Positions 1-64,000 of a stretch of 64,000 bases of DNA are shown here, in pieces. A program made the position numbers and the translations under genes. Positions within the stretch are counted from its first letter, which is position 1, and the number at the start of each line of letters is the position of its first letter. The stretch covers positions 186,001 through 250,000 of the forward strand of contig JAUTCR010000005.1 of assembly GCA_030673895.1 (NCBI GenBank), written 5' to 3'. Below the pieces are notes generated by a model, which was not told the origin of the DNA, did not search any database, and saw nothing but the letters and a program-made list of their open reading frames with translations. Source of the stretch: Verrucomicrobiota bacterium JB023. GTDB lineage: Bacteria; Verrucomicrobiota; Verrucomicrobiia; Verrucomicrobiales; Akkermansiaceae.

Positions 1-1
1 G

Positions 2-304
2 CCCGGAGTCAGCACAACCGGCACCTACGATCCCGCTCCACAAGTCAACGCACCTTATCAGCCTGTCGCACCGACGCCCGTTAACCCGCCAGCCTACACC
101 CCTGTGCCCAGCCAGGCTCCTGTGACCATTCCATCAGCGGGCGCTTCTACCAGCGTGGGTGGGACGACGCATACCGTCTCATCCGGGGACACCCTGTGGG
201 GACTTAGCAGGAAGTATGGCGTCAGCGTCGACAGCATTCGCCAAGCCAACGGCCTCACCGGCGACACCATCATCACCGGTCAAACTCTCAGCATTCCAAG
301 ATAA
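2..304 (+). CDS. LysM-domain protein, 3' end only
   Basis: The reading frame is open from base 2, so the gene starts before the window and only its last 100 residues are visible. The first part is Pro/Ala/Thr-rich, a linker-like stretch. It is followed by one LysM module at the C-terminus with the usual features: HTVSSGDTLWGLSRKYGVS, then a second helix with IRQANGL and a final strand TLSIPR. LysM binds N-acetylglucosamine-containing glycans, normally peptidoglycan, so the protein is probably exported and wall-associated. Any enzymatic domain would lie upstream of the window. A GTG at 104 is an internal codon and not a likely start. Confidence 0.85.
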   Translation, partial: PGVSTTGTYDPAPQVNAPYQPVAPTPVNPPAYTPVPSQAPVTIPSAGASTSVGGTTHTVSSGDTLWGLSRKYGVSVDSIRQANGLTGDTIITGQTLSIPR

Positions 305-451
305 CCCCACCCACTACTAGAATCTTCGTAAACAAAGAAAAAACTAACTGCTCGCTGGGACACAGCGATAAACACAGTAGTTGAATATCTTTTCAGCCTT
401 GAAGTTTTCTTGTAATACAGGATTCATCGCACTAACCGACCCCACACATTC

Positions 452-1216
452 ATGAGTAAAAATATCCAACCATCAGATCTCGAGCTGCAAGCACTCTCAG
501 TTTTGTGGGCTTTGGGACCCTCGACTGTTAACGACGTCATTGACAACTTCCCCGATGGTAAGGACCGCGCTTACACGACCATCCTTTCTGTGATGCAGAG
601 TCTTGAGCGCAAGGGTCTCGTTAAATCGAGCCGCTCCGGACGTGCGAATTCCTACTCATCGACTAAGTCTCAGAAGGAGATCATGGCTCCTATCATGACC
701 GAGCTGGTCAATAACGCCTTCAATGGCAGCGTCGGTGATGCCGCCATCGCAATCCTCTCAGCTGGCAATTTGACTCCAGAGGAGAAAGACGCCCTCGGGC
801 AAGAACTCAAAGCACATAAAGCTATGGCGAAGAAGAAAACGAGCAAGAAAGCAGCCGCTAAAAAGGTCGCCAAAAAGGCAACCAAAAAGGCTGCGAAGAA
901 AGCCTCCAAGAAGGTAGCGAAAAAGGCGGCCAAGAAAGCCACTAAAAAAGCGGCCAAGAAGGCGACAACCAAAAAGACAGCGGCCAAGAAAACCGCTAAG
1001 AAGGCGACCAAAAAGGTAGCGAAGAAAGCAGCGACCAAGAAAGCAGCTAAAAAGGCCGCTAAGAAGTCTGTCAAAAAAGCAGCCAAGAAGGCCACGAAGA
1101 AGACGGCCACCAAAAAAGTAGCGAAGAAGGCGGTGAAAAAGACTGCCAAGAAAACTGCGAAAAAGGCGGCAAAGAAAACTGCGAAAAAAGCAGCCAAGAA
1201 ATCGTCCTCCAAGTGA
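452..1216 (+). CDS. BlaI/MecI-like winged-helix protein with histone H1-like Lys/Ala tail
   Basis: Residues 6-120 resemble the BlaI/MecI/CopY repressor family: LELQALSVLWALGPSTVNDV forms the first helices, AYTTILSVMQSLERKGLV the recognition helix region, and RANSY the wing, followed by a short helical segment with LTPEEKDAL. Known BlaI proteins are dimeric repressors of about 120-140 residues. Here the protein continues from about residue 123 to 254 as an almost pure Lys/Ala/Thr tail of KKAAKK-type units, like eukaryotic histone H1 tails and bacterial H1-like proteins. No BlaR1-type sensor protease is next to it. I infer a nucleoid-associated or chromatin-like DNA-binding protein rather than a classical antibiotic-response repressor. 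A terminator follows at 1284. Confidence 0.85.
   Translation: MSKNIQPSDLELQALSVLWALGPSTVNDVIDNFPDGKDRAYTTILSVMQSLERKGLVKSSRSGRANSYSSTKSQKEIMAPIMTELVNNAFNGSVGDAAIAILSAGNLTPEEKDALGQELKAHKAMAKKKTSKKAAAKKVAKKATKKAAKKASKKVAKKAAKKATKKAAKKATTKKTAAKKTAKKATKKVAKKAATKKAAKKAAKKSVKKAAKKATKKTATKKVAKKAVKKTAKKTAKKAAKKTAKKAAKKSSSK
826..1213 (+). repeat. Low-complexity A/G-rich repeat coding KKA-type tail
   Basis: This A- and G-rich stretch is made of imperfect short repeats of the type AAGAAAGCx / AAAAAGGCx, encoding about 130 residues that are nearly all Lys, Ala and Thr. Lys codons alternate between AAA and AAG and Ala codons vary, so amino acid composition rather than exact DNA repeats seems to be conserved. 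Such tracts commonly change length by replication slippage. Confidence 0.8.
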
Positions 1217-1283
1217 TGAGCACCCAGTTCACCGCCTCCGGCAATCGACGGGCGGGTGACTAGGAATTCATTCAAGATTTATC

Positions 1284-1314
1284 GAAAGGGGCATCTCGAC
1301 CAGATGCCCTTTTC
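1284..1314 (+). terminator. Rho-independent terminator after the BlaI-H1 gene
   Basis: The arms at 1284-1296 and 1302-1314 pair over 13 bp with one G-U, around the loop CGACC, and the 3' arm ends in TTTT. It lies 68 bases after the stop of the upstream gene and before accD. It therefore separates the two transcription units. Confidence 0.8.
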
Positions 1315-1399
1315 TGTGCCCCAGCATCTTACAGGCAGATTCCGCCATTGTCCCCGGACCACTTTGCAGTATGCTGTCCGGCACGCGACCTGACAAAGT

Positions 1400-2257
1400 A
1401 TGGGTATTTTCAAGAAACCACCGCTTCGGGGCGGTAAACGTAACGCAGGAGTTCCCGACGACCTTTGGACAAAGTGCCAATGCGGCGAGCTGATCCACAC
1501 GCTCGATCTGAAGCAACACGCCTACGTGTGTGCCCACTGCAATCACCACTTCCTGCTGCCAGGCCGTGACCGGATTGAACTGCTTACGGACGCCGGAAGC
1601 TTCGAGGAGATGGACCACGGACTTTATTCGGCCAATCCTCTCGGCTTTGCCAATTATGAGCGCAAGACCGCGGATCTGAGAGAAAAGACCGGCCTGAACG
1701 ATGCCGTGATTTCCGGTCGAGCCACCATCGATTCCTTTCCCGTCACCTTAGCCGTGATGGACTTTAAGTATTTTGCCGGCTCCATGGGCTCGGTGGTGGG
1801 TGAAAAGATCACCCGCGCCATCGAGACCGCGACTCGCGAAAAACGAGCGGTCATCATCGTATCCGCCTCATCCGGGGCACGGATGCAGGAAGGAATGCTC
1901 TCGCTCATGCAGATGGCGAAGACCTGCGGGGCCTTGTCGCGGCATCAGGAAGCCGCCCTGCCTTACATTTCCATCCTCACTCACCCCACGACTGGCGGGG
2001 TGACAGCCTCCTTCGCCACCATCGGCGACATCAATTTGGCTGAACCCGGATGCATGATCGGCTTCGCCGGCCCCCGCGTCATCAAGGAGACGACTCACCA
2101 GGATCTGCCGAAAGGCTTCCAGACGGCGGAGTTCATGGTCGAACACGGACTGGTCGATGCCATCGTCGATCGCACCAAGATGAGGACGAAGCTGGCCGAG
2201 CTGCTCTCCTATCTGATGCCGCAGCCTTCTCTTTCCGGCCAAGAGACCCTTGGCTGA
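1400..2257 (+). CDS. accD: Acetyl-CoA carboxylase carboxyltransferase subunit beta
   Basis: AccD forms, with AccA, the carboxyltransferase that moves CO2 from biotin to acetyl-CoA to give malonyl-CoA, the first step of fatty acid synthesis in the cytoplasm. The 285-residue protein has the family layout: an N-terminal zinc ribbon (Cys26, Cys28, Cys44, Cys47) after the conserved PDDLWTKC, then the crotonase-fold domain with SMGSVVGEKITRA, SSGARMQEGMLSLMQMAKT, HPTTGGVTASFA and GFAGPRVI. One oddity is that the first zinc knuckle reads C-Q-C instead of the usual C-x2-C. The ATG at 1400 gives the usual MGIFKKP-type start. The next gene begins 8 bases after the stop. Confidence 0.97.
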   Translation: MGIFKKPPLRGGKRNAGVPDDLWTKCQCGELIHTLDLKQHAYVCAHCNHHFLLPGRDRIELLTDAGSFEEMDHGLYSANPLGFANYERKTADLREKTGLNDAVISGRATIDSFPVTLAVMDFKYFAGSMGSVVGEKITRAIETATREKRAVIIVSASSGARMQEGMLSLMQMAKTCGALSRHQEAALPYISILTHPTTGGVTASFATIGDINLAEPGCMIGFAGPRVIKETTHQDLPKGFQTAEFMVEHGLVDAIVDRTKMRTKLAELLSYLMPQPSLSGQETLG

Positions 2258-2265
2258 ATAATCTC

Positions 2266-4668
2266 ATGATGGGGCGGCTCATTCCAGTCACGATCGTTGG
2301 CTCACTCGTCGCCGCATCTCTCCTCACCGCCTCGGACCCGGCCTTCACCGATGCGCGGGTCGCGTTGGGCGATAACTTGCCGGAGATTGCCGCCCGCAGC
2401 TTGGAGACCGCCTTGGAGGCGGATGAACTCACGCCTGCTCAGCGGAATGAAGCCCGCCTCCTTCTCCTCGAGGCCCTCGTTCGGGCGAACGACTACGAGG
2501 ATGCCTTGGCCATCGAGCTTCCTGCCAGTGAGACAGCGCACTACTGGCAGGCTCATGCCCTAGCTGGTATCGGTCAGGCAGATGAGGCGCTCGCATTGTG
2601 GCAATCGATTGAAGCTGAGCCATGGCTGGAGGCTGCGCGTCAAAATCGCATCGAGCTGCTCTTGCTTCTACAACGCAGCGGCAAGGCCCTCGAGCTCATC
2701 GACGAGTGGCGGGATGACGACAAAGCGGCCATCCCCCCGCTTCTCCACGCACGGGCGGCCATTGAAAATCGGGATTATCAACGCGCCCTCACCGCATTAT
2801 CGCAGAAGCGGGAAGACTCCCCCATGGCGTCTCTTCTCCGTCTCCGCGCCCTGCTGGCGCTCGGGCAGTCCGAAGAAGCCCGTCAGATTGGCAATGAATT
2901 GATGGAGCAATCGCTGCCTCCCGGCTTCACCGAGGTGGTTCGTCTATCCCTTTTCGATGCCCATCTCTCACTTGAAAGATATCAGGATGCGGTCGAGACG
3001 CTCATGCGACCGCTCAGGGCGGACAATGCGGCTCCTAGTCCTCTCCTTCTGGCTCGCCTTCAAGCCCTTGAAAATGATGAGGCCCGGAGAATCCTGTGGG
3101 AATCCCTCACTGCTTTCGTCAAACCCGAGTCCCTCGGCTCCGAGAAGAACCCCGCCAGCAACTCCAAGCTTTGGGCTCTCTACATCCTTGCTCAAAACGC
3201 TGACGCACGAGAAGCCTTGCTGCTTCTCGATGACATTTTAGCCCATGAGCCAGCGGAACGGTTGGCTCACGAGTGTCGTTTCGCGAAGGCCTCGCTGCTC
3301 ATCGAGCAAGGACGCCGCGAGGAGGCCGTCGCCCTCTTGCAGTTCATCCGGGAAAACGACGACTCTGAATCCTCTGCCTTCGCGACCGACCAATTGGCTC
3401 GCCTCGCTTATCGGGAAGACGACTTTGAGCAAGCCAGCAAGCTCTTCGCCGCCCTTGCAGAGACGCGCTCAACCATCTTCTCAGAAAGCTCGCTGCTCAA
3501 TCAAGCGCTCGCTTCACTGGCGAGCGACTCCGACACCACCCTTCCCGCCGCGCTCGCCACCAGCGAGCTCGCAGGGATTTTCACCTTGGAGAAGGCTCTC
3601 GCGCAGGTCGAGAGTTCGCCCCAAGAAGCCGAAGTCGCTCTCTCCCGTTTCCTCGTCGAGCACCCTCGCCACCGGCGGGCTAGTGAGGCCAAGTTGGCTC
3701 TCGCCTCAATCCACCTAAAGCAGCCCGTGCCCGATCTCGACCGCATTCGAGCGGAGCTAGACGCCATCGGCGAGCAGGAGCTCGATCGCAAGCTCTCGCT
3801 GCAGCTCTTTCTTCTTGAGCACGCCATGGCCGCCATCATCAGCGATTGGTCGAAGGCCATCGAGAGAGGCCGCGACCATCTCAACCACTTCCCCGGAAGC
3901 AGGAAGGACAGCCGCTTCACGCTCAAGCTGGCTGAGTCCTACTATCAAAATCGTGACTTCAGCCGCGCCGGCCAACTGTTCACCGACATCGCAGAAGAAG
4001 TCGGCGAAGGCCCGCTACAGGACCTTGCCTACTTTTACTCGGCGCGGGCCAGCCTGGAAATCCCCACTCCACAAGCCACCGATGCAGCCTTGGGGGCGCT
4101 TGACCGACTCATTGCTGGCAGCGGCCCCATGGCCACCGATGCCCGTATCCTGCGAGCGGAGACCCAGCTTAATAAATTGGGGCAAGCCGAGGCCGCCTTG
4201 GCAACCTTGGGCTCGCTGCCGAACAAGCCGGAGGATCGCCCCAAAGCCTCTCTTCTCGCTGCCGAGGCTCATCGGGAACTGGGCAGCACCGAGGCCTCGC
4301 ATTACCAAAAGGCCATCGCGATCTATCAACGACTTCTGGACGAGCCGCACACGAGCTACGCTCTCTCCAATCGCATCCACTACCGCCTCGCCCGAGTCTA
4401 TCGGGAAAGCGGGGAGCTCCCCAAGGCTCTTGATGCCTGCTGGCGCGTCATCAATTTCGTCAACTACCCGACCGGCGAGACCCAGCCAGCATGGACCTAC
4501 TACTATCGCTGCGGCTTTGAAGCGATCGACATTCTTGAAGAGGTTGGCCGTTACCGCGCCGCCTTGGCTCTAGCGCAAAAGCTAGCCGCCACCGAAGGCC
4601 CGGGTGCGGCGGAAGCGGCGGAACGAGCAAGACAGATCGAGCTGGAGAACCACCTCTGGCGGGATTGA
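2266..4668 (+). CDS. Exported TPR-repeat protein, about 800 residues
   Basis: The N-terminus (MMGRLIPVTIVGSLVAASLLTA) is a signal peptide or anchor. The rest is almost entirely helical with many TPR-like units, for example YQRALTALSQKRE, FSRAGQLFTDIAEEVGE and PKALDACWRVINF. The open frame reaches back into accD to 2050, but the signal sequence and the ATGATG at 2266/2269, directly after the accD stop at 2257, make those codons the likely start. Function is unknown. TPR arrays of this kind usually act as scaffolds in the periplasm or inner membrane. The close spacing suggests co-transcription with accD. It is convergent with rodA, with only 43 bases between the stops. Confidence 0.8.
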   Translation: MMGRLIPVTIVGSLVAASLLTASDPAFTDARVALGDNLPEIAARSLETALEADELTPAQRNEARLLLLEALVRANDYEDALAIELPASETAHYWQAHALAGIGQADEALALWQSIEAEPWLEAARQNRIELLLLLQRSGKALELIDEWRDDDKAAIPPLLHARAAIENRDYQRALTALSQKREDSPMASLLRLRALLALGQSEEARQIGNELMEQSLPPGFTEVVRLSLFDAHLSLERYQDAVETLMRPLRADNAAPSPLLLARLQALENDEARRILWESLTAFVKPESLGSEKNPASNSKLWALYILAQNADAREALLLLDDILAHEPAERLAHECRFAKASLLIEQGRREEAVALLQFIRENDDSESSAFATDQLARLAYREDDFEQASKLFAALAETRSTIFSESSLLNQALASLASDSDTTLPAALATSELAGIFTLEKALAQVESSPQEAEVALSRFLVEHPRHRRASEAKLALASIHLKQPVPDLDRIRAELDAIGEQELDRKLSLQLFLLEHAMAAIISDWSKAIERGRDHLNHFPGSRKDSRFTLKLAESYYQNRDFSRAGQLFTDIAEEVGEGPLQDLAYFYSARASLEIPTPQATDAALGALDRLIAGSGPMATDARILRAETQLNKLGQAEAALATLGSLPNKPEDRPKASLLAAEAHRELGSTEASHYQKAIAIYQRLLDEPHTSYALSNRIHYRLARVYRESGELPKALDACWRVINFVNYPTGETQPAWTYYYRCGFEAIDILEEVGRYRAALALAQKLAATEGPGAAEAAERARQIELENHLWRD

Positions 4669-4711
4669 CTCACCCCATTCCTTGGCTGCCATCTTCGCCC
4701 TCTTCCTGTTC

Positions 4712-5902
4712 CTATTGCCGGCCGTCCACAACGCCGTGCAGCTCATTGCGGTGCACCCAGACACTCTGGACCAGACCGAGTAAAAACATGCAGATGAGCA
4801 CGAAGGTGCCCGAGTAGCTAATCAAAGGAAGAGGGATCCCCGTGATGGGCGTGAGGAGAACGCACATTCCCACGCTTTCGAAAATGTGGGCAAAAAACAT
4901 GGCCACTACCCCGGCCGCCGCGACCTGACCAAGGAAATCCCGGCTATAGAAAGCGACGAAAAGCACTTGGATGAGGAGGAGGGCAAAGGAGGTCAACATG
5001 AGGAGAGCTCCCCGGAAGCCCTGCTCCTCGGCGATGACCGCGAAGATGTAATCATTATGCGCCGTCCGGCGAGGTATGTAAACCCGACCGTCCAGGATGG
5101 AGCCCTGCGACTCTTTTGCCTTATAGCCGAGCCCCTTAAATCCCGCTTGCCCGATGGCGGTGGAAACCCAGTAGGGAGCCCAATTGTCCCCGTCATCCTT
5201 CTCCACCCTTCTGGTCTTGGCGTAACCAAGATATTGCTCGATCCTCTCCGTTCCCCGTTCGGACACACTGGGAAGAACGAGATAGTAGAGCGGCGGAAGC
5301 AACCCCGCTCCGAAAAGAAGCATGGCACACAAGTGCCAGAACGGGACGCCACCTACCAGTAAAGCGATGAACGCAACGGGGAGAAACACGAGAGCGGATC
5401 CCATGTCGCCATTGATGATCACCAGGATGAAAGGGATGCCGGTTAGCAACCCCACCAGCAGGATTTTCACCATGGGCTCCTTGAAAATCCGATGCAGCCT
5501 CGGCAGCAAGTCGAAAGACATCCCGATCAGGATGATCCCGGAAGCCACAACCAGCGTGGTCGGCTGGAATGCCAGTCCCGTGCCGGGCACGACGAGCTGG
5601 TGGACATCATCGCCGGGAGCCTTCCAGATGCCGAGCATGAGCATTACCTGAAAGCCCAATGAAGCGAGATACATCGGTAGAGCCAGCCAGCGAACCCATC
5701 GGTAATCGGTCAAGGCAACGGCGAAATAGACCACGCTCCCCAAGACGACATACATCTTCTGCCGATTGGCGTAATACTCCCCACCCTCCGTCAAGTGCCG
5801 GGCGGCACTTTCGATAGAGAAGATCCCGAAGATGAGGAGACCATACATGACCACCACGAGGCCAAGGTTCATCCCGAGAATTTTTTTAAGAAGCGGCGTC
5901 AT
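4712..5902 (-). CDS. rodA: RodA-type SEDS peptidoglycan glycosyltransferase
   Basis: This polytopic membrane protein of 396 residues has the SEDS (RodA/FtsW/SpoVE) pattern. It shows about ten hydrophobic segments, the motif GDMGSALVFLPVAF, the extracellular loop AIGQAGFKGLGYKAKESQGS, and HNDYIFAVIAEEQGFRGA, which holds the conserved catalytic Asp of the family. RodA polymerises lipid II with PBP2 during side-wall growth. The segment normally reading FQPSE is FQPTT here, so the usual Glu is missing. The gene is alone on the minus strand, about 6 kb from the mreBCD-mrdA cluster that would supply its partners. RodA is preferred over FtsW because no division genes are nearby and MreB/PBP2 are. 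Confidence 0.88.
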   Translation of the reverse strand: MTPLLKKILGMNLGLVVVMYGLLIFGIFSIESAARHLTEGGEYYANRQKMYVVLGSVVYFAVALTDYRWVRWLALPMYLASLGFQVMLMLGIWKAPGDDVHQLVVPGTGLAFQPTTLVVASGIILIGMSFDLLPRLHRIFKEPMVKILLVGLLTGIPFILVIINGDMGSALVFLPVAFIALLVGGVPFWHLCAMLLFGAGLLPPLYYLVLPSVSERGTERIEQYLGYAKTRRVEKDDGDNWAPYWVSTAIGQAGFKGLGYKAKESQGSILDGRVYIPRRTAHNDYIFAVIAEEQGFRGALLMLTSFALLLIQVLFVAFYSRDFLGQVAAAGVVAMFFAHIFESVGMCVLLTPITGIPLPLISYSGTFVLICMFLLGLVQSVWVHRNELHGVVDGRQ

Positions 5903-5966
5903 GCGCGATAACGAAAACTAGAACCACAGCGGAAGGGGGCAAGTCCCGCCCGTGCCTTCCTCGACA

Positions 5967-7016
5967 TCACGCCAGATCCTTCCACCAGATCTCCGATCCC
6001 CGCCCACTCGCTTCCAGCTGCTCGCGACGCACGGCAGGCAGACGTTCCTTCTCGTCCCTGACGTAGCCGAGCGCGGAGAATAAGGCGCCGGCGCGATTGG
6101 TTAGAGCGAAAACGGAATGCAGCCCTTCCTTCCGGGCCTTTCTTTCCGCAGCTTCTACCAGTTCCTTCCCGTAGCCGCGTCCTTCGTGATTAAGCTTCAC
6201 GTATAGGCAAGCCACTTCCCCCACTTGTCCTCCCTCATAGTGATGCACCGCGACGCAGCCAATCACGCTGTCATCGAGCGTCATGAGAAGGAAATCGCCT
6301 AAGCGCTCCTCCACTTGCTCATAAGAACGGGGCACAAGATGAGCTGCCCGAACCGAGCGGCCCATCATCGCAAGCAATTCCGGAATGTCCTCCTCACTCA
6401 TCCCGCGCACCGCCCGGTAGCTATCCGCGTGGACCATCGTCCCGACGCCCTCCGGCGAGAAAATTTCCGCCGTGAGAACGCCGTGCATGCGGCCGTCAAG
6501 CAGATGGACCCGGGGAACTCCCGAACGGCAAATCCGAGCAGCCTGACCAAGAAGACCGTTCCCCGTGACCTCCTCGACCGCCATCGCGGGAATGGTCCGT
6601 CCCTCTGGGAGCGAGGCCTTCTCGCTAACGAGCACCATCAATTTCGCGGCGCACACCCCGACAGCAAGAGCTCCCACCTCAGGCCCCAAGACCTTGCCAT
6701 TCATGCCACTCACCAGCGCGGCTTGGCCTCGCTTGAGTAACCCACGACAGACTTCGACACAGGTGGGATCGCCCAAGAGAGGCTTCGCAACCTCCGCCTT
6801 AAACTCCATCTCGACCGCCCAATCCGCCAAGTCGGCGATATCACCACCAACGAGGACAACGACCAGTCTCACCCCGATGCGTTGGAGCGCAATCAGGTCA
6901 AGCAGGGTCTCGGCGACCGCAGGCTCAGGCAGTAAATCTTCATCAAAAACGACGACGAAAGTCCGCCCCGCGAAGAGCGGCACGTATTGCAGGACCTCTC
7001 TGATGTCCTCTCTCAT
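5967..7016 (-). CDS. argA: N-acetylglutamate synthase with shortened kinase-like domain
   Basis: ArgA acetylates glutamate from acetyl-CoA in the first step of arginine synthesis. The C-terminal part (about residues 205-349) is a GNAT domain with GEVACLYVKLNHEGRGYGKEL and FALTNRAGALFSALGY. It is preceded by CRSGVPRVHLLDGRMHGVLTAEIF and GVGTMV, the hallmark junction of ArgA proteins. The N-terminal amino-acid-kinase-like part keeps the first strands (FAGRTFVVVFDEDLL, LVVVLVGG) but is about 100 residues shorter than in classical ArgA (total 349 against about 440). That domain normally binds arginine for feedback control. It lies 28 bases downstream of a small hypothetical gene on the same strand, probably one operon. 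Confidence 0.85.
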   Translation of the reverse strand: MREDIREVLQYVPLFAGRTFVVVFDEDLLPEPAVAETLLDLIALQRIGVRLVVVLVGGDIADLADWAVEMEFKAEVAKPLLGDPTCVEVCRGLLKRGQAALVSGMNGKVLGPEVGALAVGVCAAKLMVLVSEKASLPEGRTIPAMAVEEVTGNGLLGQAARICRSGVPRVHLLDGRMHGVLTAEIFSPEGVGTMVHADSYRAVRGMSEEDIPELLAMMGRSVRAAHLVPRSYEQVEERLGDFLLMTLDDSVIGCVAVHHYEGGQVGEVACLYVKLNHEGRGYGKELVEAAERKARKEGLHSVFALTNRAGALFSALGYVRDEKERLPAVRREQLEASGRGSEIWWKDLA

Positions 7017-7044
7017 GGCGGCTAAGGAACGGGCCCTAAGCCCT

Positions 7045-7506
7045 TTAGTAGGCCATGCCGCCTCCCTCTTCGAGCGCTTTGCGAAGTTCCATCTGGAAGT
7101 CCATCAGGTCTTCCTGACTTGGCCGATAACCCGGCGTGTTGGGGTCGAGAGACGGACGACCTGTCTGATCGATCATCCAACTCCCCTGCTCGCCATCGCT
7201 GAAGGTGACCCGCCCACTCACGTAAGCTCCGGGGCGCGTGATTCGGTCCACAGTGAGGGTGATTCCGTCCTGCGGGACGGCCTCCACGACTTCCGCTTCC
7301 TCGGTCGCCTCTTCCTCAGGGGCTTCTTCTTCGCTCTTGAACTCCAGGCCGAGGTCCAGTGCGACGAAGCGCATATCCATGTAGGTAACGGTGATCCCGA
7401 ATTCTTCCTTCAGACGTCGTTGCAGGTCAGAAAGTTGCTCCCCCTGTTCTGTCCAGTCTTTGAGGGCGGCTACCTGAGCTTCACTCAAGTCTTTTGCTTG
7501 AAACAT
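7045..7506 (-). CDS. Conserved hypothetical protein, acidic linker
   Basis: I do not recognise a named family. The 153-residue protein has an N-terminal helical part (LSEAQVAALKDWTEQGEQLS, LQRRLKEEFGITVTYMDMRF) that could be a small helix-turn-helix-like fold. This is followed by a Glu-rich linker, then a strand-rich part (ITLTVDRI, GAYVSGRVTFSDGEQGSW) and a C-terminal helix (QEDLMDFQMELRKALEE). The ATG at 7506 is preferred. Longer readings starting further upstream would run into the preceding gene and begin with a composition unlike the rest. It precedes argA by 28 bases. Confidence 0.65.
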   Translation of the reverse strand: MFQAKDLSEAQVAALKDWTEQGEQLSDLQRRLKEEFGITVTYMDMRFVALDLGLEFKSEEEAPEEEATEEAEVVEAVPQDGITLTVDRITRPGAYVSGRVTFSDGEQGSWMIDQTGRPSLDPNTPGYRPSQEDLMDFQMELRKALEEGGGMAY

Positions 7507-7555
7507 TGCGCACGGGTATCGCCGCCCTCGGACAAACTCAACTCCTATTTCCAGT

Positions 7556-8923
7556 TTATCGGCGCCGGCCTCCTCCCTCGCCGCGCCGTCCGCCGATCCG
7601 GACCTCGCCACTGAGGATGCGGGCCTTTTGATCGTCGCTCAACAGATCCGTGGTATTGACGAATTCAGTCGCCGCCGCCGAGTCCTCCTGCAACCACCGG
7701 GATGCACTCATGGTCACCAGGCGCTCACTCGCATTCCCATCAGAGACTGTCGCCGCAAGATTGATCGCCTCCTGGGGATCCAGATCCCGATTGCTGAAAA
7801 TGTAAGTCCCCACCGCCGTATCGCGGACCTCTCCCGACTCCATTGCGTCGATGTAGGTCAGAGCCTGGGAGGAATCCTCCCGAGCCAAACTCCGCATCGT
7901 GTCCCGCATCGCGTCCTCCTGCGCTTCGGAACTCCCATTTGCGAGAAGAAAGTCCATGGCCGCGACGGGGTCGCTCTCGGCCCACTCCTCGACCACCGAG
8001 GAGATGGCGTTGTCCTTTGCCTCTCCCTCGCCCATGGCCAGGACCTTCTCCGAGGCCATGACGGGGTCCGCATCGGCAAGGCTCGCGATGGCATCTCCCA
8101 TCACTTCATCCCGCTCGCTGGCAGGTAGACCATTGATCCAGCTCTCCGCTGAGTCCCAGTCGGTCAGTGCCCACTGGCCAGCGATATCCTGATAGGCTTC
8201 CAGGCGAGCCTCTCCGGAGAGATCGGCAGCCATGGCGACGGCTCCGTAGGGATCCGAGGTAGCCACCTGACGGAGGACCGAGCCGATAGCGGCTTCGCCT
8301 TCCCGGCCATCAAGAGATTGCGCCCAGGCCAATGCCGCCTTGGGATCCTGACGAGCCCACTCGGTAGCGATGGAGCCCACTCCTGCCCCGCCCGGTCCAC
8401 GACCGTTGCGGAATTGGTTCGGGTTCTCCTCAAGGTAGCGGGCCGCGGCCTCCGGATCAGTCGATGCCCAACTTGAGAGAATGGCAGTATTCGCCAGGAA
8501 ACCCTCTCGGCCTAGATCGGAAGAATAAGCCAGTGCGGCCATCGGATCGACCTCGGCCCATGCAGAAAAGAGCAAGAAGGAGGAAAACATCCGGTCTGAG
8601 AAGGGAAGCGTTTCAAGCTTGGCTGCCTCGGAAGCAAATTCCTCCGGACTCAGATTGGCATAGTAATCGAGCAGCATCCGCATGCGCTCGGACTTGCTTC
8701 CTTCTAAGAAAATATCGTTCAGCATCATGTCCGACCGCGTCGAACGGCTGCCATTGGAGCCCAGCTCGGAACTCCGGACCAAGCTCCGCTCGGTCTTGGT
8801 CGATTGCGCAACTCCCTTTTCAACAGCCGCATCCGGGCTGTCACTGAATGCCCCGCCACCGACGAATCCTACGAGGGATCCCACCACCACACCGCCGATT
8901 CCTGCAAGAAGGCTGTTATTCAT
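7556..8923 (-). CDS. Membrane-anchored helical-repeat protein ('WA..DP.AA' repeats)
   Basis: The N-terminus MNNSLLAGIGGVVVGSLVGF is a signal anchor. The remaining 430 residues are mostly a repeating helical pattern in which units contain W-A-x-x-D-P-x-A-A or a variant: AWAEVDPMAALAY, SWASTDPEAAARY, EWARQDPKAALAWAQ, EWAESDPVAAMDF. Units recur roughly every 30-40 residues and look like an alpha-solenoid. The C-terminus ends in an Arg/Gly-rich tail (GGRRGEGGGRRR). Proteins of this type are, to my knowledge, frequent and unnamed in Verrucomicrobiales. Function is unknown. It has the same topology as the tandem pair at 49709-52001. Confidence 0.75.
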   Translation of the reverse strand: MNNSLLAGIGGVVVGSLVGFVGGGAFSDSPDAAVEKGVAQSTKTERSLVRSSELGSNGSRSTRSDMMLNDIFLEGSKSERMRMLLDYYANLSPEEFASEAAKLETLPFSDRMFSSFLLFSAWAEVDPMAALAYSSDLGREGFLANTAILSSWASTDPEAAARYLEENPNQFRNGRGPGGAGVGSIATEWARQDPKAALAWAQSLDGREGEAAIGSVLRQVATSDPYGAVAMAADLSGEARLEAYQDIAGQWALTDWDSAESWINGLPASERDEVMGDAIASLADADPVMASEKVLAMGEGEAKDNAISSVVEEWAESDPVAAMDFLLANGSSEAQEDAMRDTMRSLAREDSSQALTYIDAMESGEVRDTAVGTYIFSNRDLDPQEAINLAATVSDGNASERLVTMSASRWLQEDSAAATEFVNTTDLLSDDQKARILSGEVRIGGRRGEGGGRRR

Positions 8924-8989
8924 ATCCCTTCTTAAACCCGACCAAGACCGGCAGGTTGCAAAAAAAATCCGTTTTCCGTCAATACCGGG

Positions 8990-10471
8990 CTATTTCCCGG
9001 ACTGTTCGGCAATTTGCCGGTAGTGGCTCCGGAAGAATTCCCCTAGCTCACGCTTCATCCGGGCAGTTGCAAGAGCGTCCTTCCCCTTCATGGTGGAGCG
9101 AATTCGCCCGCCTGCTGCCTGATACGATACCGAGGGCCAGCCACCCTCCCCCAGCGAAAAGAAGGCCTCTTCCGTCAAATCACCTGCGGCGATCATCTCC
9201 TCCCACGCTTCTTTCAGTTCTTCGTGCGAATCAATCGCCATCGCCCCCATGATGAGACGGAGCGGACTGAACCGGCTGCCGGTCCAATCGCCCCGGTAAG
9301 TGAACTTCTCGGCCACTTCGTAGGGCAGGACCGCAGCGTCAGTCATGCGAGCCAGGTTTTCCGGGCGGTAGAAATCCCGCCTGACCGGCAAACGACGCAG
9401 ATTACGAAACTTCGGGCCATTCTCAGACCCCATTTCCAGGTTCCATAACCCCTGCCCTTTTTCGGTGAAAAGGAACCGAACGAACTCCTCCGCAATCTTC
9501 TGATTGGGAGCCCCTTTGAGAATTGCGACCGGATCCACACTGATCGAAGTCCCCCCCTCGGGCACCACGAACTTGAGGCGGGAGCGGCCGTCCGCCCCCT
9601 TCTTATCCTCCTCGAAAGTCCGGCCATAGAAATCAATGCACATCCCCGCCACCGCATTCCCTTGCGCAACGTCATGCGGAATCTTTGCCGAACCATCGGC
9701 AAAGTAGCGGGAATTGGCAGCAATGCGGCGCACTCGGTTCAACCCCTTTGCCCACCCCGTGGCCAGGCTCTCCTCATTTTCCCCCTGGGCTGCGACTTCT
9801 TCAGCCATGGCCTCTTGGATGATCATCTCGAAGATCTTGGCCACCGAGCCGCTCTTCAGCGGATCAGCCAACGCGATCTCTCCAAAGTAGGCCGGCTGCG
9901 TCAAATCCTCCCACCGCCGCGGCGGCTCCACCCCGAGACGCGCGATGCCATCCACGTTGTAAACGATACCAAAGCTGGACAAACACACCCCCAGCCAATC
10001 GCGATTTTCTCCATAATAAGTCTCCCCGCCGAGTTTCTGCGGGATGACCGGCTCCTCTCCGGCAAAGAGTTCCGGCTGCTCTTCAAATATGGAGAGCCTC
10101 TGGAAACGCCCTTCGCTGGCTTGAATGGAAAAGTCGTAAGAGCCTCCTCCAAAGAACAAGTCGATGCCCATCCCGACTCGTCCTGCTGCCTCAGCCGCCG
10201 CAAAGCCGGCATCGAGCACCCGCTTGATTTCGCTCGTTCCGCCCGGCACCCGCCAGTTCACATAAACCTCTCTCCCATGATTCTCCCGATACCATGTGGC
10301 GAATGCCTCGCCGAATTCGCGCTGAATTGTCTCGTTATGCGGAGTGATGATCTCCAGGCGCAGCACATCCGGGCCGGGGGCGACTTCTTCATCCCTTCTC
10401 ATCGCCAAGGGAAGAGCAACTACCACCCCCAGCGGCACCAGAACCATTGCCAATCGCGCCCACAACTTCAT
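8990..10471 (-). CDS. ABC-type extracellular solute-binding protein, orphan
   Basis: The 493-residue protein begins with an N-terminal signal sequence (MKLWARLAMVLVPLGVVVAL). It then follows the two-lobed periplasmic binding protein pattern of the iron/thiamine/polyamine type: LRLEIITPHNETIQREFGEA, GIDLFFGGGSYDF, FGIVYNVDG, RWEDLTQPAYFGEIALADP, and GTSISVDPVAILKGAPN near the C-lobe. No permease or ATPase gene is beside it, so the ligand and transporter cannot be inferred from context. It is longer than typical Fe3+-binding proteins (about 340) owing to an extended C-terminal helical part. It is divergent from parA. Confidence 0.82.
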   Translation of the reverse strand: MKLWARLAMVLVPLGVVVALPLAMRRDEEVAPGPDVLRLEIITPHNETIQREFGEAFATWYRENHGREVYVNWRVPGGTSEIKRVLDAGFAAAEAAGRVGMGIDLFFGGGSYDFSIQASEGRFQRLSIFEEQPELFAGEEPVIPQKLGGETYYGENRDWLGVCLSSFGIVYNVDGIARLGVEPPRRWEDLTQPAYFGEIALADPLKSGSVAKIFEMIIQEAMAEEVAAQGENEESLATGWAKGLNRVRRIAANSRYFADGSAKIPHDVAQGNAVAGMCIDFYGRTFEEDKKGADGRSRLKFVVPEGGTSISVDPVAILKGAPNQKIAEEFVRFLFTEKGQGLWNLEMGSENGPKFRNLRRLPVRRDFYRPENLARMTDAAVLPYEVAEKFTYRGDWTGSRFSPLRLIMGAMAIDSHEELKEAWEEMIAAGDLTEEAFFSLGEGGWPSVSYQAAGGRIRSTMKGKDALATARMKRELGEFFRSHYRQIAEQSGK

Positions 10472-10592
10472 GCCCCACCTTACCCAGCCGATGCCTGCTT
10501 GAACAGCGGGGAAGCCTGACAGCGGCGACCAAAATCATGGGTACGTAGGAAACTCTTGCCAGTCGGCCTGTAATGCCGAAAGTCGCCCTTTC

Positions 10593-11381
10593 ATGAAAGT
10601 CGTCGCGGTAGCCAATCAGAAGGGTGGAGTCGGAAAAACGACGACCGCTATCAATCTGAGCATGGCACTTGCCCTTGAGGGTAAGAAGGTTCTGCTTATC
10701 GACCTCGATCCTCAGGCAAATTCCACGAGCGGGCTGGGCTTCTCTCCCGATGAGTTCGACAGCATCTATAACTCACTGGTCGGAGACGATATTCTCGAGT
10801 CCAAGGTGATGACCACTTCGCACGAGAATCTCCATCTGATCCCCGCCGAGATGGACCTCGCGGGCGTCGAGGTTGAGTTGGTCAAATTCGACAATCACCT
10901 CACCCGCCTCGGTGAGGTCTTGGGTGATTGCGCCCGCATCCATGCTCACTACGATTATTGCATCCTCGATACCCCGCCATCGCTGGGTATTTTGATGACT
11001 TCCGCTTTGGCAGCCTCCGATGAAGTGCTCATTCCCCTGCAATGCGAATGGTTCGGTCTCGAGGGATTGGCGAAGATCACCCGAGTCATCAATGAGATCC
11101 GTGAAGCAGGAGTGAATAACAACCTCTTCATCGAGGGCATCCTGATGACCATGTTCGACGGCCGCACCAATTTGGCCAAAAGCGTGGTCGAGGAAGTGCG
11201 CAACTACTTCCCCAACGAGCTCTACAAAACGGTCATCCCCCGAACCATCCGTCTCGGCGAAGCACCAAGCCATGGCAAGACGATCTTCGACCATGAGCCC
11301 GCCGGACTCGGAGCGGCAGCCTATCACGCCCTCGCGCGGGAGTTCCTAGAGCGTCATGAAGCCAATGTCGCCGCGGCGTGA
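10593..11381 (+). CDS. parA: ParA/Soj-family chromosome partitioning ATPase
   Basis: This 262-residue Walker-type ATPase has the deviant Walker A KGGVGKTTTAINLSMAL, the LLIDLDPQANSTSGLG Walker A' region, and YCILDTPPSLGILMTSAL. It ends with the VIPRTIRLGEAPSHGKTIFD block typical of chromosomal ParA/Soj. ParA binds DNA non-specifically in the ATP state and moves ParB-parS complexes. The expected parB is not downstream; mreB follows instead after 161 bases. I see no consensus-like parS site in this window, though I could not search exhaustively. Plasmid-type origin is unlikely given the housekeeping surroundings. Confidence 0.92.
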   Translation: MKVVAVANQKGGVGKTTTAINLSMALALEGKKVLLIDLDPQANSTSGLGFSPDEFDSIYNSLVGDDILESKVMTTSHENLHLIPAEMDLAGVEVELVKFDNHLTRLGEVLGDCARIHAHYDYCILDTPPSLGILMTSALAASDEVLIPLQCEWFGLEGLAKITRVINEIREAGVNNNLFIEGILMTMFDGRTNLAKSVVEEVRNYFPNELYKTVIPRTIRLGEAPSHGKTIFDHEPAGLGAAAYHALAREFLERHEANVAAA

Positions 11382-11542
11382 CAACATTACCACTTGTGCA
11401 GGTGGGAGTGGATTTCGATAGTCCGCGTGGCGGGAGCCCGCCCCGATGCGAAATTTCCCGTGAAATCCGCCGTAATGGATTCGCGATGAAATCTTTGGGA
11501 GCCAGTCCCACCCAATCCGCCTTCCTTTTTCCCTAATCAATC

Positions 11543-12577
11543 ATGAGCAATTTTTTCTCGAAGTTTTTCGGTCTCCTCTCCAATGACATCGGAATCGACC
11601 TCGGCACGGCCAATACCTTGGTCAACGTCAAGGACCACGGCATCGTACTCCGTGAGCCTTCGGTGGTCGCCGTCAAGGCAGGGACCAATGAGGTGCTGGC
11701 CGTTGGCGACGACGCCAAGCGGATGCTGGGCCGGACACCCGGTAACATCGTGGCCATCCGGCCGCTGAAGGACGGGGTGATCGCGGATTTCGAAGTGACC
11801 GAGGCCATGCTGCGTCACTTCATCCGCAAGGTGAATAACAAGCGCCGGGCTCGTCCTCGCGTCGTCATCGCCATCCCTTCCGGCATCACCGAAGTCGAGC
11901 GCCGGGCGGTGAAGGAATCCGCCGAACAAGCCGGTGCCCGCGAAGTCTATCTGATTGAAGAGCCCATGGCGGCCGCGATTGGCGTGGGCCTGCCCGTGCA
12001 GGACGCCTCCGGTAACATGATTGTCGATATCGGCGGCGGCACCACGGAGGTGGCTCTGATTTCCCTCTCCGGCATCGTTTATGCCCGTAGTGTCCGGACG
12101 GCGGGCGACGAGCTGGACGAATCCATCATCCAGTACATGAAGCGGGGCTACAATCTGATGATTGGTGAGCGCACGGCGGAAGATATCAAGATCCGCATCG
12201 GGTCCGCGGCCGAGATGCCCAAGGAGACCGGCATGGAAGTGAAGGGCCGCGACCTTGTCTCCGGCCTGCCGAAGACGGTTTCCATCACTTCGCAGGAGAT
12301 TCGGGATGCCATGGCCGACCCGCTTTCCACCATCGTTGATGCAGTGCGGACCACTCTGGAGCGCTGCCCGCCCGAGCTGGCAGCCGACCTTGTCGACCGT
12401 GGCCTCATCCTCGCGGGAGGCGGTGCCCTCCTTCGCGGCCTCGACAAGCGGCTCAAGGAAGAGACAGGCTTGCCCGTTCATGTCGCCGAGGATCCTCTCA
12501 GTGCTGTCGCCGAAGGCACGGGCAAGGCGCTGAGCGAACTGGCCTTCCTCAAGCGAGTCACCAATACCGATCACTAA
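11543..12577 (+). CDS. mreB: Rod-shape determining actin homologue MreB
   Basis: The protein has 344 residues and is collinear with MreB throughout: [20 protein letters not shown] (phosphate 1), [53 protein letters not shown] (phosphate 2), [16 protein letters not shown] and [15 protein letters not shown] (adenosine motif). MreB forms membrane-bound filaments that orient the elongasome. It is first in the mreB-mreC-mreD-mrdA cluster. The 161-base leader contains a GC-rich hairpin (11429-11442) but no clear terminator. Confidence 0.98.
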
Positions 12578-12607
12578 TCCCCTCTCACCCGCAGCCCCGG
12601 ACCATTC

Positions 12608-13450
12608 ATGAAGCCGCTCAACCTCATCGCCTTGCTTCTGTTTCTCGGCGTGGGGACATGGGTTTTGACATGGAGCCCTCACACGGTCCGTGAGGTTCAA
12701 TTCACCTACTACAAGGCCATTACGCCATTCCTGCACGGGGGGTCGGGTATCGACAACTTTGCCCGGGCCTTCGTGAAGGAAGTCGAGCACTCCAAAACCT
12801 TGGAGCGCAAGCTACAGGCCATCCAGGAGAACTACGAGGGCCTCAAGATCATCGAAGGACGCTTCCTGGAAATGGAGCGTGAAAATGCGCAGCTCAATCG
12901 AGCGCTGGACTTCCGGGAGCGGACCCCCTTCAAGGTGATCCCGGCCAAGGTCATCAAGCGGCAACCTTCCGCCTGGTGGGACACGGTCACCATCAACCGG
13001 GGAGAACCCGCAGGCATCGGCCCCCAGCTCACGGTCTTGGCCGAAGGCGGATTGGTCGGACGAGTCGACAAATCCTTCGATACCGATGTAGCTGAAGTCG
13101 TCCTCGTTAGCGATGAAAGCTGCCAAGTCTCGGTCTACATCGAGGGAACTCCCGAAAAAGGCATCCTGAGCGGCCAGCCGGGTCAATTCGGCGGCGATCC
13201 TCTGCTTCGCGTGCGTTACCTTTCCAAGAATGCGGCCATCCAACCGGGCATGCGAGTGCTCACGACCGGCAGCGGCAGACTTTTCCCTCCAGACATCATG
13301 GTAGGCACCGTAGTTCGCCGGATACCCGGCAGCTATGAGGATGAGGCACTCGTGAAGCCGAGTGTGGATCTGCATAATTTAAACGTCGTTTTCGTCCTCA
13401 CTGGTGACCAACCGAATGAGACCGGCGACAAGGCGGAGGATAAGGAATGA
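12608..13450 (+). CDS. mreC: Rod-shape determining protein MreC
   Basis: MreC is a bitopic inner-membrane protein that activates PBP2/RodA from the periplasm. The 280-residue product has an N-terminal membrane segment (LIALLLFLGVGTWVLTW) and a coiled coil (about residues 55-100, KTLERKLQAIQENYEGLK). The MreC beta-domains follow, with PAKVIKRQPSAWWDTVTINRG and GPQLTVLAEGGLVGRV, and QPGMRVLTTGSG further on. The C-terminus has an acidic tail. It starts 30 bases after mreB and its stop overlaps the mreD start (ATGA, 13447-13450), indicating translational coupling. Confidence 0.96.
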   Translation: MKPLNLIALLLFLGVGTWVLTWSPHTVREVQFTYYKAITPFLHGGSGIDNFARAFVKEVEHSKTLERKLQAIQENYEGLKIIEGRFLEMERENAQLNRALDFRERTPFKVIPAKVIKRQPSAWWDTVTINRGEPAGIGPQLTVLAEGGLVGRVDKSFDTDVAEVVLVSDESCQVSVYIEGTPEKGILSGQPGQFGGDPLLRVRYLSKNAAIQPGMRVLTTGSGRLFPPDIMVGTVVRRIPGSYEDEALVKPSVDLHNLNVVFVLTGDQPNETGDKAEDKE

Positions 13451-14043
13451 TTCGTTATTTTTTCAGCGTTCTCGGATTGCTGCTGCTCACCTTCATTCTC
13501 CGGCAATTTGTTCCGGTCATCCCCAATCTATACGAGGCCCGCATATTCCTCGTCCCTCTCGTTTTTCTCTGTGCCTCCGTCACCCTTGATGTGAGCGGCA
13601 TGCTTCTGCTCGCCTTCCTGACCGGCCTACTCTGGGACGCGCAGCACACCCTCACCCCGATGCACCAGGAGGGAGTGGATATGCTCGTTTATCCTGAACC
13701 AGCGGAGACTCTCAAGTTCGGCTACTCCATCTTCCTCTTCGCCATCGCTGGATTCGTGATGCAAGGGGTCCAGCCCATCTTCAAGGAGGGCAAGTGGCAA
13801 ATCTCGGCTCTCGTCACGGCAGTCGCCCTGTTTCTCTATCTCTTCCTTGAGCTGATGCTGCTATTTTTCATTCGGGGTCACTTTGCTCTCACGACGAACA
13901 CCTTGAAGTTCATTTTCTATAGCTCGGGGATTTCGATGCTTTTTTCTCCGCTCGTTTTCCTCATTCTCTTTCGACTGGCCAAAGCCTTTCGCTACCGCAT
14001 CCGATATGATGGCTTGCGGAAGCAGAAACGTCCCCTTCATTAA
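13447..14043 (+). CDS. mreD: Rod-shape determining protein MreD
   Basis: This 198-residue hydrophobic protein has five to six predicted membrane segments (FSVLGLLLLTFIL, FLVPLVFLCASVTLDVSGML, SIFLFAIAGFVMQGV, LVTAVALFLYLFLELMLLFF, LFSPLVFLILFRL). That fits MreD, although its sequence is poorly conserved and the assignment rests mainly on its place between mreC and mrdA. Its ATG overlaps the mreC stop by 4 bases. MreD is an elongasome membrane component of uncertain biochemical role. Confidence 0.88.
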   Translation: MIRYFFSVLGLLLLTFILRQFVPVIPNLYEARIFLVPLVFLCASVTLDVSGMLLLAFLTGLLWDAQHTLTPMHQEGVDMLVYPEPAETLKFGYSIFLFAIAGFVMQGVQPIFKEGKWQISALVTAVALFLYLFLELMLLFFIRGHFALTTNTLKFIFYSSGISMLFSPLVFLILFRLAKAFRYRIRYDGLRKQKRPLH

Positions 14044-14061
14044 ACCTCCACTCCCTTACCC

Positions 14062-16152
14062 ATGGAACCTCGCTATCGCTTCAGACTCTACCTCCTGACC
14101 GCGCTGATCCTACTCGGGATTTGGACTCTGCTCCATCGCCTCCACCAATTTCAAATCGAGGATCAGCAATACTTTCTCGCTCAAAAGCCGAGCATCCACA
14201 CCGTCGCCATCCGTGAGCCAGGCGTCCGGGGGGAAATCGTCGACCGCAATGGTGTCCCCCTCGCGACCAATCAGCGCAAGTATCGCCTCGCGGTGAACCT
14301 CGGCGAGGTCCAGCAATCCTGGAAGGAGCAACGAAGCGCTGACCTCTCGAACGGAGATCTGCAGGAACCACCGAAGAAGAAATCCATCGACGAAATCCTG
14401 GAGGAGTGGATTCTCCCCCGCTTGGCGAAGCAGGGCTTCAGCCCCCGGCTGAAGCGGACCGACGTGAAGGTCCACTTCGGAACGCACACTGACATGGTGC
14501 CCTACGTCTTCGCCGAGGAGCTCGACTTCGAGACCTTCTCACGCCTCGCCGAGCGAAATCCCGACCTCCCGGGAGTTTATGTGAATTCCGAGCCCCAGCG
14601 CAGCTACCCTCTCGGATCCCTCGCCTGCCATATTCTCGGCTATGTCCAGCAATGGAAGAAGGGCACCCAAACCGAAGCGGAGAAGCAGGAATACGACCAC
14701 TACTTTGGCGACAGCCAAGGAATGGAAGGCGTCGAGAAGGCGCTCAATGAGGAGCTCACCGGAGAGCCCGGCAAGCGCAGTCTTTATAAGGATGAGAAGA
14801 ACAACGTGCTCGGCATCGCCCTCGACACCCATCCTCCGGGCGTGGGAGCCAAGGTCACCCTGGCCCTCGATGCCGGTGTCCAGTGCCTCGTGGAGAACGT
14901 TCTCCGCCAGGCTGGCCGGGCCGCAGCCGTGGTCATGGATGTCAACACGGGTGAAGTCCTCGCCATGGCCTCGGTGCCAAACTACGACCCCAATGACTAC
15001 GTGCCCGGGATGTCGACCCAAGTCCGCAAGGAGTATCTCAGCAATAAGGCGCAACCGTTCCTCAATCGCAGCGTCACCGATTTCCAGTCTGGCTCCACAA
15101 CCAAGATTCCCGTCGCATTGACCGCCCTGGTCAATGATGAGTGCCACTTCCATGACAACTGCCGGGGCTACGTGACCTACGGACGCACCAAAATCCGCTG
15201 CCACCGGACTTCTGGTCATGGAGGCCTGGGTTTGGAGCGAGCCATTCAGGTCTCGTGCAATCCCTACTTCATGAACTTGGCCAATCGGGTGGGCTGGAGA
15301 GACATGGTGGCCGGCTTCAATGACCTTTACCTTGGCCGACGCACCGGCGTCGGTCTGCCTGAAGAAATGCCCGGTGTCCTTCCCGGCAATACCCTCTGGC
15401 TGCAGCAGCAGGAGCCCGGCGCATTCATCACCAATGCCCAGATGGCCCTTATTTCCATTGGCCAGTGGGACATGCGGGCCACCCCCCTCCAGATCTGTGC
15501 GATCACCGCCACGGTGGCCAATGGTGGAAAGTATTACCGTCCCCGCGTCGTGAAGGAGGTAGTCTCCTCGGAAGGGGTCGTCCTCATCGCTGACGAACCC
15601 GAGCTCCGGCTCGATTTGGTGGAAGACAAGGGAGTCTCTTCATCTGACATCACGCGCCTGCAAAAAGGCATGTGGATGGCTGTCAATCAGATCGGCGGCA
15701 CCGCGACCAATATTGCTATCGCGGACTTTCCCATCGCAGCGAAAACGGGGACCGTGCAGGTGCGGAAGGAACCCAAGGTCAACAACGCCTGGACCACCGC
15801 ATTCGGTCCCTATGACAGCCCTCGATATGCGGTCACCGTCTTCGTTGAAGGTGGAGCGAGCGGTGGAAAAGTGGCTGGTCCTCTGGTCCACATGATCATG
15901 CGGGGACTTGCAGCTTCGGAGAAAGGCTTGAAACTGCCTGTCAAGAGAATGGGAAATTTCGCTGGCCATTTTGACCGAATCGAAGCAATAGAGCTTCCAG
16001 AAGACTCCCTTCTCTCAATCCCGCTGGAGGAAGACGGGGAAACGGGAGACGAAGTGAGCGATGTTTTGGACGAGTCCGAGCCAGTAATGGTCAAACCCCG
16101 TGTCATCCCCCTTCCGGGTGGCGGAGGCGGTCCATCCGGGGACCAGGAATAA
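14062..16152 (+). CDS. mrdA: Penicillin-binding protein 2 (elongasome transpeptidase)
   Basis: PBP2 cross-links peptidoglycan together with RodA. The 696-residue protein begins with a membrane anchor (LYLLTALILLGIWTLLHRL). It has the PBP dimer domain (GVRGEIVDRNGVPLATNQRK) and then the transpeptidase domain: the serine motif SGSTTK (SxxK, near residue 345), the SCN triad (near 397) and KTGT (near 560). GYVQQW and GMEGVEKALNEELTG are standard PBP2 landmarks. An acidic, Pro/Gly-rich tail of about 60 residues follows the catalytic domain and ends in PLPGGGGGPSGDQE. It starts 18 bases after mreD. Confidence 0.96.
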   Translation: MEPRYRFRLYLLTALILLGIWTLLHRLHQFQIEDQQYFLAQKPSIHTVAIREPGVRGEIVDRNGVPLATNQRKYRLAVNLGEVQQSWKEQRSADLSNGDLQEPPKKKSIDEILEEWILPRLAKQGFSPRLKRTDVKVHFGTHTDMVPYVFAEELDFETFSRLAERNPDLPGVYVNSEPQRSYPLGSLACHILGYVQQWKKGTQTEAEKQEYDHYFGDSQGMEGVEKALNEELTGEPGKRSLYKDEKNNVLGIALDTHPPGVGAKVTLALDAGVQCLVENVLRQAGRAAAVVMDVNTGEVLAMASVPNYDPNDYVPGMSTQVRKEYLSNKAQPFLNRSVTDFQSGSTTKIPVALTALVNDECHFHDNCRGYVTYGRTKIRCHRTSGHGGLGLERAIQVSCNPYFMNLANRVGWRDMVAGFNDLYLGRRTGVGLPEEMPGVLPGNTLWLQQQEPGAFITNAQMALISIGQWDMRATPLQICAITATVANGGKYYRPRVVKEVVSSEGVVLIADEPELRLDLVEDKGVSSSDITRLQKGMWMAVNQIGGTATNIAIADFPIAAKTGTVQVRKEPKVNNAWTTAFGPYDSPRYAVTVFVEGGASGGKVAGPLVHMIMRGLAASEKGLKLPVKRMGNFAGHFDRIEAIELPEDSLLSIPLEEDGETGDEVSDVLDESEPVMVKPRVIPLPGGGGGPSGDQE

Positions 16153-16185
16153 GGGAAAATTTTAGAATTTCGATTGCCTACCAAC

Positions 16186-17781
16186 ATGTTGAAACAAATC
16201 AAGAAGGCCTTGGGATTGGGCCCAATCAATCCACTTGAAGGAAACACCATCATCGTCAATGCCGAGACCCTCGAACGTCGGGTGGCTCTTCTCGAGGACG
16301 GAAAACTTGAGGAATATAATATCGAACGCGAGGGCGAAGTGAACCTCGTGGGCAGCATCTTCAAGGGCCGGGTCAAGAACATTGAACCGGGCCTGAAGGC
16401 TATGTTCGTCGATATTGGAATGGAGAAAAACGCCTTCCTCCACTTCTGGGATGCCATTCCGGCAGCCCTTGATAATTCCATGGAGGAAATCCAGCGGGAT
16501 GATCGGCCGAACAAGAAGAAAAAGAAGCAGAAGCCCATCACCTCCAAGGACATCCCGAGCATCTACCCGATTGGTTCGGAGATCATGATTCAGGTTTCCA
16601 AGGGGCCAATTGGCACCAAGGGCCCGCGCGTCACGACGAATATCTCCCTTGCGGGCCGCTATCTGGTCCTCATGCCATTCTCCGACCAATTCGGCATTTC
16701 GCGCAAAATCGACGACCCCCGCGAGCGGGACCGTCTGCGCGGCATCATGCAGAAGCTCCGCGTCCCCGAAGGCATGGGCATCATCATGCGGACTGTCGCC
16801 CAAGGGCAGCGCGCCCGCCACTTCCTGCGCGACCTCGATATGCTGCTGGAGCAATGGTATGCCGTCGAGGACAAGCGGGATAACAATCCGGCCCCAGCTT
16901 GCGTCTTCCAAGAGCCCGGTCTCATTGAGCGCACCGCCCGCGACTTTCTCACCGATGATGTCCACAATGTCATCTGCGACGACTTGGAGACAACTGAGAT
17001 GATGCGTGGCATTGCGGAGAAAATCTCGCGCCGTTCCAAGCGCCGCATCCAGCATTACTCCACCCGTTCCTCCATTTTCGATAAGATCGGCGTTCAGAAG
17101 CAGATCGACGAGGCCTTCCACCGTCAGGTCTGGCTGCCCTGCGGAGGTTACATCGTCATTGATGAGACCGAGGCGCTCATCGCGGTGGACGTGAACTCGG
17201 GCCGCAACCGGGGCGGCAAGGATGTCGACAAGACCATTCTCCAGACGAATATCGAGGCAGCCCAAGAGGTTGCCCGCCAGCTCCGGCTGCGCAACATCGG
17301 CGGCCTCGTCGTCGTCGACTTCATCGATATGCGGAACCGCAAGGACCAGATGGCGGTCTATCGCGCGATGAAGGAGCGCTTGGAGAAAGACAAGGCCAAG
17401 ACCCAAGTCCTCCAGATCTCCACCGTGGGCCTGATGGAGATGACTCGCCAGCGACTCAATGAGTCCCTGCAAGAAACTCTCTATGAGCCATGTGAGTATT
17501 GTGAGGGCCGCGGCCGGGTGAAGACGCCCTTCACCATGTCGGTGGAGATCCAGCGAGCACTCAATACCACCATCGCCCGCCACCAGGATGAAGCCGGCGA
17601 TCTGGTGATCATCGTCCACCCCGTGGTTCTTGAGCGATTCAAGAAAGAGGATTCCCACATCCTCGTCGAGCTGGAGCGCAGGCACACAGGCCGCCTGATC
17701 TTCCGCACGGATTCCGCCAGCCACCGGGAGCGCTATAAAATTGTCGATTCGAAAACCGAGAAGATCCTCGCGGAGGCCTGA
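16186..17781 (+). CDS. rng: Ribonuclease E/G family endoribonuclease
   Basis: This is a single-strand-specific endoribonuclease of rRNA and mRNA processing. The 531-residue protein has the S1 domain inserted in the RNase-H-like fold (GSIFKGRVKNIEPGLKAMFV), a Lys-rich insertion (RPNKKKKKQKP), and TNISLAGRYLVLMPF. The catalytic Asp pair lies in IAVDVNSGR (about residue 333) and VVVDFIDM (about 375). The zinc-link is CEYCEGRGRVK, with C-x2-C as in RNase E/G. The size matches RNase G or the catalytic half of RNase E without the degradosome scaffold. I chose the ATG at 16186 over a TTG 12 bases upstream. It follows mrdA by 33 bases, as rng often follows mre genes. Confidence 0.93.
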   Translation: MLKQIKKALGLGPINPLEGNTIIVNAETLERRVALLEDGKLEEYNIEREGEVNLVGSIFKGRVKNIEPGLKAMFVDIGMEKNAFLHFWDAIPAALDNSMEEIQRDDRPNKKKKKQKPITSKDIPSIYPIGSEIMIQVSKGPIGTKGPRVTTNISLAGRYLVLMPFSDQFGISRKIDDPRERDRLRGIMQKLRVPEGMGIIMRTVAQGQRARHFLRDLDMLLEQWYAVEDKRDNNPAPACVFQEPGLIERTARDFLTDDVHNVICDDLETTEMMRGIAEKISRRSKRRIQHYSTRSSIFDKIGVQKQIDEAFHRQVWLPCGGYIVIDETEALIAVDVNSGRNRGGKDVDKTILQTNIEAAQEVARQLRLRNIGGLVVVDFIDMRNRKDQMAVYRAMKERLEKDKAKTQVLQISTVGLMEMTRQRLNESLQETLYEPCEYCEGRGRVKTPFTMSVEIQRALNTTIARHQDEAGDLVIIVHPVVLERFKKEDSHILVELERRHTGRLIFRTDSASHRERYKIVDSKTEKILAEA

Positions 17782-17840
17782 CCTCAGGTTCCCGCTCCGA
17801 TCCATTGACCCCCGGCCACTCGCGACCTAACATTTCCGCA

Positions 17841-19811
17841 GTGAGCTTCGCTCAACCATCGCTTCTCATTCTCCTCGTCCTCGTTCCCCTGCTCGCTTGG
17901 GGAGCGTGGATGGCGGACAAGCATCGCGAACGTGGCTGGCAGGTCTTGGTAAGCCCGCGCTTGCGGAAGAATCTGGTCGTCCCGGACTCGAAGCAAGCCC
18001 GCTGGCTCTCGCTAATTTGCGGCCTCCTCGGCCTCGTGCTCGCCATCTTCGCCCTCGCCCGTCCGGAAGGCGACGAGCTGCGCACCGAGGCCTCGATCCA
18101 GGGGCGCAATCTCATCATCGCCATCGACACCTCCCGCTCGATGCTGGTCGCGGACGTTTCACCCAACCGGCTGGGTGCCTCCAAGGCCATCACTTACGAG
18201 CTGCTGGAGCGATTCCCCAATGACCGGTTGGGCCTTATCGCTTTCGCCGGCACCGCGGCTCTGCAAGCTCCGCTGACCACAGATCACAATGCGCTTCGTG
18301 AGACCTTGGATCAACTCACGACCAAGAACATTCCGACCGGAGGCTCCAACCTCGCGGATGCAGTCAATCTGGCCACCCGCACCTTCAAACGCACCGGTCA
18401 GAGCACGCATGCGTTGATCGTCTTGACGGATGGTGAGCTGCATGAAGGAGAGCTGGATGACGCTATTTTCGATGCCCGCCAAGCAGGGGTCGCCATCGTC
18501 ACGGTCGGAATCGGCACGAGAGACGGCGGCTTCGTCCCGGACGAAGAGGAAGCGGACGGTCGCTTTCGCGATAATGAGGGCAACGTCGTTCTCAGCCGTC
18601 TGGAGCCGGCCGTATTGCGCACCTTGGCAGCGGATACGGGAGGCATCTTCCTCACGGGAGGAGGCGCGGGCCTCGGGCAAAAAATTGACATGGTTCTCAG
18701 CCGCATTGACGCTTTCGAATCGGAGGGCGGGATCCGCACCACCCGTCCCCCCCTCTTTCATCTCTTTCTCCTGCCTGCCATGTTCTTTTTTATCCTCGCC
18801 ATGTTGATTCGTCCCTTTTGGCCCCGGCCCAAAGCAACCGCGACCCCCGCGCTCATGCTCTGTCTGCTGGCGCTCGGTCTGCCTCGGGCAGAAGCTTTCG
18901 ATAACCCCTTTGAAGGATGGCTCGGCACCCGGGCTCTGGAAAATGGCGATCCCGAAGCCGCGCTAGAACACTTCGAGAAGGCACAGCGTAATGCGGACGG
19001 GCAACGCCTCGCGCGGCTGAAATATGCGGAAGGTGCCGCCAACTATCAGCTCAAGAACTTCGACAAGGCCGCACAAGCTTTCTCTGACGTCCTCCTTGAG
19101 GGTGATGACGCCATGCGCCGGGATGCCCACCACCACATCGCCAACAGCCTCTATCACCGTGTCCTCGAAATCCCGGAAGAGGAACGGAGAGAAAAAATCG
19201 GACAATCCATCAACTACTTGGAGGAGGCCGTCTCCCACTACGAGCAAGCGCTCACCCTCGATGACGAGCACGACCCTACCATTGAGAACAAGAAGGTTAC
19301 CGAGGACTTTCTTAAGATGCTGAAACAGCAACAGGAACAACAGCAGCAGCAACAGCAGCAGCAACAGCAAGAAGAAGAAGAGCAGCAAGGCGGCGGCGAA
19401 GAGGGGGAAGAAAACGAGGAAGAAGGGAACGAACAGCAGAACGGAGAACAAAGCGAAGGTTCTGAAGAATCCGAGAATGGTGAAGAGGGTCAGCAGGAAG
19501 AGGGCGACTCCTCAGAAGAGAACGGCCAATCAGGCAAAGAGGAACAGGGTGAAGACGGAGAGCCCAAGCCAGGTCAAGAGGAGGAAGGCGAGAACGGTGA
19601 GCAAGGAGGAGAGAACCAGCAAAGCCAAGAGGAGGGAGAAAAGAACGAAAATCCACAGACTGGCGGCAGCGGCCGACCCCTCGAAGCCCGACCGCACGAG
19701 GATGAAACCGCGGAAGAGTTTGCCCGCCGAATTCTTGAACAGAGTGCCGACTTGCAAAAGGATCCCTTGCGCTCGCATCGTCGCCAGCAACGCGTTGAAA
19801 AGGATTGGTAA
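17841..19811 (+). CDS. BatB/BatC-like fusion: vWA domain, TPR and Gln/Glu-rich tail
   Basis: This 656-residue protein corresponds to two Bat (Bacteroides aerotolerance) proteins in one chain. It has an N-terminal membrane helix, then a von Willebrand A domain with an intact MIDAS start DTSRSM, followed by RLGLIAFAGTAALQAPLTTD and LIVLTDGELHEGELDD. Two further membrane segments follow (FHLFLLPAMFFFILAMLI, ALMLCLLALGLPRA). The periplasmic TPR part comes next (ALEHFEKAQRNADGQ, NYQLKNFDKAAQAFSDVLL). About 150 residues of Gln/Glu/Gly-rich low complexity precede a conserved-looking C-terminal helix (EDETAEEFARRILEQSADL). The GTG at 17841 gives the typical SFAQPSLL start. The next gene starts 4 bases after the stop. 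Confidence 0.87.
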   Translation: MSFAQPSLLILLVLVPLLAWGAWMADKHRERGWQVLVSPRLRKNLVVPDSKQARWLSLICGLLGLVLAIFALARPEGDELRTEASIQGRNLIIAIDTSRSMLVADVSPNRLGASKAITYELLERFPNDRLGLIAFAGTAALQAPLTTDHNALRETLDQLTTKNIPTGGSNLADAVNLATRTFKRTGQSTHALIVLTDGELHEGELDDAIFDARQAGVAIVTVGIGTRDGGFVPDEEEADGRFRDNEGNVVLSRLEPAVLRTLAADTGGIFLTGGGAGLGQKIDMVLSRIDAFESEGGIRTTRPPLFHLFLLPAMFFFILAMLIRPFWPRPKATATPALMLCLLALGLPRAEAFDNPFEGWLGTRALENGDPEAALEHFEKAQRNADGQRLARLKYAEGAANYQLKNFDKAAQAFSDVLLEGDDAMRRDAHHHIANSLYHRVLEIPEEERREKIGQSINYLEEAVSHYEQALTLDDEHDPTIENKKVTEDFLKMLKQQQEQQQQQQQQQQQEEEEQQGGGEEGEENEEEGNEQQNGEQSEGSEESENGEEGQQEEGDSSEENGQSGKEEQGEDGEPKPGQEEEGENGEQGGENQQSQEEGEKNENPQTGGSGRPLEARPHEDETAEEFARRILEQSADLQKDPLRSHRRQQRVEKDW

Positions 19812-19815
19812 ATTC

Positions 19816-22206
19816 ATGACCCCAGCGATTACTCGACTTCTGCTCGCTCTCCTTCTTGCCGCCGGGAGCGCCCGTGCGGCTATTGAGCCGACTCTCCTCG
19901 TCCCCCAAGCCTTGGTGAACGAGCCCGTGGTTCTGAACATCCAGATTCCGGGGGAAGAGCCTGGCGGCGAAATCACCAGAGAAGGGGCATCACCTCTCAC
20001 ATTCAGCTCTCTGCAGCCGGATGTGATCAATCGGCAAATATTCTCGGCCAATCTAACGGCCCGCAGCCGGACGGCGGGCACCTTCACTCTTCCCCAATTC
20101 ACCGTTCCCCTCAAAGCGGGTCCAGAGACGGTGCCACCTCTTTCCCTCGAGGTCTTCCCTCTAGAGCGCATCACATGGAATCGTCTTACCATCGGAGGCG
20201 AGAGCTATCGCATTGGCTCCGCCCTTCTCGTCCCGAGTGGAAAAATCTACGAGGGACAAGCAATCCCCGTCACAGCCAAGATCCTGGTCCCGGCCGAGCT
20301 GCCCCTTTTCAGCTATGGCCACGCCGAGATTGAGAAAGAAAATATCGGCATCTGGCGCCTCGATCCGGCGAGGCCTCCGAACTATGACCAACGGGTCGAG
20401 CCCCGCTCGCCGAATGCGACCAAACCCCAGCCGATCATCGTGGATGGGGAGAGCTACCGGGTCGTCAACTTCACAACCTTTGCTTCCCCTCTCAAGGCTG
20501 GCCAGGTGAAGGTCGGCCCCGGAACGGTCCGCCAGTTGCAGGTTCAAGTCACCAATCGCGTCGAGCGGAACCGTGGCATGTTCACCAGCACCTTTTCCCG
20601 CTCTGTCAGCCTGCAGCTTGACCTCCCAGAAGTTAGCTTCACCGCCCAGGCGTTGCCCGCCGGTGCGCCCGCCAGCTTTGCAGGAGCGATCGGCTCCTTC
20701 TCCCTCGATACCTCTCTGGACGGTGAGACCGCACCCCAACCGGGCGACCCGATCCAGGTGCGCATGGAGGTTGAAGGGAAGGGTAATCTGGCGACTCTCC
20801 CCGCACCGGTCCTCGATGCCGCAGAGACTTCTTGGAAGGTCTATCCCGCCTCCAGCAACGAGCAACTGAGCCAGCGCCACGGCATCAGTGGACGTGTCGT
20901 CTTCACGCAACTGCTGCGTCCACTCGTCGCCGTGACCGAGGTTCCTTCATTTGTCTTTTCCTTCTTCGATCCTTCGACGGAGCGCTACGAGACTCTTCGT
21001 AGTTCACCGATCCCGGTCACCTTGACTCCGGCCACCTCCACCGGAGTGGCCCCGACGCCCGGCCTCATCCCCGTGCCTGAGATGACTGATATCCTGGGCC
21101 TCATCGAACCTCGCTCCTTTCAGCCCGGCGATAGCTCAAGCTGGCTGGTCTGGTGGCAGATCCTCCCAGCCCTCGTCGCCCTCTACCTCGCCTATCTAGC
21201 CGGCAGACGCCACCTTCCCCGCTTCATCAAAAGCGATCCGGCTAAGACCGAACTCCAGCACAATCTCGGGGAGCTGGAACAGACGCGCGACGGGGCCGAA
21301 TTCCTCCGTCGTGCCTGCTCCCTGGCGGAGCGAGAAGGCCTGGCGACGAGTAACGACACCTTCCTGACCGAACTCTTTGAGAAGCGGGACCGCGCTTGCT
21401 TCCAACCTGATGGCAATCGTCTCCAACTTGACGATTCGGAAAGACGCCAGCTGCTAAGCGGCCTGCGTGAGCGTCTGCTTGGCCTCATCCTTGTTTCCTT
21501 CACCCTTTTCTCGCTCGGCCAGAGTGAAGCCGCCTTCCACGAAGAAGCCGTCGAAGCATGGAATCAGGGAGAGTACGAGAAAGCGCTCCAGCACTATCAG
21601 CTCTCACTCAAGGAGCAGGAAACGCCGGACCTTTTCTTCAATATCGGCAATTGCTACTATCGCTTGGATGAGCCCGGCAAGGCCGCCCTTTCCTATCGGC
21701 GCGCCTTGAAGCTCGATCCTGATCACGCGGAAGCTCGCCAAAACCTCTCTTTCCTCACGCGCAAACTGGGCTCCATTCCTCCCCTTCCCGATCAGACGCC
21801 TACCTGGGCCCGCTGGTTGAGCCTCCCCCTTCTCGATAACCTCTTCACCCTCTCTTGCTGGCTCATCGCCATCTCCATCTTGCTGCGTTTCGCCTTCGGG
21901 AGGAGGACAATCCGAGCCTGGTCTACTGTCGGGCTGGCCATTGCGGCCTTCCTGATCCTGACCACCCTGCTCCTCAAGTGGAAGCATCCGGGAGACACTC
22001 TCAGGCCCCCCGCTCCCAATGCAGTCTTCGTGGTCGATGACCCGACTCCCTTGCGAACGGAAGCCTCCTCGGCGGGCTCGAAGATTCTGGACGTCAGCCC
22101 GGCCACCGCCTGTCAGATTGTGGCCGAGCGGGGTGAGTGGAGCTACGTCGAGCTGCCGGATACCACTCGGGGCTGGGTCAAAGCAGACAAACTCGAGCGC
22201 ATTTGA
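19816..22206 (+). CDS. BatD/BatE-like fusion: BatD beta domains, TPR and SH3
   Basis: The 796-residue exported protein starts with a signal peptide (LLLALLLAAGSARA). The BatD (oxygen-tolerance) beta-sandwich region follows, with LTIGGESYRIGSALLVPSGKIYEGQ split over repeats, and PGDPIQVRMEVEGKGNLATL. There is a membrane helix near residue 460 (WWQILPALVALYLAYLA). A second half repeats the BatE layout: a membrane or signal-like segment, TPR units (EAVEAWNQGEYEKALQHYQ, FFNIGNCYYRLDEPGKAALS), two membrane helices and a C-terminal SH3-like domain ending in SYVELPDTTRGWVKADKL. The ATG at 19816 fits the signal peptide; the open frame upstream is a shadow of the preceding gene. Confidence 0.87.
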   Translation: MTPAITRLLLALLLAAGSARAAIEPTLLVPQALVNEPVVLNIQIPGEEPGGEITREGASPLTFSSLQPDVINRQIFSANLTARSRTAGTFTLPQFTVPLKAGPETVPPLSLEVFPLERITWNRLTIGGESYRIGSALLVPSGKIYEGQAIPVTAKILVPAELPLFSYGHAEIEKENIGIWRLDPARPPNYDQRVEPRSPNATKPQPIIVDGESYRVVNFTTFASPLKAGQVKVGPGTVRQLQVQVTNRVERNRGMFTSTFSRSVSLQLDLPEVSFTAQALPAGAPASFAGAIGSFSLDTSLDGETAPQPGDPIQVRMEVEGKGNLATLPAPVLDAAETSWKVYPASSNEQLSQRHGISGRVVFTQLLRPLVAVTEVPSFVFSFFDPSTERYETLRSSPIPVTLTPATSTGVAPTPGLIPVPEMTDILGLIEPRSFQPGDSSSWLVWWQILPALVALYLAYLAGRRHLPRFIKSDPAKTELQHNLGELEQTRDGAEFLRRACSLAEREGLATSNDTFLTELFEKRDRACFQPDGNRLQLDDSERRQLLSGLRERLLGLILVSFTLFSLGQSEAAFHEEAVEAWNQGEYEKALQHYQLSLKEQETPDLFFNIGNCYYRLDEPGKAALSYRRALKLDPDHAEARQNLSFLTRKLGSIPPLPDQTPTWARWLSLPLLDNLFTLSCWLIAISILLRFAFGRRTIRAWSTVGLAIAAFLILTTLLLKWKHPGDTLRPPAPNAVFVVDDPTPLRTEASSAGSKILDVSPATACQIVAERGEWSYVELPDTTRGWVKADKLERI

Positions 22207-22281
22207 CCGGATAGCTTTTCCACTACCGCAGCAGGCATAAGCCTGTTCAAGTCCCTCCAGGAACCTCACAGTGACCGCCTT

Positions 22282-23424
22282 GTGACCGAGACCGAAGTCC
22301 AAACTCAATTCCTTCCCCTCGAAGAATTCACCGTCACCGCAGGAAGCACACTTCATTCCCTGCGGATAGCCTACGAGGTCTATGGAGAAATGAATGAGGA
22401 CCGCTCCAATGTCATCCTCCTCTTTCATGCCCTCTCCGGCTCCCATCATGCTGCCGGCATCAATCCGGGCATCGAGGGCGTCCCTCTCTGGACGGAGGAA
22501 CTTCACAACGGTTGGTGGAACGACTTTATCGGACCAGGAAAAGCGCTCGATACGGATCGCTTTTGCATCATCTGCCCCAATTACCTTGGCGGATGCTACG
22601 GCAGCACGGGACCCAGCTCCATCAATCCTGAGACAGGCAAGCTATACGGCTCCTCCTTCCCCCGCGTCTCGGTCAGCGATCAGGCCAACTTCGCGGTTCG
22701 TCTCCTCGATGCGCTCGGTATCGCCAAGCTACATGCCGTGATCGGCCCCTCCGTAGGCGGCCTCTGCTCACTCACCTTCGCTACCAATCACCCGACGAGG
22801 GTGCATAAGATCATCTCCCTGGCCTCCTCTTACAAGAACACCATCTTGAATCGGCTCCTTCTCTTCGAGCAGATCCTCGCCATCGAGAACGACCCCTTCT
22901 TCAATGGCGGCGACTACTATGACACTGGTAGCCCCCATCTTGGCCTCGCTCTTGCCAGGATGATTTCGCACAAGACCTTCGTTCATATCGATGCCTTCGA
23001 GCGCCGGGCCAGAAGCAAGATTGTCGAGGAGCACGAGATGCTTTCTTGGTATCGGGTGACCGATCCCTTCCAGTCCTACATGCTCCACCAGGGGAAGAAG
23101 TTCACGAGCCGCTTCGATGCCAATTCCTATCTCCGCATCGTGGACATGTGGTCATCCTACAAGGCGATTCGGGAAGCCGGGGCGGAGACGCCGGCCCAGC
23201 TCTTCGCCGCCTCGCAAGAGCAGGGACACGATTACCTTGTCTTCTCCATCGATTCCGACTTCTGCTTCTACCCCGAGGAGCAGGCAGAACTGGTGACCGA
23301 CCTCCGGGCCAGCGACGTTTCCGTCACCCACCTCACGGTTCATTCTGACAAGGGGCACGATTCCTTCCTGCTTGAGCCACATCTTTACAGCCCCCAGATC
23401 AAGTTCCACCTAGAGCAAGTGTAG
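22282..23424 (+). CDS. metX: Homoserine O-acetyltransferase
   Basis: MetX acetylates homoserine from acetyl-CoA in the methionine pathway. The 380-residue alpha/beta-hydrolase matches the family closely: TLHSLRIAYEVYGEMNEDRS, LLFHALSGSHHAAG, WWNDFIGPGKALDTDRFCII, NYLGGCYGSTGPSS. The nucleophile Ser is in IGPSVGGL (about residue 156), the Asp in SIDSDFCFYPEEQAEL and the His in GHDSFLLE. The nucleophile elbow reads GPSVGG rather than the common GGSMGG. The start is a GTG at 22282. Homoserine dehydrogenase (55296) would make its substrate. I see no SAM riboswitch in the 75-base leader. Confidence 0.93.
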   Translation: MTETEVQTQFLPLEEFTVTAGSTLHSLRIAYEVYGEMNEDRSNVILLFHALSGSHHAAGINPGIEGVPLWTEELHNGWWNDFIGPGKALDTDRFCIICPNYLGGCYGSTGPSSINPETGKLYGSSFPRVSVSDQANFAVRLLDALGIAKLHAVIGPSVGGLCSLTFATNHPTRVHKIISLASSYKNTILNRLLLFEQILAIENDPFFNGGDYYDTGSPHLGLALARMISHKTFVHIDAFERRARSKIVEEHEMLSWYRVTDPFQSYMLHQGKKFTSRFDANSYLRIVDMWSSYKAIREAGAETPAQLFAASQEQGHDYLVFSIDSDFCFYPEEQAELVTDLRASDVSVTHLTVHSDKGHDSFLLEPHLYSPQIKFHLEQV

Positions 23425-23570
23425 AGAGACATCTCGCGGGCTTTCGACGGGTAGGCTAATCTTCTGATTCTTCCCGCCATAGGGTGGTCCTCGTAGCGGA
23501 GGGCTCCGGCGACGCATTGACAAAAAAAGGTTTCGCACCTTCTCCGACATCGGGCAGTATTTCCCCCGGC

Positions 23571-24353
23571 ATGAAAGACTACTTAGCCAATCTCTTCGGA
23601 CTCGAAAACAAGGTTGCCGTCGTCATCGGTGGCACAGGTGAACTTTGCGGAACGATGGCCGAGGGCCTCGCCATGGCGGGCGCTGAGGTGGTCTTGGTTG
23701 GCCGCTCGGAAGAGAAAGCCAACGCGCGGCTGGAGACCATCTGGGCCAAAGGCGGGAAAGGCTATTTCGCGCAAGGAGAAGTCGGGAAGCGGGAGAGCCT
23801 CAACGACTTGCTTGACTCGGTGATCGCCCAATCCGGGCGCGCCGATATTTTGGTCAATGGAGCCGGAGTCAATTCCCCTACCCCTTTCATCGAGATTACG
23901 GATGACGAATTCCACCGCATTCTTGACACCAACCTCATTGGTGTGATGCGTGCCTGCCAGATCTTCGGCAACTACTTCCTTAGTCGTGACGTGCCGGGCT
24001 CCATCATCAATCTCGGCTCCATCTCCGGCCTCAATCCCCTTTCCCGCGTCTTCACCTATTCGGCATCGAAGGCAGCGGTTCACAACTTGACCCGCAATCT
24101 GGCCCGCGAATGGGCGGATCGGGACATCCGTGTCAACACCCTCGTGCCGGGCTTCTTCCCCGCCGCGCAGAACAAGGCGGTGCTGGACGAATCACGCGTT
24201 GCCGAGATTCTCCGGCACACCCCTGCCTCTCGCTTTGGCAACCCCGAGGAGCTCATCGGCGCGACGCTCTTGCTGGCCTCAAATAGCGCGGGCGGCTTCA
24301 TCACCGGCACCGAGATTGTGGTCGATGGCGGCTTCAATGCGATGACCATTTGA
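23571..24353 (+). CDS. SDR oxidoreductase, probable D-mannonate oxidoreductase
   Basis: This is a classical short-chain dehydrogenase of 260 residues. It has the cofactor motif [11 protein letters not shown] near the N-terminus, VNGAGVN (NNAG position) and INLGSISG. The catalytic YSASK (Tyr about 162, Lys about 166) and [19 protein letters not shown] follow. The sequence PGFFPAAQN resembles SDR-type fructuronate reductases (the Firmicute UxuB type) rather than gluconate 5-dehydrogenases, so I infer D-fructuronate to D-mannonate reduction. That would follow UxaC, encoded at 53674. The ATG at 23571 was chosen; the open frame upstream has no SDR features. A terminator follows at 24377. Confidence 0.8.
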
Positions 24354-24376
24354 GGCCTGTGCCTCATTCTGCGGAT

Positions 24377-24406
24377 GAGGGCCCCTCCACGTGGGCCCTC
24401 TTTCTT
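24377..24406 (+). terminator. Rho-independent terminator after the SDR gene
   Basis: A perfect 8-bp GC-rich stem (24377-24384 with 24393-24400) around an 8-base loop is followed by TTTCTT. It lies 23 bases after the SDR stop and isolates it from secA. Confidence 0.85.
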
Positions 24407-24506
24407 GCATCCTGCATCGCCCGCCATGCAATTCCCTATCCCTCCCTTGCTTCCCCCGCGATGCATGTGTATGAGTCCGCTCAAGAAGCCCTAGCGGATC
24501 AAGCAC

Positions 24507-27500
24507 ATGCTCAAGTGGACACTCCAAAAAATCGTCGGCACCAAGAACCAGCGCGAAATCAAGCGTTTGCGCCCAGTGGTCGATCGCATCAACGAAATTG
24601 AAGAATCGCTCCAGAAAGAACCTCTGGAGACATTGCGCGAAAAGACAGCCACTTGGCAGAAGCACCTGCACCGTTACCTCCCGCTCGAGAGCCCATCCAA
24701 GCGGGTGATTGAGCAAATGGACGCCGAGTCCCTCGCCCAGTTGGCGGAAATTCTGGAGGCGCGGTTGGGCTCGCTGCGGGGAGAATTCCCCTCCCTTCCC
24801 GTTGTTCAAGCCAACCCGGACTCTATCGAGGAAGGCAAGAAAGCCTTCCGTGAAATCGAGGATCAATTCCCCCAAGCCCGCGACAAGTATCTCAATGAGA
24901 TCATGCCCGAGGCTTATGCGGTGGTCAAAAATGGAGCCCGCCGCATGTGTGGCGAGAAGATCCTGGTGAGCGACCATGAAATTCCCTGGGAGATGGTGCA
25001 CTTCGATGTCCAGTTGATCGGTGGCATCTCCCTCCATCGCGGACTCATTGCCGAGATGCAGACCGGTGAAGGGAAAACCCTCACCGCGACGCTCCCCGTC
25101 TATCTCAATGCCCTGACCGGCTGCGGGGTCCACATCGTGACCGTCAACGACTACCTTGCCCGTCGTGACTCGGAATGGATGGGAGCTCTCTACAAGTTCC
25201 TCGGCCTCTCCGTCGGCTGCATTCAGAACCAGCAGCCCTCTCAACTACGCCGGGAGCAGTATGAGTGCGACATCACCTATGGCACGAATGCTGAATTCGG
25301 TTTCGACTACCTGCGGGACAACGGCATGGCCAGCTCCACTGACCAGCAGGTCCAGCGGGGTCACTATTTCGCGATCATTGATGAAGTTGACTCCATCCTG
25401 ATTGATGAAGCCAGAACGCCACTCATCATCTCGGGTCCTTCCACCGTCGCGACCTCGACCGAGAAGTATCTGCAGTACCGCAACATCATCGAGCAACTCG
25501 TCAAGAAACAGACCAAGCTCTGCAACGAGCTCTCCTCCAAAGCGATGAAGCTGATCGAAGAGGGTGAGATGGAAGAAGCCGGACGCACCCTCTTCAAGGT
25601 GAAGCTCGGTCAGCCCCGCAATCGCCAGCTGATGCGCTGCATGGAAGATCCTGATCTCCGCCGCCTCATTGAGAAGTCGGAGCTCGCGATGTATCAAGAC
25701 ACGCAGAAGAAGGACCTCTTCGAAGCCAAGGAAGAGCTTTACTTCACCGTCGACGAGAAAGCTCGCGACGCCGACCTCATGGAGATGGGGCGCGAATTCC
25801 TTTCCCCTGGCGATCCCCAATCCTTTGTCCTGCCTGATCTCGCGACAGCCTACGCGGACATTGATGCGGACACCTCGCTGAACGAGGAGGAGCGCGTCAA
25901 GAAGAAGGACGAGGTCACCGTCAAGCTCGACGAGCAAGGCGAAAAGATGCACGTCATTTCCCAGCTTCTCAAGGCCTACTGCATCTTCGAGAAGGACGTC
26001 GAGTATGTCGTGCAAGAGAATCGCGTGGTCATCGTCGATGAGAACACCGGACGTGAGATGCCCGGACGCCGCTGGTCCGACGGCCTGCACCAGGCCGTGG
26101 AAGCCAAGGAAGGTTGCGAGATCGAGGCCGAGACCCAGACCTACGCCACCATCACCATTCAGAACTATTTCCGCCTCTATGAGAAGCTGGCGGGAATGAC
26201 CGGCACGGCGGAAACCGAGGCGGCGGAATTCAAGGACATCTACGACCTCGATGTCCTCCCAATCCCGACCAATCAGCCGAATCGCCGCGATGACCTCAAT
26301 GACCAAGTCTTCAAGACACGCCGCGAGAAATACAATGCGGTCATCACGAAGATTAAGGAAGCGAATGACAAAGGGCAGCCAGTCTTGTGTGGCACGGCCT
26401 CGGTCGAATCTTCGGAAACCCTTTCCCGCATGCTGAAGCGTGCCAAAATTCCCCACCAGGTTCTCAATGCTAAGTTCCACCGCCAGGAGGCTGAAATTGT
26501 CGCCGCGGCAGGACAACGGGGAGCCGTCACCGTCTCCACTAACATGGCAGGCCGGGGAACCGATATTAAACTGGGCGATGGTGTCGCCGAGGTCGGCGGC
26601 CTCTTCGTCATCGGTACGGAACGTCACGAATCCCGCCGCATTGACCGCCAGCTTCGCGGACGTTGTGCCCGTCAGGGAGATCCTGGCATGAGCCAGTTTT
26701 ACATCTCCTTCGAGGATGATCTGATGCGCAATTTTGCCGCCGCAGACCGCATGACCAGCATGATGGAGCGCTTCGGCATGGAGGAGGGTGAGGCCCTGGA
26801 ACACAAGTGGTTGAACCACTCCGTGGAAACTGCCCAGAAGCGCGTCGAGCAACATCGCTACCGCCAGCGGAAATATGTCCTCGACTTCGATGATGTCATG
26901 AACAAGCAGCGGGAAGTCGTCTATGGCTACCGCAACGAGGTCCTCCGGACCGAGGATCCACGCGAGCTCATCGTGGAGGTCATCGAGAAAGTCATTCCTG
27001 AGAAGGTCAACTTCTACGTTAACGAGCGAGATGAAGGAGCAAGCGACATCCTGGAGCTAATTGGCTGGGCAAATGTCAACTTCCCTCTCCGCCTCGATAA
27101 GGACGAGGTCAAATTCGAGGACAAATCTTCGGATGAGATTGCCGCATTCCTCGTCGAGAAAGTGAAAACCGCCTACGACCTGAAGGTGGCCCACGAGAAC
27201 CCGGCGTTGCTCGACGATCTTGAGCGCCAAATCCTTCTCGTGGCCATTGACCGCCAGTGGCAGCAGCACCTCTACAACATGGATGCGCTCCGTGATGGCA
27301 TCAACCTCCGCGCGCAAGGACAGAAGGACCCGCTTGTCGAATATAAGAACGAAGCCTACAAGCTCTTCGAAAGCCTCATGGCCAACATCGAGGACGAAGC
27401 CGTCGGTAATCTCTTTCGTTCCACGACCAATCTGGAAGCTTACGAGAGCTTCCTGCAGAACCTGCCCTTCCAGCTGGGTGGAGCGGCACCGGACCGGGGA

Positions 27501-27674
27501 CAGATGGCGAAGCAGAACCTCTCCGCCCCCACCAACCGTGTGCCCAAGCCAGAGAAGCCTGAACTCAAAATCAATCTGCCCAAGCGGCGTCCCACCGTAA
27601 AGGTCGGCCGCAATGACGATTGCCCATGCGGCTCAGGGAAGAAGTTCAAATCCTGCTGCGGACGCGAGGAGTAA
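24507..27674 (+). CDS. secA: Protein translocase ATPase SecA
   Basis: SecA is the motor that drives preproteins through SecYEG. At 1055 residues it is longer than E. coli SecA (901). Landmarks: Walker A in MQTGEGKTLTATLPVYLNAL (about 188), EFGFDYLRDN, IIDEVDSILIDEARTPLII, MTGTAETEAAEF, STNMAGRGTDIKLG and RQLRGRCARQGDPG. The extra length lies partly in a Lys/Glu-rich helical insertion after TPLIISG within the preprotein-binding region (about residues 325-420). The C-terminus has the zinc SEC-C motif CPCGSGKKFKSCCG for SecB/ribosome contact. A long-range 8-bp inverted repeat (24413-24420 with 24458-24465) lies in the leader. A strong terminator follows at 27723. Confidence 0.98.
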   Translation: MLKWTLQKIVGTKNQREIKRLRPVVDRINEIEESLQKEPLETLREKTATWQKHLHRYLPLESPSKRVIEQMDAESLAQLAEILEARLGSLRGEFPSLPVVQANPDSIEEGKKAFREIEDQFPQARDKYLNEIMPEAYAVVKNGARRMCGEKILVSDHEIPWEMVHFDVQLIGGISLHRGLIAEMQTGEGKTLTATLPVYLNALTGCGVHIVTVNDYLARRDSEWMGALYKFLGLSVGCIQNQQPSQLRREQYECDITYGTNAEFGFDYLRDNGMASSTDQQVQRGHYFAIIDEVDSILIDEARTPLIISGPSTVATSTEKYLQYRNIIEQLVKKQTKLCNELSSKAMKLIEEGEMEEAGRTLFKVKLGQPRNRQLMRCMEDPDLRRLIEKSELAMYQDTQKKDLFEAKEELYFTVDEKARDADLMEMGREFLSPGDPQSFVLPDLATAYADIDADTSLNEEERVKKKDEVTVKLDEQGEKMHVISQLLKAYCIFEKDVEYVVQENRVVIVDENTGREMPGRRWSDGLHQAVEAKEGCEIEAETQTYATITIQNYFRLYEKLAGMTGTAETEAAEFKDIYDLDVLPIPTNQPNRRDDLNDQVFKTRREKYNAVITKIKEANDKGQPVLCGTASVESSETLSRMLKRAKIPHQVLNAKFHRQEAEIVAAAGQRGAVTVSTNMAGRGTDIKLGDGVAEVGGLFVIGTERHESRRIDRQLRGRCARQGDPGMSQFYISFEDDLMRNFAAADRMTSMMERFGMEEGEALEHKWLNHSVETAQKRVEQHRYRQRKYVLDFDDVMNKQREVVYGYRNEVLRTEDPRELIVEVIEKVIPEKVNFYVNERDEGASDILELIGWANVNFPLRLDKDEVKFEDKSSDEIAAFLVEKVKTAYDLKVAHENPALLDDLERQILLVAIDRQWQQHLYNMDALRDGINLRAQGQKDPLVEYKNEAYKLFESLMANIEDEAVGNLFRSTTNLEAYESFLQNLPFQLGGAAPDRGQMAKQNLSAPTNRVPKPEKPELKINLPKRRPTVKVGRNDDCPCGSGKKFKSCCGREE

Positions 27675-27722
27675 GACCCCGACCAGAAGGTCCGGTCACC
27701 TCGGGAAGCCTTCCCCTTTCAG

Positions 27723-27765
27723 AAAGCCCCTCGCTTTTCCCTTCCGAAAAGCCGGGGCTTTTTTC
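27723..27765 (+). terminator. Rho-independent terminator after secA
   Basis: The outer stem AAAGCCCC/GGGGCTTT (27723-27730 with 27754-27761) is continued by an inner CTTTTC/GAAAAG stem after a small bulge. It is followed by a run of Ts to about 27765. Confidence 0.9.
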
Positions 27766-27786
27766 TTACCCCACGATCACCTTGCA

Positions 27787-27860
27787 ATGTCATGACATGG
27801 CGCATGCGCGGTAAGCATGATGCTCAACTTTTTCCCACGCCACGTGTCTTGATGCTTGCC
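27787..27860 (+). promoter_or_regulatory. Palindrome cluster upstream of pilT
   Basis: Two perfect palindromes stand side by side: ATGTCATGACAT (27787-27798) and GCGCATGCGC (27800-27809), separated by one base. Directly after them, GGTAAGCAT (27810-27818) can pair with ATGCTTGCC (27852-27860), 9 bp with one G-U. The cluster sits between the secA terminator and the pilT start (27925). It is where a promoter/operator or a structured 5' leader would be expected. No regulator can be named. Confidence 0.4.
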
Positions 27861-27924
27861 GCCCCATGGCTCTGTGAGTTGGACTCATTATCACAACACA
27901 CCAAACCATCTAAAAACCACTTGT

Positions 27925-29007
27925 ATGTCTGAGCACCAAGTTCTCGCGCACGTCGATGAATATCTGAAAATCGGGATGGAGTATGATTGCTCCGACATTC
28001 ACCTCCCCACCGCTTATCCTCCTGCGTGGAGACGTTTTGGCACCCTCGCTCCGATTTGGGACGACCACCCTCCCTTGACTGCCGAGGATACCGAACGCTT
28101 GGCTTATTCATTCCTCAGCGAGAAGGAGAAGAAGCGCCTCGACGAAGTCGGAGATGTCGACTTCGCCTACGCCAACGAATTTGGGCGCTTTCGTGCTTCA
28201 GTTGTCAAGCAACGCCTCGGCCTCGAGATCGTCTTCCGCATCATCTCGACTACGATTCGGACCATGGCCGAATGCGGCCTCCCGGAGGAACACTTGATCC
28301 CCCTCACCCGCTACCAGAACGGCTTGTTGCTGGTCACCGGTTCGGTGGGCTCCGGTAAATCGACTTCGCTCGCTTCCCTCATCCACTTCATCAACCACGA
28401 TCGGGAAGATCACATTCTCACGCTCGAGGACCCCATCGAATACATTTTTGAATCCGCCGGCTGCCACGTCAACCAGCGCGAGGTCCACTCTCATACAGAG
28501 TCCTTCGCCCGAGCCCTGCGGGGAGCTCTGCGGGAAGATCCCGACGTCATCATGGTCGGGGAAATGCGGAACCTCGAGACGATCCAGCTCGCGCTGACAG
28601 CCGCGGAGACCGGTCACTTGGTCTTGGGAACTCTCCACACCGGTAATGCGCCCCGGACACTGGACCGGGTTCTTGACGTCTTCCCCACCGACCAACGGGA
28701 TCAAATCCGCATCATGGTGTCTGAGTCTCTGCGGGGGATCATTTCCCAGCAGCTCGTCCCCACGATCGATGGCACCGGACGAGCGCTCGCATTGGAGCTC
28801 CTCGTGAACACGCCGGCCGTGGCCGCCACCATTCGCGATGGCAAAACCTTCATGCTACCCGGCATCATGCAGACCGGTAAGAATGTCGGCATGGTCACCA
28901 TGGATGAGTCACTTCGCAACCTCTATGCGGCGGGCAAAATCAGTCAGGAGGAAACCCTCTTCCGATGTGAGGACAAGGCGCAAATGCGTGCATACTTTCA
29001 GTCTTAA
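27925..29007 (+). CDS. pilT: PilT-family type IV pilus retraction ATPase (first copy)
   Basis: PilT/PilU hexamers retract type IV pili from the cytoplasmic face of the inner membrane. This 360-residue copy has the PilT order: SDIHLPTAYPPAWRRFG (N-terminal PAS-like part), Walker A GSVGSGKSTSL (about 140), ALREDPDVIMVGEMRNLETI (Walker B and Asp box), and TAAETGHLVLGTLHTGNAPR (His box). The canonical N-terminal SDLHL is SDIHL here, and the Walker A starts GSVGSGKS instead of GPTGSGKS. The ATG at 27925 gives a normal-length N-terminus. The second copy begins 38 bases after the stop. No pilin or pilus assembly genes are in the window. Confidence 0.9.
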   Translation: MSEHQVLAHVDEYLKIGMEYDCSDIHLPTAYPPAWRRFGTLAPIWDDHPPLTAEDTERLAYSFLSEKEKKRLDEVGDVDFAYANEFGRFRASVVKQRLGLEIVFRIISTTIRTMAECGLPEEHLIPLTRYQNGLLLVTGSVGSGKSTSLASLIHFINHDREDHILTLEDPIEYIFESAGCHVNQREVHSHTESFARALRGALREDPDVIMVGEMRNLETIQLALTAAETGHLVLGTLHTGNAPRTLDRVLDVFPTDQRDQIRIMVSESLRGIISQQLVPTIDGTGRALALELLVNTPAVAATIRDGKTFMLPGIMQTGKNVGMVTMDESLRNLYAAGKISQEETLFRCEDKAQMRAYFQS

Positions 29008-29045
29008 TTCGAACCCCAACGACTAACTCAAACCTTTTCAAACAC

Positions 29046-30155
29046 ATGGCTACCATCGACCGTTTTTTCCAATACCTCGTTGAGAACAAGGGTTCGGATC
29101 TTCACCTTTCCGAAGGGCAACCGCCGAAAGTGCGGGTCCACGGCGGCGTCTCCCCCATTCCCGGGGAAGATGTCCTCGAGGGAGAGAGCTTCAAAAACAT
29201 GCTCGCCGAGATCTGCGAGGAGAAAGCCTTCCAAACCTATCTTGAGACCGGAGACTTGGACTTTGCCTACGAAATGAACGAGGAGTCCCGCTTCCGGTGC
29301 AACTACCTCAAGCAGCAGCACGGCCTTGCCGCAGTCTTCCGCCTGATTCCCACCGAGATCGCGTCCTTGGAGGACTTGAATCTTCCTCCCGTCATCAAGG
29401 AGTTTGGCCACATGCGCTCCGGGCTCGTCCTCGTTACCGGGCCAACCGGCTCAGGCAAATCGACAACCTTGGCTGCTCTTCTCGATTACATCAATTCGAA
29501 CTTCAGCCGCCACATCATCACGGTGGAAGAACCCATTGAGTTCGTTCACCGCAACAAGCGCTCCATCATCACCCAGCGGGAGGTTCCCATCCAGACCCCT
29601 TCCTTCTCCGATGGCCTTCGCGCCGCTCTGCGGGAAGATTCCGATATCGTTCTCGTGGGTGAGATGCGGGACTTGGAGACCATCTCCCTGGCGCTCACCG
29701 CGGCAGAGACAGGCCTCCTCGTTTTCGGCACCTTGCACACCAACAACGCGCGTAAGACAGTCGACCGGATCATCGATGTCTTCCCAGCCAACCAGCAAGC
29801 GCAGGTCCGCACCATGCTGGCGGCGTCGCTGAAGGGTGTCGTTGCGCAGCTGCTCTGTAAGCGCGTCGACAAGCCGGGCCGGACAGCAGTGAACGAGATC
29901 ATGTTCGCCTCCACCGCCGTTCAGGCAATCATCCGGGAAGGCGCCACCCAGAAGCTCTATGACGTCATCACTGCAGGTAAGGGTGAGGGCATGCAATTCA
30001 TGGATGAGTCCATCTGGCAGAAGCTTCAGGAAGGCCTGATTTCTCCTGAGGAAGCCTACATGAAGGCCATCGACAAGACGCGCTTCAAGCGCTTCCTACC
30101 GGCTGAACAAAGCGCATTGGGCGTTGCCTCGGGCGAGAATCCATTGGGTCACTGA
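29046..30155 (+). CDS. pilT: PilT-family type IV pilus retraction ATPase (second copy)
   Basis: The 369-residue protein is more canonical than its neighbour: KGSDLHLSEGQPPKVRVHG, Walker A GPTGSGKSTTLAALLDYI (about residue 131), EEPIEFVHRNKRSIITQREV, ALREDSDIVLVGEMRDLETI, and TAAETGLLVFGTLHTNNARK. The C-terminal part matches PilT, without clear features that would mark it as PilU. It is presumably co-transcribed with the first copy. Tandem pilT/pilU-like pairs are common, one copy often being the principal motor and the other accessory; which is which cannot be told here. Confidence 0.92.
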   Translation: MATIDRFFQYLVENKGSDLHLSEGQPPKVRVHGGVSPIPGEDVLEGESFKNMLAEICEEKAFQTYLETGDLDFAYEMNEESRFRCNYLKQQHGLAAVFRLIPTEIASLEDLNLPPVIKEFGHMRSGLVLVTGPTGSGKSTTLAALLDYINSNFSRHIITVEEPIEFVHRNKRSIITQREVPIQTPSFSDGLRAALREDSDIVLVGEMRDLETISLALTAAETGLLVFGTLHTNNARKTVDRIIDVFPANQQAQVRTMLAASLKGVVAQLLCKRVDKPGRTAVNEIMFASTAVQAIIREGATQKLYDVITAGKGEGMQFMDESIWQKLQEGLISPEEAYMKAIDKTRFKRFLPAEQSALGVASGENPLGH

Positions 30156-30167
30156 TTGGTTTTTGTC

Positions 30168-30189
30168 GCGTAATTTGAACCAATTACGC
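30168..30189 (+). other. Hairpin after the second pilT
   Basis: A perfect 8-bp inverted repeat GCGTAATT/AATTACGC with loop TGAACC lies 13 bases after the pilT stop. It has no 3' T-run, so it is not a standard terminator in this direction. It could stabilise the 3' end of the pilT mRNA. A weaker stem GTCTCTC/GAGAGAC lies shortly after it. Confidence 0.45.
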
Positions 30190-30284
30190 CCCGGGTTGTC
30201 TCTCTTGCAGGAGGAGAGACGCACTCATGCATTGACCCCTGCAGGGTCTTCTGCCGATTCTAGGTCTGGACCTCCCCGCCCATC

Positions 30285-31763
30285 ATGCACGATCAGACCT
30301 TACGCTTCAAATGCCCGAGCTGTGGAATACAGCTCGAGGTGCCCACCCATTTGGCAGGGGTCACCGGCCCCTGCCCTTCCTGCCAAGCGAAAATCACCGC
30401 GCCCCAGCTCCCTCCCGCCGACGCTGATCGGCCTTCGGTAGAGCCTTCCAACCCGCTCGCCTCATCGCCTTCCCCGGCACCCACCGCCTATCAGCCACAG
30501 GAGATCGCGCCGCCGACCCCACCGAAGGAAGCGCCATCACAGCCTCAGGCTCAGCCTCAAGCCTCTTGGTCCTCCCAGCCCGGCCAGCCCGGCCAGCCCG
30601 CCTTCCCGACTGAACAGCCGGCCCCGGCTCCGCCGAATCATCCACCAGCTGAGCCCGCTGCTCCCGCGCAAGCGCCCCTTGATCCCGCCCCGGCAGCACC
30701 CGCCGCGCTGGCGCCCGAGGCTCGGGCAAAGCAGCCTGAAATCAAGCCATTGGACGAGGCTCCCGGAGCCGAGCCTCCGAACATGACCCATGAGCCTCCT
30801 CGTAAGCAACAGACGACGAGGCGCAAAAGCCGGGCTCCTTGGATCATCCTCCTCCTTGCCTTCATCGCCCTTCTGATCGCATTGATCGCTGGCCTGTTCA
30901 TCATGAGTAATAGCGTCGGCATCGCTGATCTCCCCTTCTTCAAGAAAGCGAATGAGGCTCCGCCCTTCGTCGCTCCTCCCTCGAGCTCTTCACCTGCCGA
31001 TAGCTCAACGACGAACGACGAGATGCCGGAGAATCCGGCAGCCGACGAATCCACCGCTCCCGACCCGGCCGCACCCGCGGAGGATCCCGACGCGCCGCTC
31101 GATCTGGATAATCTTCCTATCGAGCTAGAGCAGGGAGAGACCAGCCCGGACTCCTCCCCATTGCCTCCAGTGGAGCCTCTGTCCGATGAAGAAAGCCATC
31201 GTGAGGGGGAAACTCCCCTTCCCACCGAGCTTGATTCCACCAGTTCGGAAGCAGTCCAGACCCGGCTTGAGAACTTCTTGAAGGCCAAGACCCTTTCCGA
31301 ACGAGAAGATATCCTCAGCTTGGGCACGCTGGAAGACCGGGCCATGACCAAGACCCTCCTCTCCACCCCACTGCCCGAGCCCGCCGCCATCGCCCATTAC
31401 CGTCGCTTCATTGAGCAAGAGGAATCCCGCATCGACGATTTCTTCGTCGTCGCTTGGAACGGGGAGAGAAATTCACCAGCCCAACCGATCACCGTAGCCC
31501 TTAGTCAATGGGCCGGACAGCCGGCAGTCATTCATGGCCCAGCCTTCGGCGAAGCCTATCGCCAGGACGTGCGTCGTTTCGCAGCAGCCCCGTCCGAGGC
31601 TCCCCGCACCTTCCACGTGATCGGGCGCTGCGTTTCCCAATGCTTCGAGGAGATCCCCGGCGCAGCGGACCTTGCCACCCTGAAGATCATGTCCCATCCC
31701 CGTGACCACGGTGACAGCGTGAAAGCCTACTTTAAAAAAAAAGTGGTCTGCTGGATGAGCTGA
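30285..31763 (+). CDS. Zinc-ribbon membrane protein, out of frame at an A9 run
   Basis: The 492-residue product starts with a two-knuckle zinc ribbon (Cys10, Cys13, Cys30, Cys33: CPSC...CPSC). About 130 residues of Pro/Ala/Gln-rich linker follow, then a single membrane helix (PWIILLLAFIALLIALIAGL, about residues 184-206). A second Pro/Glu/Asp-rich linker leads to a folded C-terminal part (ETIHYRR-like helices, FFVVAWNGERNSPAQPITV, FHVIGRCVSQCFEEI). The frame ends at TGA 31761 just after nine As (31734-31742). A coding-like continuation runs on in the -1 frame to 31897. The family is not recognised. The ribbon-linker-TM layout suggests a cytoplasmic sensor or scaffold head with an external domain. 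Confidence 0.7.
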   Translation: MHDQTLRFKCPSCGIQLEVPTHLAGVTGPCPSCQAKITAPQLPPADADRPSVEPSNPLASSPSPAPTAYQPQEIAPPTPPKEAPSQPQAQPQASWSSQPGQPGQPAFPTEQPAPAPPNHPPAEPAAPAQAPLDPAPAAPAALAPEARAKQPEIKPLDEAPGAEPPNMTHEPPRKQQTTRRKSRAPWIILLLAFIALLIALIAGLFIMSNSVGIADLPFFKKANEAPPFVAPPSSSSPADSSTTNDEMPENPAADESTAPDPAAPAEDPDAPLDLDNLPIELEQGETSPDSSPLPPVEPLSDEESHREGETPLPTELDSTSSEAVQTRLENFLKAKTLSEREDILSLGTLEDRAMTKTLLSTPLPEPAAIAHYRRFIEQEESRIDDFFVVAWNGERNSPAQPITVALSQWAGQPAVIHGPAFGEAYRQDVRRFAAAPSEAPRTFHVIGRCVSQCFEEIPGAADLATLKIMSHPRDHGDSVKAYFKKKVVCWMS

Positions 31764-31897
31764 AGCAGTTCCGACGCGGAGAGATCATGTCAGAGCCTCT
31801 CCCCTTGACCGTCACCTTGGAGTGGTCCGCTCCGGAAGCAGACGCCAAGCCGTATCTCCGGCTCGTCCGAATCAATTCCTTTGACTGGAATCCCTAG
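31742..31897 (+). other. Frame-shifted 3' continuation of the zinc-ribbon gene
   Basis: If the frame slips back one base on the A9 run, translation continues for 51 codons: SGLLDELKQFRRGEIMSEPL, then LTVTLEWSAPEADAKPYLRL and INSFDWNP before TAG (31895-31897). The amphipathic, strand-rich composition and ordinary codon use look like genuine protein. The in-frame stop leaves a truncated VVCWMS end. A one-base deletion, a homopolymer sequencing error, or programmed slippage on the A-run would each explain this. The end overlaps the convergent rhodanese gene by 26 bases. Confidence 0.6.
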
Positions 31898-32333
31898 GTG
31901 GCAATGCCCTCGCCCCACCGTAGAGGATGAACACATTGAGAGGGTTCATCATGATCCCGGTTTCCTTGATTTTGCGCGCCACTGGCTCGCTGGAACCGCA
32001 AGCCTCCGTATCGCAGTAAACGACGACCGCATCAGCCATCACGATGGATGATGCCGCTTCCGCGAAAAGAGCCTCCCAATCTTCCGCCGGATCGTCGGTG
32101 AGGAGAACAGAACCCGGCATTCCATCCCGCTCCCACTGGGCTCGCTTTCGCGCATCCACCCAGAGGAAGTCGCCCAGCTCCTCCAGCTGGGAATAGCAAA
32201 TGTAGCCCGGCTCCATGGCCTCCGGGTCACAGGCAATCTCCCGCTCCGGCGGGCCCTGCACCAGATAGGTCACCCCGGCCGCCACGCCAGCCAGAAGTAA
32301 CACAACGAGGCTTTCGACTAGGCCGCGCTTCAC
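31872..32333 (-). CDS. Membrane-anchored rhodanese-like protein
   Basis: The 153-residue protein has an N-terminal membrane helix (ESLVVLLLAGVAAGVTYLV). A rhodanese fold follows, with FLWVDARKRAQWERDGMPGS as the classic 'VDAR..(E)..GH(I)PGA' block. VVVYCDTEACGSSEPVARKI carries the active-site Cys loop and a second Cys five residues on. Rhodaneses carry persulfide sulfur or serve as redox/phosphatase-like modules. It is probably periplasmic and tethered. Its start overlaps the stop of the DUF1573 gene by 4 bases, so the two are translationally coupled. Confidence 0.85.
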   Translation of the reverse strand: MKRGLVESLVVLLLAGVAAGVTYLVQGPPEREIACDPEAMEPGYICYSQLEELGDFLWVDARKRAQWERDGMPGSVLLTDDPAEDWEALFAEAASSIVMADAVVVYCDTEACGSSEPVARKIKETGIMMNPLNVFILYGGARALPPRDSSQRN

Positions 32334-33004
32334 GATTGAGGCCGAGGTTTGGTGACCACCATGAAGGCTTGATAACTCTGGTGCTTCCGGTAGCGGGAAT
32401 CAGTCGCGATCCTGAGCAGCCCGAACCCCCGTTGTTCAGTATTACTTGGCGTGACGGTCACCTTATATCGCTTACCTTCTTCCACCGTCTCGAGTTCGTA
32501 AGGAAACTTCTCATTGTTTGTGCCGCTGAGCCCTTTGATATTGATGGGCTCGTCCGCGTTGACAGTGATCGTGAAGGATTGCGGTGCGGGCTTGGCCCCC
32601 TCATCCCATCGAAGTGTCTTCGGCTCAATCTTGAGCAGTTCCGGCATTGTCATCCGGACTGTCAACTGATGGCTTCGGCCGTCAGCCATTTGGACGGAAA
32701 TGCTTTTATCCAAGGTCCCGCGAAAATTCCCCACGGAGAAAACGCCACGCACCGTGCCGGACTCACCCGGCTGCCAGACGAGCTTGCCGCCCTCACTGAT
32801 CCGAGCTTCCAGACACGAGCAGGCAGCCTCATAGCGCTTAATCACCGCGGGACCCTCTCCTTCGACGGTGAACTTGAAGTCCACATCCACCTTCTCTTCG
32901 TCCGGCTTGGCATCATGCTCAATGAGCAACTCCTCGAACACGAGTTCACCGGCATTCAGAGATGCACAAAGCCCAATTCCCAAAACCCAATTCAGCCACT
33001 TCAT
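32330..33004 (-). CDS. DUF1573-family exported protein
   Basis: This 224-residue protein has a signal peptide (WLNWVLGIGLCASLNAG) and an immunoglobulin-like DUF1573 domain. The domain's hallmarks are the Cys pair in EAACSCLEARISEG followed by WQPGESGTVRGVFSVGNFRG. A second beta-domain follows (KIEPKTLRWDEG, PQSFTITVNADEPINIKGL). DUF1573 proteins are common in Bacteroidota and PVC bacteria and have no defined activity. Coupling to the downstream membrane rhodanese suggests a shared extracytoplasmic role, possibly in thiol or sulfur handling; this is inferred from gene order only. Confidence 0.85.
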   Translation of the reverse strand: MKWLNWVLGIGLCASLNAGELVFEELLIEHDAKPDEEKVDVDFKFTVEGEGPAVIKRYEAACSCLEARISEGGKLVWQPGESGTVRGVFSVGNFRGTLDKSISVQMADGRSHQLTVRMTMPELLKIEPKTLRWDEGAKPAPQSFTITVNADEPINIKGLSGTNNEKFPYELETVEEGKRYKVTVTPSNTEQRGFGLLRIATDSRYRKHQSYQAFMVVTKPRPQS

Positions 33005-33145
33005 TACTCGCCCAAGCTAGCAGCTTCGCACCGATGTTCAACATCCCAAGATGGACAGGCGCCAGACTCGACATCACCGCCCCCCTTTGCCATCAAGCTG
33101 CCTCACCCTGCCCGACTCGGGTAAGGCTCCTCCACGATACGAATC

Positions 33146-33979
33146 ATGCGCACTCTCCTCGAAGTCCTCGAACGCGGCACCGAATACCTGAGCAAGCACG
33201 GCATCGAGGATGCGCGCCTCAATATGCAGCTACTCCTCGGCCATCATCTGGCGCTGAACCGGATGCAGCTCTACCTCAACTACGACCGCCCGCTCTCGGA
33301 TGAAGAATTGGAGCCCATCCGTGTCTCTCTCAAGAAACGTTCGCAGCGCATCCCCCTGCAGCACCTCCTCGGCTCGGTCGAATTCCATGGCCGCGAATTC
33401 AAAAGCGACGAACGGGCCCTCATCCCCCGTCCAGAGACGGAAGAATTGGTCAGCCTCATTCTCTCTGAGCAAATCAATTCACCCACCCGTTTCATCGATG
33501 TGGGAACCGGTTCCGGCGTTATCGGAATCACCCTGGCCGAGAAACTCCCTGAGGTCGCCGAGGCCCAGCTAGCCGATTTCTCGCCCTCAGCTCTCGCCCT
33601 CGCCCGGGAGAACGCCGCAGAGCTCGGAAACGGGGTCAAGTTCATCGAATCCGATCTACTTGCCTCCATCGAAGGCTCCTTTGACCTCATCGTAGCAAAC
33701 CTCCCCTACATTCCTGACACTGAGAAGGATCGAATGGAACCGGAGCTTTCCCACGACCCCGGTGCAGCCCTTTTTTCCGGTGCGGACGGACTCAATCATT
33801 TGCGTCGCCTCATTGCAGACGCCCCCCGATTCCTCAACCCCGGTGGATTGCTTGCCCTCGAAATCGGCCATGACCAAGGGGCAGCGGTAACCACGCTCCT
33901 GGAACAGGCGGGATTGCGGGAAATCACGCTTCATTCTGACCTCTCGGGTATCCCGAGATTTCCTTTTGCCCGGAAGTGA
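33146..33979 (+). CDS. prmC: Release factor glutamine N5-methyltransferase
   Basis: PrmC methylates the GGQ glutamine of RF1/RF2. The 277-residue protein has the helical N-terminal domain (LLLGHHLALNRMQLYLNYDR, PLQHLLGSVEFHGREF) and the SAM-binding fold (LIPRPETEELV, FIDVGTGSGVIGITLAE). The substrate motif is VANLPYIPDTE, and GLLALEIGHDQGAAV follows. The signature NPPY is NLPY here, so one of the two prolines that frame the glutamine site is replaced by Leu. It is divergent from the DUF1573 gene. Confidence 0.93.
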   Translation: MRTLLEVLERGTEYLSKHGIEDARLNMQLLLGHHLALNRMQLYLNYDRPLSDEELEPIRVSLKKRSQRIPLQHLLGSVEFHGREFKSDERALIPRPETEELVSLILSEQINSPTRFIDVGTGSGVIGITLAEKLPEVAEAQLADFSPSALALARENAAELGNGVKFIESDLLASIEGSFDLIVANLPYIPDTEKDRMEPELSHDPGAALFSGADGLNHLRRLIADAPRFLNPGGLLALEIGHDQGAAVTTLLEQAGLREITLHSDLSGIPRFPFARK

Positions 33980-34079
33980 AGAAGCAGAATGGCCCAATTC
34001 ACTCCCTTTTTTGGTTTCACTTTATCGCATTTTGCCTCAGTTTCCGCCCCCCGCCGCTTGAACTAGGCGGCTTAATTCC

Positions 34080-35420
34080 ATGAATATCTCGGTTCAAAAA
34101 CTTCCGAACTGCCAGGCCACTCTCGAAGTTGAAATCCCGGCAGAGGCCGTCAACGGGTTGCGTGAGGACCTCGTCAAGTCTTTCATGAACCAAGCGCGCA
34201 TCCCGGGATATCGCCCGGGAAAGGCTCCGCGCAAACTGATTGAGAAACGTTTCGCAGGTGAAATCAGCGAAGAGCTTGATGGCAGGCTAATGGAACAAGC
34301 TGTCCAGGAAACCATCAAGCAAGAGGATGACCTCAAAATCATTGACATCTCTCGTCCGGACAAACTGCAGCATGAGGCCGATGGCAGCGCCCGCATGTCC
34401 GCCACCCTGATCATTGCTCCAGAATTCACCCTCCCTGAATACAAGGGACTGGATATCGAAATCCCGAAAATGGAGGTGACCGACGAGTTGGTTGACCGCG
34501 AACTCGACAATCTCCGCCGTCGTCAGGCGACTTATGAAGACTTAGATGATCGAGCGGTTGAAGAGGGCGACATCATCGTCATCAGCCACACCGCGACCAT
34601 CAATGGCCAGGATCCCGCTGAAGTGGCCGGTCAAGCCGTTGGCGAACTCGCCGAGACATCCGATTATTGGATGAAGGTCGAGGAAAACACGTTCTTACCG
34701 GGCTTCTGCCCGCAGCTGGTTGGCGCCAATGTCGGCGAGACCCGCGAGGTCAAGGTGACCCTGCCCAGCGAAGGCCCAATCGAATCCTTGCACGGTCAAG
34801 AGCTGGTCTGCCAAGTGACCGTCCAGGGCATCAAGGATGAAATCCTTCCCGATGATGACGCCCTCGTCCAAGCCTTGATGCCCGGAGGGAGCATGGACGA
34901 CTTGGTCGAAATCATTCAGAACCAGATGCTCCAGCAACTGCAGCGTGAGAAAGAGCAACTGAAAGAGAGCAAGCTGCTTGAGCAAATCAACAACGCGGTT
35001 GATTTCGAGCTGCCAGACGAATTTGTCCAGTCGGAGACGCAAGGTCAGGCAGATCAGATTGTCGAGAACGCCCTCCGGCAGGGTGCTTCCGAAGAAGAGA
35101 TTGCTGCTCGCGAAGAGGAGATCTTCAAGTCGGCAGGCGACCGGGCTCGCAATAACCTGAAGACCCAGTTCCTTCTCGCCGAGATCGCGGCGGCTGAAAA
35201 TCTTAAGGCGAACGACCAGGAGATCATTCAGCATATCGAATTCTTGGCTCGCCAAGCCAATAAGCCCGTGAAGAGCTACACCCAGAAGCTCGTCCGGGAA
35301 GGCAAAGTCGAGTCCATCCGTCACCGTCTGATGATCAGTAAGACCATTGACTTCCTGCTGGAGAGCGCGAACGTCACTGAAGTTGAACCAAGCAAAGATG
35401 AATCTGAATCAGCAGAGTGA
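34080..35420 (+). CDS. tig: Trigger factor, ribosome-associated chaperone/PPIase
   Basis: The 446-residue protein has the ribosome-binding signature in [18 protein letters not shown]. It has a PPIase-like FKBP domain ([38 protein letters not shown]) and a long helical C-terminal chaperone domain. The start is the ATG at 34080. A weak hairpin (34053-34059 with 34065-34071) lies just ahead of it, and there is no obvious Shine-Dalgarno sequence. It is first in a tig-clpP-clpX array, an arrangement shared with many bacteria, which links co-translational folding with degradation. Confidence 0.97.
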
Positions 35421-35421
35421 A

Positions 35422-36063
35422 ATGACCCCTCCTCAAAACAACTATTACCCTATCCCCCACGTCATCGAGCAAGATGGCCAGGGAGAGCGTGGGTATGACA
35501 TCTACTCCCGTCTTCTCAAGGATCGCATCATCTTCATCGGAACCGGTATCGATGACAACGTGGCGAACGCGGTCATCGCCCAGATGCTCTTCCTCCAGAT
35601 GCAGGATCCCAAAAAGGATATCCACATCTACATCAATTCTCCCGGCGGCTCCGTCACAGCCGGTTTGGCCATCTATGACACCATGCAGTTCCTCACCTGC
35701 GATGTGAACACCTACTGCATCGGGATTGCGGCCTCCATGGGTGCCGTCCTCCTGACAGCCGGGACGAAAGGCAAGCGCTTCTGCCTGCCGAACTCCCACG
35801 TCATGATTCACCAGGTCTCCGGTGGAGCTCAAGGCACCGCAGCCGATGTGGAGCGAACCATCGGCTTCATGTTCAACCTCAAGAAGCGCTTGAACAAGAT
35901 CCTCTCCGACCACACCGGACAAACGGTGGAGAAGGTCGAGATTGATGCCGACCGCGACAACTACATGTCCGGGGAAGAGGCCGCGGCCTACGGCTTGGTG
36001 GACAAGGTCCTCGAGAATCGCGCCGAGCACCCCAATCTGGCAGCCGATTCGAAGGAAAAATAA
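35422..36063 (+). CDS. clpP: ATP-dependent Clp protease proteolytic subunit
   Basis: ClpP forms the double-heptamer peptidase that degrades substrates unfolded by ClpX. The 213-residue product contains [40 protein letters not shown], the catalytic Ser in [14 protein letters not shown], the His in [11 protein letters not shown], and the Asp in [19 protein letters not shown]. Two in-frame ATGs are possible: 35422, one base after the tig stop, or 35398, inside tig. Both lack a strong Shine-Dalgarno; I chose the former. A stable hairpin follows the stop. Confidence 0.96.
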
Positions 36064-36073
36064 ATCACGATGA

Positions 36074-36113
36074 CAGGCCGTGTCGAAGGATCCGACTTCA
36101 ATGACGCGGCCTG
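36074..36113 (+). other. Stable RNA hairpin between clpP and clpX
   Basis: The arms CAGGCCGTGTC (36074-36084) and GACGCGGCCTG (36103-36113) form an 11-bp stem with one G-U. It continues into an inner GAAG/CTTC stem around a 7-base loop, with three unpaired bases on one side. It lies 11 bases after the clpP stop. No T-run follows, so it is not a standard terminator. It may protect the tig-clpP mRNA end or reduce read-through into clpX. Confidence 0.6.
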
Positions 36114-36199
36114 CTCCTTACATCAAGCTTCGGCTCTGATATTTACTTCACTTGGAAAGACGGTAACTTCGTTGTTATCGCCGCCCAATTCATTACCCC

Positions 36200-37465
36200 A
36201 TGGCACGCGCATCCAATCTCACCATGTGTTCCTTCTGTGGCAAGAGCCACTCGGAGGTCAAGAAGCTCATTGCAGGCCCTGGAGTCTATATTTGCAATGA
36301 GTGCATTGAAGTCTGTTCGACCATACTCGACAAGGAACTGGGAGGAGAAGAGCGCGAGCGGCTAGCCACTTCGCCGGACCGGGAGATTCCCTTTCCTCAT
36401 CAAATTCTGGCTCAACTCGATGAATATGTCATCGGTCAGGAGCATGCCAAGAAGGTCCTCTCGGTAGCGGTCTACAACCACTACATGCGACTTTTCCATG
36501 ACAACCGAAATCTCGCCGAGGAATTCAGCGAGGTCGAGGTGGAGAAGTCGAATATCCTCCTTCTCGGCCCCACCGGCTCAGGAAAGACCCTTCTGGCACG
36601 CACCCTCGCGCGTGTGCTGGATGTGCCCTTCTGCATCGTTGATGCGACTAATTTGACTGAGGCCGGGTATGTGGGCGAAGACGTGGAAAACATCATCCTC
36701 CGTCTCTTACAGGCCGCTGATTTCGATGTCGAAAAGGCTGAGCAAGGCATCATCTACATCGACGAAATTGATAAGATCGGCCGCAAGACCGAGAATGTTT
36801 CGATCACCCGGGATGTCTCTGGAGAAGGGGTGCAACAAGCCCTGCTGAAGATTCTCGAAGGCTCTGTGTGCAATGTTCCGCCGCAAGGGGGCCGCAAACA
36901 CCCGCAGCAGGAATACATCCAGGTCAACACCGAGAAGATTCTCTTCATCTGCGGGGGAGCTTTCACCGGGATGGAAGACATCGTGCGACGCCGCATGGGC
37001 AAGCGCACCCTCGGATTCCGCGTCAACGAGAAGGATGAAACTGAGCTCGATGAGAAGCAGAACATTCTCGAGAAGGTGCAGCCCGAGGACCTGTTGCACT
37101 TTGGCCTCATTCCCGAGTTCATCGGTCGTCTCCCCGTCTACTCCGCGCTCCGCCGCCTGAAGGAGGAAGAGCTGATCCAGATCCTCACCGAACCCAAGAA
37201 CGCCTTGGTCAAACAGTACTCCAAGCTCTTGGCAATGAACGGAGTGCGACTGAAGGTCAATAAGGACGCCCTAGAGGAACTCGCGGGTGAAGCTGTCAAG
37301 CGAGGCACGGGTGCCCGGGCTCTGCGAAGCATCTTTGAACGACTCATGTTGGACGTGATGTACGAGATCCCATCGCGGGACGACCTCGAATCGGTCACCC
37401 TGACCCGGGACGTGATTAAAGGAACCAAGGCACCACTCCTCCGTAAAAAAAGGCAAGCTGCCTGA
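36200..37465 (+). CDS. clpX: ClpX ATPase, unfoldase of ClpXP
   Basis: ClpX unfolds tagged proteins and feeds them to ClpP. The 421-residue protein has the N-terminal zinc domain (CSFCGKS...[10 protein letters not shown]), Walker [18 protein letters not shown] (about residue 122), [13 protein letters not shown], the pore-loop region [14 protein letters not shown], the sensor block [15 protein letters not shown], and [17 protein letters not shown]-like sensor II ([16 protein letters not shown]). It is 136 bases from clpP, more than expected for tight coupling, with a hairpin in between. It may therefore have its own promoter. Confidence 0.97.
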
Positions 37466-37484
37466 ACCGCTTCGCTCAGCTGCT

Positions 37485-37865
37485 ATGATGAGATCCCTGA
37501 TCTGGCTAATTCTCCCTCTTGCCGTTTCGTGTTCGTCGATTCCTGACGAAAACGAAGATATCGAGCAGGGCCCCTTGCCCCCGCCCGATGGAGCGATCAT
37601 CGACCAACCGGAGGAAACCCTAGAGGGCATCGAGACTCTCGAAGGCACCGAGGCCGCAGCACTCCCCACCCCGCCTGCCAACGACCAAGGCTTGCCCAGT
37701 GAGACGCTTCAGACAGTCGGTAAGTATAAGGTAAGCGACGTCACGGAGAATCTGCCGGACGGCTCAAGTCTGGCTGCCCCGGTTCTTCCCTTGACTCCCG
37801 AGACCACGAGCAATGAGCCCACCTCCAAGCCAATCGTGGTCGAGCCTGGCAGTAGCCTCGATTAG
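37485..37865 (+). CDS. Small acidic lipoprotein
   Basis: This 126-residue protein has a lipoprotein signal (LIWLILPLAVSC, with Cys as the probable lipidated residue). A disordered-looking acidic and Pro/Thr-rich chain follows, with repeated ET.E/GIETLEGTE segments. No domain is recognised. It starts 20 bases after clpX, so it may ride on the clpX transcript, and ends one base from the convergent ybeY stop. ATGATG at 37485/37488 leaves the exact start open. Confidence 0.65.
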   Translation: MMRSLIWLILPLAVSCSSIPDENEDIEQGPLPPPDGAIIDQPEETLEGIETLEGTEAAALPTPPANDQGLPSETLQTVGKYKVSDVTENLPDGSSLAAPVLPLTPETTSNEPTSKPIVVEPGSSLD

Positions 37866-37866
37866 G

Positions 37867-38316
37867 TTAACGTAATTCGCGGCTGCGCCCCATCCATTCA
37901 GCCCAAATCTCCTCTTGCAGCCTCGCCATCTCGGCGCGTTCCTGGCTCTCTCGATCGTCAAAGCCCGCGAGGTGCAGAAGGCCATGAACGAGATACAACA
38001 GAGTCTCCCCAAAGGTGGACTTCCCGTAGTCTCCCGCCCTTTGAAGCGCCATCTCCGTGCTAATCAGGATCTCTCCATGCGGGAAGGTGATCACATCCGT
38101 GGCCGTCGGATCGTCGAGAAACTCGCCGTGAATGCCAGCCAGTGTTTCATCATCCACTAATGATACCTCGAGCTCAGAGAGAGCGCCCAAGACGCTCTGG
38201 GGCCATCGCTGGCACACCATCGCGGCAAGCTCCGGCAAGGCGGCGGTGAGGTCGCTCAGTTCGTCATCTGTCAGATTGGCCTGACAGTGCACATGCAATT
38301 CGGTGTCTGGTCCCAT
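37867..38316 (-). CDS. ybeY: Endoribonuclease YbeY
   Basis: YbeY is a metal-dependent RNase needed for 16S rRNA 3' maturation and ribosome quality control. The 149-residue protein has EVSLVDDETLAGIHGEFLDD, PTATDVITFPHGEILIS and the metal site HGLLHLAGFDD. The family's third His ligand is Asp here, a residue that can still bind zinc. The ATG at 38316 has a clear GGGAGGG Shine-Dalgarno within the end of the upstream PgpH gene and lies 4 bases after its stop. A GTG at 38355 would add 13 poorly conserved residues. Confidence 0.9.
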   Translation of the reverse strand: MGPDTELHVHCQANLTDDELSDLTAALPELAAMVCQRWPQSVLGALSELEVSLVDDETLAGIHGEFLDDPTATDVITFPHGEILISTEMALQRAGDYGKSTFGETLLYLVHGLLHLAGFDDRESQERAEMARLQEEIWAEWMGRSRELR

Positions 38317-38320
38317 CGTC

Positions 38321-39979
38321 TCAGTTCCCTCCCGCTTTCTTCCTCCGGCGCTCAAGTTCTTCCACTCTCACCACGTTCTTCGCCTCGGTATCTCCCTCTC
38401 GGCTCTTCTTTCCCTTTTTTTCCGAAGGATAAGCGATCCGCGTATGCATCATACTCCGGAGGGTTTTGGCAAAGACTTCGCGAATGGTCCGGATATCGTT
38501 CATCGTCAGCCCACAATCATCGAGCTGCCCGTCGCGAATCCGGGAGAGAACAATCTCATCAACCAGAGCTCGGATCTTGGTCGGATTGGGCTTTTCAAGG
38601 CTTCGGGAGGCGCTTTCCACCGCATCAGCAAGGGAGATGATGCCGCTCTCCTTCGATTGCGGACGCGGCCCGGGATAGCGGAAATTCTTTTCATCGACCT
38701 CAACCAGCTCCTCGTCAGCACCAGCTCCTTTGTCGTCGGCCTCGCGGGCGTCATGCTGCTCGCGGGCTTTCCGGTAGAAATAGTAAACCAACGAATCCCC
38801 ATGGTGCTCCTGAATGACATCGATGATTTCCGGAGCCAGCTTCTCCTTAATCGCGATATCGACGCCATCCTTGACGTGCGCAATGATCACCAACGCGCTC
38901 ATCGTCGGCGTGAGATCATCGTGCGGATTCACCTCGACCTGATTCTCTACGAAGTAGCCCGGCTTCCTTAATTTCCCGATATCGTGGAAATAGGCACAAA
39001 CCCGGCACATGGTCGAATTCGCCCCCACGGCTTCAGCCGCCGTCTCCGCCAGCTGGGCGACCATCAGGCTGTGGTGGAAGGTCCCGGGAGCCTCGATCTG
39101 CATGCGGCGAAGCAGTTTGTGATTCAGGTCACTCATCTCCAGCCAGCTGATCTCGGTGGTGAGGAGGAAGACCCCTTCGAGGAGCGGCAACAACCCGCTC
39201 ACCACCATCCCCGTCAAGACTCCCGTCCCAAAGACGAGCCCCATCTGCATGGCAACATATTTCCATCCGGCACCCCCATCCCGCCAGATGCTGGTGGGGT
39301 CAATCTCACCCAGCAGCAGAGCCAGAACGACGCCGACCAATCCCACGTAGAATCCAGCTCGTAAAAGCTGACCCCGCTTTCGGACTTTTCTAGTGACCAG
39401 CACACCCGTGTAACCGGCCACGAGGGCAAAGCCCAAATACTCCATCGCCAACTCGGGACGAACGACCATCGCCCCTAAAATCGCCGAAAATACCGCAGAA
39501 AGCGTCCCTATCCTTTGTCCCAATAAAACGGAATGGATGATCGGAACGAATGCCACCGGCATCAGCAAGAGCATGCCCGGCGGCTCCATCGCCAGCACCC
39601 CCCGCACCAGAAGCAGCTGCCCGAGCAGCCCCCCGAACGTCAGGAAAACCTTGCTCGTGCGATGGGAAGAGACCGGATGGTTGAAGTGAAAAATGAGAAT
39701 CGCGGCGAGCAAGATGACCGTGGTGACCACGAAGCCAGGAAGAATCCGGCCCTCGAAGCTGGCTCCCGGCGATTGTGTCACCAGCAAACCGGCGACGACT
39801 CCACAGAGAGCATAAAGTACCACCCGCACCCAGAGACTGCCTTCGATCGTCTCAGCCAATCCTCCCTGATCCTGGCGGCGTCGCTTCTTCCCGGAAGATA
39901 GCCCTCGCCTGGCGAGACGTTCTCTCTTGATTCGATCAAAGAATTCCACAGCAAAGTTGGTTTCGCCATACCCAGTCAA
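38321..39979 (-). CDS. Membrane HD-domain c-di-AMP phosphodiesterase (PgpH-like), short form
   Basis: PgpH-type 7TM-HD proteins hydrolyse cyclic di-AMP. This 552-residue version has about seven membrane helices (VLYALCGVVAGLLV, VVTTVILLAAILIFHF, GTLSAVFSAILGAMVV and others). A cytoplasmic HD domain follows, with APGTFHHSLMVAQLAETAAE, CAYFHDIGKLRKPGYFVENQ and EHHGDSLVYYFYRKA. The large extracellular 7TMR-HDED domain that precedes the helices in Firmicute PgpH is absent. A charged 45-residue N-terminal tail takes its place. The start is TTG at 39979, or GTG at 39949. ybeY follows directly, the usual neighbour of pgpH, but phoH is missing. Confidence 0.87.
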   Translation of the reverse strand: MTGYGETNFAVEFFDRIKRERLARRGLSSGKKRRRQDQGGLAETIEGSLWVRVVLYALCGVVAGLLVTQSPGASFEGRILPGFVVTTVILLAAILIFHFNHPVSSHRTSKVFLTFGGLLGQLLLVRGVLAMEPPGMLLLMPVAFVPIIHSVLLGQRIGTLSAVFSAILGAMVVRPELAMEYLGFALVAGYTGVLVTRKVRKRGQLLRAGFYVGLVGVVLALLLGEIDPTSIWRDGGAGWKYVAMQMGLVFGTGVLTGMVVSGLLPLLEGVFLLTTEISWLEMSDLNHKLLRRMQIEAPGTFHHSLMVAQLAETAAEAVGANSTMCRVCAYFHDIGKLRKPGYFVENQVEVNPHDDLTPTMSALVIIAHVKDGVDIAIKEKLAPEIIDVIQEHHGDSLVYYFYRKAREQHDAREADDKGAGADEELVEVDEKNFRYPGPRPQSKESGIISLADAVESASRSLEKPNPTKIRALVDEIVLSRIRDGQLDDCGLTMNDIRTIREVFAKTLRSMMHTRIAYPSEKKGKKSREGDTEAKNVVRVEELERRRKKAGGN

Positions 39980-40277
39980 GATTCGTCTTCAGGAACGAAG
40001 CTCCGGAGAGCTTCTCGAGACAACGCTTCGACTGGCGGCTGACCGACACCGTAGCATCTCCAGTCGCGCTGCCAAGCTTGTCGTTCGCCCACCCATCCCG
40101 CTCGGCGAAGGAACTTCATAAAGGATCCGCTTTCCCCAGAGCCAAACAATCAAGACAACTTAAAAAACTAAGAAATCCTTATGTTTTCATGCCCCACTTT
40201 TTCAAAAAAGAACGCACTTACGCCTTGGACATCACCCAGTGCCCGCCTTCCATCGCCAAAAGCAACTTTCTCACCCC
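39980..40277. other. Divergent intergenic region, 298 bp
   Basis: This region separates the minus-strand PgpH-like gene from the plus-strand HrgA-like gene. It contains a perfect 7-bp hairpin GAAGCTC-CGGA-GAGCTTC (39997-40014) in the leader of the PgpH-like gene. An AT-rich stretch (about 40145-40215) on the other side probably holds the promoter of the HrgA-like gene. I see no open reading frame of substance and no terminator. Confidence 0.5.
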
Positions 40278-41261
40278 ATGAGCCTTCGCCAACAACTTAA
40301 CGATAGTCTCATCGAAATTCTGCCCGTCGATCCGTCGGAGGCCATCAAAGGCACCGAGCTCATTCGATTGGTCAGGATGCGATTGGATGGCGACTATTCG
40401 GACGCCTCGCTGCGCTACCACTTCTCCATCATGTCTTGTGACCCGGCCTCCCCCATCGCCAAGGTGGAGAAGGGACAGGGCTACTACCGGCGGGCCCCGG
40501 CCGTGCCGGACCTGATCAAGGCTCGGGAAATGATGGCTCAAGGTCAGCTGGATGAAGTCGGCTCCGATCCCCGCGCCCTCGATTATGCGGTCTCCCGTAT
40601 CCAGAAATTCCGCGCGGTTGTCACCCGCTATTCAGAAGCACATCAGCGATTCCCCTTTCAGTTCCGGCAATCCTTGGGCAAAGGCGCACCAATCGGAAAT
40701 CTCTGGAAAATCCCCGATATGGTCATTGTCGACTGGGAATCCGGCGAGCCCGACGAGGCGGGCTTCCAGCTGGACCGGACCAATATCATGCTGCGGCGCT
40801 CTCTTGGCCTCGCCCCCTATCGGCTTGATGCCGTTTCGCTTAAATTGGCGCCCAATCTTGAGCTCCATCGGGAGGACTTTTTCCAAGCTCTCGCCGTTTC
40901 GGCATGGTGTAATTCCGGCGAACTTTATTATGCCAACTCCATCGCGGATGAGGCGCTCGCCGACGCCCTGCGTCACTTGGCCAGTATCCATGGAGTCGGG
41001 GTCACAACCTTTGGCTTATCCCTGCAATCACTTGATGAATTGCCGCCAGCCGAGCACATCCTCAATGCGCAACCTCGCGAGACGGAGGCGCTGATGGAAC
41101 GTCTCGACGTGAGGCGCATCGCCCCGTCCCGTCGTCGCGACCACCTGGACTGGGCCTCTCTCCAGAACCTCCGTATGGAGAATCCCGAAGTGCATGAACT
41201 CTTCGTCTGGATTGCTAAATCCCTCGACGCCAATCGCATCGAGCCGCAGAGTTACGAGTGA
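40278..41261 (+). CDS. HrgA-like protein: winged helix plus nuclease-like domain
   Basis: The 327-residue protein starts with a winged-helix-like part (LRQQLNDSLIEIL, GTELIRLVRMRLDGDYSDAS, LRYHFSIM, ending KGQGYYRR). The C-terminal half has KIPDMVIVDWESG, REDFFQALAVSAWCNSGELY and ALRHLASIHGVGVTTFGL. From recall of the family, these blocks match HrgA-like (COG2958-type) proteins, where they read roughly 'PDLVGVE', 'FFQAVSNSSWAN.G' and 'L..LS..FGIGVI.L', within a PD-(D/E)xK-like fold. The likely E-x-K position appears to be S-L-K (about 187-189), so catalysis is doubtful. No methylase or other restriction gene is beside it. The ATG at 40278 fits the winged-helix start. Confidence 0.6.
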   Translation: MSLRQQLNDSLIEILPVDPSEAIKGTELIRLVRMRLDGDYSDASLRYHFSIMSCDPASPIAKVEKGQGYYRRAPAVPDLIKAREMMAQGQLDEVGSDPRALDYAVSRIQKFRAVVTRYSEAHQRFPFQFRQSLGKGAPIGNLWKIPDMVIVDWESGEPDEAGFQLDRTNIMLRRSLGLAPYRLDAVSLKLAPNLELHREDFFQALAVSAWCNSGELYYANSIADEALADALRHLASIHGVGVTTFGLSLQSLDELPPAEHILNAQPRETEALMERLDVRRIAPSRRRDHLDWASLQNLRMENPEVHELFVWIAKSLDANRIEPQSYE

Positions 41262-41441
41262 CAGGCATCACGAGCCGAGGTTTCGATGAGCGGCGCGTGC
41301 CCTTGGCTCACGCCTACCTCTTGATTGGAAACCTTGAGACAGCGAAGCCGTTTCCTTTCGCGATTGGAGTCACTCATCTATCTCAATAATCACCGCGATT
41401 ATCCTTGTCTTGTATTGGGCTTGGCCTTGATTGATATCTCC

Positions 41442-43643
41442 ATGCTTCGCTCACTCACCTTTCTTGCGCTACTCACTCTTATCGGATGCGATTGGCGCAA
41501 TGACGTTGCCTTAGAGAATCAGGCGGCTCTCGAGGCCTACGCGCTCAATCGGCAGCCTCTCCCTCCTGCCGAAGACGCTGAAGAATGGAGTGCCCGTTTT
41601 GAGCAAGACCTTAGGCTCTACACCCCTCCCCTGACCCATCTCTACGCCGAACTGCCGCCAGAGGAATTTTGGCCCGACGTTCTCGCCACCTTGGCTCAAC
41701 CTGTGAAACAAAACCAAGGCTTCGATCACGTTGAAACCAAAGCGAAGAAGATCAAGCTCTTCCACGCGCTACTGGATGAGGATCGGGAAACGGCAAATCA
41801 ACTCCTTCGCGCCCTCATCAAAAGCGACTCTCGCTCAACCTGGCAAAACGACGAGAAACTAAACGCTCTCTTCCTCCTTGGAGAGAACAAGGCGGAGGTT
41901 CAGCAATGGATCGAAAAGGAATCCAGCTATCTCCTGAAGAGCAGCGAGCCATCCACCTACTCGAAATCGGAGAAAGAAGATTGGCAAATCGCTCTTGCTG
42001 AAAACCGAATTGAGGAAGCGATTGACCTTCTTTGGAAAGAGATCCGCGAAAAGAATCTCAAAAAGGATAAAACGATTAGCCGCCTTTCAAAATTAATCGA
42101 ACTTGGCGTCCTTCTCGACAAGCCTGAGTTGGCCCAAGCCGCCGAGAAAGAACTCACTCCGTTGGCAGTCAATCCGACCAAAGGAGAGTATAGCTTCTAC
42201 TACAGTTCCTACACCTACCAGGATTGGGTTGACTACCTGGCAAGCCAAGAGCGGTGGAAAGACCTTCGCAAGCATGTCGAAAAAAATCAGGAACTCCTCG
42301 CGAAACAAGATCATCGCGATGAACCAAACACCAATCTGTTGGCTTTGGATTCTTATCTTGATTTTCAAGTTCTGGAAGAAAAGGAAGCCAAGCAAAGGCT
42401 CCTGCAGATCCTCGATCAGACGACTTTTGAAGACGTGCTTGCGATGCTCACCGCCACTCTTCCAGACCAAGAGAGCTTGGGGCTCCTGCTAGTCCGCTCG
42501 CTCATTGCAGAAGGTGAAATCGATACGGCCGTCGCCTACGCCATGAATCTCCTGGCTGATCAACCGGGCGACGACCGCTACTATGAATTACTCAAGGAGG
42601 CTGATGCCGGAACCTTCGCCTCGTTTTTGCCCAAGCTTCTCTCCTTCGACCCCTTTGAAGAACGCCCCCTCATCTGGCAGGCGGAACTCGCGCTGGAGGC
42701 CGGTAAACTGGATGAAGCGCAGAAAAAAATAGACGCCGCCATCGCCCTCGATCCTTCTGACGGTGATCAAGGCAAGAACTCCCGCATGAAGTGCTATCAT
42801 GTCCTAGCGCGTATCTTGGAGGCGAAGGGAGACGAGGAAAAAGCAGGCTTCTTTTTCGACGTCTGTGAGGCCATCCGAGAGGGCGAAGCTGCCGACGATT
42901 ACCTCTATGCCGGCCTGATTCAGGAAGCCACTCGACGTTATCGCGCGGCCTTGGGTCGCTTCAATGATGCCTACTGCTTGCAATCTCGCTTGGCACTGAC
43001 CTTGGCTCGCGAGGGAAAATTCGAGGAAGCCATTCCTCATTTTGAAAAAGCCTTTGAACTCATGCCGGTCAGCTTCGGGCCCCGCGAAAGTCACTGTCTT
43101 GGTTGCGAAGGAATCTTCAGTGATGAAAAGGTCAGACCCATCGCCGTCCGCACCCTGGAGGCCTTCATCGAAAAGAATCCGAAGAACCCCCGCGCCCCGT
43201 ATCTGCTGGGCATGGCCTTGCAGGAATCGGAAGAAACCGAACAAGCCATCGCAGCTTACCAGAAAGCACTGGAACTCGACCCCACTTACTTCAATGCGGC
43301 CGACCGGCTTTTTGACCTAATGGAAGGTCATACCGGCTACATCGAGGAGCGGCACAAGCTCATTACTCATCTGCTCGAAATCGCTCCCTATCCCGACCTG
43401 GCCTCGTTCTATGCCGCCCGCATCGATCTCAAGCAGCTCTGGAAGGATGCTTCCAATGTGGCGGACATTCCTCTCAATCTACCGCCTATCCCGAATCAGG
43501 CTCCAGAACCTCCCGAAAAAGACCAATTTTCTAACGAATTCTACTACCATTCCTACTACAATCGCCGTAATGCCTTAGACGGATGGAGTCAGACAGAACT
43601 CCTTCGCAACAACAGCCTCCTCGATCTCATTGAGAGCCTTTGA
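41442..43643 (+). CDS. TPR-repeat lipoprotein
   Basis: This 733-residue protein has a lipoprotein signal (LTFLALLTLIGC), which fixes the start at ATG 41442; a longer TTG reading would bury the signal. The body is helical with long charged stretches. Canonical TPR units occur toward the C-terminus (ALGRFNDAYCLQSRLALTLA, FEEAIPHFEKAFELMP, ETEQAIAAYQKALELDPTYF). The last 45 residues are rich in Tyr, Asn and Pro (NEFYYHSYYNRRNAL). By eye the gene uses more AAA, GAA and AT-ending codons than its neighbours. Function is unknown. The stop abuts the next start. Confidence 0.75.
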   Translation: MLRSLTFLALLTLIGCDWRNDVALENQAALEAYALNRQPLPPAEDAEEWSARFEQDLRLYTPPLTHLYAELPPEEFWPDVLATLAQPVKQNQGFDHVETKAKKIKLFHALLDEDRETANQLLRALIKSDSRSTWQNDEKLNALFLLGENKAEVQQWIEKESSYLLKSSEPSTYSKSEKEDWQIALAENRIEEAIDLLWKEIREKNLKKDKTISRLSKLIELGVLLDKPELAQAAEKELTPLAVNPTKGEYSFYYSSYTYQDWVDYLASQERWKDLRKHVEKNQELLAKQDHRDEPNTNLLALDSYLDFQVLEEKEAKQRLLQILDQTTFEDVLAMLTATLPDQESLGLLLVRSLIAEGEIDTAVAYAMNLLADQPGDDRYYELLKEADAGTFASFLPKLLSFDPFEERPLIWQAELALEAGKLDEAQKKIDAAIALDPSDGDQGKNSRMKCYHVLARILEAKGDEEKAGFFFDVCEAIREGEAADDYLYAGLIQEATRRYRAALGRFNDAYCLQSRLALTLAREGKFEEAIPHFEKAFELMPVSFGPRESHCLGCEGIFSDEKVRPIAVRTLEAFIEKNPKNPRAPYLLGMALQESEETEQAIAAYQKALELDPTYFNAADRLFDLMEGHTGYIEERHKLITHLLEIAPYPDLASFYAARIDLKQLWKDASNVADIPLNLPPIPNQAPEPPEKDQFSNEFYYHSYYNRRNALDGWSQTELLRNNSLLDLIESL

Positions 43644-43648
43644 GCAAA

Positions 43649-44635
43649 ATGACCACCTTCCGCCTCTCCATGAAATTTGCCTCCACCCTTTTGCCAGCGT
43701 TTCTCTTCGCCCTGCCAGGCCAAGCTGCTCCGCAGATTGAGGAAACGCCGGATATCATCACGCTCTCTCTTGGCGAAGTTGAGGTCCTTGTCTATCACAA
43801 GGCCGAGTGGGAAGCCCCTGCCGCTGCCGGCGAGGTCTATGATCGGAGCGCCTTCATCGGCCCGATCCGTAATTCGCGAGGACACGTTGTCACCGATACC
43901 CACCCTCCCGATCATTGGCACCACATGGGCCTGTGGCATCCTTGGACTCATACCGTCATCAATGGCACACGGACCGACTTCTGGAACCTGAAGAAGAAAG
44001 AAGGAACCGTCCGCTACGTTGAAACCCTCGACTTGTTAGAAGAATCGGCAGACGGTGGGGCAGGATTCATCGTTCGGCAAGATCACGTGATGTTCCAGCC
44101 CGAGGAGAAAGTTGCAGTGGAAGAGACCCTCGAAGTGATCCTCCACGATAGTGATGAACCCCACGTCATCGACTACGTCTGGAAGCAGATCCCCAAGGTG
44201 GACATGGAACTCCCACCTCACCTCTATGGAGGCGGCCTCGGATTCCGTGGCCGACGGGACTGGACCGAAGGTAAGATTACGGTCCTCACCTCGGAAGGAA
44301 AGACACGCGAAGATGGGCACGCCACGCGCGCACGATGGATTCGATATACCGGTCTGGACGATTCCGGCCAGAATACCTCGGTCGTGCTCATGAACGCGCC
44401 CACAAATCACGATCATCCTCAACGGATGCGCGTCCATCCGAAGGAACCCTTCTTCAATTATGCTCCGACCCAGGAGCATCCATGGAAACTAGAGACAGAC
44501 GTCCCCGTTTCCATGGCTTACCGCATCCTCATCTATGCCGGTAAGCCAACGCCTGAGACTCTTGAAGAACAGTGGAGCGCCTATCTGGCAGCGTCTCCAG
44601 CCGTTTCCCAAGAGTCCTCTGAGGAAGGCTCGTGA
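43649..44635 (+). CDS. DUF6807/PmoA-like exported protein
   Basis: The 328-residue protein begins with a signal peptide (FASTLLPAFLFALPGQAA). It has the family signature THPPDHWHHMGLWHPWTH near residue 90, then GGGLGFRGRRDWTEGKI and VLMNAPTNHDHPQRMRVHP. Proteins of this family are widespread in Planctomycetota and Verrucomicrobiota sugar-catabolic loci and were misnamed after a methane oxygenase gene. Their activity is not defined. The start could be the ATG at 43649 or 43670; the TTG at 43640 overlaps the preceding stop. It ends 5 bases from the stop of the convergent GH63 gene. Confidence 0.82.
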   Translation: MTTFRLSMKFASTLLPAFLFALPGQAAPQIEETPDIITLSLGEVEVLVYHKAEWEAPAAAGEVYDRSAFIGPIRNSRGHVVTDTHPPDHWHHMGLWHPWTHTVINGTRTDFWNLKKKEGTVRYVETLDLLEESADGGAGFIVRQDHVMFQPEEKVAVEETLEVILHDSDEPHVIDYVWKQIPKVDMELPPHLYGGGLGFRGRRDWTEGKITVLTSEGKTREDGHATRARWIRYTGLDDSGQNTSVVLMNAPTNHDHPQRMRVHPKEPFFNYAPTQEHPWKLETDVPVSMAYRILIYAGKPTPETLEEQWSAYLAASPAVSQESSEEGS

Positions 44636-44640
44636 AGAAC

Positions 44641-47322
44641 CTAACAGTCGTTCAGTTTCTCCTTACAATCCCGGATAAGACGAACGACCAAAGCCGTCCA
44701 TCCTGTCTGGTGGGAAGCGCCCAGCCCTTCCCCCGTCTCTCCGTGGAAGTATTCGTGGAAGAGTAGGAGCCCCTGCCAGTCCTCTCGATCGGAATATCGC
44801 TTGGCCTCACCGAAGCAAGGGCGATAGCCTTCTTCATTTGGCACAAAAAGCGAAATGAGTCGCTCGCTCAAGTCCTTGGCCACCTGCTTGAGGGTCTTCT
44901 TTTCCCCGGACCCCGTGGGGTATTCGACTTGGTAATCATCGCCAAAGAAGTGGTGATAGCGAAGCAAGGCTTCGATGATGAGATAGTTGGTGGGGAACCA
45001 GATGGGGCCACGCCAATTGGAGTTTCCACCAAACATTCCCGTATCCGACTCTCCTGGCGTGTAGGATACGACGTTCTTCTTGCCTCCATGCGTGAAAACG
45101 AAGGGCTTCTCCGCATGAGCTTTGCTGAGCGAGCGGATGCCGTGTTGCGCCAAAAATTCTCCTTCGTCAAAGAGACGCACCAGCGTCTTCTCCAGCCGCT
45201 CCAGAGTAGGTAGCGACAGCATGCAACGCCCCTCGCCATCGATGCGAGAGAAGTTGATGTACTTCATCACCTCCGGGTTGTTCATCAGATACCAATCCAT
45301 GCGTTTGCGGAAGCCCGGCAAGGCATCCAAGGTCTCCTGCCGGATCACGGTGGTGGCGATCAGCGGAAGAAGACCAACCAATGAGCGAATCTTCATCGGC
45401 ATTGGCTTCTCCCGATTCATCTTCAACTGGTCGTAGTAGAAGCCATCTTCTTCGTCCCATAGCCCATCGCCGCCCAGCGTATTGATGGCCTCAGTGATCT
45501 CGATGAAGTGCTCGAGAAACTTTGATGCAATGTCTTCGTAAGGGGGCCGCTCTTGCGCGAGCTCCAAGGCCATGGACAACATCAGAAGACAATAGGACCC
45601 CATCCAAGCGGTCCCGTCGGCCTGATGGAGAATCGCTCCGTCCGGCAGCTCATGGGAGCGGTCGAATACCCCGATGTTATCCAACCCAAGAAATCCACCT
45701 CCAAAGACATGGCGGCCCTCAACGTCCTTCCGGTTGACCCACCAAGTGAAGTTGATGAGCAGCTTCTGAAAACAACGCTCGAGGAAATCGAGATCCCTCT
45801 CGCCCCGCTTGCCCGTCAGCTTGTAAACCCGCCAAACGGCCCACGCGTGGACCGGTGGATTGACGTCGGAGAAGTTCCATTCGTAGGCAGGAAGCTGCCC
45901 ATTGGGGTGCATGTACCATTCCCGTAGTAGAAGAAGAAGCTGCCGCTTGGCAAAGTCAGGATCCGTCACGGCCATGGGGATCATGTGAAAGGCCGTGTCC
46001 CAGGCTGCGAACCAAGGGTACTCCCACTTATCCGGCATGGAGAGGATGTCGCGGGCAAAGAAGTGCTGCCAATCCGAGTTCCGCCCCCAATTTCTTTCCT
46101 GAGGTGGCGGTGGCCCATCGGCGTCCCCCCTCAGCCAATCATCAATGACATAGTAGTAAAATTGCTTGGTCCACAGGAGGCCTGCATGTCCCTGACGCAC
46201 GATGAGCCGCTCATCAGCGGTAAGATTATCAGGAGTCACCTCCTCGTAAAACTCATCGGCCTCCGCGCATCGCTCATCGAACACCTCCCGCCAGCCCTCA
46301 AGCTCTTGTCGGCCATTGTCCTCATCCACCGCATGGAGACGGCAGACCACCTCCCGCGTCTCTCCCGCCGGAATCTCAAATACAAAGTGAGGTGCAGCCT
46401 TTGTCCCTCGTTGCTCTGGAGACACGGCGAGCTTGCGATCCTCCACGACGTATCGGTGAAAGGCCTCTTTCGTGTACTTCGTCGGTCCCTTGGTTCGAAA
46501 GACCTTTGGGTAATTCGTTTCGTTCTCCGTAAAGAGCCATTCCTTCGGCTCCTCCCCTTCTGCCGTTTCGGCATAGAAGTAGTAGTCGCCCAAATTCACT
46601 TGGGAGGCGAGAAGTCGCTTCCCTTGTCGCTCAATGAAGGGCGTGCCGGAGAGTTCCTCCCGGCGGTCTCCCCACCGCCAGAAATTCCGGAACCAGAGCT
46701 GGGGCAGAACGTGGATGGTGGAGGACTCCGGCCCCACATTGGTCACCGTGATCTTCCAGAAAATATCTTCTGGCGAACGTTTGGCGACCTCTTGGGTGAC
46801 ATCGAAGTAGCGGCCTTCATCAAACACGCCCAAATCCGCAAGCTCCAGCTCGCCTTGGTCACGCCCTCGATGCCGGTTCCCGTCACGAACGCCGATGTAG
46901 GGAAACTCACATTGGGGGTATTTGTAGAGCGCCTTGGTGTAGCTATACGTCGGCGTGGCATCCAGGTAATAGTAGCACTCCTTCACATCCTCCCCATGGT
47001 TTCCTTCCGGACCCGCAAGCCCGTAGAGCCTTTCCTTCAGGATGGCATCCTTGCCATTCCACAAGGCTGGAGCGAAGCAGAGACGGCATTGCCGGTCACT
47101 CCACCCTTGGAGACCGTCCTCTCCCCATCGGTAAGCCCGGCGCCGGGATTCGTCATGAGTCAGCGCGTTCCAGCTGTCCCCGTTGGCAGAATAGTCTTCC
47201 CTTACCGTTCCCCATTGCCTTTCGCTGAGGTAGGGCCCCCACCGCTTCCAATTTTTTTCGCGCTTGTCACTCTCCGTGAGCCTTTCCTTTTCAACCGACA
47301 TTGCCTTCTGGGGAAGCATCAT
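44641..47322 (-). CDS. GH63-like alpha-glucosidase (MGH1-type), 893 residues
   Basis: The full-length protein fits the bacterial branch of glycoside hydrolase family 63, related to eukaryotic processing alpha-glucosidase I. It has an N-terminal beta-sandwich region (CFAPALWNGKDAILKERLYG, GPEGNHGEDVKECYYYLD) and an (alpha/alpha)6 barrel with DKWEYPWFAAWDTAFHMIPM, LPAYEWNFSDVNPPVHAWA, GFLGLDNIGVFDRSHELPDG and GGNSNWRGPIWFPTNYLIIE. The Asp and Glu residues in these blocks are candidate catalytic acids and bases. There is no signal peptide, so it is probably cytoplasmic and acts on a small glucoside. An AGAAGG Shine-Dalgarno precedes ATG 47301, which may be the true start instead of ATG 47322. 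Confidence 0.87.
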   Translation of the reverse strand: MMLPQKAMSVEKERLTESDKREKNWKRWGPYLSERQWGTVREDYSANGDSWNALTHDESRRRAYRWGEDGLQGWSDRQCRLCFAPALWNGKDAILKERLYGLAGPEGNHGEDVKECYYYLDATPTYSYTKALYKYPQCEFPYIGVRDGNRHRGRDQGELELADLGVFDEGRYFDVTQEVAKRSPEDIFWKITVTNVGPESSTIHVLPQLWFRNFWRWGDRREELSGTPFIERQGKRLLASQVNLGDYYFYAETAEGEEPKEWLFTENETNYPKVFRTKGPTKYTKEAFHRYVVEDRKLAVSPEQRGTKAAPHFVFEIPAGETREVVCRLHAVDEDNGRQELEGWREVFDERCAEADEFYEEVTPDNLTADERLIVRQGHAGLLWTKQFYYYVIDDWLRGDADGPPPPQERNWGRNSDWQHFFARDILSMPDKWEYPWFAAWDTAFHMIPMAVTDPDFAKRQLLLLLREWYMHPNGQLPAYEWNFSDVNPPVHAWAVWRVYKLTGKRGERDLDFLERCFQKLLINFTWWVNRKDVEGRHVFGGGFLGLDNIGVFDRSHELPDGAILHQADGTAWMGSYCLLMLSMALELAQERPPYEDIASKFLEHFIEITEAINTLGGDGLWDEEDGFYYDQLKMNREKPMPMKIRSLVGLLPLIATTVIRQETLDALPGFRKRMDWYLMNNPEVMKYINFSRIDGEGRCMLSLPTLERLEKTLVRLFDEGEFLAQHGIRSLSKAHAEKPFVFTHGGKKNVVSYTPGESDTGMFGGNSNWRGPIWFPTNYLIIEALLRYHHFFGDDYQVEYPTGSGEKKTLKQVAKDLSERLISLFVPNEEGYRPCFGEAKRYSDREDWQGLLLFHEYFHGETGEGLGASHQTGWTALVVRLIRDCKEKLNDC

Positions 47323-47541
47323 TCATGCGAGAAGAAATGCAAATTCACAACACGTCGCTACAGGCTCGCAATTCTTCCCCAATTGACCTCCCGAGTCCGA
47401 AAGGACGCACCCAAGCAACCATAACCAGTCCGGTGTGAACCAAGCGATTGACGAAGAGGAAAAAACGACCGCCACGAGAAATTCGTCGAGCGTGCGGCAA
47501 GGGCGAACCAAAAGGTAACCAGCCAGAGAAAGAAGAGAAAG

Positions 47542-47613
47542 TAGCCCCACTAGGACTCGAACCTAGAAATACTGAACCAAAATCAGGTGTGTTGCCAATT
47601 ACACTATGGGGCT
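47542..47613 (-). tRNA. tRNA-Gln (anticodon TTG)
   Basis: Read on the minus strand, the 7-bp acceptor stem AGCCCCA/TGGGGCT closes a normal cloverleaf. The D-arm contains AATTGG, the anticodon loop is TTTTGGT (anticodon TTG, preceded by T33 and followed by G37), and the T-arm is CTAGG-TTCGAGT-CCTAG. The outermost anticodon stem pair is mismatched. The discriminator is A, and CCA is not encoded. It stands alone between the GH63 gene and the TIM-barrel gene. Confidence 0.93.
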
Positions 47614-47784
47614 CTTGAAAAAGAGTTCCGAGGCGACTCTCGTCGCGCGGGGCGGATGGAAATACCTGATTTCCGGAGAGTTTCAACCCCGAAATTGATC
47701 ACTTTTTGCGGATTTCTGTCACCACGTCCCCGCTTCCGCAAAAAACTTGCCAAGAACCACCAATTTGACTCGTATCCCTCGCTC

Positions 47785-48720
47785 ATGGAACGTCGCCAGT
47801 TTCTTCATACCGCCCTCGCCGGAGGCTCGCTCATCGCCGCTTCTGGAATCGCCAATGCTCAAGAGGCTGAAAAAGCCCAACTCAAAGAGGACGAGCTGTT
47901 TGGCAAAAAGTTCAAAATGAAATACGCCCCGCACGCCGGGCACTTCAAAAATCACGCGGGTGCCGATTATTTCGATCAGATGAAGTTCGCTTCCGAGGTT
48001 GGATTCACCGCATGGGAAGACAATTTCCTCGGTCGCAAACCGCCGGAATTCCAAGAGAAAGTGGGTAAAACCCTCGCGGATTTGGGCATGACGATGGGGG
48101 TCTTCGTCGCGCAATACCCCACCAAGGAGGCTTGTTTTGCCAATCCCACCCAGCAGCAGAAGGACGAAGTCCTGCAGCGCATCAAGGACTCCCTCGAGGT
48201 GGCCAAGCGGGTCAACTGCACCTGGATGACGGTCGTTCCCGGCAACTTCGTCAACAACCTCGAGTTCAGCTACCAGACCGCCAACGCCATCGACCTGCTC
48301 CGCCGCTGCGCCGAGATTCTGGAACCCGAAGGCAAGGTCATGGTTCTCGAGCCTCTCAACCCATGGACTAATCACGCGGGCTGCTTCCTCGCCAAGATTC
48401 CCCACGCCTATGAGATTTGCCGGGGAGTGAACTCTCCTTCCTGCAAAATTCTCAACGACCTCTATCACCAGCAGATTGCGGAAGGGAACCTCATCGACAA
48501 CTACAAGCTCGCGAAGTCGGAAATTGCCTACATCCAGACTGGGGACAATCCCGGCCGCAAGGAACCGGGCACGGGCGAAATCAACTACCGCAACATCTTC
48601 AAGTACCTCCACGAGGACGGCTATGATGGCGTCATCGGGATGGAGCACGGCATCTCCCAGGGAGGCAAGGAAGGCGAGCTCAAGCTCATCAAGGCCTACC
48701 GCGATGCCGACAACTTCTAA
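47785..48720 (+). CDS. Tat-exported hydroxypyruvate-isomerase-like TIM-barrel protein
   Basis: The 311-residue protein starts with a Tat signal (MERRQFLHTALAGGSLIAAS) and continues as an AP-endonuclease-2/xylose-isomerase-like barrel: FASEVGFTAWEDNFLGRKP, TWMTVVPGNFVNNLE, LEPLNPWTNHAGCFL, SCKILNDLYHQQIAEGNL, YIQTGDNPGRKEPGTGEINY and GVIGMEHGISQGG. The Glu, Asp and His residues in these strands fit a metal site as in hydroxypyruvate isomerases. Exported members are abundant in Planctomycetota and Verrucomicrobiota and likely act on sugars or sugar derivatives outside the cytoplasm. The ATG at 47785 is fixed by the Tat motif. Confidence 0.87.
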   Translation: MERRQFLHTALAGGSLIAASGIANAQEAEKAQLKEDELFGKKFKMKYAPHAGHFKNHAGADYFDQMKFASEVGFTAWEDNFLGRKPPEFQEKVGKTLADLGMTMGVFVAQYPTKEACFANPTQQQKDEVLQRIKDSLEVAKRVNCTWMTVVPGNFVNNLEFSYQTANAIDLLRRCAEILEPEGKVMVLEPLNPWTNHAGCFLAKIPHAYEICRGVNSPSCKILNDLYHQQIAEGNLIDNYKLAKSEIAYIQTGDNPGRKEPGTGEINYRNIFKYLHEDGYDGVIGMEHGISQGGKEGELKLIKAYRDADNF

Positions 48721-48761
48721 ATTGCCCGCCCGGACAATGGCCTGACACACCTGCCATTCTC

Positions 48762-48791
48762 AAACCGCGACCACCCCGGTCGCGGTTTTTT
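48762..48791 (+). terminator. Rho-independent terminator after the TIM-barrel gene
   Basis: A perfect 8-bp stem CCGCGACC/GGTCGCGG (48765-48772 with 48778-48785) with loop ACCCC is flanked by AAA and TTTTTT, so it could act in both directions. It lies 41 bases after the stop. Confidence 0.92.
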
Positions 48792-48882
48792 ATTGCCCTC
48801 CCTCGCCACACCTTGTCCCGCCGGGACAAGGTCGCAATCCTCCCTTGCCCTTCCCTTCGATTTCTTTGCAGACTTCGTCGCA

Positions 48883-49518
48883 ATGAAAATCCTCCTCACA
48901 CTCTCGATCCTCGCTCTTCTCCTCACCTCCTGTTCGACGGCCTACTACGCGGCGATGGACAAGCTGGGTTACGAGAAGCGTCACATCCTCGTCGATCGGG
49001 TAAAGAATGCGAAAGAATCCCAGATTGATGCCAAGGAGCAGTTCGCCTCCGCACTGGACGAATTCATCGCCGTCACCAACTACCAGGGTGGCGAGCTTGA
49101 GAAGGTCTATCGCCGAATCGACTCCTCCTACAAAAAGTCCGTTGATCGCGCCAACGACGTCAAAGGCCGCAACGATGCCGTCGAACGAACCGGCAAAGCG
49201 CTCTTCAAGGAATGGAATCGTGAAATCAAGCAATTCACCGACCCCGAGCTGGCGGCAGCATCCCGGCAACAATACGTCGCTGCCGAGGAGCGCTATGAGG
49301 AGCTTCTTGTCGCCATGCGCTCGGCCGAGGCCAAGCTCGACCCCGTCTTGAAGACCTTCAACGACCAGACTCTATTCCTCAAACACAACCTCAACGCTAA
49401 GGCAATCAACGCACTCGAATCCCAGGTCACCCAGGTCAAAATCGACGTGAACCGGCTCATCCGCGACATGGAACGCTCTATTGCTGAAGCCGACCGCTTC
49501 ATCAGCCAGATGCGCTGA
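48883..49518 (+). CDS. DUF2959-family lipoprotein
   Basis: This 211-residue protein has a lipoprotein signal (LTLSILALLLTSC), which fixes the ATG at 48883. The helical DUF2959 domain follows: AAMDKLGYEKRHILVDRVKN, AKESQIDAKEQFASALDEF, ALFKEWNREIKQFTD and VKIDVNRLIRDMERSIAEAD. The family is predicted to form coiled coils in the periplasm or outer membrane; no activity is known. It is flanked by terminators at 48762 and 49558 and is therefore monocistronic. Confidence 0.87.
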   Translation: MKILLTLSILALLLTSCSTAYYAAMDKLGYEKRHILVDRVKNAKESQIDAKEQFASALDEFIAVTNYQGGELEKVYRRIDSSYKKSVDRANDVKGRNDAVERTGKALFKEWNREIKQFTDPELAAASRQQYVAAEERYEELLVAMRSAEAKLDPVLKTFNDQTLFLKHNLNAKAINALESQVTQVKIDVNRLIRDMERSIAEADRFISQMR

Positions 49519-49557
49519 CCCTTGACCGAGCCCGTTGGGTATTCACCTTCTCGAATC

Positions 49558-49590
49558 AATCCGGCCTTCATCCAGAAAGCCGGATTTTTT
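49558..49590 (+). terminator. Rho-independent terminator after the DUF2959 gene
   Basis: The stem AATCCGGC/GCCGGATT (49558-49565 with 49579-49586), 8 bp, has a 13-base loop followed by TTTT. Confidence 0.87.
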
Positions 49591-49708
49591 GTGCTCGGGA
49601 CGAGCCTGCCAAGAGGGGTGCACGATAGACCATGGTTTCTGTGTGCAAGGGTCATCACCGAGCTTGAAAGAGATCCGCGATCGCCGTCATTGGCGTTTTC
49701 CCACGTCA

Positions 49709-50863
49709 TCACTCTGCCGACCTTGCAGATGCACGGGCGCGCAATTGGCGGCCCAGCTCCTCCGCTTGCTCTTCCGTAAGGCCGAGATGCCTCGCGTATT
49801 CCCGCCAACGACCCTCACCCCACGCATCAGTAGAATGCTCATTAGGATCGAGCAACAAGAGATAGTCTAACCGTTGCTCTTCGGTGGGAGCCGCATCCAG
49901 AATCTCTTTCCAAGACCGACTCGCTTCCAAGACCTCCTTTAGATGCTCGCGCGGTATCTGCTCGGTCACTTGAAGAGCGAGTTCCATGGTCTCCTGCTGC
50001 CCCCACTCTTGCGCGAATTCTCTTAGAAGTCCTCCCCAACGCATGATCTCTCCCTGAGCCAATCGCGCCGTCACATGTTCCAATGCCGCTTGAGGCTCCT
50101 GCCGCGCCCAGCCCTGCAAAAGGTTAACAGAGAGATGGCGACCGTGGGTATCGATTCGCTCCAATTCGGGAGCCAAGCGAAATAGCTCTTCGTAATCAAA
50201 ATCCTCCGGCAATCGCAAGTTCATATACATTCCTCCTCCCCATCCGTTTTCTTCGATCGTGGACTGGTAAGGCAGTCGATTGAGAAGATTAGCAAATTCA
50301 GTCGGATTCTCCTTAGCCACTTTAGTCAGGGCCGCATCCCAATGCTCGGCATCGAAATCGGCCAAAGCGCGGATGGTTACACGCTCAATCTCACAGTAGA
50401 GGCGAAGGGCTTGGAGAGAATCCGCTGCTCCCAAGTCCAGTTTCCCCAATTGATCGACGACTGCGAGCAAGGCCGCCTCGCGCCGTTTGTCATCTTCTTG
50501 CCCCCGAGCCCAGGCAATGCAGCCATCCTGATTGCGCTGCAACCATTCACCGACAACCGTCTGAAACCGAACAGCCTGCTCAGAACCCATCCCGCCCCAC
50601 ATATCATCTAATAGAGCCTCCAAGGCGCTGACTAACTCATCATCGGTCAAGTCCTGTGCAACCTCGGCCACATCTCCCTTAGCGAAGCGCAAGAGCCACC
50701 GCTCGGAATTGATATGAGCAGATTGTTGACTCCTTGCCTGACCGGGGTGTCGATCGCTCTTGCGCGGAACGACCTCCACGAGTTGTTCGTCATTCGACTT
50801 CAGGGACCACCCCAAAAGAAAAGAGACAAGGACAACGCCAACACCAAATACTTCCGCTCTCAT
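49709..50863 (-). CDS. Membrane-anchored helical protein, tandem paralogue 2
   Basis: The 384-residue protein has an N-terminal anchor (MRAEVFGVGVVLVSFLLGW). It shares a clear block with the upstream gene: AEVAQDLTDDELVSALEALL, DDMWGGMGSEQAVRFQTVVG, EWLQRNQDGCIAWARGQEDD and KRREAALLAVVDQLGKLD. The remainder is helical with TPR/HEAT-like units (GWARQEPQAALEHVTARLAQ), loosely like the 'WA..DP' repeats of the 7556-8923 protein. The C-terminus is less similar between the two paralogues. The ATG at 50863 lies one base after the paralogue's stop. Function is unknown. Confidence 0.72.
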   Translation of the reverse strand: MRAEVFGVGVVLVSFLLGWSLKSNDEQLVEVVPRKSDRHPGQARSQQSAHINSERWLLRFAKGDVAEVAQDLTDDELVSALEALLDDMWGGMGSEQAVRFQTVVGEWLQRNQDGCIAWARGQEDDKRREAALLAVVDQLGKLDLGAADSLQALRLYCEIERVTIRALADFDAEHWDAALTKVAKENPTEFANLLNRLPYQSTIEENGWGGGMYMNLRLPEDFDYEELFRLAPELERIDTHGRHLSVNLLQGWARQEPQAALEHVTARLAQGEIMRWGGLLREFAQEWGQQETMELALQVTEQIPREHLKEVLEASRSWKEILDAAPTEEQRLDYLLLLDPNEHSTDAWGEGRWREYARHLGLTEEQAEELGRQLRARASARSAE

Positions 50864-50864
50864 T

Positions 50865-52001
50865 TCACTCAATGACTCTTCCTTGTCGCGCTTGCAGCTC
50901 CGCCGTGGTCTCCTCCAAATCCCACCCTGCATGTGAGGCATACTCCCGCCAAGTATCGCCGAAGGGGTCCTTGATACCGGAGAAATCCCAGCGGGAAAGT
51001 TGGCTCAAGTAGTGTAGCCGCGTCTCCTTGTCCGGAACCGAATCCAAGATCTCCTTCCAGCGATAGCTTGAAGCCAAGGCTGCCGGGATTTTTTTGGCAG
51101 GAAGAGAAGCAAGAAGCTCCGCGGCTTGTGAATAGACGAGCTCTGCTCCCCCGCTGTTTTCCATCTGCCTCAAGACGGTCCCCCACTTGACCACCTGCCC
51201 TGCTCGGAAGCTTTCCTCAACAAACTGCCAACTGGCGTTAACATCCCGCTTCGCCCATTCCTCCAAAATCGCAACCTCCATGTGAGGTTGCGGAATATCT
51301 GCGCGGACCGAATCAGCGGAATGACCGAGAAAACCGGTGAAGTCAAAGCCCTCAGGGACATCGAATTCAACGAGATTGGATGCCTCAAACCCGGAACGCT
51401 CATAGGAGGGAGCCTCGGGGAAGCGTTGAAGAAGCACGGCCAGCTCACGAGGTTGACTCACAGCCATTTCTAGAATTGCGGCCTTCCAATTCTCGGTCTG
51501 GAAGTGACAAAGAAGATCGAGGGTGATCCTTTCGATTTCGCAATAGAGATGGATCGCCTTCACAGGGTCCGATTGCCCGAGTTGGTCAATCACTGCAAGG
51601 AGAGCGGCTTCCCTCCGTCTCTCGTCACCCTGACCCAACGCCCAAGAGATGCAGCCGCTCTCGTCGCGTTGCAGCCACTCACCAGCAACAGCCCGAAACC
51701 GTTCCGCGTCGTGGAGTCCCATCCCTCCCCACATTTCGCCGAGCATCGCCTCCAAGGTTTGAACAAGCTGCTCATCGGATAGCTCCTTCGCAACCTCGGC
51801 GGCCTCGCCCCCCTCAAACAGCGAAAGGTCATGCTCAGCCCTTGCCTGACCAGACGGGAATTCGGCAGCTGACGTCGAAGACGGCTCGCGGCTTAGTGGG
51901 GAAACCTCCACAATGCGCTCACGTCGCGGGCCTAATCCCCAACCTAAGAGGAACGCGAGCACTGCCGCCACTGTCACCGGCACAGGGGAAAAGGCTTTCA
52001 C
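50865..52001 (-). CDS. Membrane-anchored helical protein, tandem paralogue 1
   Basis: The 378-residue protein starts at GTG 52001 with an anchor (VTVAAVLAFLLGWGLG). It carries the same block as its neighbour: AAEVAKELSDEQLVQTLEAM, GEMWGGMGLHDAERFRAVAG, EWLQRDESGCISWALGQGDE and RRREAALLAVIDQLGQSD, then LYCEIERITLDLL. Length, topology and order are the same, so the pair arose by tandem duplication followed by divergence. Both seem slightly richer in A+T than neighbouring genes, judged by eye. No function can be given. Confidence 0.72.
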   Translation of the reverse strand: MKAFSPVPVTVAAVLAFLLGWGLGPRRERIVEVSPLSREPSSTSAAEFPSGQARAEHDLSLFEGGEAAEVAKELSDEQLVQTLEAMLGEMWGGMGLHDAERFRAVAGEWLQRDESGCISWALGQGDERRREAALLAVIDQLGQSDPVKAIHLYCEIERITLDLLCHFQTENWKAAILEMAVSQPRELAVLLQRFPEAPSYERSGFEASNLVEFDVPEGFDFTGFLGHSADSVRADIPQPHMEVAILEEWAKRDVNASWQFVEESFRAGQVVKWGTVLRQMENSGGAELVYSQAAELLASLPAKKIPAALASSYRWKEILDSVPDKETRLHYLSQLSRWDFSGIKDPFGDTWREYASHAGWDLEETTAELQARQGRVIE

Positions 52002-52295
52002 TTACTCTCTGCTAGCAGCTGTAACGGTAGAAGACAAAGATATTCCCTCTCTAAGTAGAAACCCTAAATATTCCTGAGGAACTCCACTATATCCTCACTT
52101 GGACCGCTCTCTTTCGAGTTAAAAGCAGGCCATGCGAAAGCTCGAGAACAAGCGGAAAATCGAAGCCACCCTTACCCTTGTGTCGATAATGCCTCTTTTA
52201 TGCAAAAAATTCCTCGTTCCAGACGTTTTTGTTTCAAGCGAGGCAGTTGTTCCAATTGCCACTTCTAGCCGCTTGCGGCTCATCGCCAGGAAAAT
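52002..52295. other. Divergent intergenic region, 294 bp, AT-richer
   Basis: This region lies between the minus-strand paralogue pair and the plus-strand ClpP-like gene. It is visibly more AT-rich than the coding DNA, as expected for promoters on both sides. A perfect 6-bp hairpin AGCCGC-TT-GCGGCT (52267-52280, very short loop) and an AGGA Shine-Dalgarno lie just ahead of the ATG at 52296. I see no coding potential or terminator. Confidence 0.45.
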
Positions 52296-53558
52296 ATGAA
52301 AACGAAATCACTCTGTTCCTACACCGCCCTGCTCGCACTTGGCATCAGCCCGCTGATCGCCGAGGCGCCGAAAAACAACCCCGCGCCTGAGAAAGCTGAG
52401 AAAGCTGAGAAAGCTGAGAAGGCTGAGAAGGCCAAGCCGAAGAAGCCCAAAGCGGCAAATAGTGCTGAAGGGAAAATGGAGAAAGAGAAGGCCCGCCTCG
52501 CGCTTGAGAACGCGCTGACCTCCGAGCGATCCAAGAAAGAACTGGCCGAGCTTCGCGCCGAGGTTGCGCGCTTGAAGCTGGAGAAGGAGATTCTTGCGGA
52601 AACGCTTTCTCTTGCAGAATTGAAACAAAAGGAAGCGGCTCTCGAGCGGAACGCGGACACGATGGAGACCTTCGAACAGATGAAAAGCGAAGTCGCCATC
52701 GCCAAGGCTGAAGCCGAGATGGCGACTGCCAAACTCAAGACCGTGCAAGCAGAGCGCGCGCTGGAGATTGCCGAAGTCGAGTCGGAAATGAAAGCCTTCG
52801 ACGTCGCGCGGAAGCGGGAGGCATATGCCGAAGCGAATCCAGTCTATCTCGAGGACCCTCTGACTGAGGACGGCACCCTCGTCATCTCGGATCGCCGCAT
52901 TTCACTGAATGGCCCCATCTCCTACCAGACGGCGGAATACATCTCGGAGCGCATCAACTACTTCAACAACAAGAATAACGAGCATCCCATCTTCATCGTT
53001 ATCGACACCTCACCCGGTGGCTCGGTGATGGCCGGGATGCACATCCTCAAGGCAATGGAAGGCTCGGAGGCTCCTGTCTATGTCGTGGTGAAGGCCTTTG
53101 CCGCTTCCATGGCAGCCACCATCACGACTTTGGCCGAGCGCTCCTTCGCGTATCCCAATGCCCTTATCCTCCATCACCAGATTCTCTCCGGCACCTTCGG
53201 TAACCTGACCGAGACTCGGGAGCACACGCGCGAGATGGAAGAGTGGTGGCGCCGCCTTGCCACCCCAATCGCGAAGAAGATGGGAGTCTCCCGCGCGGAA
53301 TTCATCAAGACCATGTATGAGAAGCGCTCTAGTGGCGACTGGACGGAGTTCGCCGACAAGGCCGTCAAGCTCAAGTGGGTCGACCATGTGGTCGAGAACA
53401 TTCGGGAAACAGCATTGCTGAAGAGCCCTGACGTCCGCTCGAGTTCCTCTCCCTCCGCAGAGGCCGACGTTCCCGAGGGCGAAGTCCTCTTCCGCCTCAA
53501 TCCCAAGGACCTGCTCTACATGTACGACCCGACCGGTCAGTACCCAGTAGGCCGTTAA
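52296..53558 (+). CDS. Exported ClpP-fold serine protease with coiled-coil N-terminal half
   Basis: The 420-residue protein has a signal peptide (SYTALLALGISPLIAEA), then a Lys/Glu/Ala repeat (EKA x5) and a long coiled coil (about residues 55-180, ELAELRAEVARLKLEKEIL and onward). A ClpP/crotonase-fold domain follows, with FIVIDTSPGGSVMAGMHILK, FAASMAATITTLAERSF, NALILHHQILSG and GDWTEFADKAVKLKWVDHV. Ser271, His294 and Asp348 align with the ClpP triad. Cytosolic ClpP has neither a signal peptide nor a coiled coil. The layout is closer to periplasmic or membrane ClpP-like proteases (NfeD/SppA-like). The C-terminus ends with YMYDPTGQYPVGR. Terminator at 53609. Confidence 0.82.
   Translation: MKTKSLCSYTALLALGISPLIAEAPKNNPAPEKAEKAEKAEKAEKAKPKKPKAANSAEGKMEKEKARLALENALTSERSKKELAELRAEVARLKLEKEILAETLSLAELKQKEAALERNADTMETFEQMKSEVAIAKAEAEMATAKLKTVQAERALEIAEVESEMKAFDVARKREAYAEANPVYLEDPLTEDGTLVISDRRISLNGPISYQTAEYISERINYFNNKNNEHPIFIVIDTSPGGSVMAGMHILKAMEGSEAPVYVVVKAFAASMAATITTLAERSFAYPNALILHHQILSGTFGNLTETREHTREMEEWWRRLATPIAKKMGVSRAEFIKTMYEKRSSGDWTEFADKAVKLKWVDHVVENIRETALLKSPDVRSSSSPSAEADVPEGEVLFRLNPKDLLYMYDPTGQYPVGR
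52389..52433 (+). repeat. 9-bp tandem repeat, five copies
   Basis: Five direct copies of GAGAAAGCT or GAGAAGGCx encode (Glu-Lys-Ala)5 in the linker of the exported ClpP-like protein. The first three copies are identical, which suggests recent slippage expansion. Confidence 0.9.
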
Positions 53559-53608
53559 GACCGCGCCAAAAAGCCGGTCCGTCTGAGTCAAGCGGACAGC
53601 ATTTCATC

Positions 53609-53643
53609 GCCTTGAACCCCCCAGTGGGTTTCAAGGCTTTTTC
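53609..53643 (+). terminator. Rho-independent terminator after the ClpP-like gene
   Basis: The stem GCCTTGAA/TTCAAGGC (53609-53616 with 53630-53637) extends inward with ACCC/GGGT-type pairing and is followed by TTTTTC. It is oriented for the plus strand, since no T-run exists on the other side for uxaC. Confidence 0.88.
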
Positions 53644-53673
53644 TTACTCAACGGTGGCTGAGGGAAGGGCTAC

Positions 53674-55077
53674 TTAACCCAAGTCCAAACCAAAGAAATT
53701 ACGAGCGTTACCGTAGCAGATATCGCTCACCATCTTGCCGAGCAAATCCATGTCCGCGGGAAGCTCTCCATTCACCACGTCCCTGCCAATCAGGTTACAG
53801 AGAATGCGGCGGAAGTATTCATGCCGTGGGTAGCTGAGGAAGCTGCGGGAATCCGTCAACATTCCAACAAAGCGACTGAGCAGGCCAAGATTGGAAAGCG
53901 CGTTGATCTGCCATTCCATTCCCTCCTTCTGATCCAAGAACCACCAGCCGCTGCCAAACTGCATCTTCCCGGGGATTGAGCCATCCTGGAAGTTACCAAT
54001 CATCGCCGCCATCAAGTAGTTGTCCGCAGGATTGAGGTTGTAAATGATGGTCTTGGGCAAGCGGTCGTCCGTATCCAGTCGGTCAAGATAGTGGGAAAGA
54101 GCCGTTCCCTGGGAATAGTCTCCGATGGAATCGAATCCGGTGTCCGGCCCCAAAGCTTTCAGTAGCCTCGAGTTGTTATTTCGCAAAGCCCCGAGGTGCA
54201 GTTGCTTGGTCCACCCCTTCTCCGCATCGAGATGGCCAAAGAAGACCATCAGGAAGGTGCGGAACTTGGCTCCTTCCTCCGGAGTAATCTGCTTACCAGC
54301 TCTCACCTGATTGAAGATTGACGCCGCCTCATGCTCACTGCAATCCGCATCATCGAGGGCGCCAAGACCATGATCCGAGAGGCGCCCGCCAAGCTCGTGG
54401 AAGAAGTCATGGCGTTTCTTAAGGGCATCCATGAAGTCACTCATCGTCCCGCAATCAATTCCACTCACTTCAGACAGCTTGTCTGTCCAAGCATTGAAGA
54501 CCTCCGGCTGCTCAACGGTGAGCGCCTTGTCTGGTCGGAAGGTCGGATAGACTTTCGTGGCCAGCCCGCTCTCCTTAATCTGCCGGTGATGCTCCAAGGA
54601 GTCCGTTGGGTCATCCGTCGTGCAGACAGCCTTGACCCGGCTATCTGCCAGCAAGGATTGCACGGGCATTGTGGCCAGCTTCTCGTTCGCTTCGTTCCAG
54701 ATCGACTCGGCAGACGATTCGTCTAGTAGTTCATCGATTCCGAAGTAACGCAGAAGCTCGAGATGGGTCCAGTGATAGAGAGGGTTGCGGAGACTCTTAG
54801 GCACGGTGCGGGCGAAGGCTCCAAACTTCTCCCGGTCGCTGGCATTGCCGGTGCAGTATTCTTCAGCAATGCCATTGGAGCGCATCGCACGCCACTTGTA
54901 GTGGTCACCTTCCAACCACACCTGATAGAGATTCTCGAATTGCCGATTGCCCGCGATCTGGTCGGGCGGCAAGTGACAATGGTAGTCGATGATTGGCTGT
55001 TCCTTCGCGTAGTCATGATACAACTCACGGGCGACATCGGAGTGAAGGAGGAAATCGTCGGTAATGAAGGTTTTCAT
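53674..55077 (-). CDS. uxaC: Uronate isomerase (glucuronate/galacturonate isomerase)
   Basis: UxaC converts D-glucuronate to D-fructuronate and D-galacturonate to D-tagaturonate. The 467-residue protein matches the family: YAKEQPIIDYHCHLPPDQIA (metal-binding HxH), RAMRSNGIAEEYCTGNASD, VKAVCTTDDPTDSLEHH, KVYPTFRPDKAL, KQLHLGALRNNNSRL, SQGTALSHYLDRL, FGSGWWFLDQKEGM, MLTDSRSFLSYPRHEYFRRI and DICYGNARNFFGL. The ATG at 55077 (MKTFITDDFLL) is the usual start. No other uronate genes adjoin it; the SDR at 23571 may be the next enzyme. It is divergent from hom. Confidence 0.96.
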   Translation of the reverse strand: MKTFITDDFLLHSDVARELYHDYAKEQPIIDYHCHLPPDQIAGNRQFENLYQVWLEGDHYKWRAMRSNGIAEEYCTGNASDREKFGAFARTVPKSLRNPLYHWTHLELLRYFGIDELLDESSAESIWNEANEKLATMPVQSLLADSRVKAVCTTDDPTDSLEHHRQIKESGLATKVYPTFRPDKALTVEQPEVFNAWTDKLSEVSGIDCGTMSDFMDALKKRHDFFHELGGRLSDHGLGALDDADCSEHEAASIFNQVRAGKQITPEEGAKFRTFLMVFFGHLDAEKGWTKQLHLGALRNNNSRLLKALGPDTGFDSIGDYSQGTALSHYLDRLDTDDRLPKTIIYNLNPADNYLMAAMIGNFQDGSIPGKMQFGSGWWFLDQKEGMEWQINALSNLGLLSRFVGMLTDSRSFLSYPRHEYFRRILCNLIGRDVVNGELPADMDLLGKMVSDICYGNARNFFGLDLG

Positions 55078-55295
55078 CGAGGCGAGCATGTCTGCGAGCC
55101 CTCGCTGCGCCAAGCCTCCTTGATGTTTTTTCCCTCCATCCAGGGCAGGAAATCGCGGCTCACGTCGGCAGTTTTGCCAACATACTAACCAGGCTATCGA
55201 ATCAGTCGGAAAACCCCACAGTTAAAAGGATTATCGGAGCCCCGCGCAACTCCCCTCCCCTTGCCAAAAAGCTGCGGAGCCGTTAAACGCGCGGC

Positions 55296-56606
55296 GTGAG
55301 CGGCAAAACCCTAGGCATCGGACTCGCTGGATTCGGAACCGTTGGTTCCGGCGTCTGGAATATTCTCAAACGAAACTCGGAACTGATCCGGGAACGAACG
55401 AATGGTGTGGTCACCCTGGAGGTGCGCAAAATCGCCGTCCGCGATCTCAACAAGTCACGTGATGCCGATGCTCCGGCGGACCGCTTCACCACGGATGTGA
55501 ATGAAGTCATCGACCATGAGGAGGTCGATATTGTCGTCGAGCTCATCGGAGGCACGACTACTGCCTTCGATATCGTTGCCCGTGCCTTGAAGGCAGGAAA
55601 ACCGGTCGTAACCGGCAACAAGGCTCTGCTTGCCGAGCGAGGCCAAGAGCTCTTCGCGCTCTCCCGCCAGCACCAGGCCCCCATCCTCTTCGAGGCCGCG
55701 GTTGCCGGGGCCATCCCGGTGATCAAAGCCGTCCAGGAATCATTAATCGGCAATCAAATCGACTCCATCGCGGGCATCATCAATGGCACCTCGAACTACA
55801 TCCTACAGCGAATGACCGAAGCCGGCCTCGGCTATCCTGAAGCTCTCGCGGAGGCGAAGGAGCTCGGCTACGCGGAAGCGGATGAGACCCTCGATGTGAA
55901 CGGCTGGGATGCCGCTCACAAGGCGATCTTGCTAGCCTCTCTTTCCTACGGCGGCTTGGTGGACTCCGGGAAAGTCTACGTGCGAGGCATCGAGAAGGTC
56001 ACCCCGCTGGATATTCGCTTCGCAAAGGAGCTGGGCTATGTGATTAAGCTGCTCTGCCTTGTTCGCCGCCATGAGAGCGGCATTGAGATTCGGACGCAGC
56101 CCTCCTTCATCTCTTCCAAGCACATCCTGGCCTCGGTGAACGGCGTCTTCAATGCCATCGCCGTCAAGTCCGACGCAGCGGGAGAATCCCTCTTCTATGG
56201 GCGGGGAGCAGGACAAGAACCTACGGGAAGTTCCGTAGTTTCGGATCTGGTGGAAGCGGCCCGACTCCTCAGCAATGGCGGATCGCACCGCGGCTTTCTT
56301 CCCGGCGACCAAGAGCCAGTCCTCGTCCCGGTGGAAGAGACGGCGACTCCTTGCTACGTGCGCTTCAAGGTCACCGATCGCCCTGGCGTGATTGCCGAGA
56401 TTGCCTCGGCCCTGGCCAATGCCGGCATTGGCATCTCAGGCACTCACTCCCCGTCCGACCCCGATAATCCGGACGCCGAATTTGTCGACATGGTCTTCGT
56501 GCTGCACAAAACGCCCTTTGGCTTGCTCAAGGACACCCTGGCTGAAATCGAGAACTTCGACTCCGTGACAGAGCGCCCTGTCGTCTTCCGCATCGAGACC
56601 CTTTAG
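55296..56606 (+). CDS. hom: Homoserine dehydrogenase with ACT domain
   Basis: Hom reduces aspartate semialdehyde to homoserine, the branch to threonine and methionine. The 436-residue protein has the NAD(P) motif GIGLAGFGTVGSGVW, VVELIGGTTTAFDIVARALK, KPVVTGNKALLAERG, FEAAVAGAIPVIKAVQESL, and GIINGTSNYILQRM with AKELGYAEADETLDVNGWDA around the catalytic Lys/Asp region. A C-terminal ACT domain (RFKVTDRPGVIAEIASALAN) implies allosteric control by an amino acid. The start is GTG 55296. The stop overlaps the convergent aguA stop by 4 bases. Confidence 0.97.
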   Translation: MSGKTLGIGLAGFGTVGSGVWNILKRNSELIRERTNGVVTLEVRKIAVRDLNKSRDADAPADRFTTDVNEVIDHEEVDIVVELIGGTTTAFDIVARALKAGKPVVTGNKALLAERGQELFALSRQHQAPILFEAAVAGAIPVIKAVQESLIGNQIDSIAGIINGTSNYILQRMTEAGLGYPEALAEAKELGYAEADETLDVNGWDAAHKAILLASLSYGGLVDSGKVYVRGIEKVTPLDIRFAKELGYVIKLLCLVRRHESGIEIRTQPSFISSKHILASVNGVFNAIAVKSDAAGESLFYGRGAGQEPTGSSVVSDLVEAARLLSNGGSHRGFLPGDQEPVLVPVEETATPCYVRFKVTDRPGVIAEIASALANAGIGISGTHSPSDPDNPDAEFVDMVFVLHKTPFGLLKDTLAEIENFDSVTERPVVFRIETL

Positions 56607-57583
56607 GCGAACTGACCTTGGGTCAGGCAGTGGATGCCGCCTCCCTCGAGCCCCAATACCGAACAGTCGAAGCCGACCACCTCGTGGGAGGGGAACTCCG
56701 CTCGGATGATCTCGAGCGCTTTTTCATCAGTCGACTTTCCGTATTGGGGCACGATGACGGCCCCATTCACGATGAGGAAGTTCGCGTAGCTGCCCGAGAC
56801 TCCCTCCGTCACCTCACCGGCATCAGGCAGATAACGAACCTCGAGACCGGCCGCTTCGAGCCGTTCTGCATTCTCGCCGAGCGTCTCCGTGCTCTTCTCC
56901 ACCGCGAGAACGTGCCCGGGCTTGGTGAACCGGGCCACCATGTCGGCATGCCCGTCCGTATCGTCATGAGGCAGCCCTCCCTTCAGCCACAGCACCTTAT
57001 CGACGCCCAGAGACTCGATTAGGAGCTGCTCGACTTTTCCTTTCTTAAGATTCGGGTTCCGGTTCGGATTGAGCAAGACGGACTCCGTGGTCATGCACAA
57101 TCCCTCGCCATCCACTTCGATCGCGCCGCCCTCACAGACGAGAGGCACTTGGAAACGCCGCAGTCCCCAGCTCTCGGCCATGCGTCGGGCCACTTGGGAA
57201 TCGAGCTGATGGCTGAACTTGCCACCCCAGCCATTATAGATCCAGTCGATCACCGCAGGAGTTCCGGTGTCCTTATGCTTAAGGAAGGTGGCCCCGTGAT
57301 CCCGGCACCAGACATCATCCGTACTGATCCCGAAGATCTGATAATTCTGCGCACCTGCGGCAGCAAATTGCTCTTCCACATGGGCCCGTTGATTCTCCCT
57401 CACGCAGAGCCGGACCTCCGCAAAGCGGCTGATGAGAGCGACCAGATCGGCAAAGACGCTTTCCAGCTCCTGACGCGGCACACTTTCCCACAATTGGTCC
57501 GCTACCGGCCAGCTCATCCAGATGCCATCCACCCGGGCCCATTCGGGCGGCGTGCGGTAGCCTGCTTTCTTCGCGCTCTCCAT
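56603..57583 (-). CDS. aguA: Agmatine deiminase
   Basis: AguA hydrolyses agmatine to N-carbamoylputrescine in polyamine synthesis. The 326-residue protein of the peptidyl-arginine-deiminase fold shows GISTDDVWCRDHGATFL, VCEGGAIEVDGEGLCMTTES, LPHDDTDGHADMVARF, EGVSGSYANFLIVNGAVIVP and the catalytic Cys in GLEGGGIHCLTQGQ at the C-terminus. All expected active-site Asp, His and Cys residues are visible. The partner N-carbamoylputrescine amidase (aguB), often adjacent, is absent. It is divergent from the DegP-like gene. Confidence 0.95.
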   Translation of the reverse strand: MESAKKAGYRTPPEWARVDGIWMSWPVADQLWESVPRQELESVFADLVALISRFAEVRLCVRENQRAHVEEQFAAAGAQNYQIFGISTDDVWCRDHGATFLKHKDTGTPAVIDWIYNGWGGKFSHQLDSQVARRMAESWGLRRFQVPLVCEGGAIEVDGEGLCMTTESVLLNPNRNPNLKKGKVEQLLIESLGVDKVLWLKGGLPHDDTDGHADMVARFTKPGHVLAVEKSTETLGENAERLEAAGLEVRYLPDAGEVTEGVSGSYANFLIVNGAVIVPQYGKSTDEKALEIIRAEFPSHEVVGFDCSVLGLEGGGIHCLTQGQFA

Positions 57584-57691
57584 AAGACTTCCTTTCGACT
57601 GATAACGGGAAGTTTTCTAGCAAAAAACCATTTTGCTCCTCGCTTGCCGGATAGCTTGCCACCTTGCGAATTCCGAGTAGTTTCAATTTCA

Positions 57692-59179
57692 ATGCGTTTG
57701 ATACCCGCCTTTTTCTTTTTCGCGTCCCTGATTTTTTGTTCCGCGGAGACCACGACAGCCAATTCAACGCCCCCACCAGCCGCAGCCACTGAGGCAAACA
57801 TTTTTGACTCCGTGCTGCGCATCGAAGTCGCCACCCAAGTGCCAGATTACCGGACCCCGTGGGCCCCGGGGGGATTCTCGGGTGGCAGAGGAACAGGCTT
57901 CCTGATTGGCCCTAATCAAATTCTCACCAATGCTCATGTCGTCGCCAATGCGCGCCGCGTCTTGGTGACCATGCGCAATTCGTCGCGAAAGCTGCCCGCG
58001 CAGGTGAAGTATGTGGCTCACGATTGCGACCTCGCCCTGCTCGCGCTGGACGATCCCAGCCCACTGGAGGGCTTGCTCCAGCTACCGATTGGCGAGATGC
58101 CCGCCTTGGATTCGGAGGTCCGGGCCATCGGCTATCCCGTTGGAGGAGACCGCCTCTCTGTCACCCGAGGAATCGTCTCTCGTATCGACTTCCAAGCCTA
58201 CTCTCATTCCCGCGTGGACTCCCACCTCATCATCCAAGTTGACGCGGCCATCAACCCCGGCAACTCGGGAGGCCCAGCCATCCAGGATGACAAAGTCATC
58301 GGCGTCGCCTTCCAAGGGCTCCGCCAAGCGGACAACACCGGTTACATCATCCCCACCCCGGTCATCCGCCGCTTCCTCAAGGATGTGGAAGACGGACGCT
58401 ACGACCAATACGTCGACCTCGGTCTCTCCCACTTCTCACTCTTCAATCCCGCCATGCGGAAGGCCCTTGGCCTACCGGATGACGACAAGGGTGTCCTAGT
58501 GACCTCCGTGCTCCCGACCGGAGCCTGCGACGGGATCATCGAAGTGAACGATGTCCTCCTTTCCATTGACGGAAAAAGTATCGATTCGGCCGGCAACATT
58601 GAGGTCGATGGCGAACTCATCAACCTCAACGAGGTCGTCGAACGCAAATTCGCGGGAGACAAAATCGCCCTTGAGTATCTGCGTGGTGACGAACGAAAAG
58701 AGGCTGAAGTGACCCTGGTCACCGTGCCCGCGACCCGCATTTACGGCGTCCGCTATGGTGAGAGGCCCCGCTACGTTTTCTACGCCGGCCTTGTCCTTCA
58801 GCCACTTAATCTGAACGTGATGTCAGCGCATCGCATCGATAATCTCAACGTCCGTAAGCTCTACGCGGACTACCTGGACGAAGGGATTTTCCAAGAACGC
58901 CCCGATCTGGTCACCATCACCCGCATCGAGATGGACGAGCTCACGAGCGAGCTCAATGAGTTCAAGAAGACCGTCATCAATACCATCAACGGAACTCCGG
59001 TCCGCGATTTGCAGCATGCCTACGACCTCCTTTATGCCGAGGACGCCCCGGAATTCACGGTCATTGAATGTGAAGGAGTCTCCCGTCCGCTGGTCATTCC
59101 ATCGGCCAAGGCCAAGCAAGCCAACGAGCGATTGATGCAAATCAACAACATCCAATCCACCCACTATCTCGGCAAGTAA
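57692..59179 (+). CDS. DegP/HtrA-like exported serine protease with PDZ domain
   Basis: The 495-residue protein has a signal peptide (PAFFFFASLIFCSA) and a trypsin-like domain with an intact triad: His82 in ILTNAHVV, Asp113 in HDCDLALLAL, Ser192 in INPGNSGGPAI. A PDZ domain follows (about 250-345, KGVLVTSVLPTGACDGIIEV, NDVLLSIDGKSI). The C-terminal part (RRIYGVRYGERPRYVFYAGL-like, ending in a second degenerate PDZ-like region) resembles the plant Deg9 / PDZ-extended type. These proteases act in envelope protein quality control. The ATG at 57692 gives the signal peptide. A paralogue with a degenerate triad follows after 20 bases. Confidence 0.88.
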   Translation: MRLIPAFFFFASLIFCSAETTTANSTPPPAAATEANIFDSVLRIEVATQVPDYRTPWAPGGFSGGRGTGFLIGPNQILTNAHVVANARRVLVTMRNSSRKLPAQVKYVAHDCDLALLALDDPSPLEGLLQLPIGEMPALDSEVRAIGYPVGGDRLSVTRGIVSRIDFQAYSHSRVDSHLIIQVDAAINPGNSGGPAIQDDKVIGVAFQGLRQADNTGYIIPTPVIRRFLKDVEDGRYDQYVDLGLSHFSLFNPAMRKALGLPDDDKGVLVTSVLPTGACDGIIEVNDVLLSIDGKSIDSAGNIEVDGELINLNEVVERKFAGDKIALEYLRGDERKEAEVTLVTVPATRIYGVRYGERPRYVFYAGLVLQPLNLNVMSAHRIDNLNVRKLYADYLDEGIFQERPDLVTITRIEMDELTSELNEFKKTVINTINGTPVRDLQHAYDLLYAEDAPEFTVIECEGVSRPLVIPSAKAKQANERLMQINNIQSTHYLGK

Positions 59180-59199
59180 TCCCTTTCCTTCCTGATTTC

Positions 59200-60735
59200 A
59201 TGAAATTCACCACCATCCTAATCGCCACCTCGACGCTCCTGCACGGCCACGGCGTGGACCAATTCTCGAGTAGTCAGCTCGAGGAGCCGACTCCCGAGGT
59301 CACCTCGGTTCCAGTGACCTCGGAGGACGAGGCACCTCCGCTCATCCGGATCAATTCGACCGTGCAGTCCTTCAATGCAGGTCAGCCCTGGCAGCGGAAT
59401 TCATCCAAGAACCGTCGGGGCACTGGGATTCTGATCAGTCCCACCCAAGTGCTCACGGTTGCCGAGCTGGTCGCCGACCAGACCTTCCTTGAGTTCGAGG
59501 CCCCGGACAGTTCGGACCGCGTCCGGGCCACGGTTTCGATCATCGATTATAAGAGTAACCTAGCCATTCTTGAACCAGCCAACACCGACGACCTCGGTTT
59601 CCTTGGCGAGCTCTCGCCCATTGAGCTGGGCGAACCCGCTGCGATTGGCGACGACGCCATCGTATGGCAGTTGGAATACAACGGAACGCCCCTCAAAACC
59701 AAAGGTCTCATCCGGGGAGTCGATACGGTGTCCACCTTCCTGCCCGGCTTTTCCTTTCTCTGCTACAATATCAAGGGCTCAATGCAGTCTTCCTCCTCGT
59801 CCTTCAGCCTGCCTGTAACGCGGGGTGGCAAGCTCCTGGGCCTGCTGACGGCTTATGATTCCGATGACCAGCTCTCGACGGTTATCGCTCCCGAGATCAT
59901 TGCCACCTTCCTGGAAGATGTTGGCGATGGCCACTATGACGGCTTTCCTTCCCTTGGCGTCGCCAGCGAACCCACGGAGGACTCCTCCTTCCGCGATTAC
60001 CTCAAGCTCGGCGATGAGATGGGGGGGGTGTATCTCTCGCGAATCAAGCCCGGCATGGGCGCGGACAAGGCGGGCTTGCAAGTCGGCGATGTCCTGACAG
60101 CCATTGACGGCTCCCCCATTGACCGCCGGGGCTATTACGAGCACCCGTCCTACGGCATCCTCCCTTGGACCGTCCTCATCCGGGGCGAGAAATTCGCTGG
60201 CGATCAAGTCCGGCTCGAGTATCTCCGCGACGGTGAAGTCAAGGAAGTCACCGCCACCCTGACCGTCGCGGAAGATCCCCTGGTTCCCCGTCATATTCAT
60301 GATTCGGCGCCCCCCTTCCTCATCAAGGGCGGCCTTGTCTTTCAGGAGCTCTCCAGCGCCTATCTACGGGCCTACGGTGAGAATTGGACCACCCGCGCTC
60401 CCCTCGATCTCATGCACGTCCTCCACAATCAAAAGGACTACGAAGAAGGACGCGAGCGAGTGGTTTTCCTCTCCCGCATCATCCCCAATCCCGCAACCGT
60501 CGGCTACGACTCGGTCAATAGCCAGATCATCACGTCCGCCAATGGGCAAGAAATCAAGGATCTTAAAAGCCTGGCTGACGCACTGGCCAAGGCTCCCGCT
60601 GACGGCATCCACACCATCGGTCTGTCCGATGCTCCGCACACACTCTACCTCGATGCCCAACTTGCTAATCTCGTTGACCAGCAGCTCCTTCAATCGGGTC
60701 TGCCCATGCTGTCCCGCATGAGTGAGGACGAGTGA
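59200..60735 (+). CDS. DegP-like pseudoprotease with PDZ domain
   Basis: The 511-residue protein has the same layout as the preceding protease: signal peptide, trypsin-like fold, PDZ domain (MGGVYLSRIKPGMGADKAGL, QVGDVLTAIDGSPIDRRG) and the same C-terminal extension (FLIKGGLVFQELSSAYLR). Aligned with its neighbour, the His is Glu89 (QVLTVAELVAD), the Asp is Asn120 (YKSNLAILE) and the Ser is about Phe201 in a Ser-rich stretch (QSSSSSFSLPV). All three catalytic positions are lost while the fold and PDZ are kept. I infer a regulatory or chaperone partner of the active protease, co-transcribed with it. Confidence 0.83.
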   Translation: MKFTTILIATSTLLHGHGVDQFSSSQLEEPTPEVTSVPVTSEDEAPPLIRINSTVQSFNAGQPWQRNSSKNRRGTGILISPTQVLTVAELVADQTFLEFEAPDSSDRVRATVSIIDYKSNLAILEPANTDDLGFLGELSPIELGEPAAIGDDAIVWQLEYNGTPLKTKGLIRGVDTVSTFLPGFSFLCYNIKGSMQSSSSSFSLPVTRGGKLLGLLTAYDSDDQLSTVIAPEIIATFLEDVGDGHYDGFPSLGVASEPTEDSSFRDYLKLGDEMGGVYLSRIKPGMGADKAGLQVGDVLTAIDGSPIDRRGYYEHPSYGILPWTVLIRGEKFAGDQVRLEYLRDGEVKEVTATLTVAEDPLVPRHIHDSAPPFLIKGGLVFQELSSAYLRAYGENWTTRAPLDLMHVLHNQKDYEEGRERVVFLSRIIPNPATVGYDSVNSQIITSANGQEIKDLKSLADALAKAPADGIHTIGLSDAPHTLYLDAQLANLVDQQLLQSGLPMLSRMSEDE

Positions 60736-60738
60736 CAA

Positions 60739-60778
60739 CCGCCCTATCCACCCCGGGAGGCTCCCCTCCCGTGGGCGG
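60739..60778 (+). other. GC-rich hairpin after the pseudoprotease gene
   Basis: The 7-bp core CGGGAGG/CCTCCCG (60754-60760 with 60765-60771) with loop CTCC can be extended by outer CCGCC/GGCGG pairing. There is no T-run, so it is at best a weak or Rho-assisted terminator before the next gene at 60866. Confidence 0.45.
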
Positions 60779-60865
60779 TAAAGTGAGTACAATCACGTCT
60801 CACTTGCACGATTTTCCAGCTGGCACACGTTAAGCTCTTCTGAGAACTTACCGATAGCTCGACTT

Positions 60866-63493
60866 ATGGCTAACCCGCCCCATCACGATATCCCGCCCGA
60901 ACTGCACCGGCAGCTGCAGGAGTTCCGCCAGCATCTGTGGCGGGCGAAGATCCTTGAGGCGCTTCTAGCCGGCTTCTTCGGGCTCTTCCTCTCTTTCCTC
61001 CTCGTCTTCGGGCTGGACCGCGCCTTCCCCACTCCCGGCTGGCTCCGGCTGGTGATCCTCTTGGGGGGCACCTCGCTCTTTGCCGTCTTTGCTCCCTATT
61101 GGATCCACCGCTGGGTTTTGAGACACCGCCGCGAGAATCAACTTGCCCGTCTCATCTCAAGAAAATTCCCCCGCCTCGGCGACCGACTCCTCGGCGTTCT
61201 GGAGCTCGCCGACCAGACCGAGTCCGCCTCGTCACTTTCCCCCACCTTACGGAAGGCGGCCACCCTCGACGTGGCCAAAGTTGCCGCCAAGCGCGATTTC
61301 ACCCAAGCCTTGCCCACCAACCGGAACGTCGTCGGACTAACAGTCGTCGCGGTCCTCTTCCTCCTCACCGGTCTGGCCTTCGTGTTCTTGCCCCAGGCCG
61401 GCCTCAATGCCTTGCAGCGCTGGTTGATGCCTCTCTCCGATACCCCACGCTACACCCTCACGAAGTTCGATAATCTTCCTGACCAACTGGTCGTCCCCTT
61501 GGGTGAGCCCTTCACGCTGGAGGCCAGGCTCTCCAAGAATAGCGAGACGCGCCCCGCCTCGGCCAAGGCACGCTACTCCCTCCAGGATTGGGTCCTCGCC
61601 TCCCAAGAGAACGGCACCTATCGCTTCAACTTCCCACCCCAACAGCGCGAGGGCCACATCACCCTGGCCGCTGGAGACGCGCGCAAAAAGATCCGCGTCC
61701 TGCCGACTCATCCGCCGACCTTGGAGTCGGTGGAATCGACCATTTCCTACCCCTCCTATCTGGAAATGCAGGACCGCCTCTTGAGCGTCCGGGCTGGCAC
61801 CTTGACCGTGGTTAGCGGAAGCGATGTCCGAGTCCATGCCAACGCCTCGCGGGCTCTGGCCAAAGGCACCCTCAAGCTCAAAAGCCATGATCCGGATACC
61901 TTCGACGACAACAATTCTCCTAAGATTACCCGCAGCACGGGCCGCCCCGAGGGCAAGCGACTCAATTACCCCTCCGTCGCAATGGGCTCCCATCCGGTGG
62001 AGCTGGAAATGACTTGGACCGACGTGCTCGGACTGGAAAGCCGCGACTCCTTCCGCCTGCGTCTCGAGCCCGTCGCCGATGAGTCTCCAGCCGTTTACGT
62101 CCAGGGAACCGAACGCCAGCTGGCCATTCTCCCCGAGGAAACGGTCGAGTTCGAAGGCATCGCTTCCGATGACTTCGGCCTCAAGACTCTCGGCTTGGAA
62201 TGGAGCGGCGAATTCACCAAACCGAGCCCGGACCAGCCCGCGAAAGGCTCCTTCGAGCTGGCGGAAGGTTCGCCAGTCTCCCGCGACTTGGCGTCGGATG
62301 TCGCCTTCTCACCCGCCGTGTATGACATCTCTCCCCAAAAGCTGACCCTACGGGTCTATGCCGAAGACTACCTCCCGGAGCGAGGCCGCATCTACTCCCA
62401 GCCCATCGTGCTCTACATTCTGACCCGGGACGAGCATGCGCAAATGCTGAAGGATCGCTTCGACCGCATCATCGGCGAGCTGGAGGATACCAGCCGGAAG
62501 GAACAGACTCAACTGGATGAGAATAAGCGTCTCGAACGCCTCGATCCCGGAGAACTGCAGAGCGAGGCTAACCAAGAACGTCTGGAAGAACAACGGGCGG
62601 CGGAGCAAGAGAACGTTGAGAAGATGGAGGAACTTAGCGAACGCATGGAGGACGTCTTCGAGGACGCCCTGCGCAACGGGGACATCGACAAAGAAACGAT
62701 GAAAAAGCTCTCCCAAGCGCAACGGCAAATGCGCGAGCTTTCCCAGAAAGATCTTCCTGAGGTCGAGGAGAAATTACAGGACGCCCAGGACCAACGCTCC
62801 ACACCCGAGAAGTCACAGGAGGACCTGAAGGAAGCGATTGAGGAACAGGAGGAAGCGCTTGAAAAGATGCGCGAAACCCTCGAGCAAGCGAATGAGGCCA
62901 ATCAAAACCTTGAGGAGGCCACCTTCATCAATCGGTTGAAAAAAGCAGCCGGCGATCACGACGGCATCGCCGCGACGCTGACCGAGGGCATCAACCGCCT
63001 GATCGGTCGCAGCCCGGATGAACTGGACCCCGCCGATGAGCGCATTGTTGGTGAAGTCACCTTGCAGCAGAAGCGGACGGCCTCCGATGTGCGGTGGATC
63101 CAAGAGGATCTGGGGCATTTCTACGCACGGACAGAGAAGCCCATTCACAAGACCTTGCTGGAGGCGATGACCGATGCTGGCGTGGATGAAGGATTGGAAC
63201 GCAATCGTGAGAGACTGAACCGCAATCTCACCTTCAAAGGCATCGTTTACTCAAATGAGTGGGCTACCCAGCTCCGCGAGTGGGCTGAGATGCTTGAGGG
63301 CGAACGCAACCAGAATGGCGGCGGTGGTGGAGGCGGTGGTGGAGGCGGCTCCATGGAAGATCAGGATTTTGAATTCATGCTGAAAGTCATGCGGATGATC
63401 CAAAGCGAGCAGGACATCCGCGCCCGGACCCGGGCTCTCGAACAATTTCGACGAAATCATCGCCCCGAAGTTGAAGTCCCACCCATTCCCTAA
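60866..63493 (+). CDS. DUF4175-like membrane protein with long coiled coil
   Basis: The 875-residue protein has two N-terminal membrane helices (ALLAGFFGLFLSFLLVFGL, LRLVILLGGTSLFAVFAPYW) and a third near residue 155 (VVGLTVVAVLFLLTGLAFVF). Beta-rich extracellular-type domains follow (about 190-510). A long Glu/Gln/Arg-rich coiled coil (about 530-690, with RMEDVFEDALRNGDIDKETM) comes next, then a helical domain (EDLGHFYARTEKPIHKTLLE), an 11-Gly run and a C-terminal helix. This layout matches the DUF4175-type proteins found with MoxR, DUF58 and Bat genes. The Bat module here lies at 17.8-22.2 kb, not adjacent. The next gene starts 2 bases after its stop. Confidence 0.78.
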   Translation: MANPPHHDIPPELHRQLQEFRQHLWRAKILEALLAGFFGLFLSFLLVFGLDRAFPTPGWLRLVILLGGTSLFAVFAPYWIHRWVLRHRRENQLARLISRKFPRLGDRLLGVLELADQTESASSLSPTLRKAATLDVAKVAAKRDFTQALPTNRNVVGLTVVAVLFLLTGLAFVFLPQAGLNALQRWLMPLSDTPRYTLTKFDNLPDQLVVPLGEPFTLEARLSKNSETRPASAKARYSLQDWVLASQENGTYRFNFPPQQREGHITLAAGDARKKIRVLPTHPPTLESVESTISYPSYLEMQDRLLSVRAGTLTVVSGSDVRVHANASRALAKGTLKLKSHDPDTFDDNNSPKITRSTGRPEGKRLNYPSVAMGSHPVELEMTWTDVLGLESRDSFRLRLEPVADESPAVYVQGTERQLAILPEETVEFEGIASDDFGLKTLGLEWSGEFTKPSPDQPAKGSFELAEGSPVSRDLASDVAFSPAVYDISPQKLTLRVYAEDYLPERGRIYSQPIVLYILTRDEHAQMLKDRFDRIIGELEDTSRKEQTQLDENKRLERLDPGELQSEANQERLEEQRAAEQENVEKMEELSERMEDVFEDALRNGDIDKETMKKLSQAQRQMRELSQKDLPEVEEKLQDAQDQRSTPEKSQEDLKEAIEEQEEALEKMRETLEQANEANQNLEEATFINRLKKAAGDHDGIAATLTEGINRLIGRSPDELDPADERIVGEVTLQQKRTASDVRWIQEDLGHFYARTEKPIHKTLLEAMTDAGVDEGLERNRERLNRNLTFKGIVYSNEWATQLREWAEMLEGERNQNGGGGGGGGGGGSMEDQDFEFMLKVMRMIQSEQDIRARTRALEQFRRNHRPEVEVPPIP

Positions 63494-63495
63494 CT

Positions 63496-64000
63496 ATGAG
63501 ACGAACCCCATCAGCCAATTTACTGGCCCTTGGCCTTCTGATCGCCCCCCTCGGCGCGCAGGATGATCAGGATTTCCAGCGACAGATAGACGGCAAAGCG
63601 GAGAAACTGGCCTATGAGCAGGATGAACTTTCTGCCGATGTCATGGAGATGGTCGAGGAGCAGACGGTCCCGCAGGTCATTGAACTGCTTGAGGAAGTCG
63701 AGGTCATCATGGCGGAAGTCACCGACGACTTGATTGAGAGCGAGACGGGTGGCCCCACCATCGCGGCGCAGACCGAGATCATTGAGAAAATTTTCGAGGC
63801 AGCCAAGCAACGCCAGCAATCGTCATCCGGTGAGGGCTCCGAAGAGTCCCAGGAAAATATGGGAGCGATGCTGGAGATGATGCAACGCATGATGGGCCAG
63901 GCGCCGTCCGGCCCTCCTCAGGGTCAAGGTCAAGGTCAAGGTCAAGAGCCGGGCGAGCAGGCCGGCGAAGCTGGCGGACAGGGCCAGACTGGCGAATCCA
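63496..64000 (+). CDS. Exported Gln/Gly-rich helical protein, 5' part only
   Basis: The frame is open from ATG 63496 to the window end, giving 168 residues. It starts with a signal peptide (ANLLALGLLIAPLGAQ). A Glu/Asp-rich helical segment follows (EKLAYEQDELSADVMEMVEE, VIELLEEVEVIMAEVTDDLI), with ETGGPTIAAQTEIIEKIFEA, and then a Met/Gln/Gly-rich low-complexity stretch that contains four tandem GGTCAA units (63922-63945). It is presumably translated with the DUF4175-like gene, 2 bases upstream. The C-terminus is outside the window, so the family cannot be assigned. Confidence 0.75.
   Translation, partial: MRRTPSANLLALGLLIAPLGAQDDQDFQRQIDGKAEKLAYEQDELSADVMEMVEEQTVPQVIELLEEVEVIMAEVTDDLIESETGGPTIAAQTEIIEKIFEAAKQRQQSSSGEGSEESQENMGAMLEMMQRMMGQAPSGPPQGQGQGQGQEPGEQAGEAGGQGQTGES
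63922..63945 (+). repeat. GGTCAA tandem repeat, four copies
   Basis: Four perfect hexamers encode (Gly-Gln)4 in the low-complexity part of the partial exported protein, a site prone to slippage. Confidence 0.9.

Follow-up and report, generated by a model that had tools for sequence, protein, structure and literature searches.

Organization of the locus

The window, a stretch of 64,000 nucleotides from Verrucomicrobiota bacterium JB023 (genus Roseibacillus), contains at 52296-53558 (+) an open reading frame that starts with ATG and encodes 420 amino acids. As orthologues are present in other genomes, it is not a chance reading frame. (Conserved antisense frames on the minus strand over the protease gene, at 53010-53591 and 53174-53506, were taken to be codon-bias artefacts.) The protein is predicted to consist of a signal peptide, a linker, a single long helix, a ClpP-fold peptidase core, and a family-specific C-terminal motif (Table 1). 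This architecture is real and unusual: S14 proteins nearly always have a single domain, and in a survey of 121 proteins the only ones with extra domains were three ClpP-NfeD fusions (PMC2605481).

The first 22 residues have the organization of a signal peptide, with a short n-region (MKTK), a hydrophobic core, and a cleavage region (LIA/AEA). The repeat that follows is exactly (EKA)5 at the protein level, and its coding DNA is a 9-nt tandem repeat. It sits in a segment (residues 23-61) that is disordered in the AF2 model (pLDDT of 33-41), and the linker around it is poorly conserved, with a mean identity of 20% across the family. Both the signal peptide and the (EKA)5 linker had been proposed in the initial annotation, and both hold up; for the former, an export signal is kept family-wide and a negative control is given below. 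At the other end of the protein, the C-terminal motif is 45% identical across the family, is preceded by a linker with 21% identity, and is modelled with low confidence.

The protein is one of just two S14 proteins that a search with PF00574 found in the genome. The other is canonical ClpP: its gene adjoins tig and clpX (frame 35347-36063, with a plausible ATG at 35422), which agrees with the position that had been given for a separate, true clpP.

Table 1. Features of the exported S14 peptidase gene, with their positions in the window
Feature	Position	Strand	Basis
CDS (420 aa) of a predicted exported serine peptidase, family S14 (ClpP)	52296..53558	+	ORF; Pfam CLP_protease 5e-23; orthologues in relatives
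Signal peptide, residues 1-22, type I-like, without lipobox (predicted)	52296..52361	+	n/h/c organization
(EKA)5 low-complexity linker, residues 32-46	52389..52433	+	9-nt direct repeats
Single long helix (stalk), residues 62-178	52479..52829	+	AF2; pLDDT mostly >90
ClpP-fold peptidase core, residues 194-372	52875..53411	+	Pfam 196-367; Foldseek to 6cfd
Val235 at Tyr62 position, ATPase-docking cleft	52998..53000	+	V in 71/72; Y in 6/6 canonical ClpPs compared
Lys266 at Met92 position, ATPase-docking cleft	53091..53093	+	K in 71/72; canonical ClpP M or I
Catalytic Ser271 codon	53106..53108	+	Aligns with E. coli S97; 72/72
Catalytic His294 codon	53175..53177	+	Aligns with E. coli H122; 71/72
Gly347 at ring-ring arginine sensor (E. 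coli R170)	53334..53336	+	G in 72/72; R in 11/11 non-family S14 sequences compared
Catalytic Asp348 codon	53337..53339	+	Aligns with E. coli D171; 72/72
Family-specific C-terminal motif, residues 398-420, consensus LPRLNPKDxYxLYNPDGYYR	53487..53555	+	Two family alignments

A ClpP fold with a conserved catalytic triad

The Pfam family CLP_protease (PF00574) matches residues 196-367 with 82.3 bits (cut-off 20.2, 5e-23), which places the protein in the S14/ClpP superfamily (MEROPS S14). The AF2 model, which is of the monomer and was built from 72 homologues, has a pLDDT of about 95 in most of its core region; Foldseek aligns it to ClpP (6cfd) over 171 columns (E 5.4e-16, TMt 0.80-0.84, rmsd 2.1). 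In a sequence alignment, Ser271, His294, and Asp348 fall at the positions of S97, H122, and D171 of E. coli ClpP. The 72 homologues (44-59% identity) all retain Ser271 and Asp348, and 71 of them retain His294, so the triad is complete in 71/72. The geometry of the triad has indirect support from this alignment and from the match of the fold. An invariant serine and aspartate with a near-invariant histidine would not be expected at this divergence without catalysis, and the complete Ser-His-Asp site of the initial annotation stands.

Relationship to known proteases

The family belongs to the S14 superfamily but is not canonical ClpP. It shares with ClpP the fold, the triad, the SPGGS motif of the oxyanion region, and the Pfam family. 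Unlike ClpP, it has an export signal, a 117-residue helix, and a conserved C-terminal motif, and it has lost the docking cleft and the arginine sensor. No NCBIfam model for ClpP reaches its cut-off (the best score is 67 bits vs. 228), and the scores are far from the level of canonical ClpP equivalogs (52.9 vs. 308.6 bits for TIGR00493 and 65.4 vs. 249 bits for PRK00277). Across the 72 members we found no NCBIfam model dedicated to the family; only general ClpP and prohead-protease models appear. Because no model separates them from ClpP, these proteins are easily annotated as ATP-dependent Clp protease.

A tree of the peptidase domain splits the family from canonical ClpP and from S14 proteins of Neochlamydia, Arcobacter, and phages with UFBoot support of 100. 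A phylogeny against ClpP, SppA, NfeD, and TepA had been suggested as a check. The separation from ClpP is clear from this tree; SppA and NfeD were compared by profile scores.

Four other groups resemble the family in some respects. First, the ClpP-related head-maturation (prohead) proteases of phages (NF045542/phrog_94) are also related to S14 and presumably function without an ATPase, and our protein scores against their profiles much as it does against those of ClpP. In contrast to the family, they are cytoplasmic and virion-bound, they occur together with scaffold or capsid proteins, either fused or paired, and they lie outside the clade in our tree. The protein scores 59.4 bits against NF045542 (cut-off 120 bits), and no phage genes were seen around its gene. 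We rejected a phage origin, as the phage matches over the core region are only weak. Second, SppA (S49) is also an envelope protease with a ClpP-like fold and no ATPase. However, SppA uses Ser-Lys chemistry rather than Ser-His-Asp, and its S49 profile gives only a weak and partial match (27.9 vs. 155 bits). The JB023 genome encodes a separate SppA. Third, the N-terminal protease domain of NfeD1b and the archaeal ClpP-NfeD fusions are likewise ClpP-fold serine proteases, and are membrane-associated. Our protein differs in that it has neither an NfeD domain nor a C-terminal TM region, and it scores below the cut-offs of Pfam NfeD1b_N (18.5 vs. 40 bits) and SDH protease (19.2 vs. 31.3 bits). Fourth, the C-terminal processing proteases Prc/Tsp (S41) are exported and ATP-independent and have a broadly ClpP/crotonase-like fold. 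Unlike our protein, they have a PDZ domain and belong to a different family; Pfam and NCBIfam profile searches gave no PDZ or S41 match to the protein. A secreted PDZ-ClpP-like fusion has been named (PMC12419801). In the open-licence literature that we searched, we found no description of such an exported ClpP of family S14.

Evidence for export

Our signal-peptide test, which searches for a possible start and then for a signal peptide, was passed by 76 of 81 family ORFs, as compared to 8 of 54 neighbouring, cytoplasmic control proteins (MnmA, 6/16; aconitase, 0/15; metallo-beta-lactamase-fold neighbours, 2/23), with a longer start stretch allowed in the family, which somewhat favours it. The start codons of the homologues were picked for hydrophobicity, which biases the count; the control reduces this bias but does not remove it. 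The signal region is just 29% identical across the family, and the type of signal is nonetheless retained. Also, two distant members (L128 and L130) have a lipoprotein signal (LMFAGC) at the same place. The presence of both type I signals and a lipobox at one place within a family argues strongly for an extracytoplasmic site. Overall, export of these proteases is well supported computationally, and they probably work outside the cytoplasm.

Loss of the ATPase-docking cleft and the arginine sensor

In canonical systems, the I/LGF loop of ClpX, ClpA, or ClpC enters an apical hydrophobic pocket of ClpP, whose key residues correspond to Y60, Y62, and F82 of E. coli, and mutants of B. subtilis ClpP at Y62 and F82 lose most casein degradation (PMC11005422). 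The hydrophobic cleft for these IGF/LGF loops (Y60, Y62, F82, M92, and L114) is missing throughout the family. Specifically (in E. coli numbering), Y62 is replaced by V (71/72), F82 by G, S, or A, and M92 by K (71/72, with R in the remaining one); also, Y60 is replaced by F, L114 by Y or F, and L48 by N, D, H, or Q. Given the remodelled cleft, the replacement of the axial loop (see below), and a compartment that is free of ATP, an AAA+ partner is very unlikely.

As a rival explanation, the protein could be a cytoplasmic, accessory ClpP subunit that works with ClpX or ClpA, and the apparent signal peptide could be only a membrane anchor or the result of a mis-called start. In its favour are the S14 domain and the fact that members of S14 usually reside in the cytoplasm and depend on an ATPase. 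However, the docking cleft is gone in all members, the axial N-terminal loops are replaced, the signal-peptide type persists despite the low identity of the region, and some members have a lipobox instead, so we consider a cytoplasmic subunit to be very improbable.

The arginine sensor of canonical ClpP, which acts between the rings, is also absent: the corresponding residue is G347 in all 72 sequences. Human CLPP with the equivalent Arg-to-Ala change forms mainly heptamers (PMC6110781). Since R170 is replaced by glycine in 72/72 members, it is plausible that the exported family would form a single ring. In canonical ClpP, an ordered active site requires two rings. Thus, the loss of the sensor could also mean that activity is low. 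Together with an altered handle, this loss would fit with an exported scaffold or chaperone that is weak or inactive as a protease and that uses the ClpP fold and the helix to oligomerise. But such a protein would not be expected to keep Ser271 and Asp348 invariant and His294 nearly so at 44-59% identity, and we view this explanation as improbable. We favour an active peptidase, and the family-wide loss of both the cleft and the sensor fits with the original suggestion that it works differently from ClpXP and without an ATPase.

A long helix of fixed length

In the AF2 model, residues 62-178 form one uninterrupted helix of 117 residues (pLDDT of about 75-96 over residues 71-178). The spacing from Asn72 to Pro188 is 116 residues in 68 of the 72 members; two others have four more residues and two have large insertions. 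This fixed-length helix occupies the place of the axial N-terminal loops of ClpP, with the joint to the helix replacing the loop. (In a gammaproteobacterial member, L098:1520-3139, the helix has 108 additional residues, so that the stalk is nearly doubled.)

Conserved large hydrophobic residues occur at 3/4 spacing in two parts of the helix (86, 90, 93, 100, and 104; 143, 147, 150, 161, 165, and 168), with extra hydrophobic stripes at 95, 99, and 106 and at 135, 156, and 158. The presence of more than one stripe would suit a bundle of several helices. Single-frequency Fourier tests of hydrophobic periodicity, for the whole helix and for windows of it, did not identify a significant heptad or hendecad repeat. 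The initial annotation called about 125 residues of coiled coil: the long conserved helix is there, with 117 residues, but its heptad register was not detected statistically, so that we infer the coiled coil, which we consider likely.

Distribution and descent

The family occurs in many Verrucomicrobiota and in some Gammaproteobacteria of the Thiotrichales. Of the 289 genomes in our sample of the phylum, 21 were positive in an alignment search; among 58 close relatives, a query with the protein detected the family in about half. Within one Thiotrichales-type order of Gammaproteobacteria, 10 of 63 genomes carry it, including Cocleimonas, Leucothrix, and Thiotrichaceae. These gammaproteobacterial members fall among sequences from Verrucomicrobiales, which is consistent with horizontal transfer. 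Contamination was judged to be an unlikely source because several MAGs of one order carry the gene. Also, the neighbouring genes in L063 and L098, which we take to be uppP, pyrD, folP, lpxB, and a BamD-like lipoprotein, look gammaproteobacterial. Four genomes (G031, G156, G203, and G230) have tandem copies of the exported S14 gene. In genus g3, from the window's own family, the gene is absent from every genome listed, which suggests a lineage-specific loss.

The upstream gene and possible membrane tethering

In 44 of the 68 loci with enough upstream sequence, the gene immediately upstream, on the same strand, encodes an envelope protein of roughly 290 amino acids with TM helices at both ends. 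This gene is often within about 50 bp of the protease gene or overlaps it, and in many loci mnmA lies beyond it in divergent orientation. In the JB023 genome, the two-TM protein is encoded on another contig, still beside mnmA (L132:4883-5695 (-), G000:C72). It is present in nearly all members of the order, and equally so in genomes that lack the protease gene. Because it is widespread without the protease and is not adjacent to it in Roseibacillus, the link is suggestive only, and we did not retain it as an operon partner. SPFAGC is conserved in the two-TM protein, at the first of the TM segments; its model gave no confident fold match in the PDB, and it had no Pfam or NCBIfam match above the cut-off.

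The upstream gene bears on the suggestion that the protease is tethered in the envelope, with its hydrophobic N-terminal segment (or, in some relatives, a lipid) in the membrane and the helix, about 17 nm long, setting the distance of the ClpP domain across the periplasm. The near-constant length of the helix (117 residues × 0.15 nm = about 17.5 nm), the lipobox in L128 and L130, and the frequent two-TM neighbour would all favour tethering. On the other hand, there is no lipobox in our protein or in the 76 members that we examined on genome contigs, their signal peptides look cleavable, and the neighbour is just as common without the protease. We consider tethering to be possible but rather unlikely, and the "tethered" of the initial annotation goes beyond what the sequence of the JB023 protein shows; the lipobox is confined to two distant relatives.

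Proposed mechanism

We propose instead that the protein is an exported, ATPase-independent S14 peptidase, which is a prediction that we consider probable, and that it probably forms a ring that bears helical stalks. The protein would first be exported by Sec. The catalytic domains might then assemble as a ring, perhaps a single heptamer, through the ring interface that is usual for S14. The helices would exit from the apical face around the pore and associate as a stalk or bundle, where they could stand in for the AAA+ ring, whether in gating, as a spacer, or for docking. Periplasmic substrates, either unfolded or peptides, would enter passively and be cleaved by the Ser271 triad. Membrane tethering could be an added feature. 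That the genome keeps a canonical clpP-clpX pair separately also supports this proposal.

A more specific version is a periplasmic ClpP ring in which an axial bundle of long helices replaces the ATPase as the gate and substrate guide, and which spread horizontally from Verrucomicrobiota to Thiotrichales. We advance this whole scenario tentatively, as a possibility that is somewhat doubtful. ClpP is the textbook example of a compartmentalised protease that is ATP-dependent and is cytoplasmic or organellar. If the specific version is true, then a ring gated by a helix bundle would be a self-compartmentalising protease that was rebuilt for a compartment without ATP. More broadly, a widespread, exported S14 family with an intact triad and without the docking cleft shows how a self-compartmentalising protease could be re-used without ATP, and the family makes the gating and assembly of such rings without an unfoldase testable.

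Other nearby genes

At many loci from Verrucomicrobiales (L060-L092), the gene directly downstream of the protease gene encodes a protein with a metallo-beta-lactamase fold and perhaps an HTH domain at the N terminus; the two genes often overlap by a few bases. In the window, a tandem pair of genes that look paralogous (49709-50941 and 50865-52001, both on the minus strand) lies upstream of the protease gene and opposite to it. The products carry TM segments at the N terminus, and Pfam gave no significant match for them. Finally, 57149-59179 and 59200-60735 (+) encode two tandem trypsin/PDZ proteins (HtrA/Deg-like) that, by our reading, are exported. The first retains TNAHVV and GNSGGP, while the second has TVAELV and no GNSGG motif, and looks like a catalytically dead paralogue.
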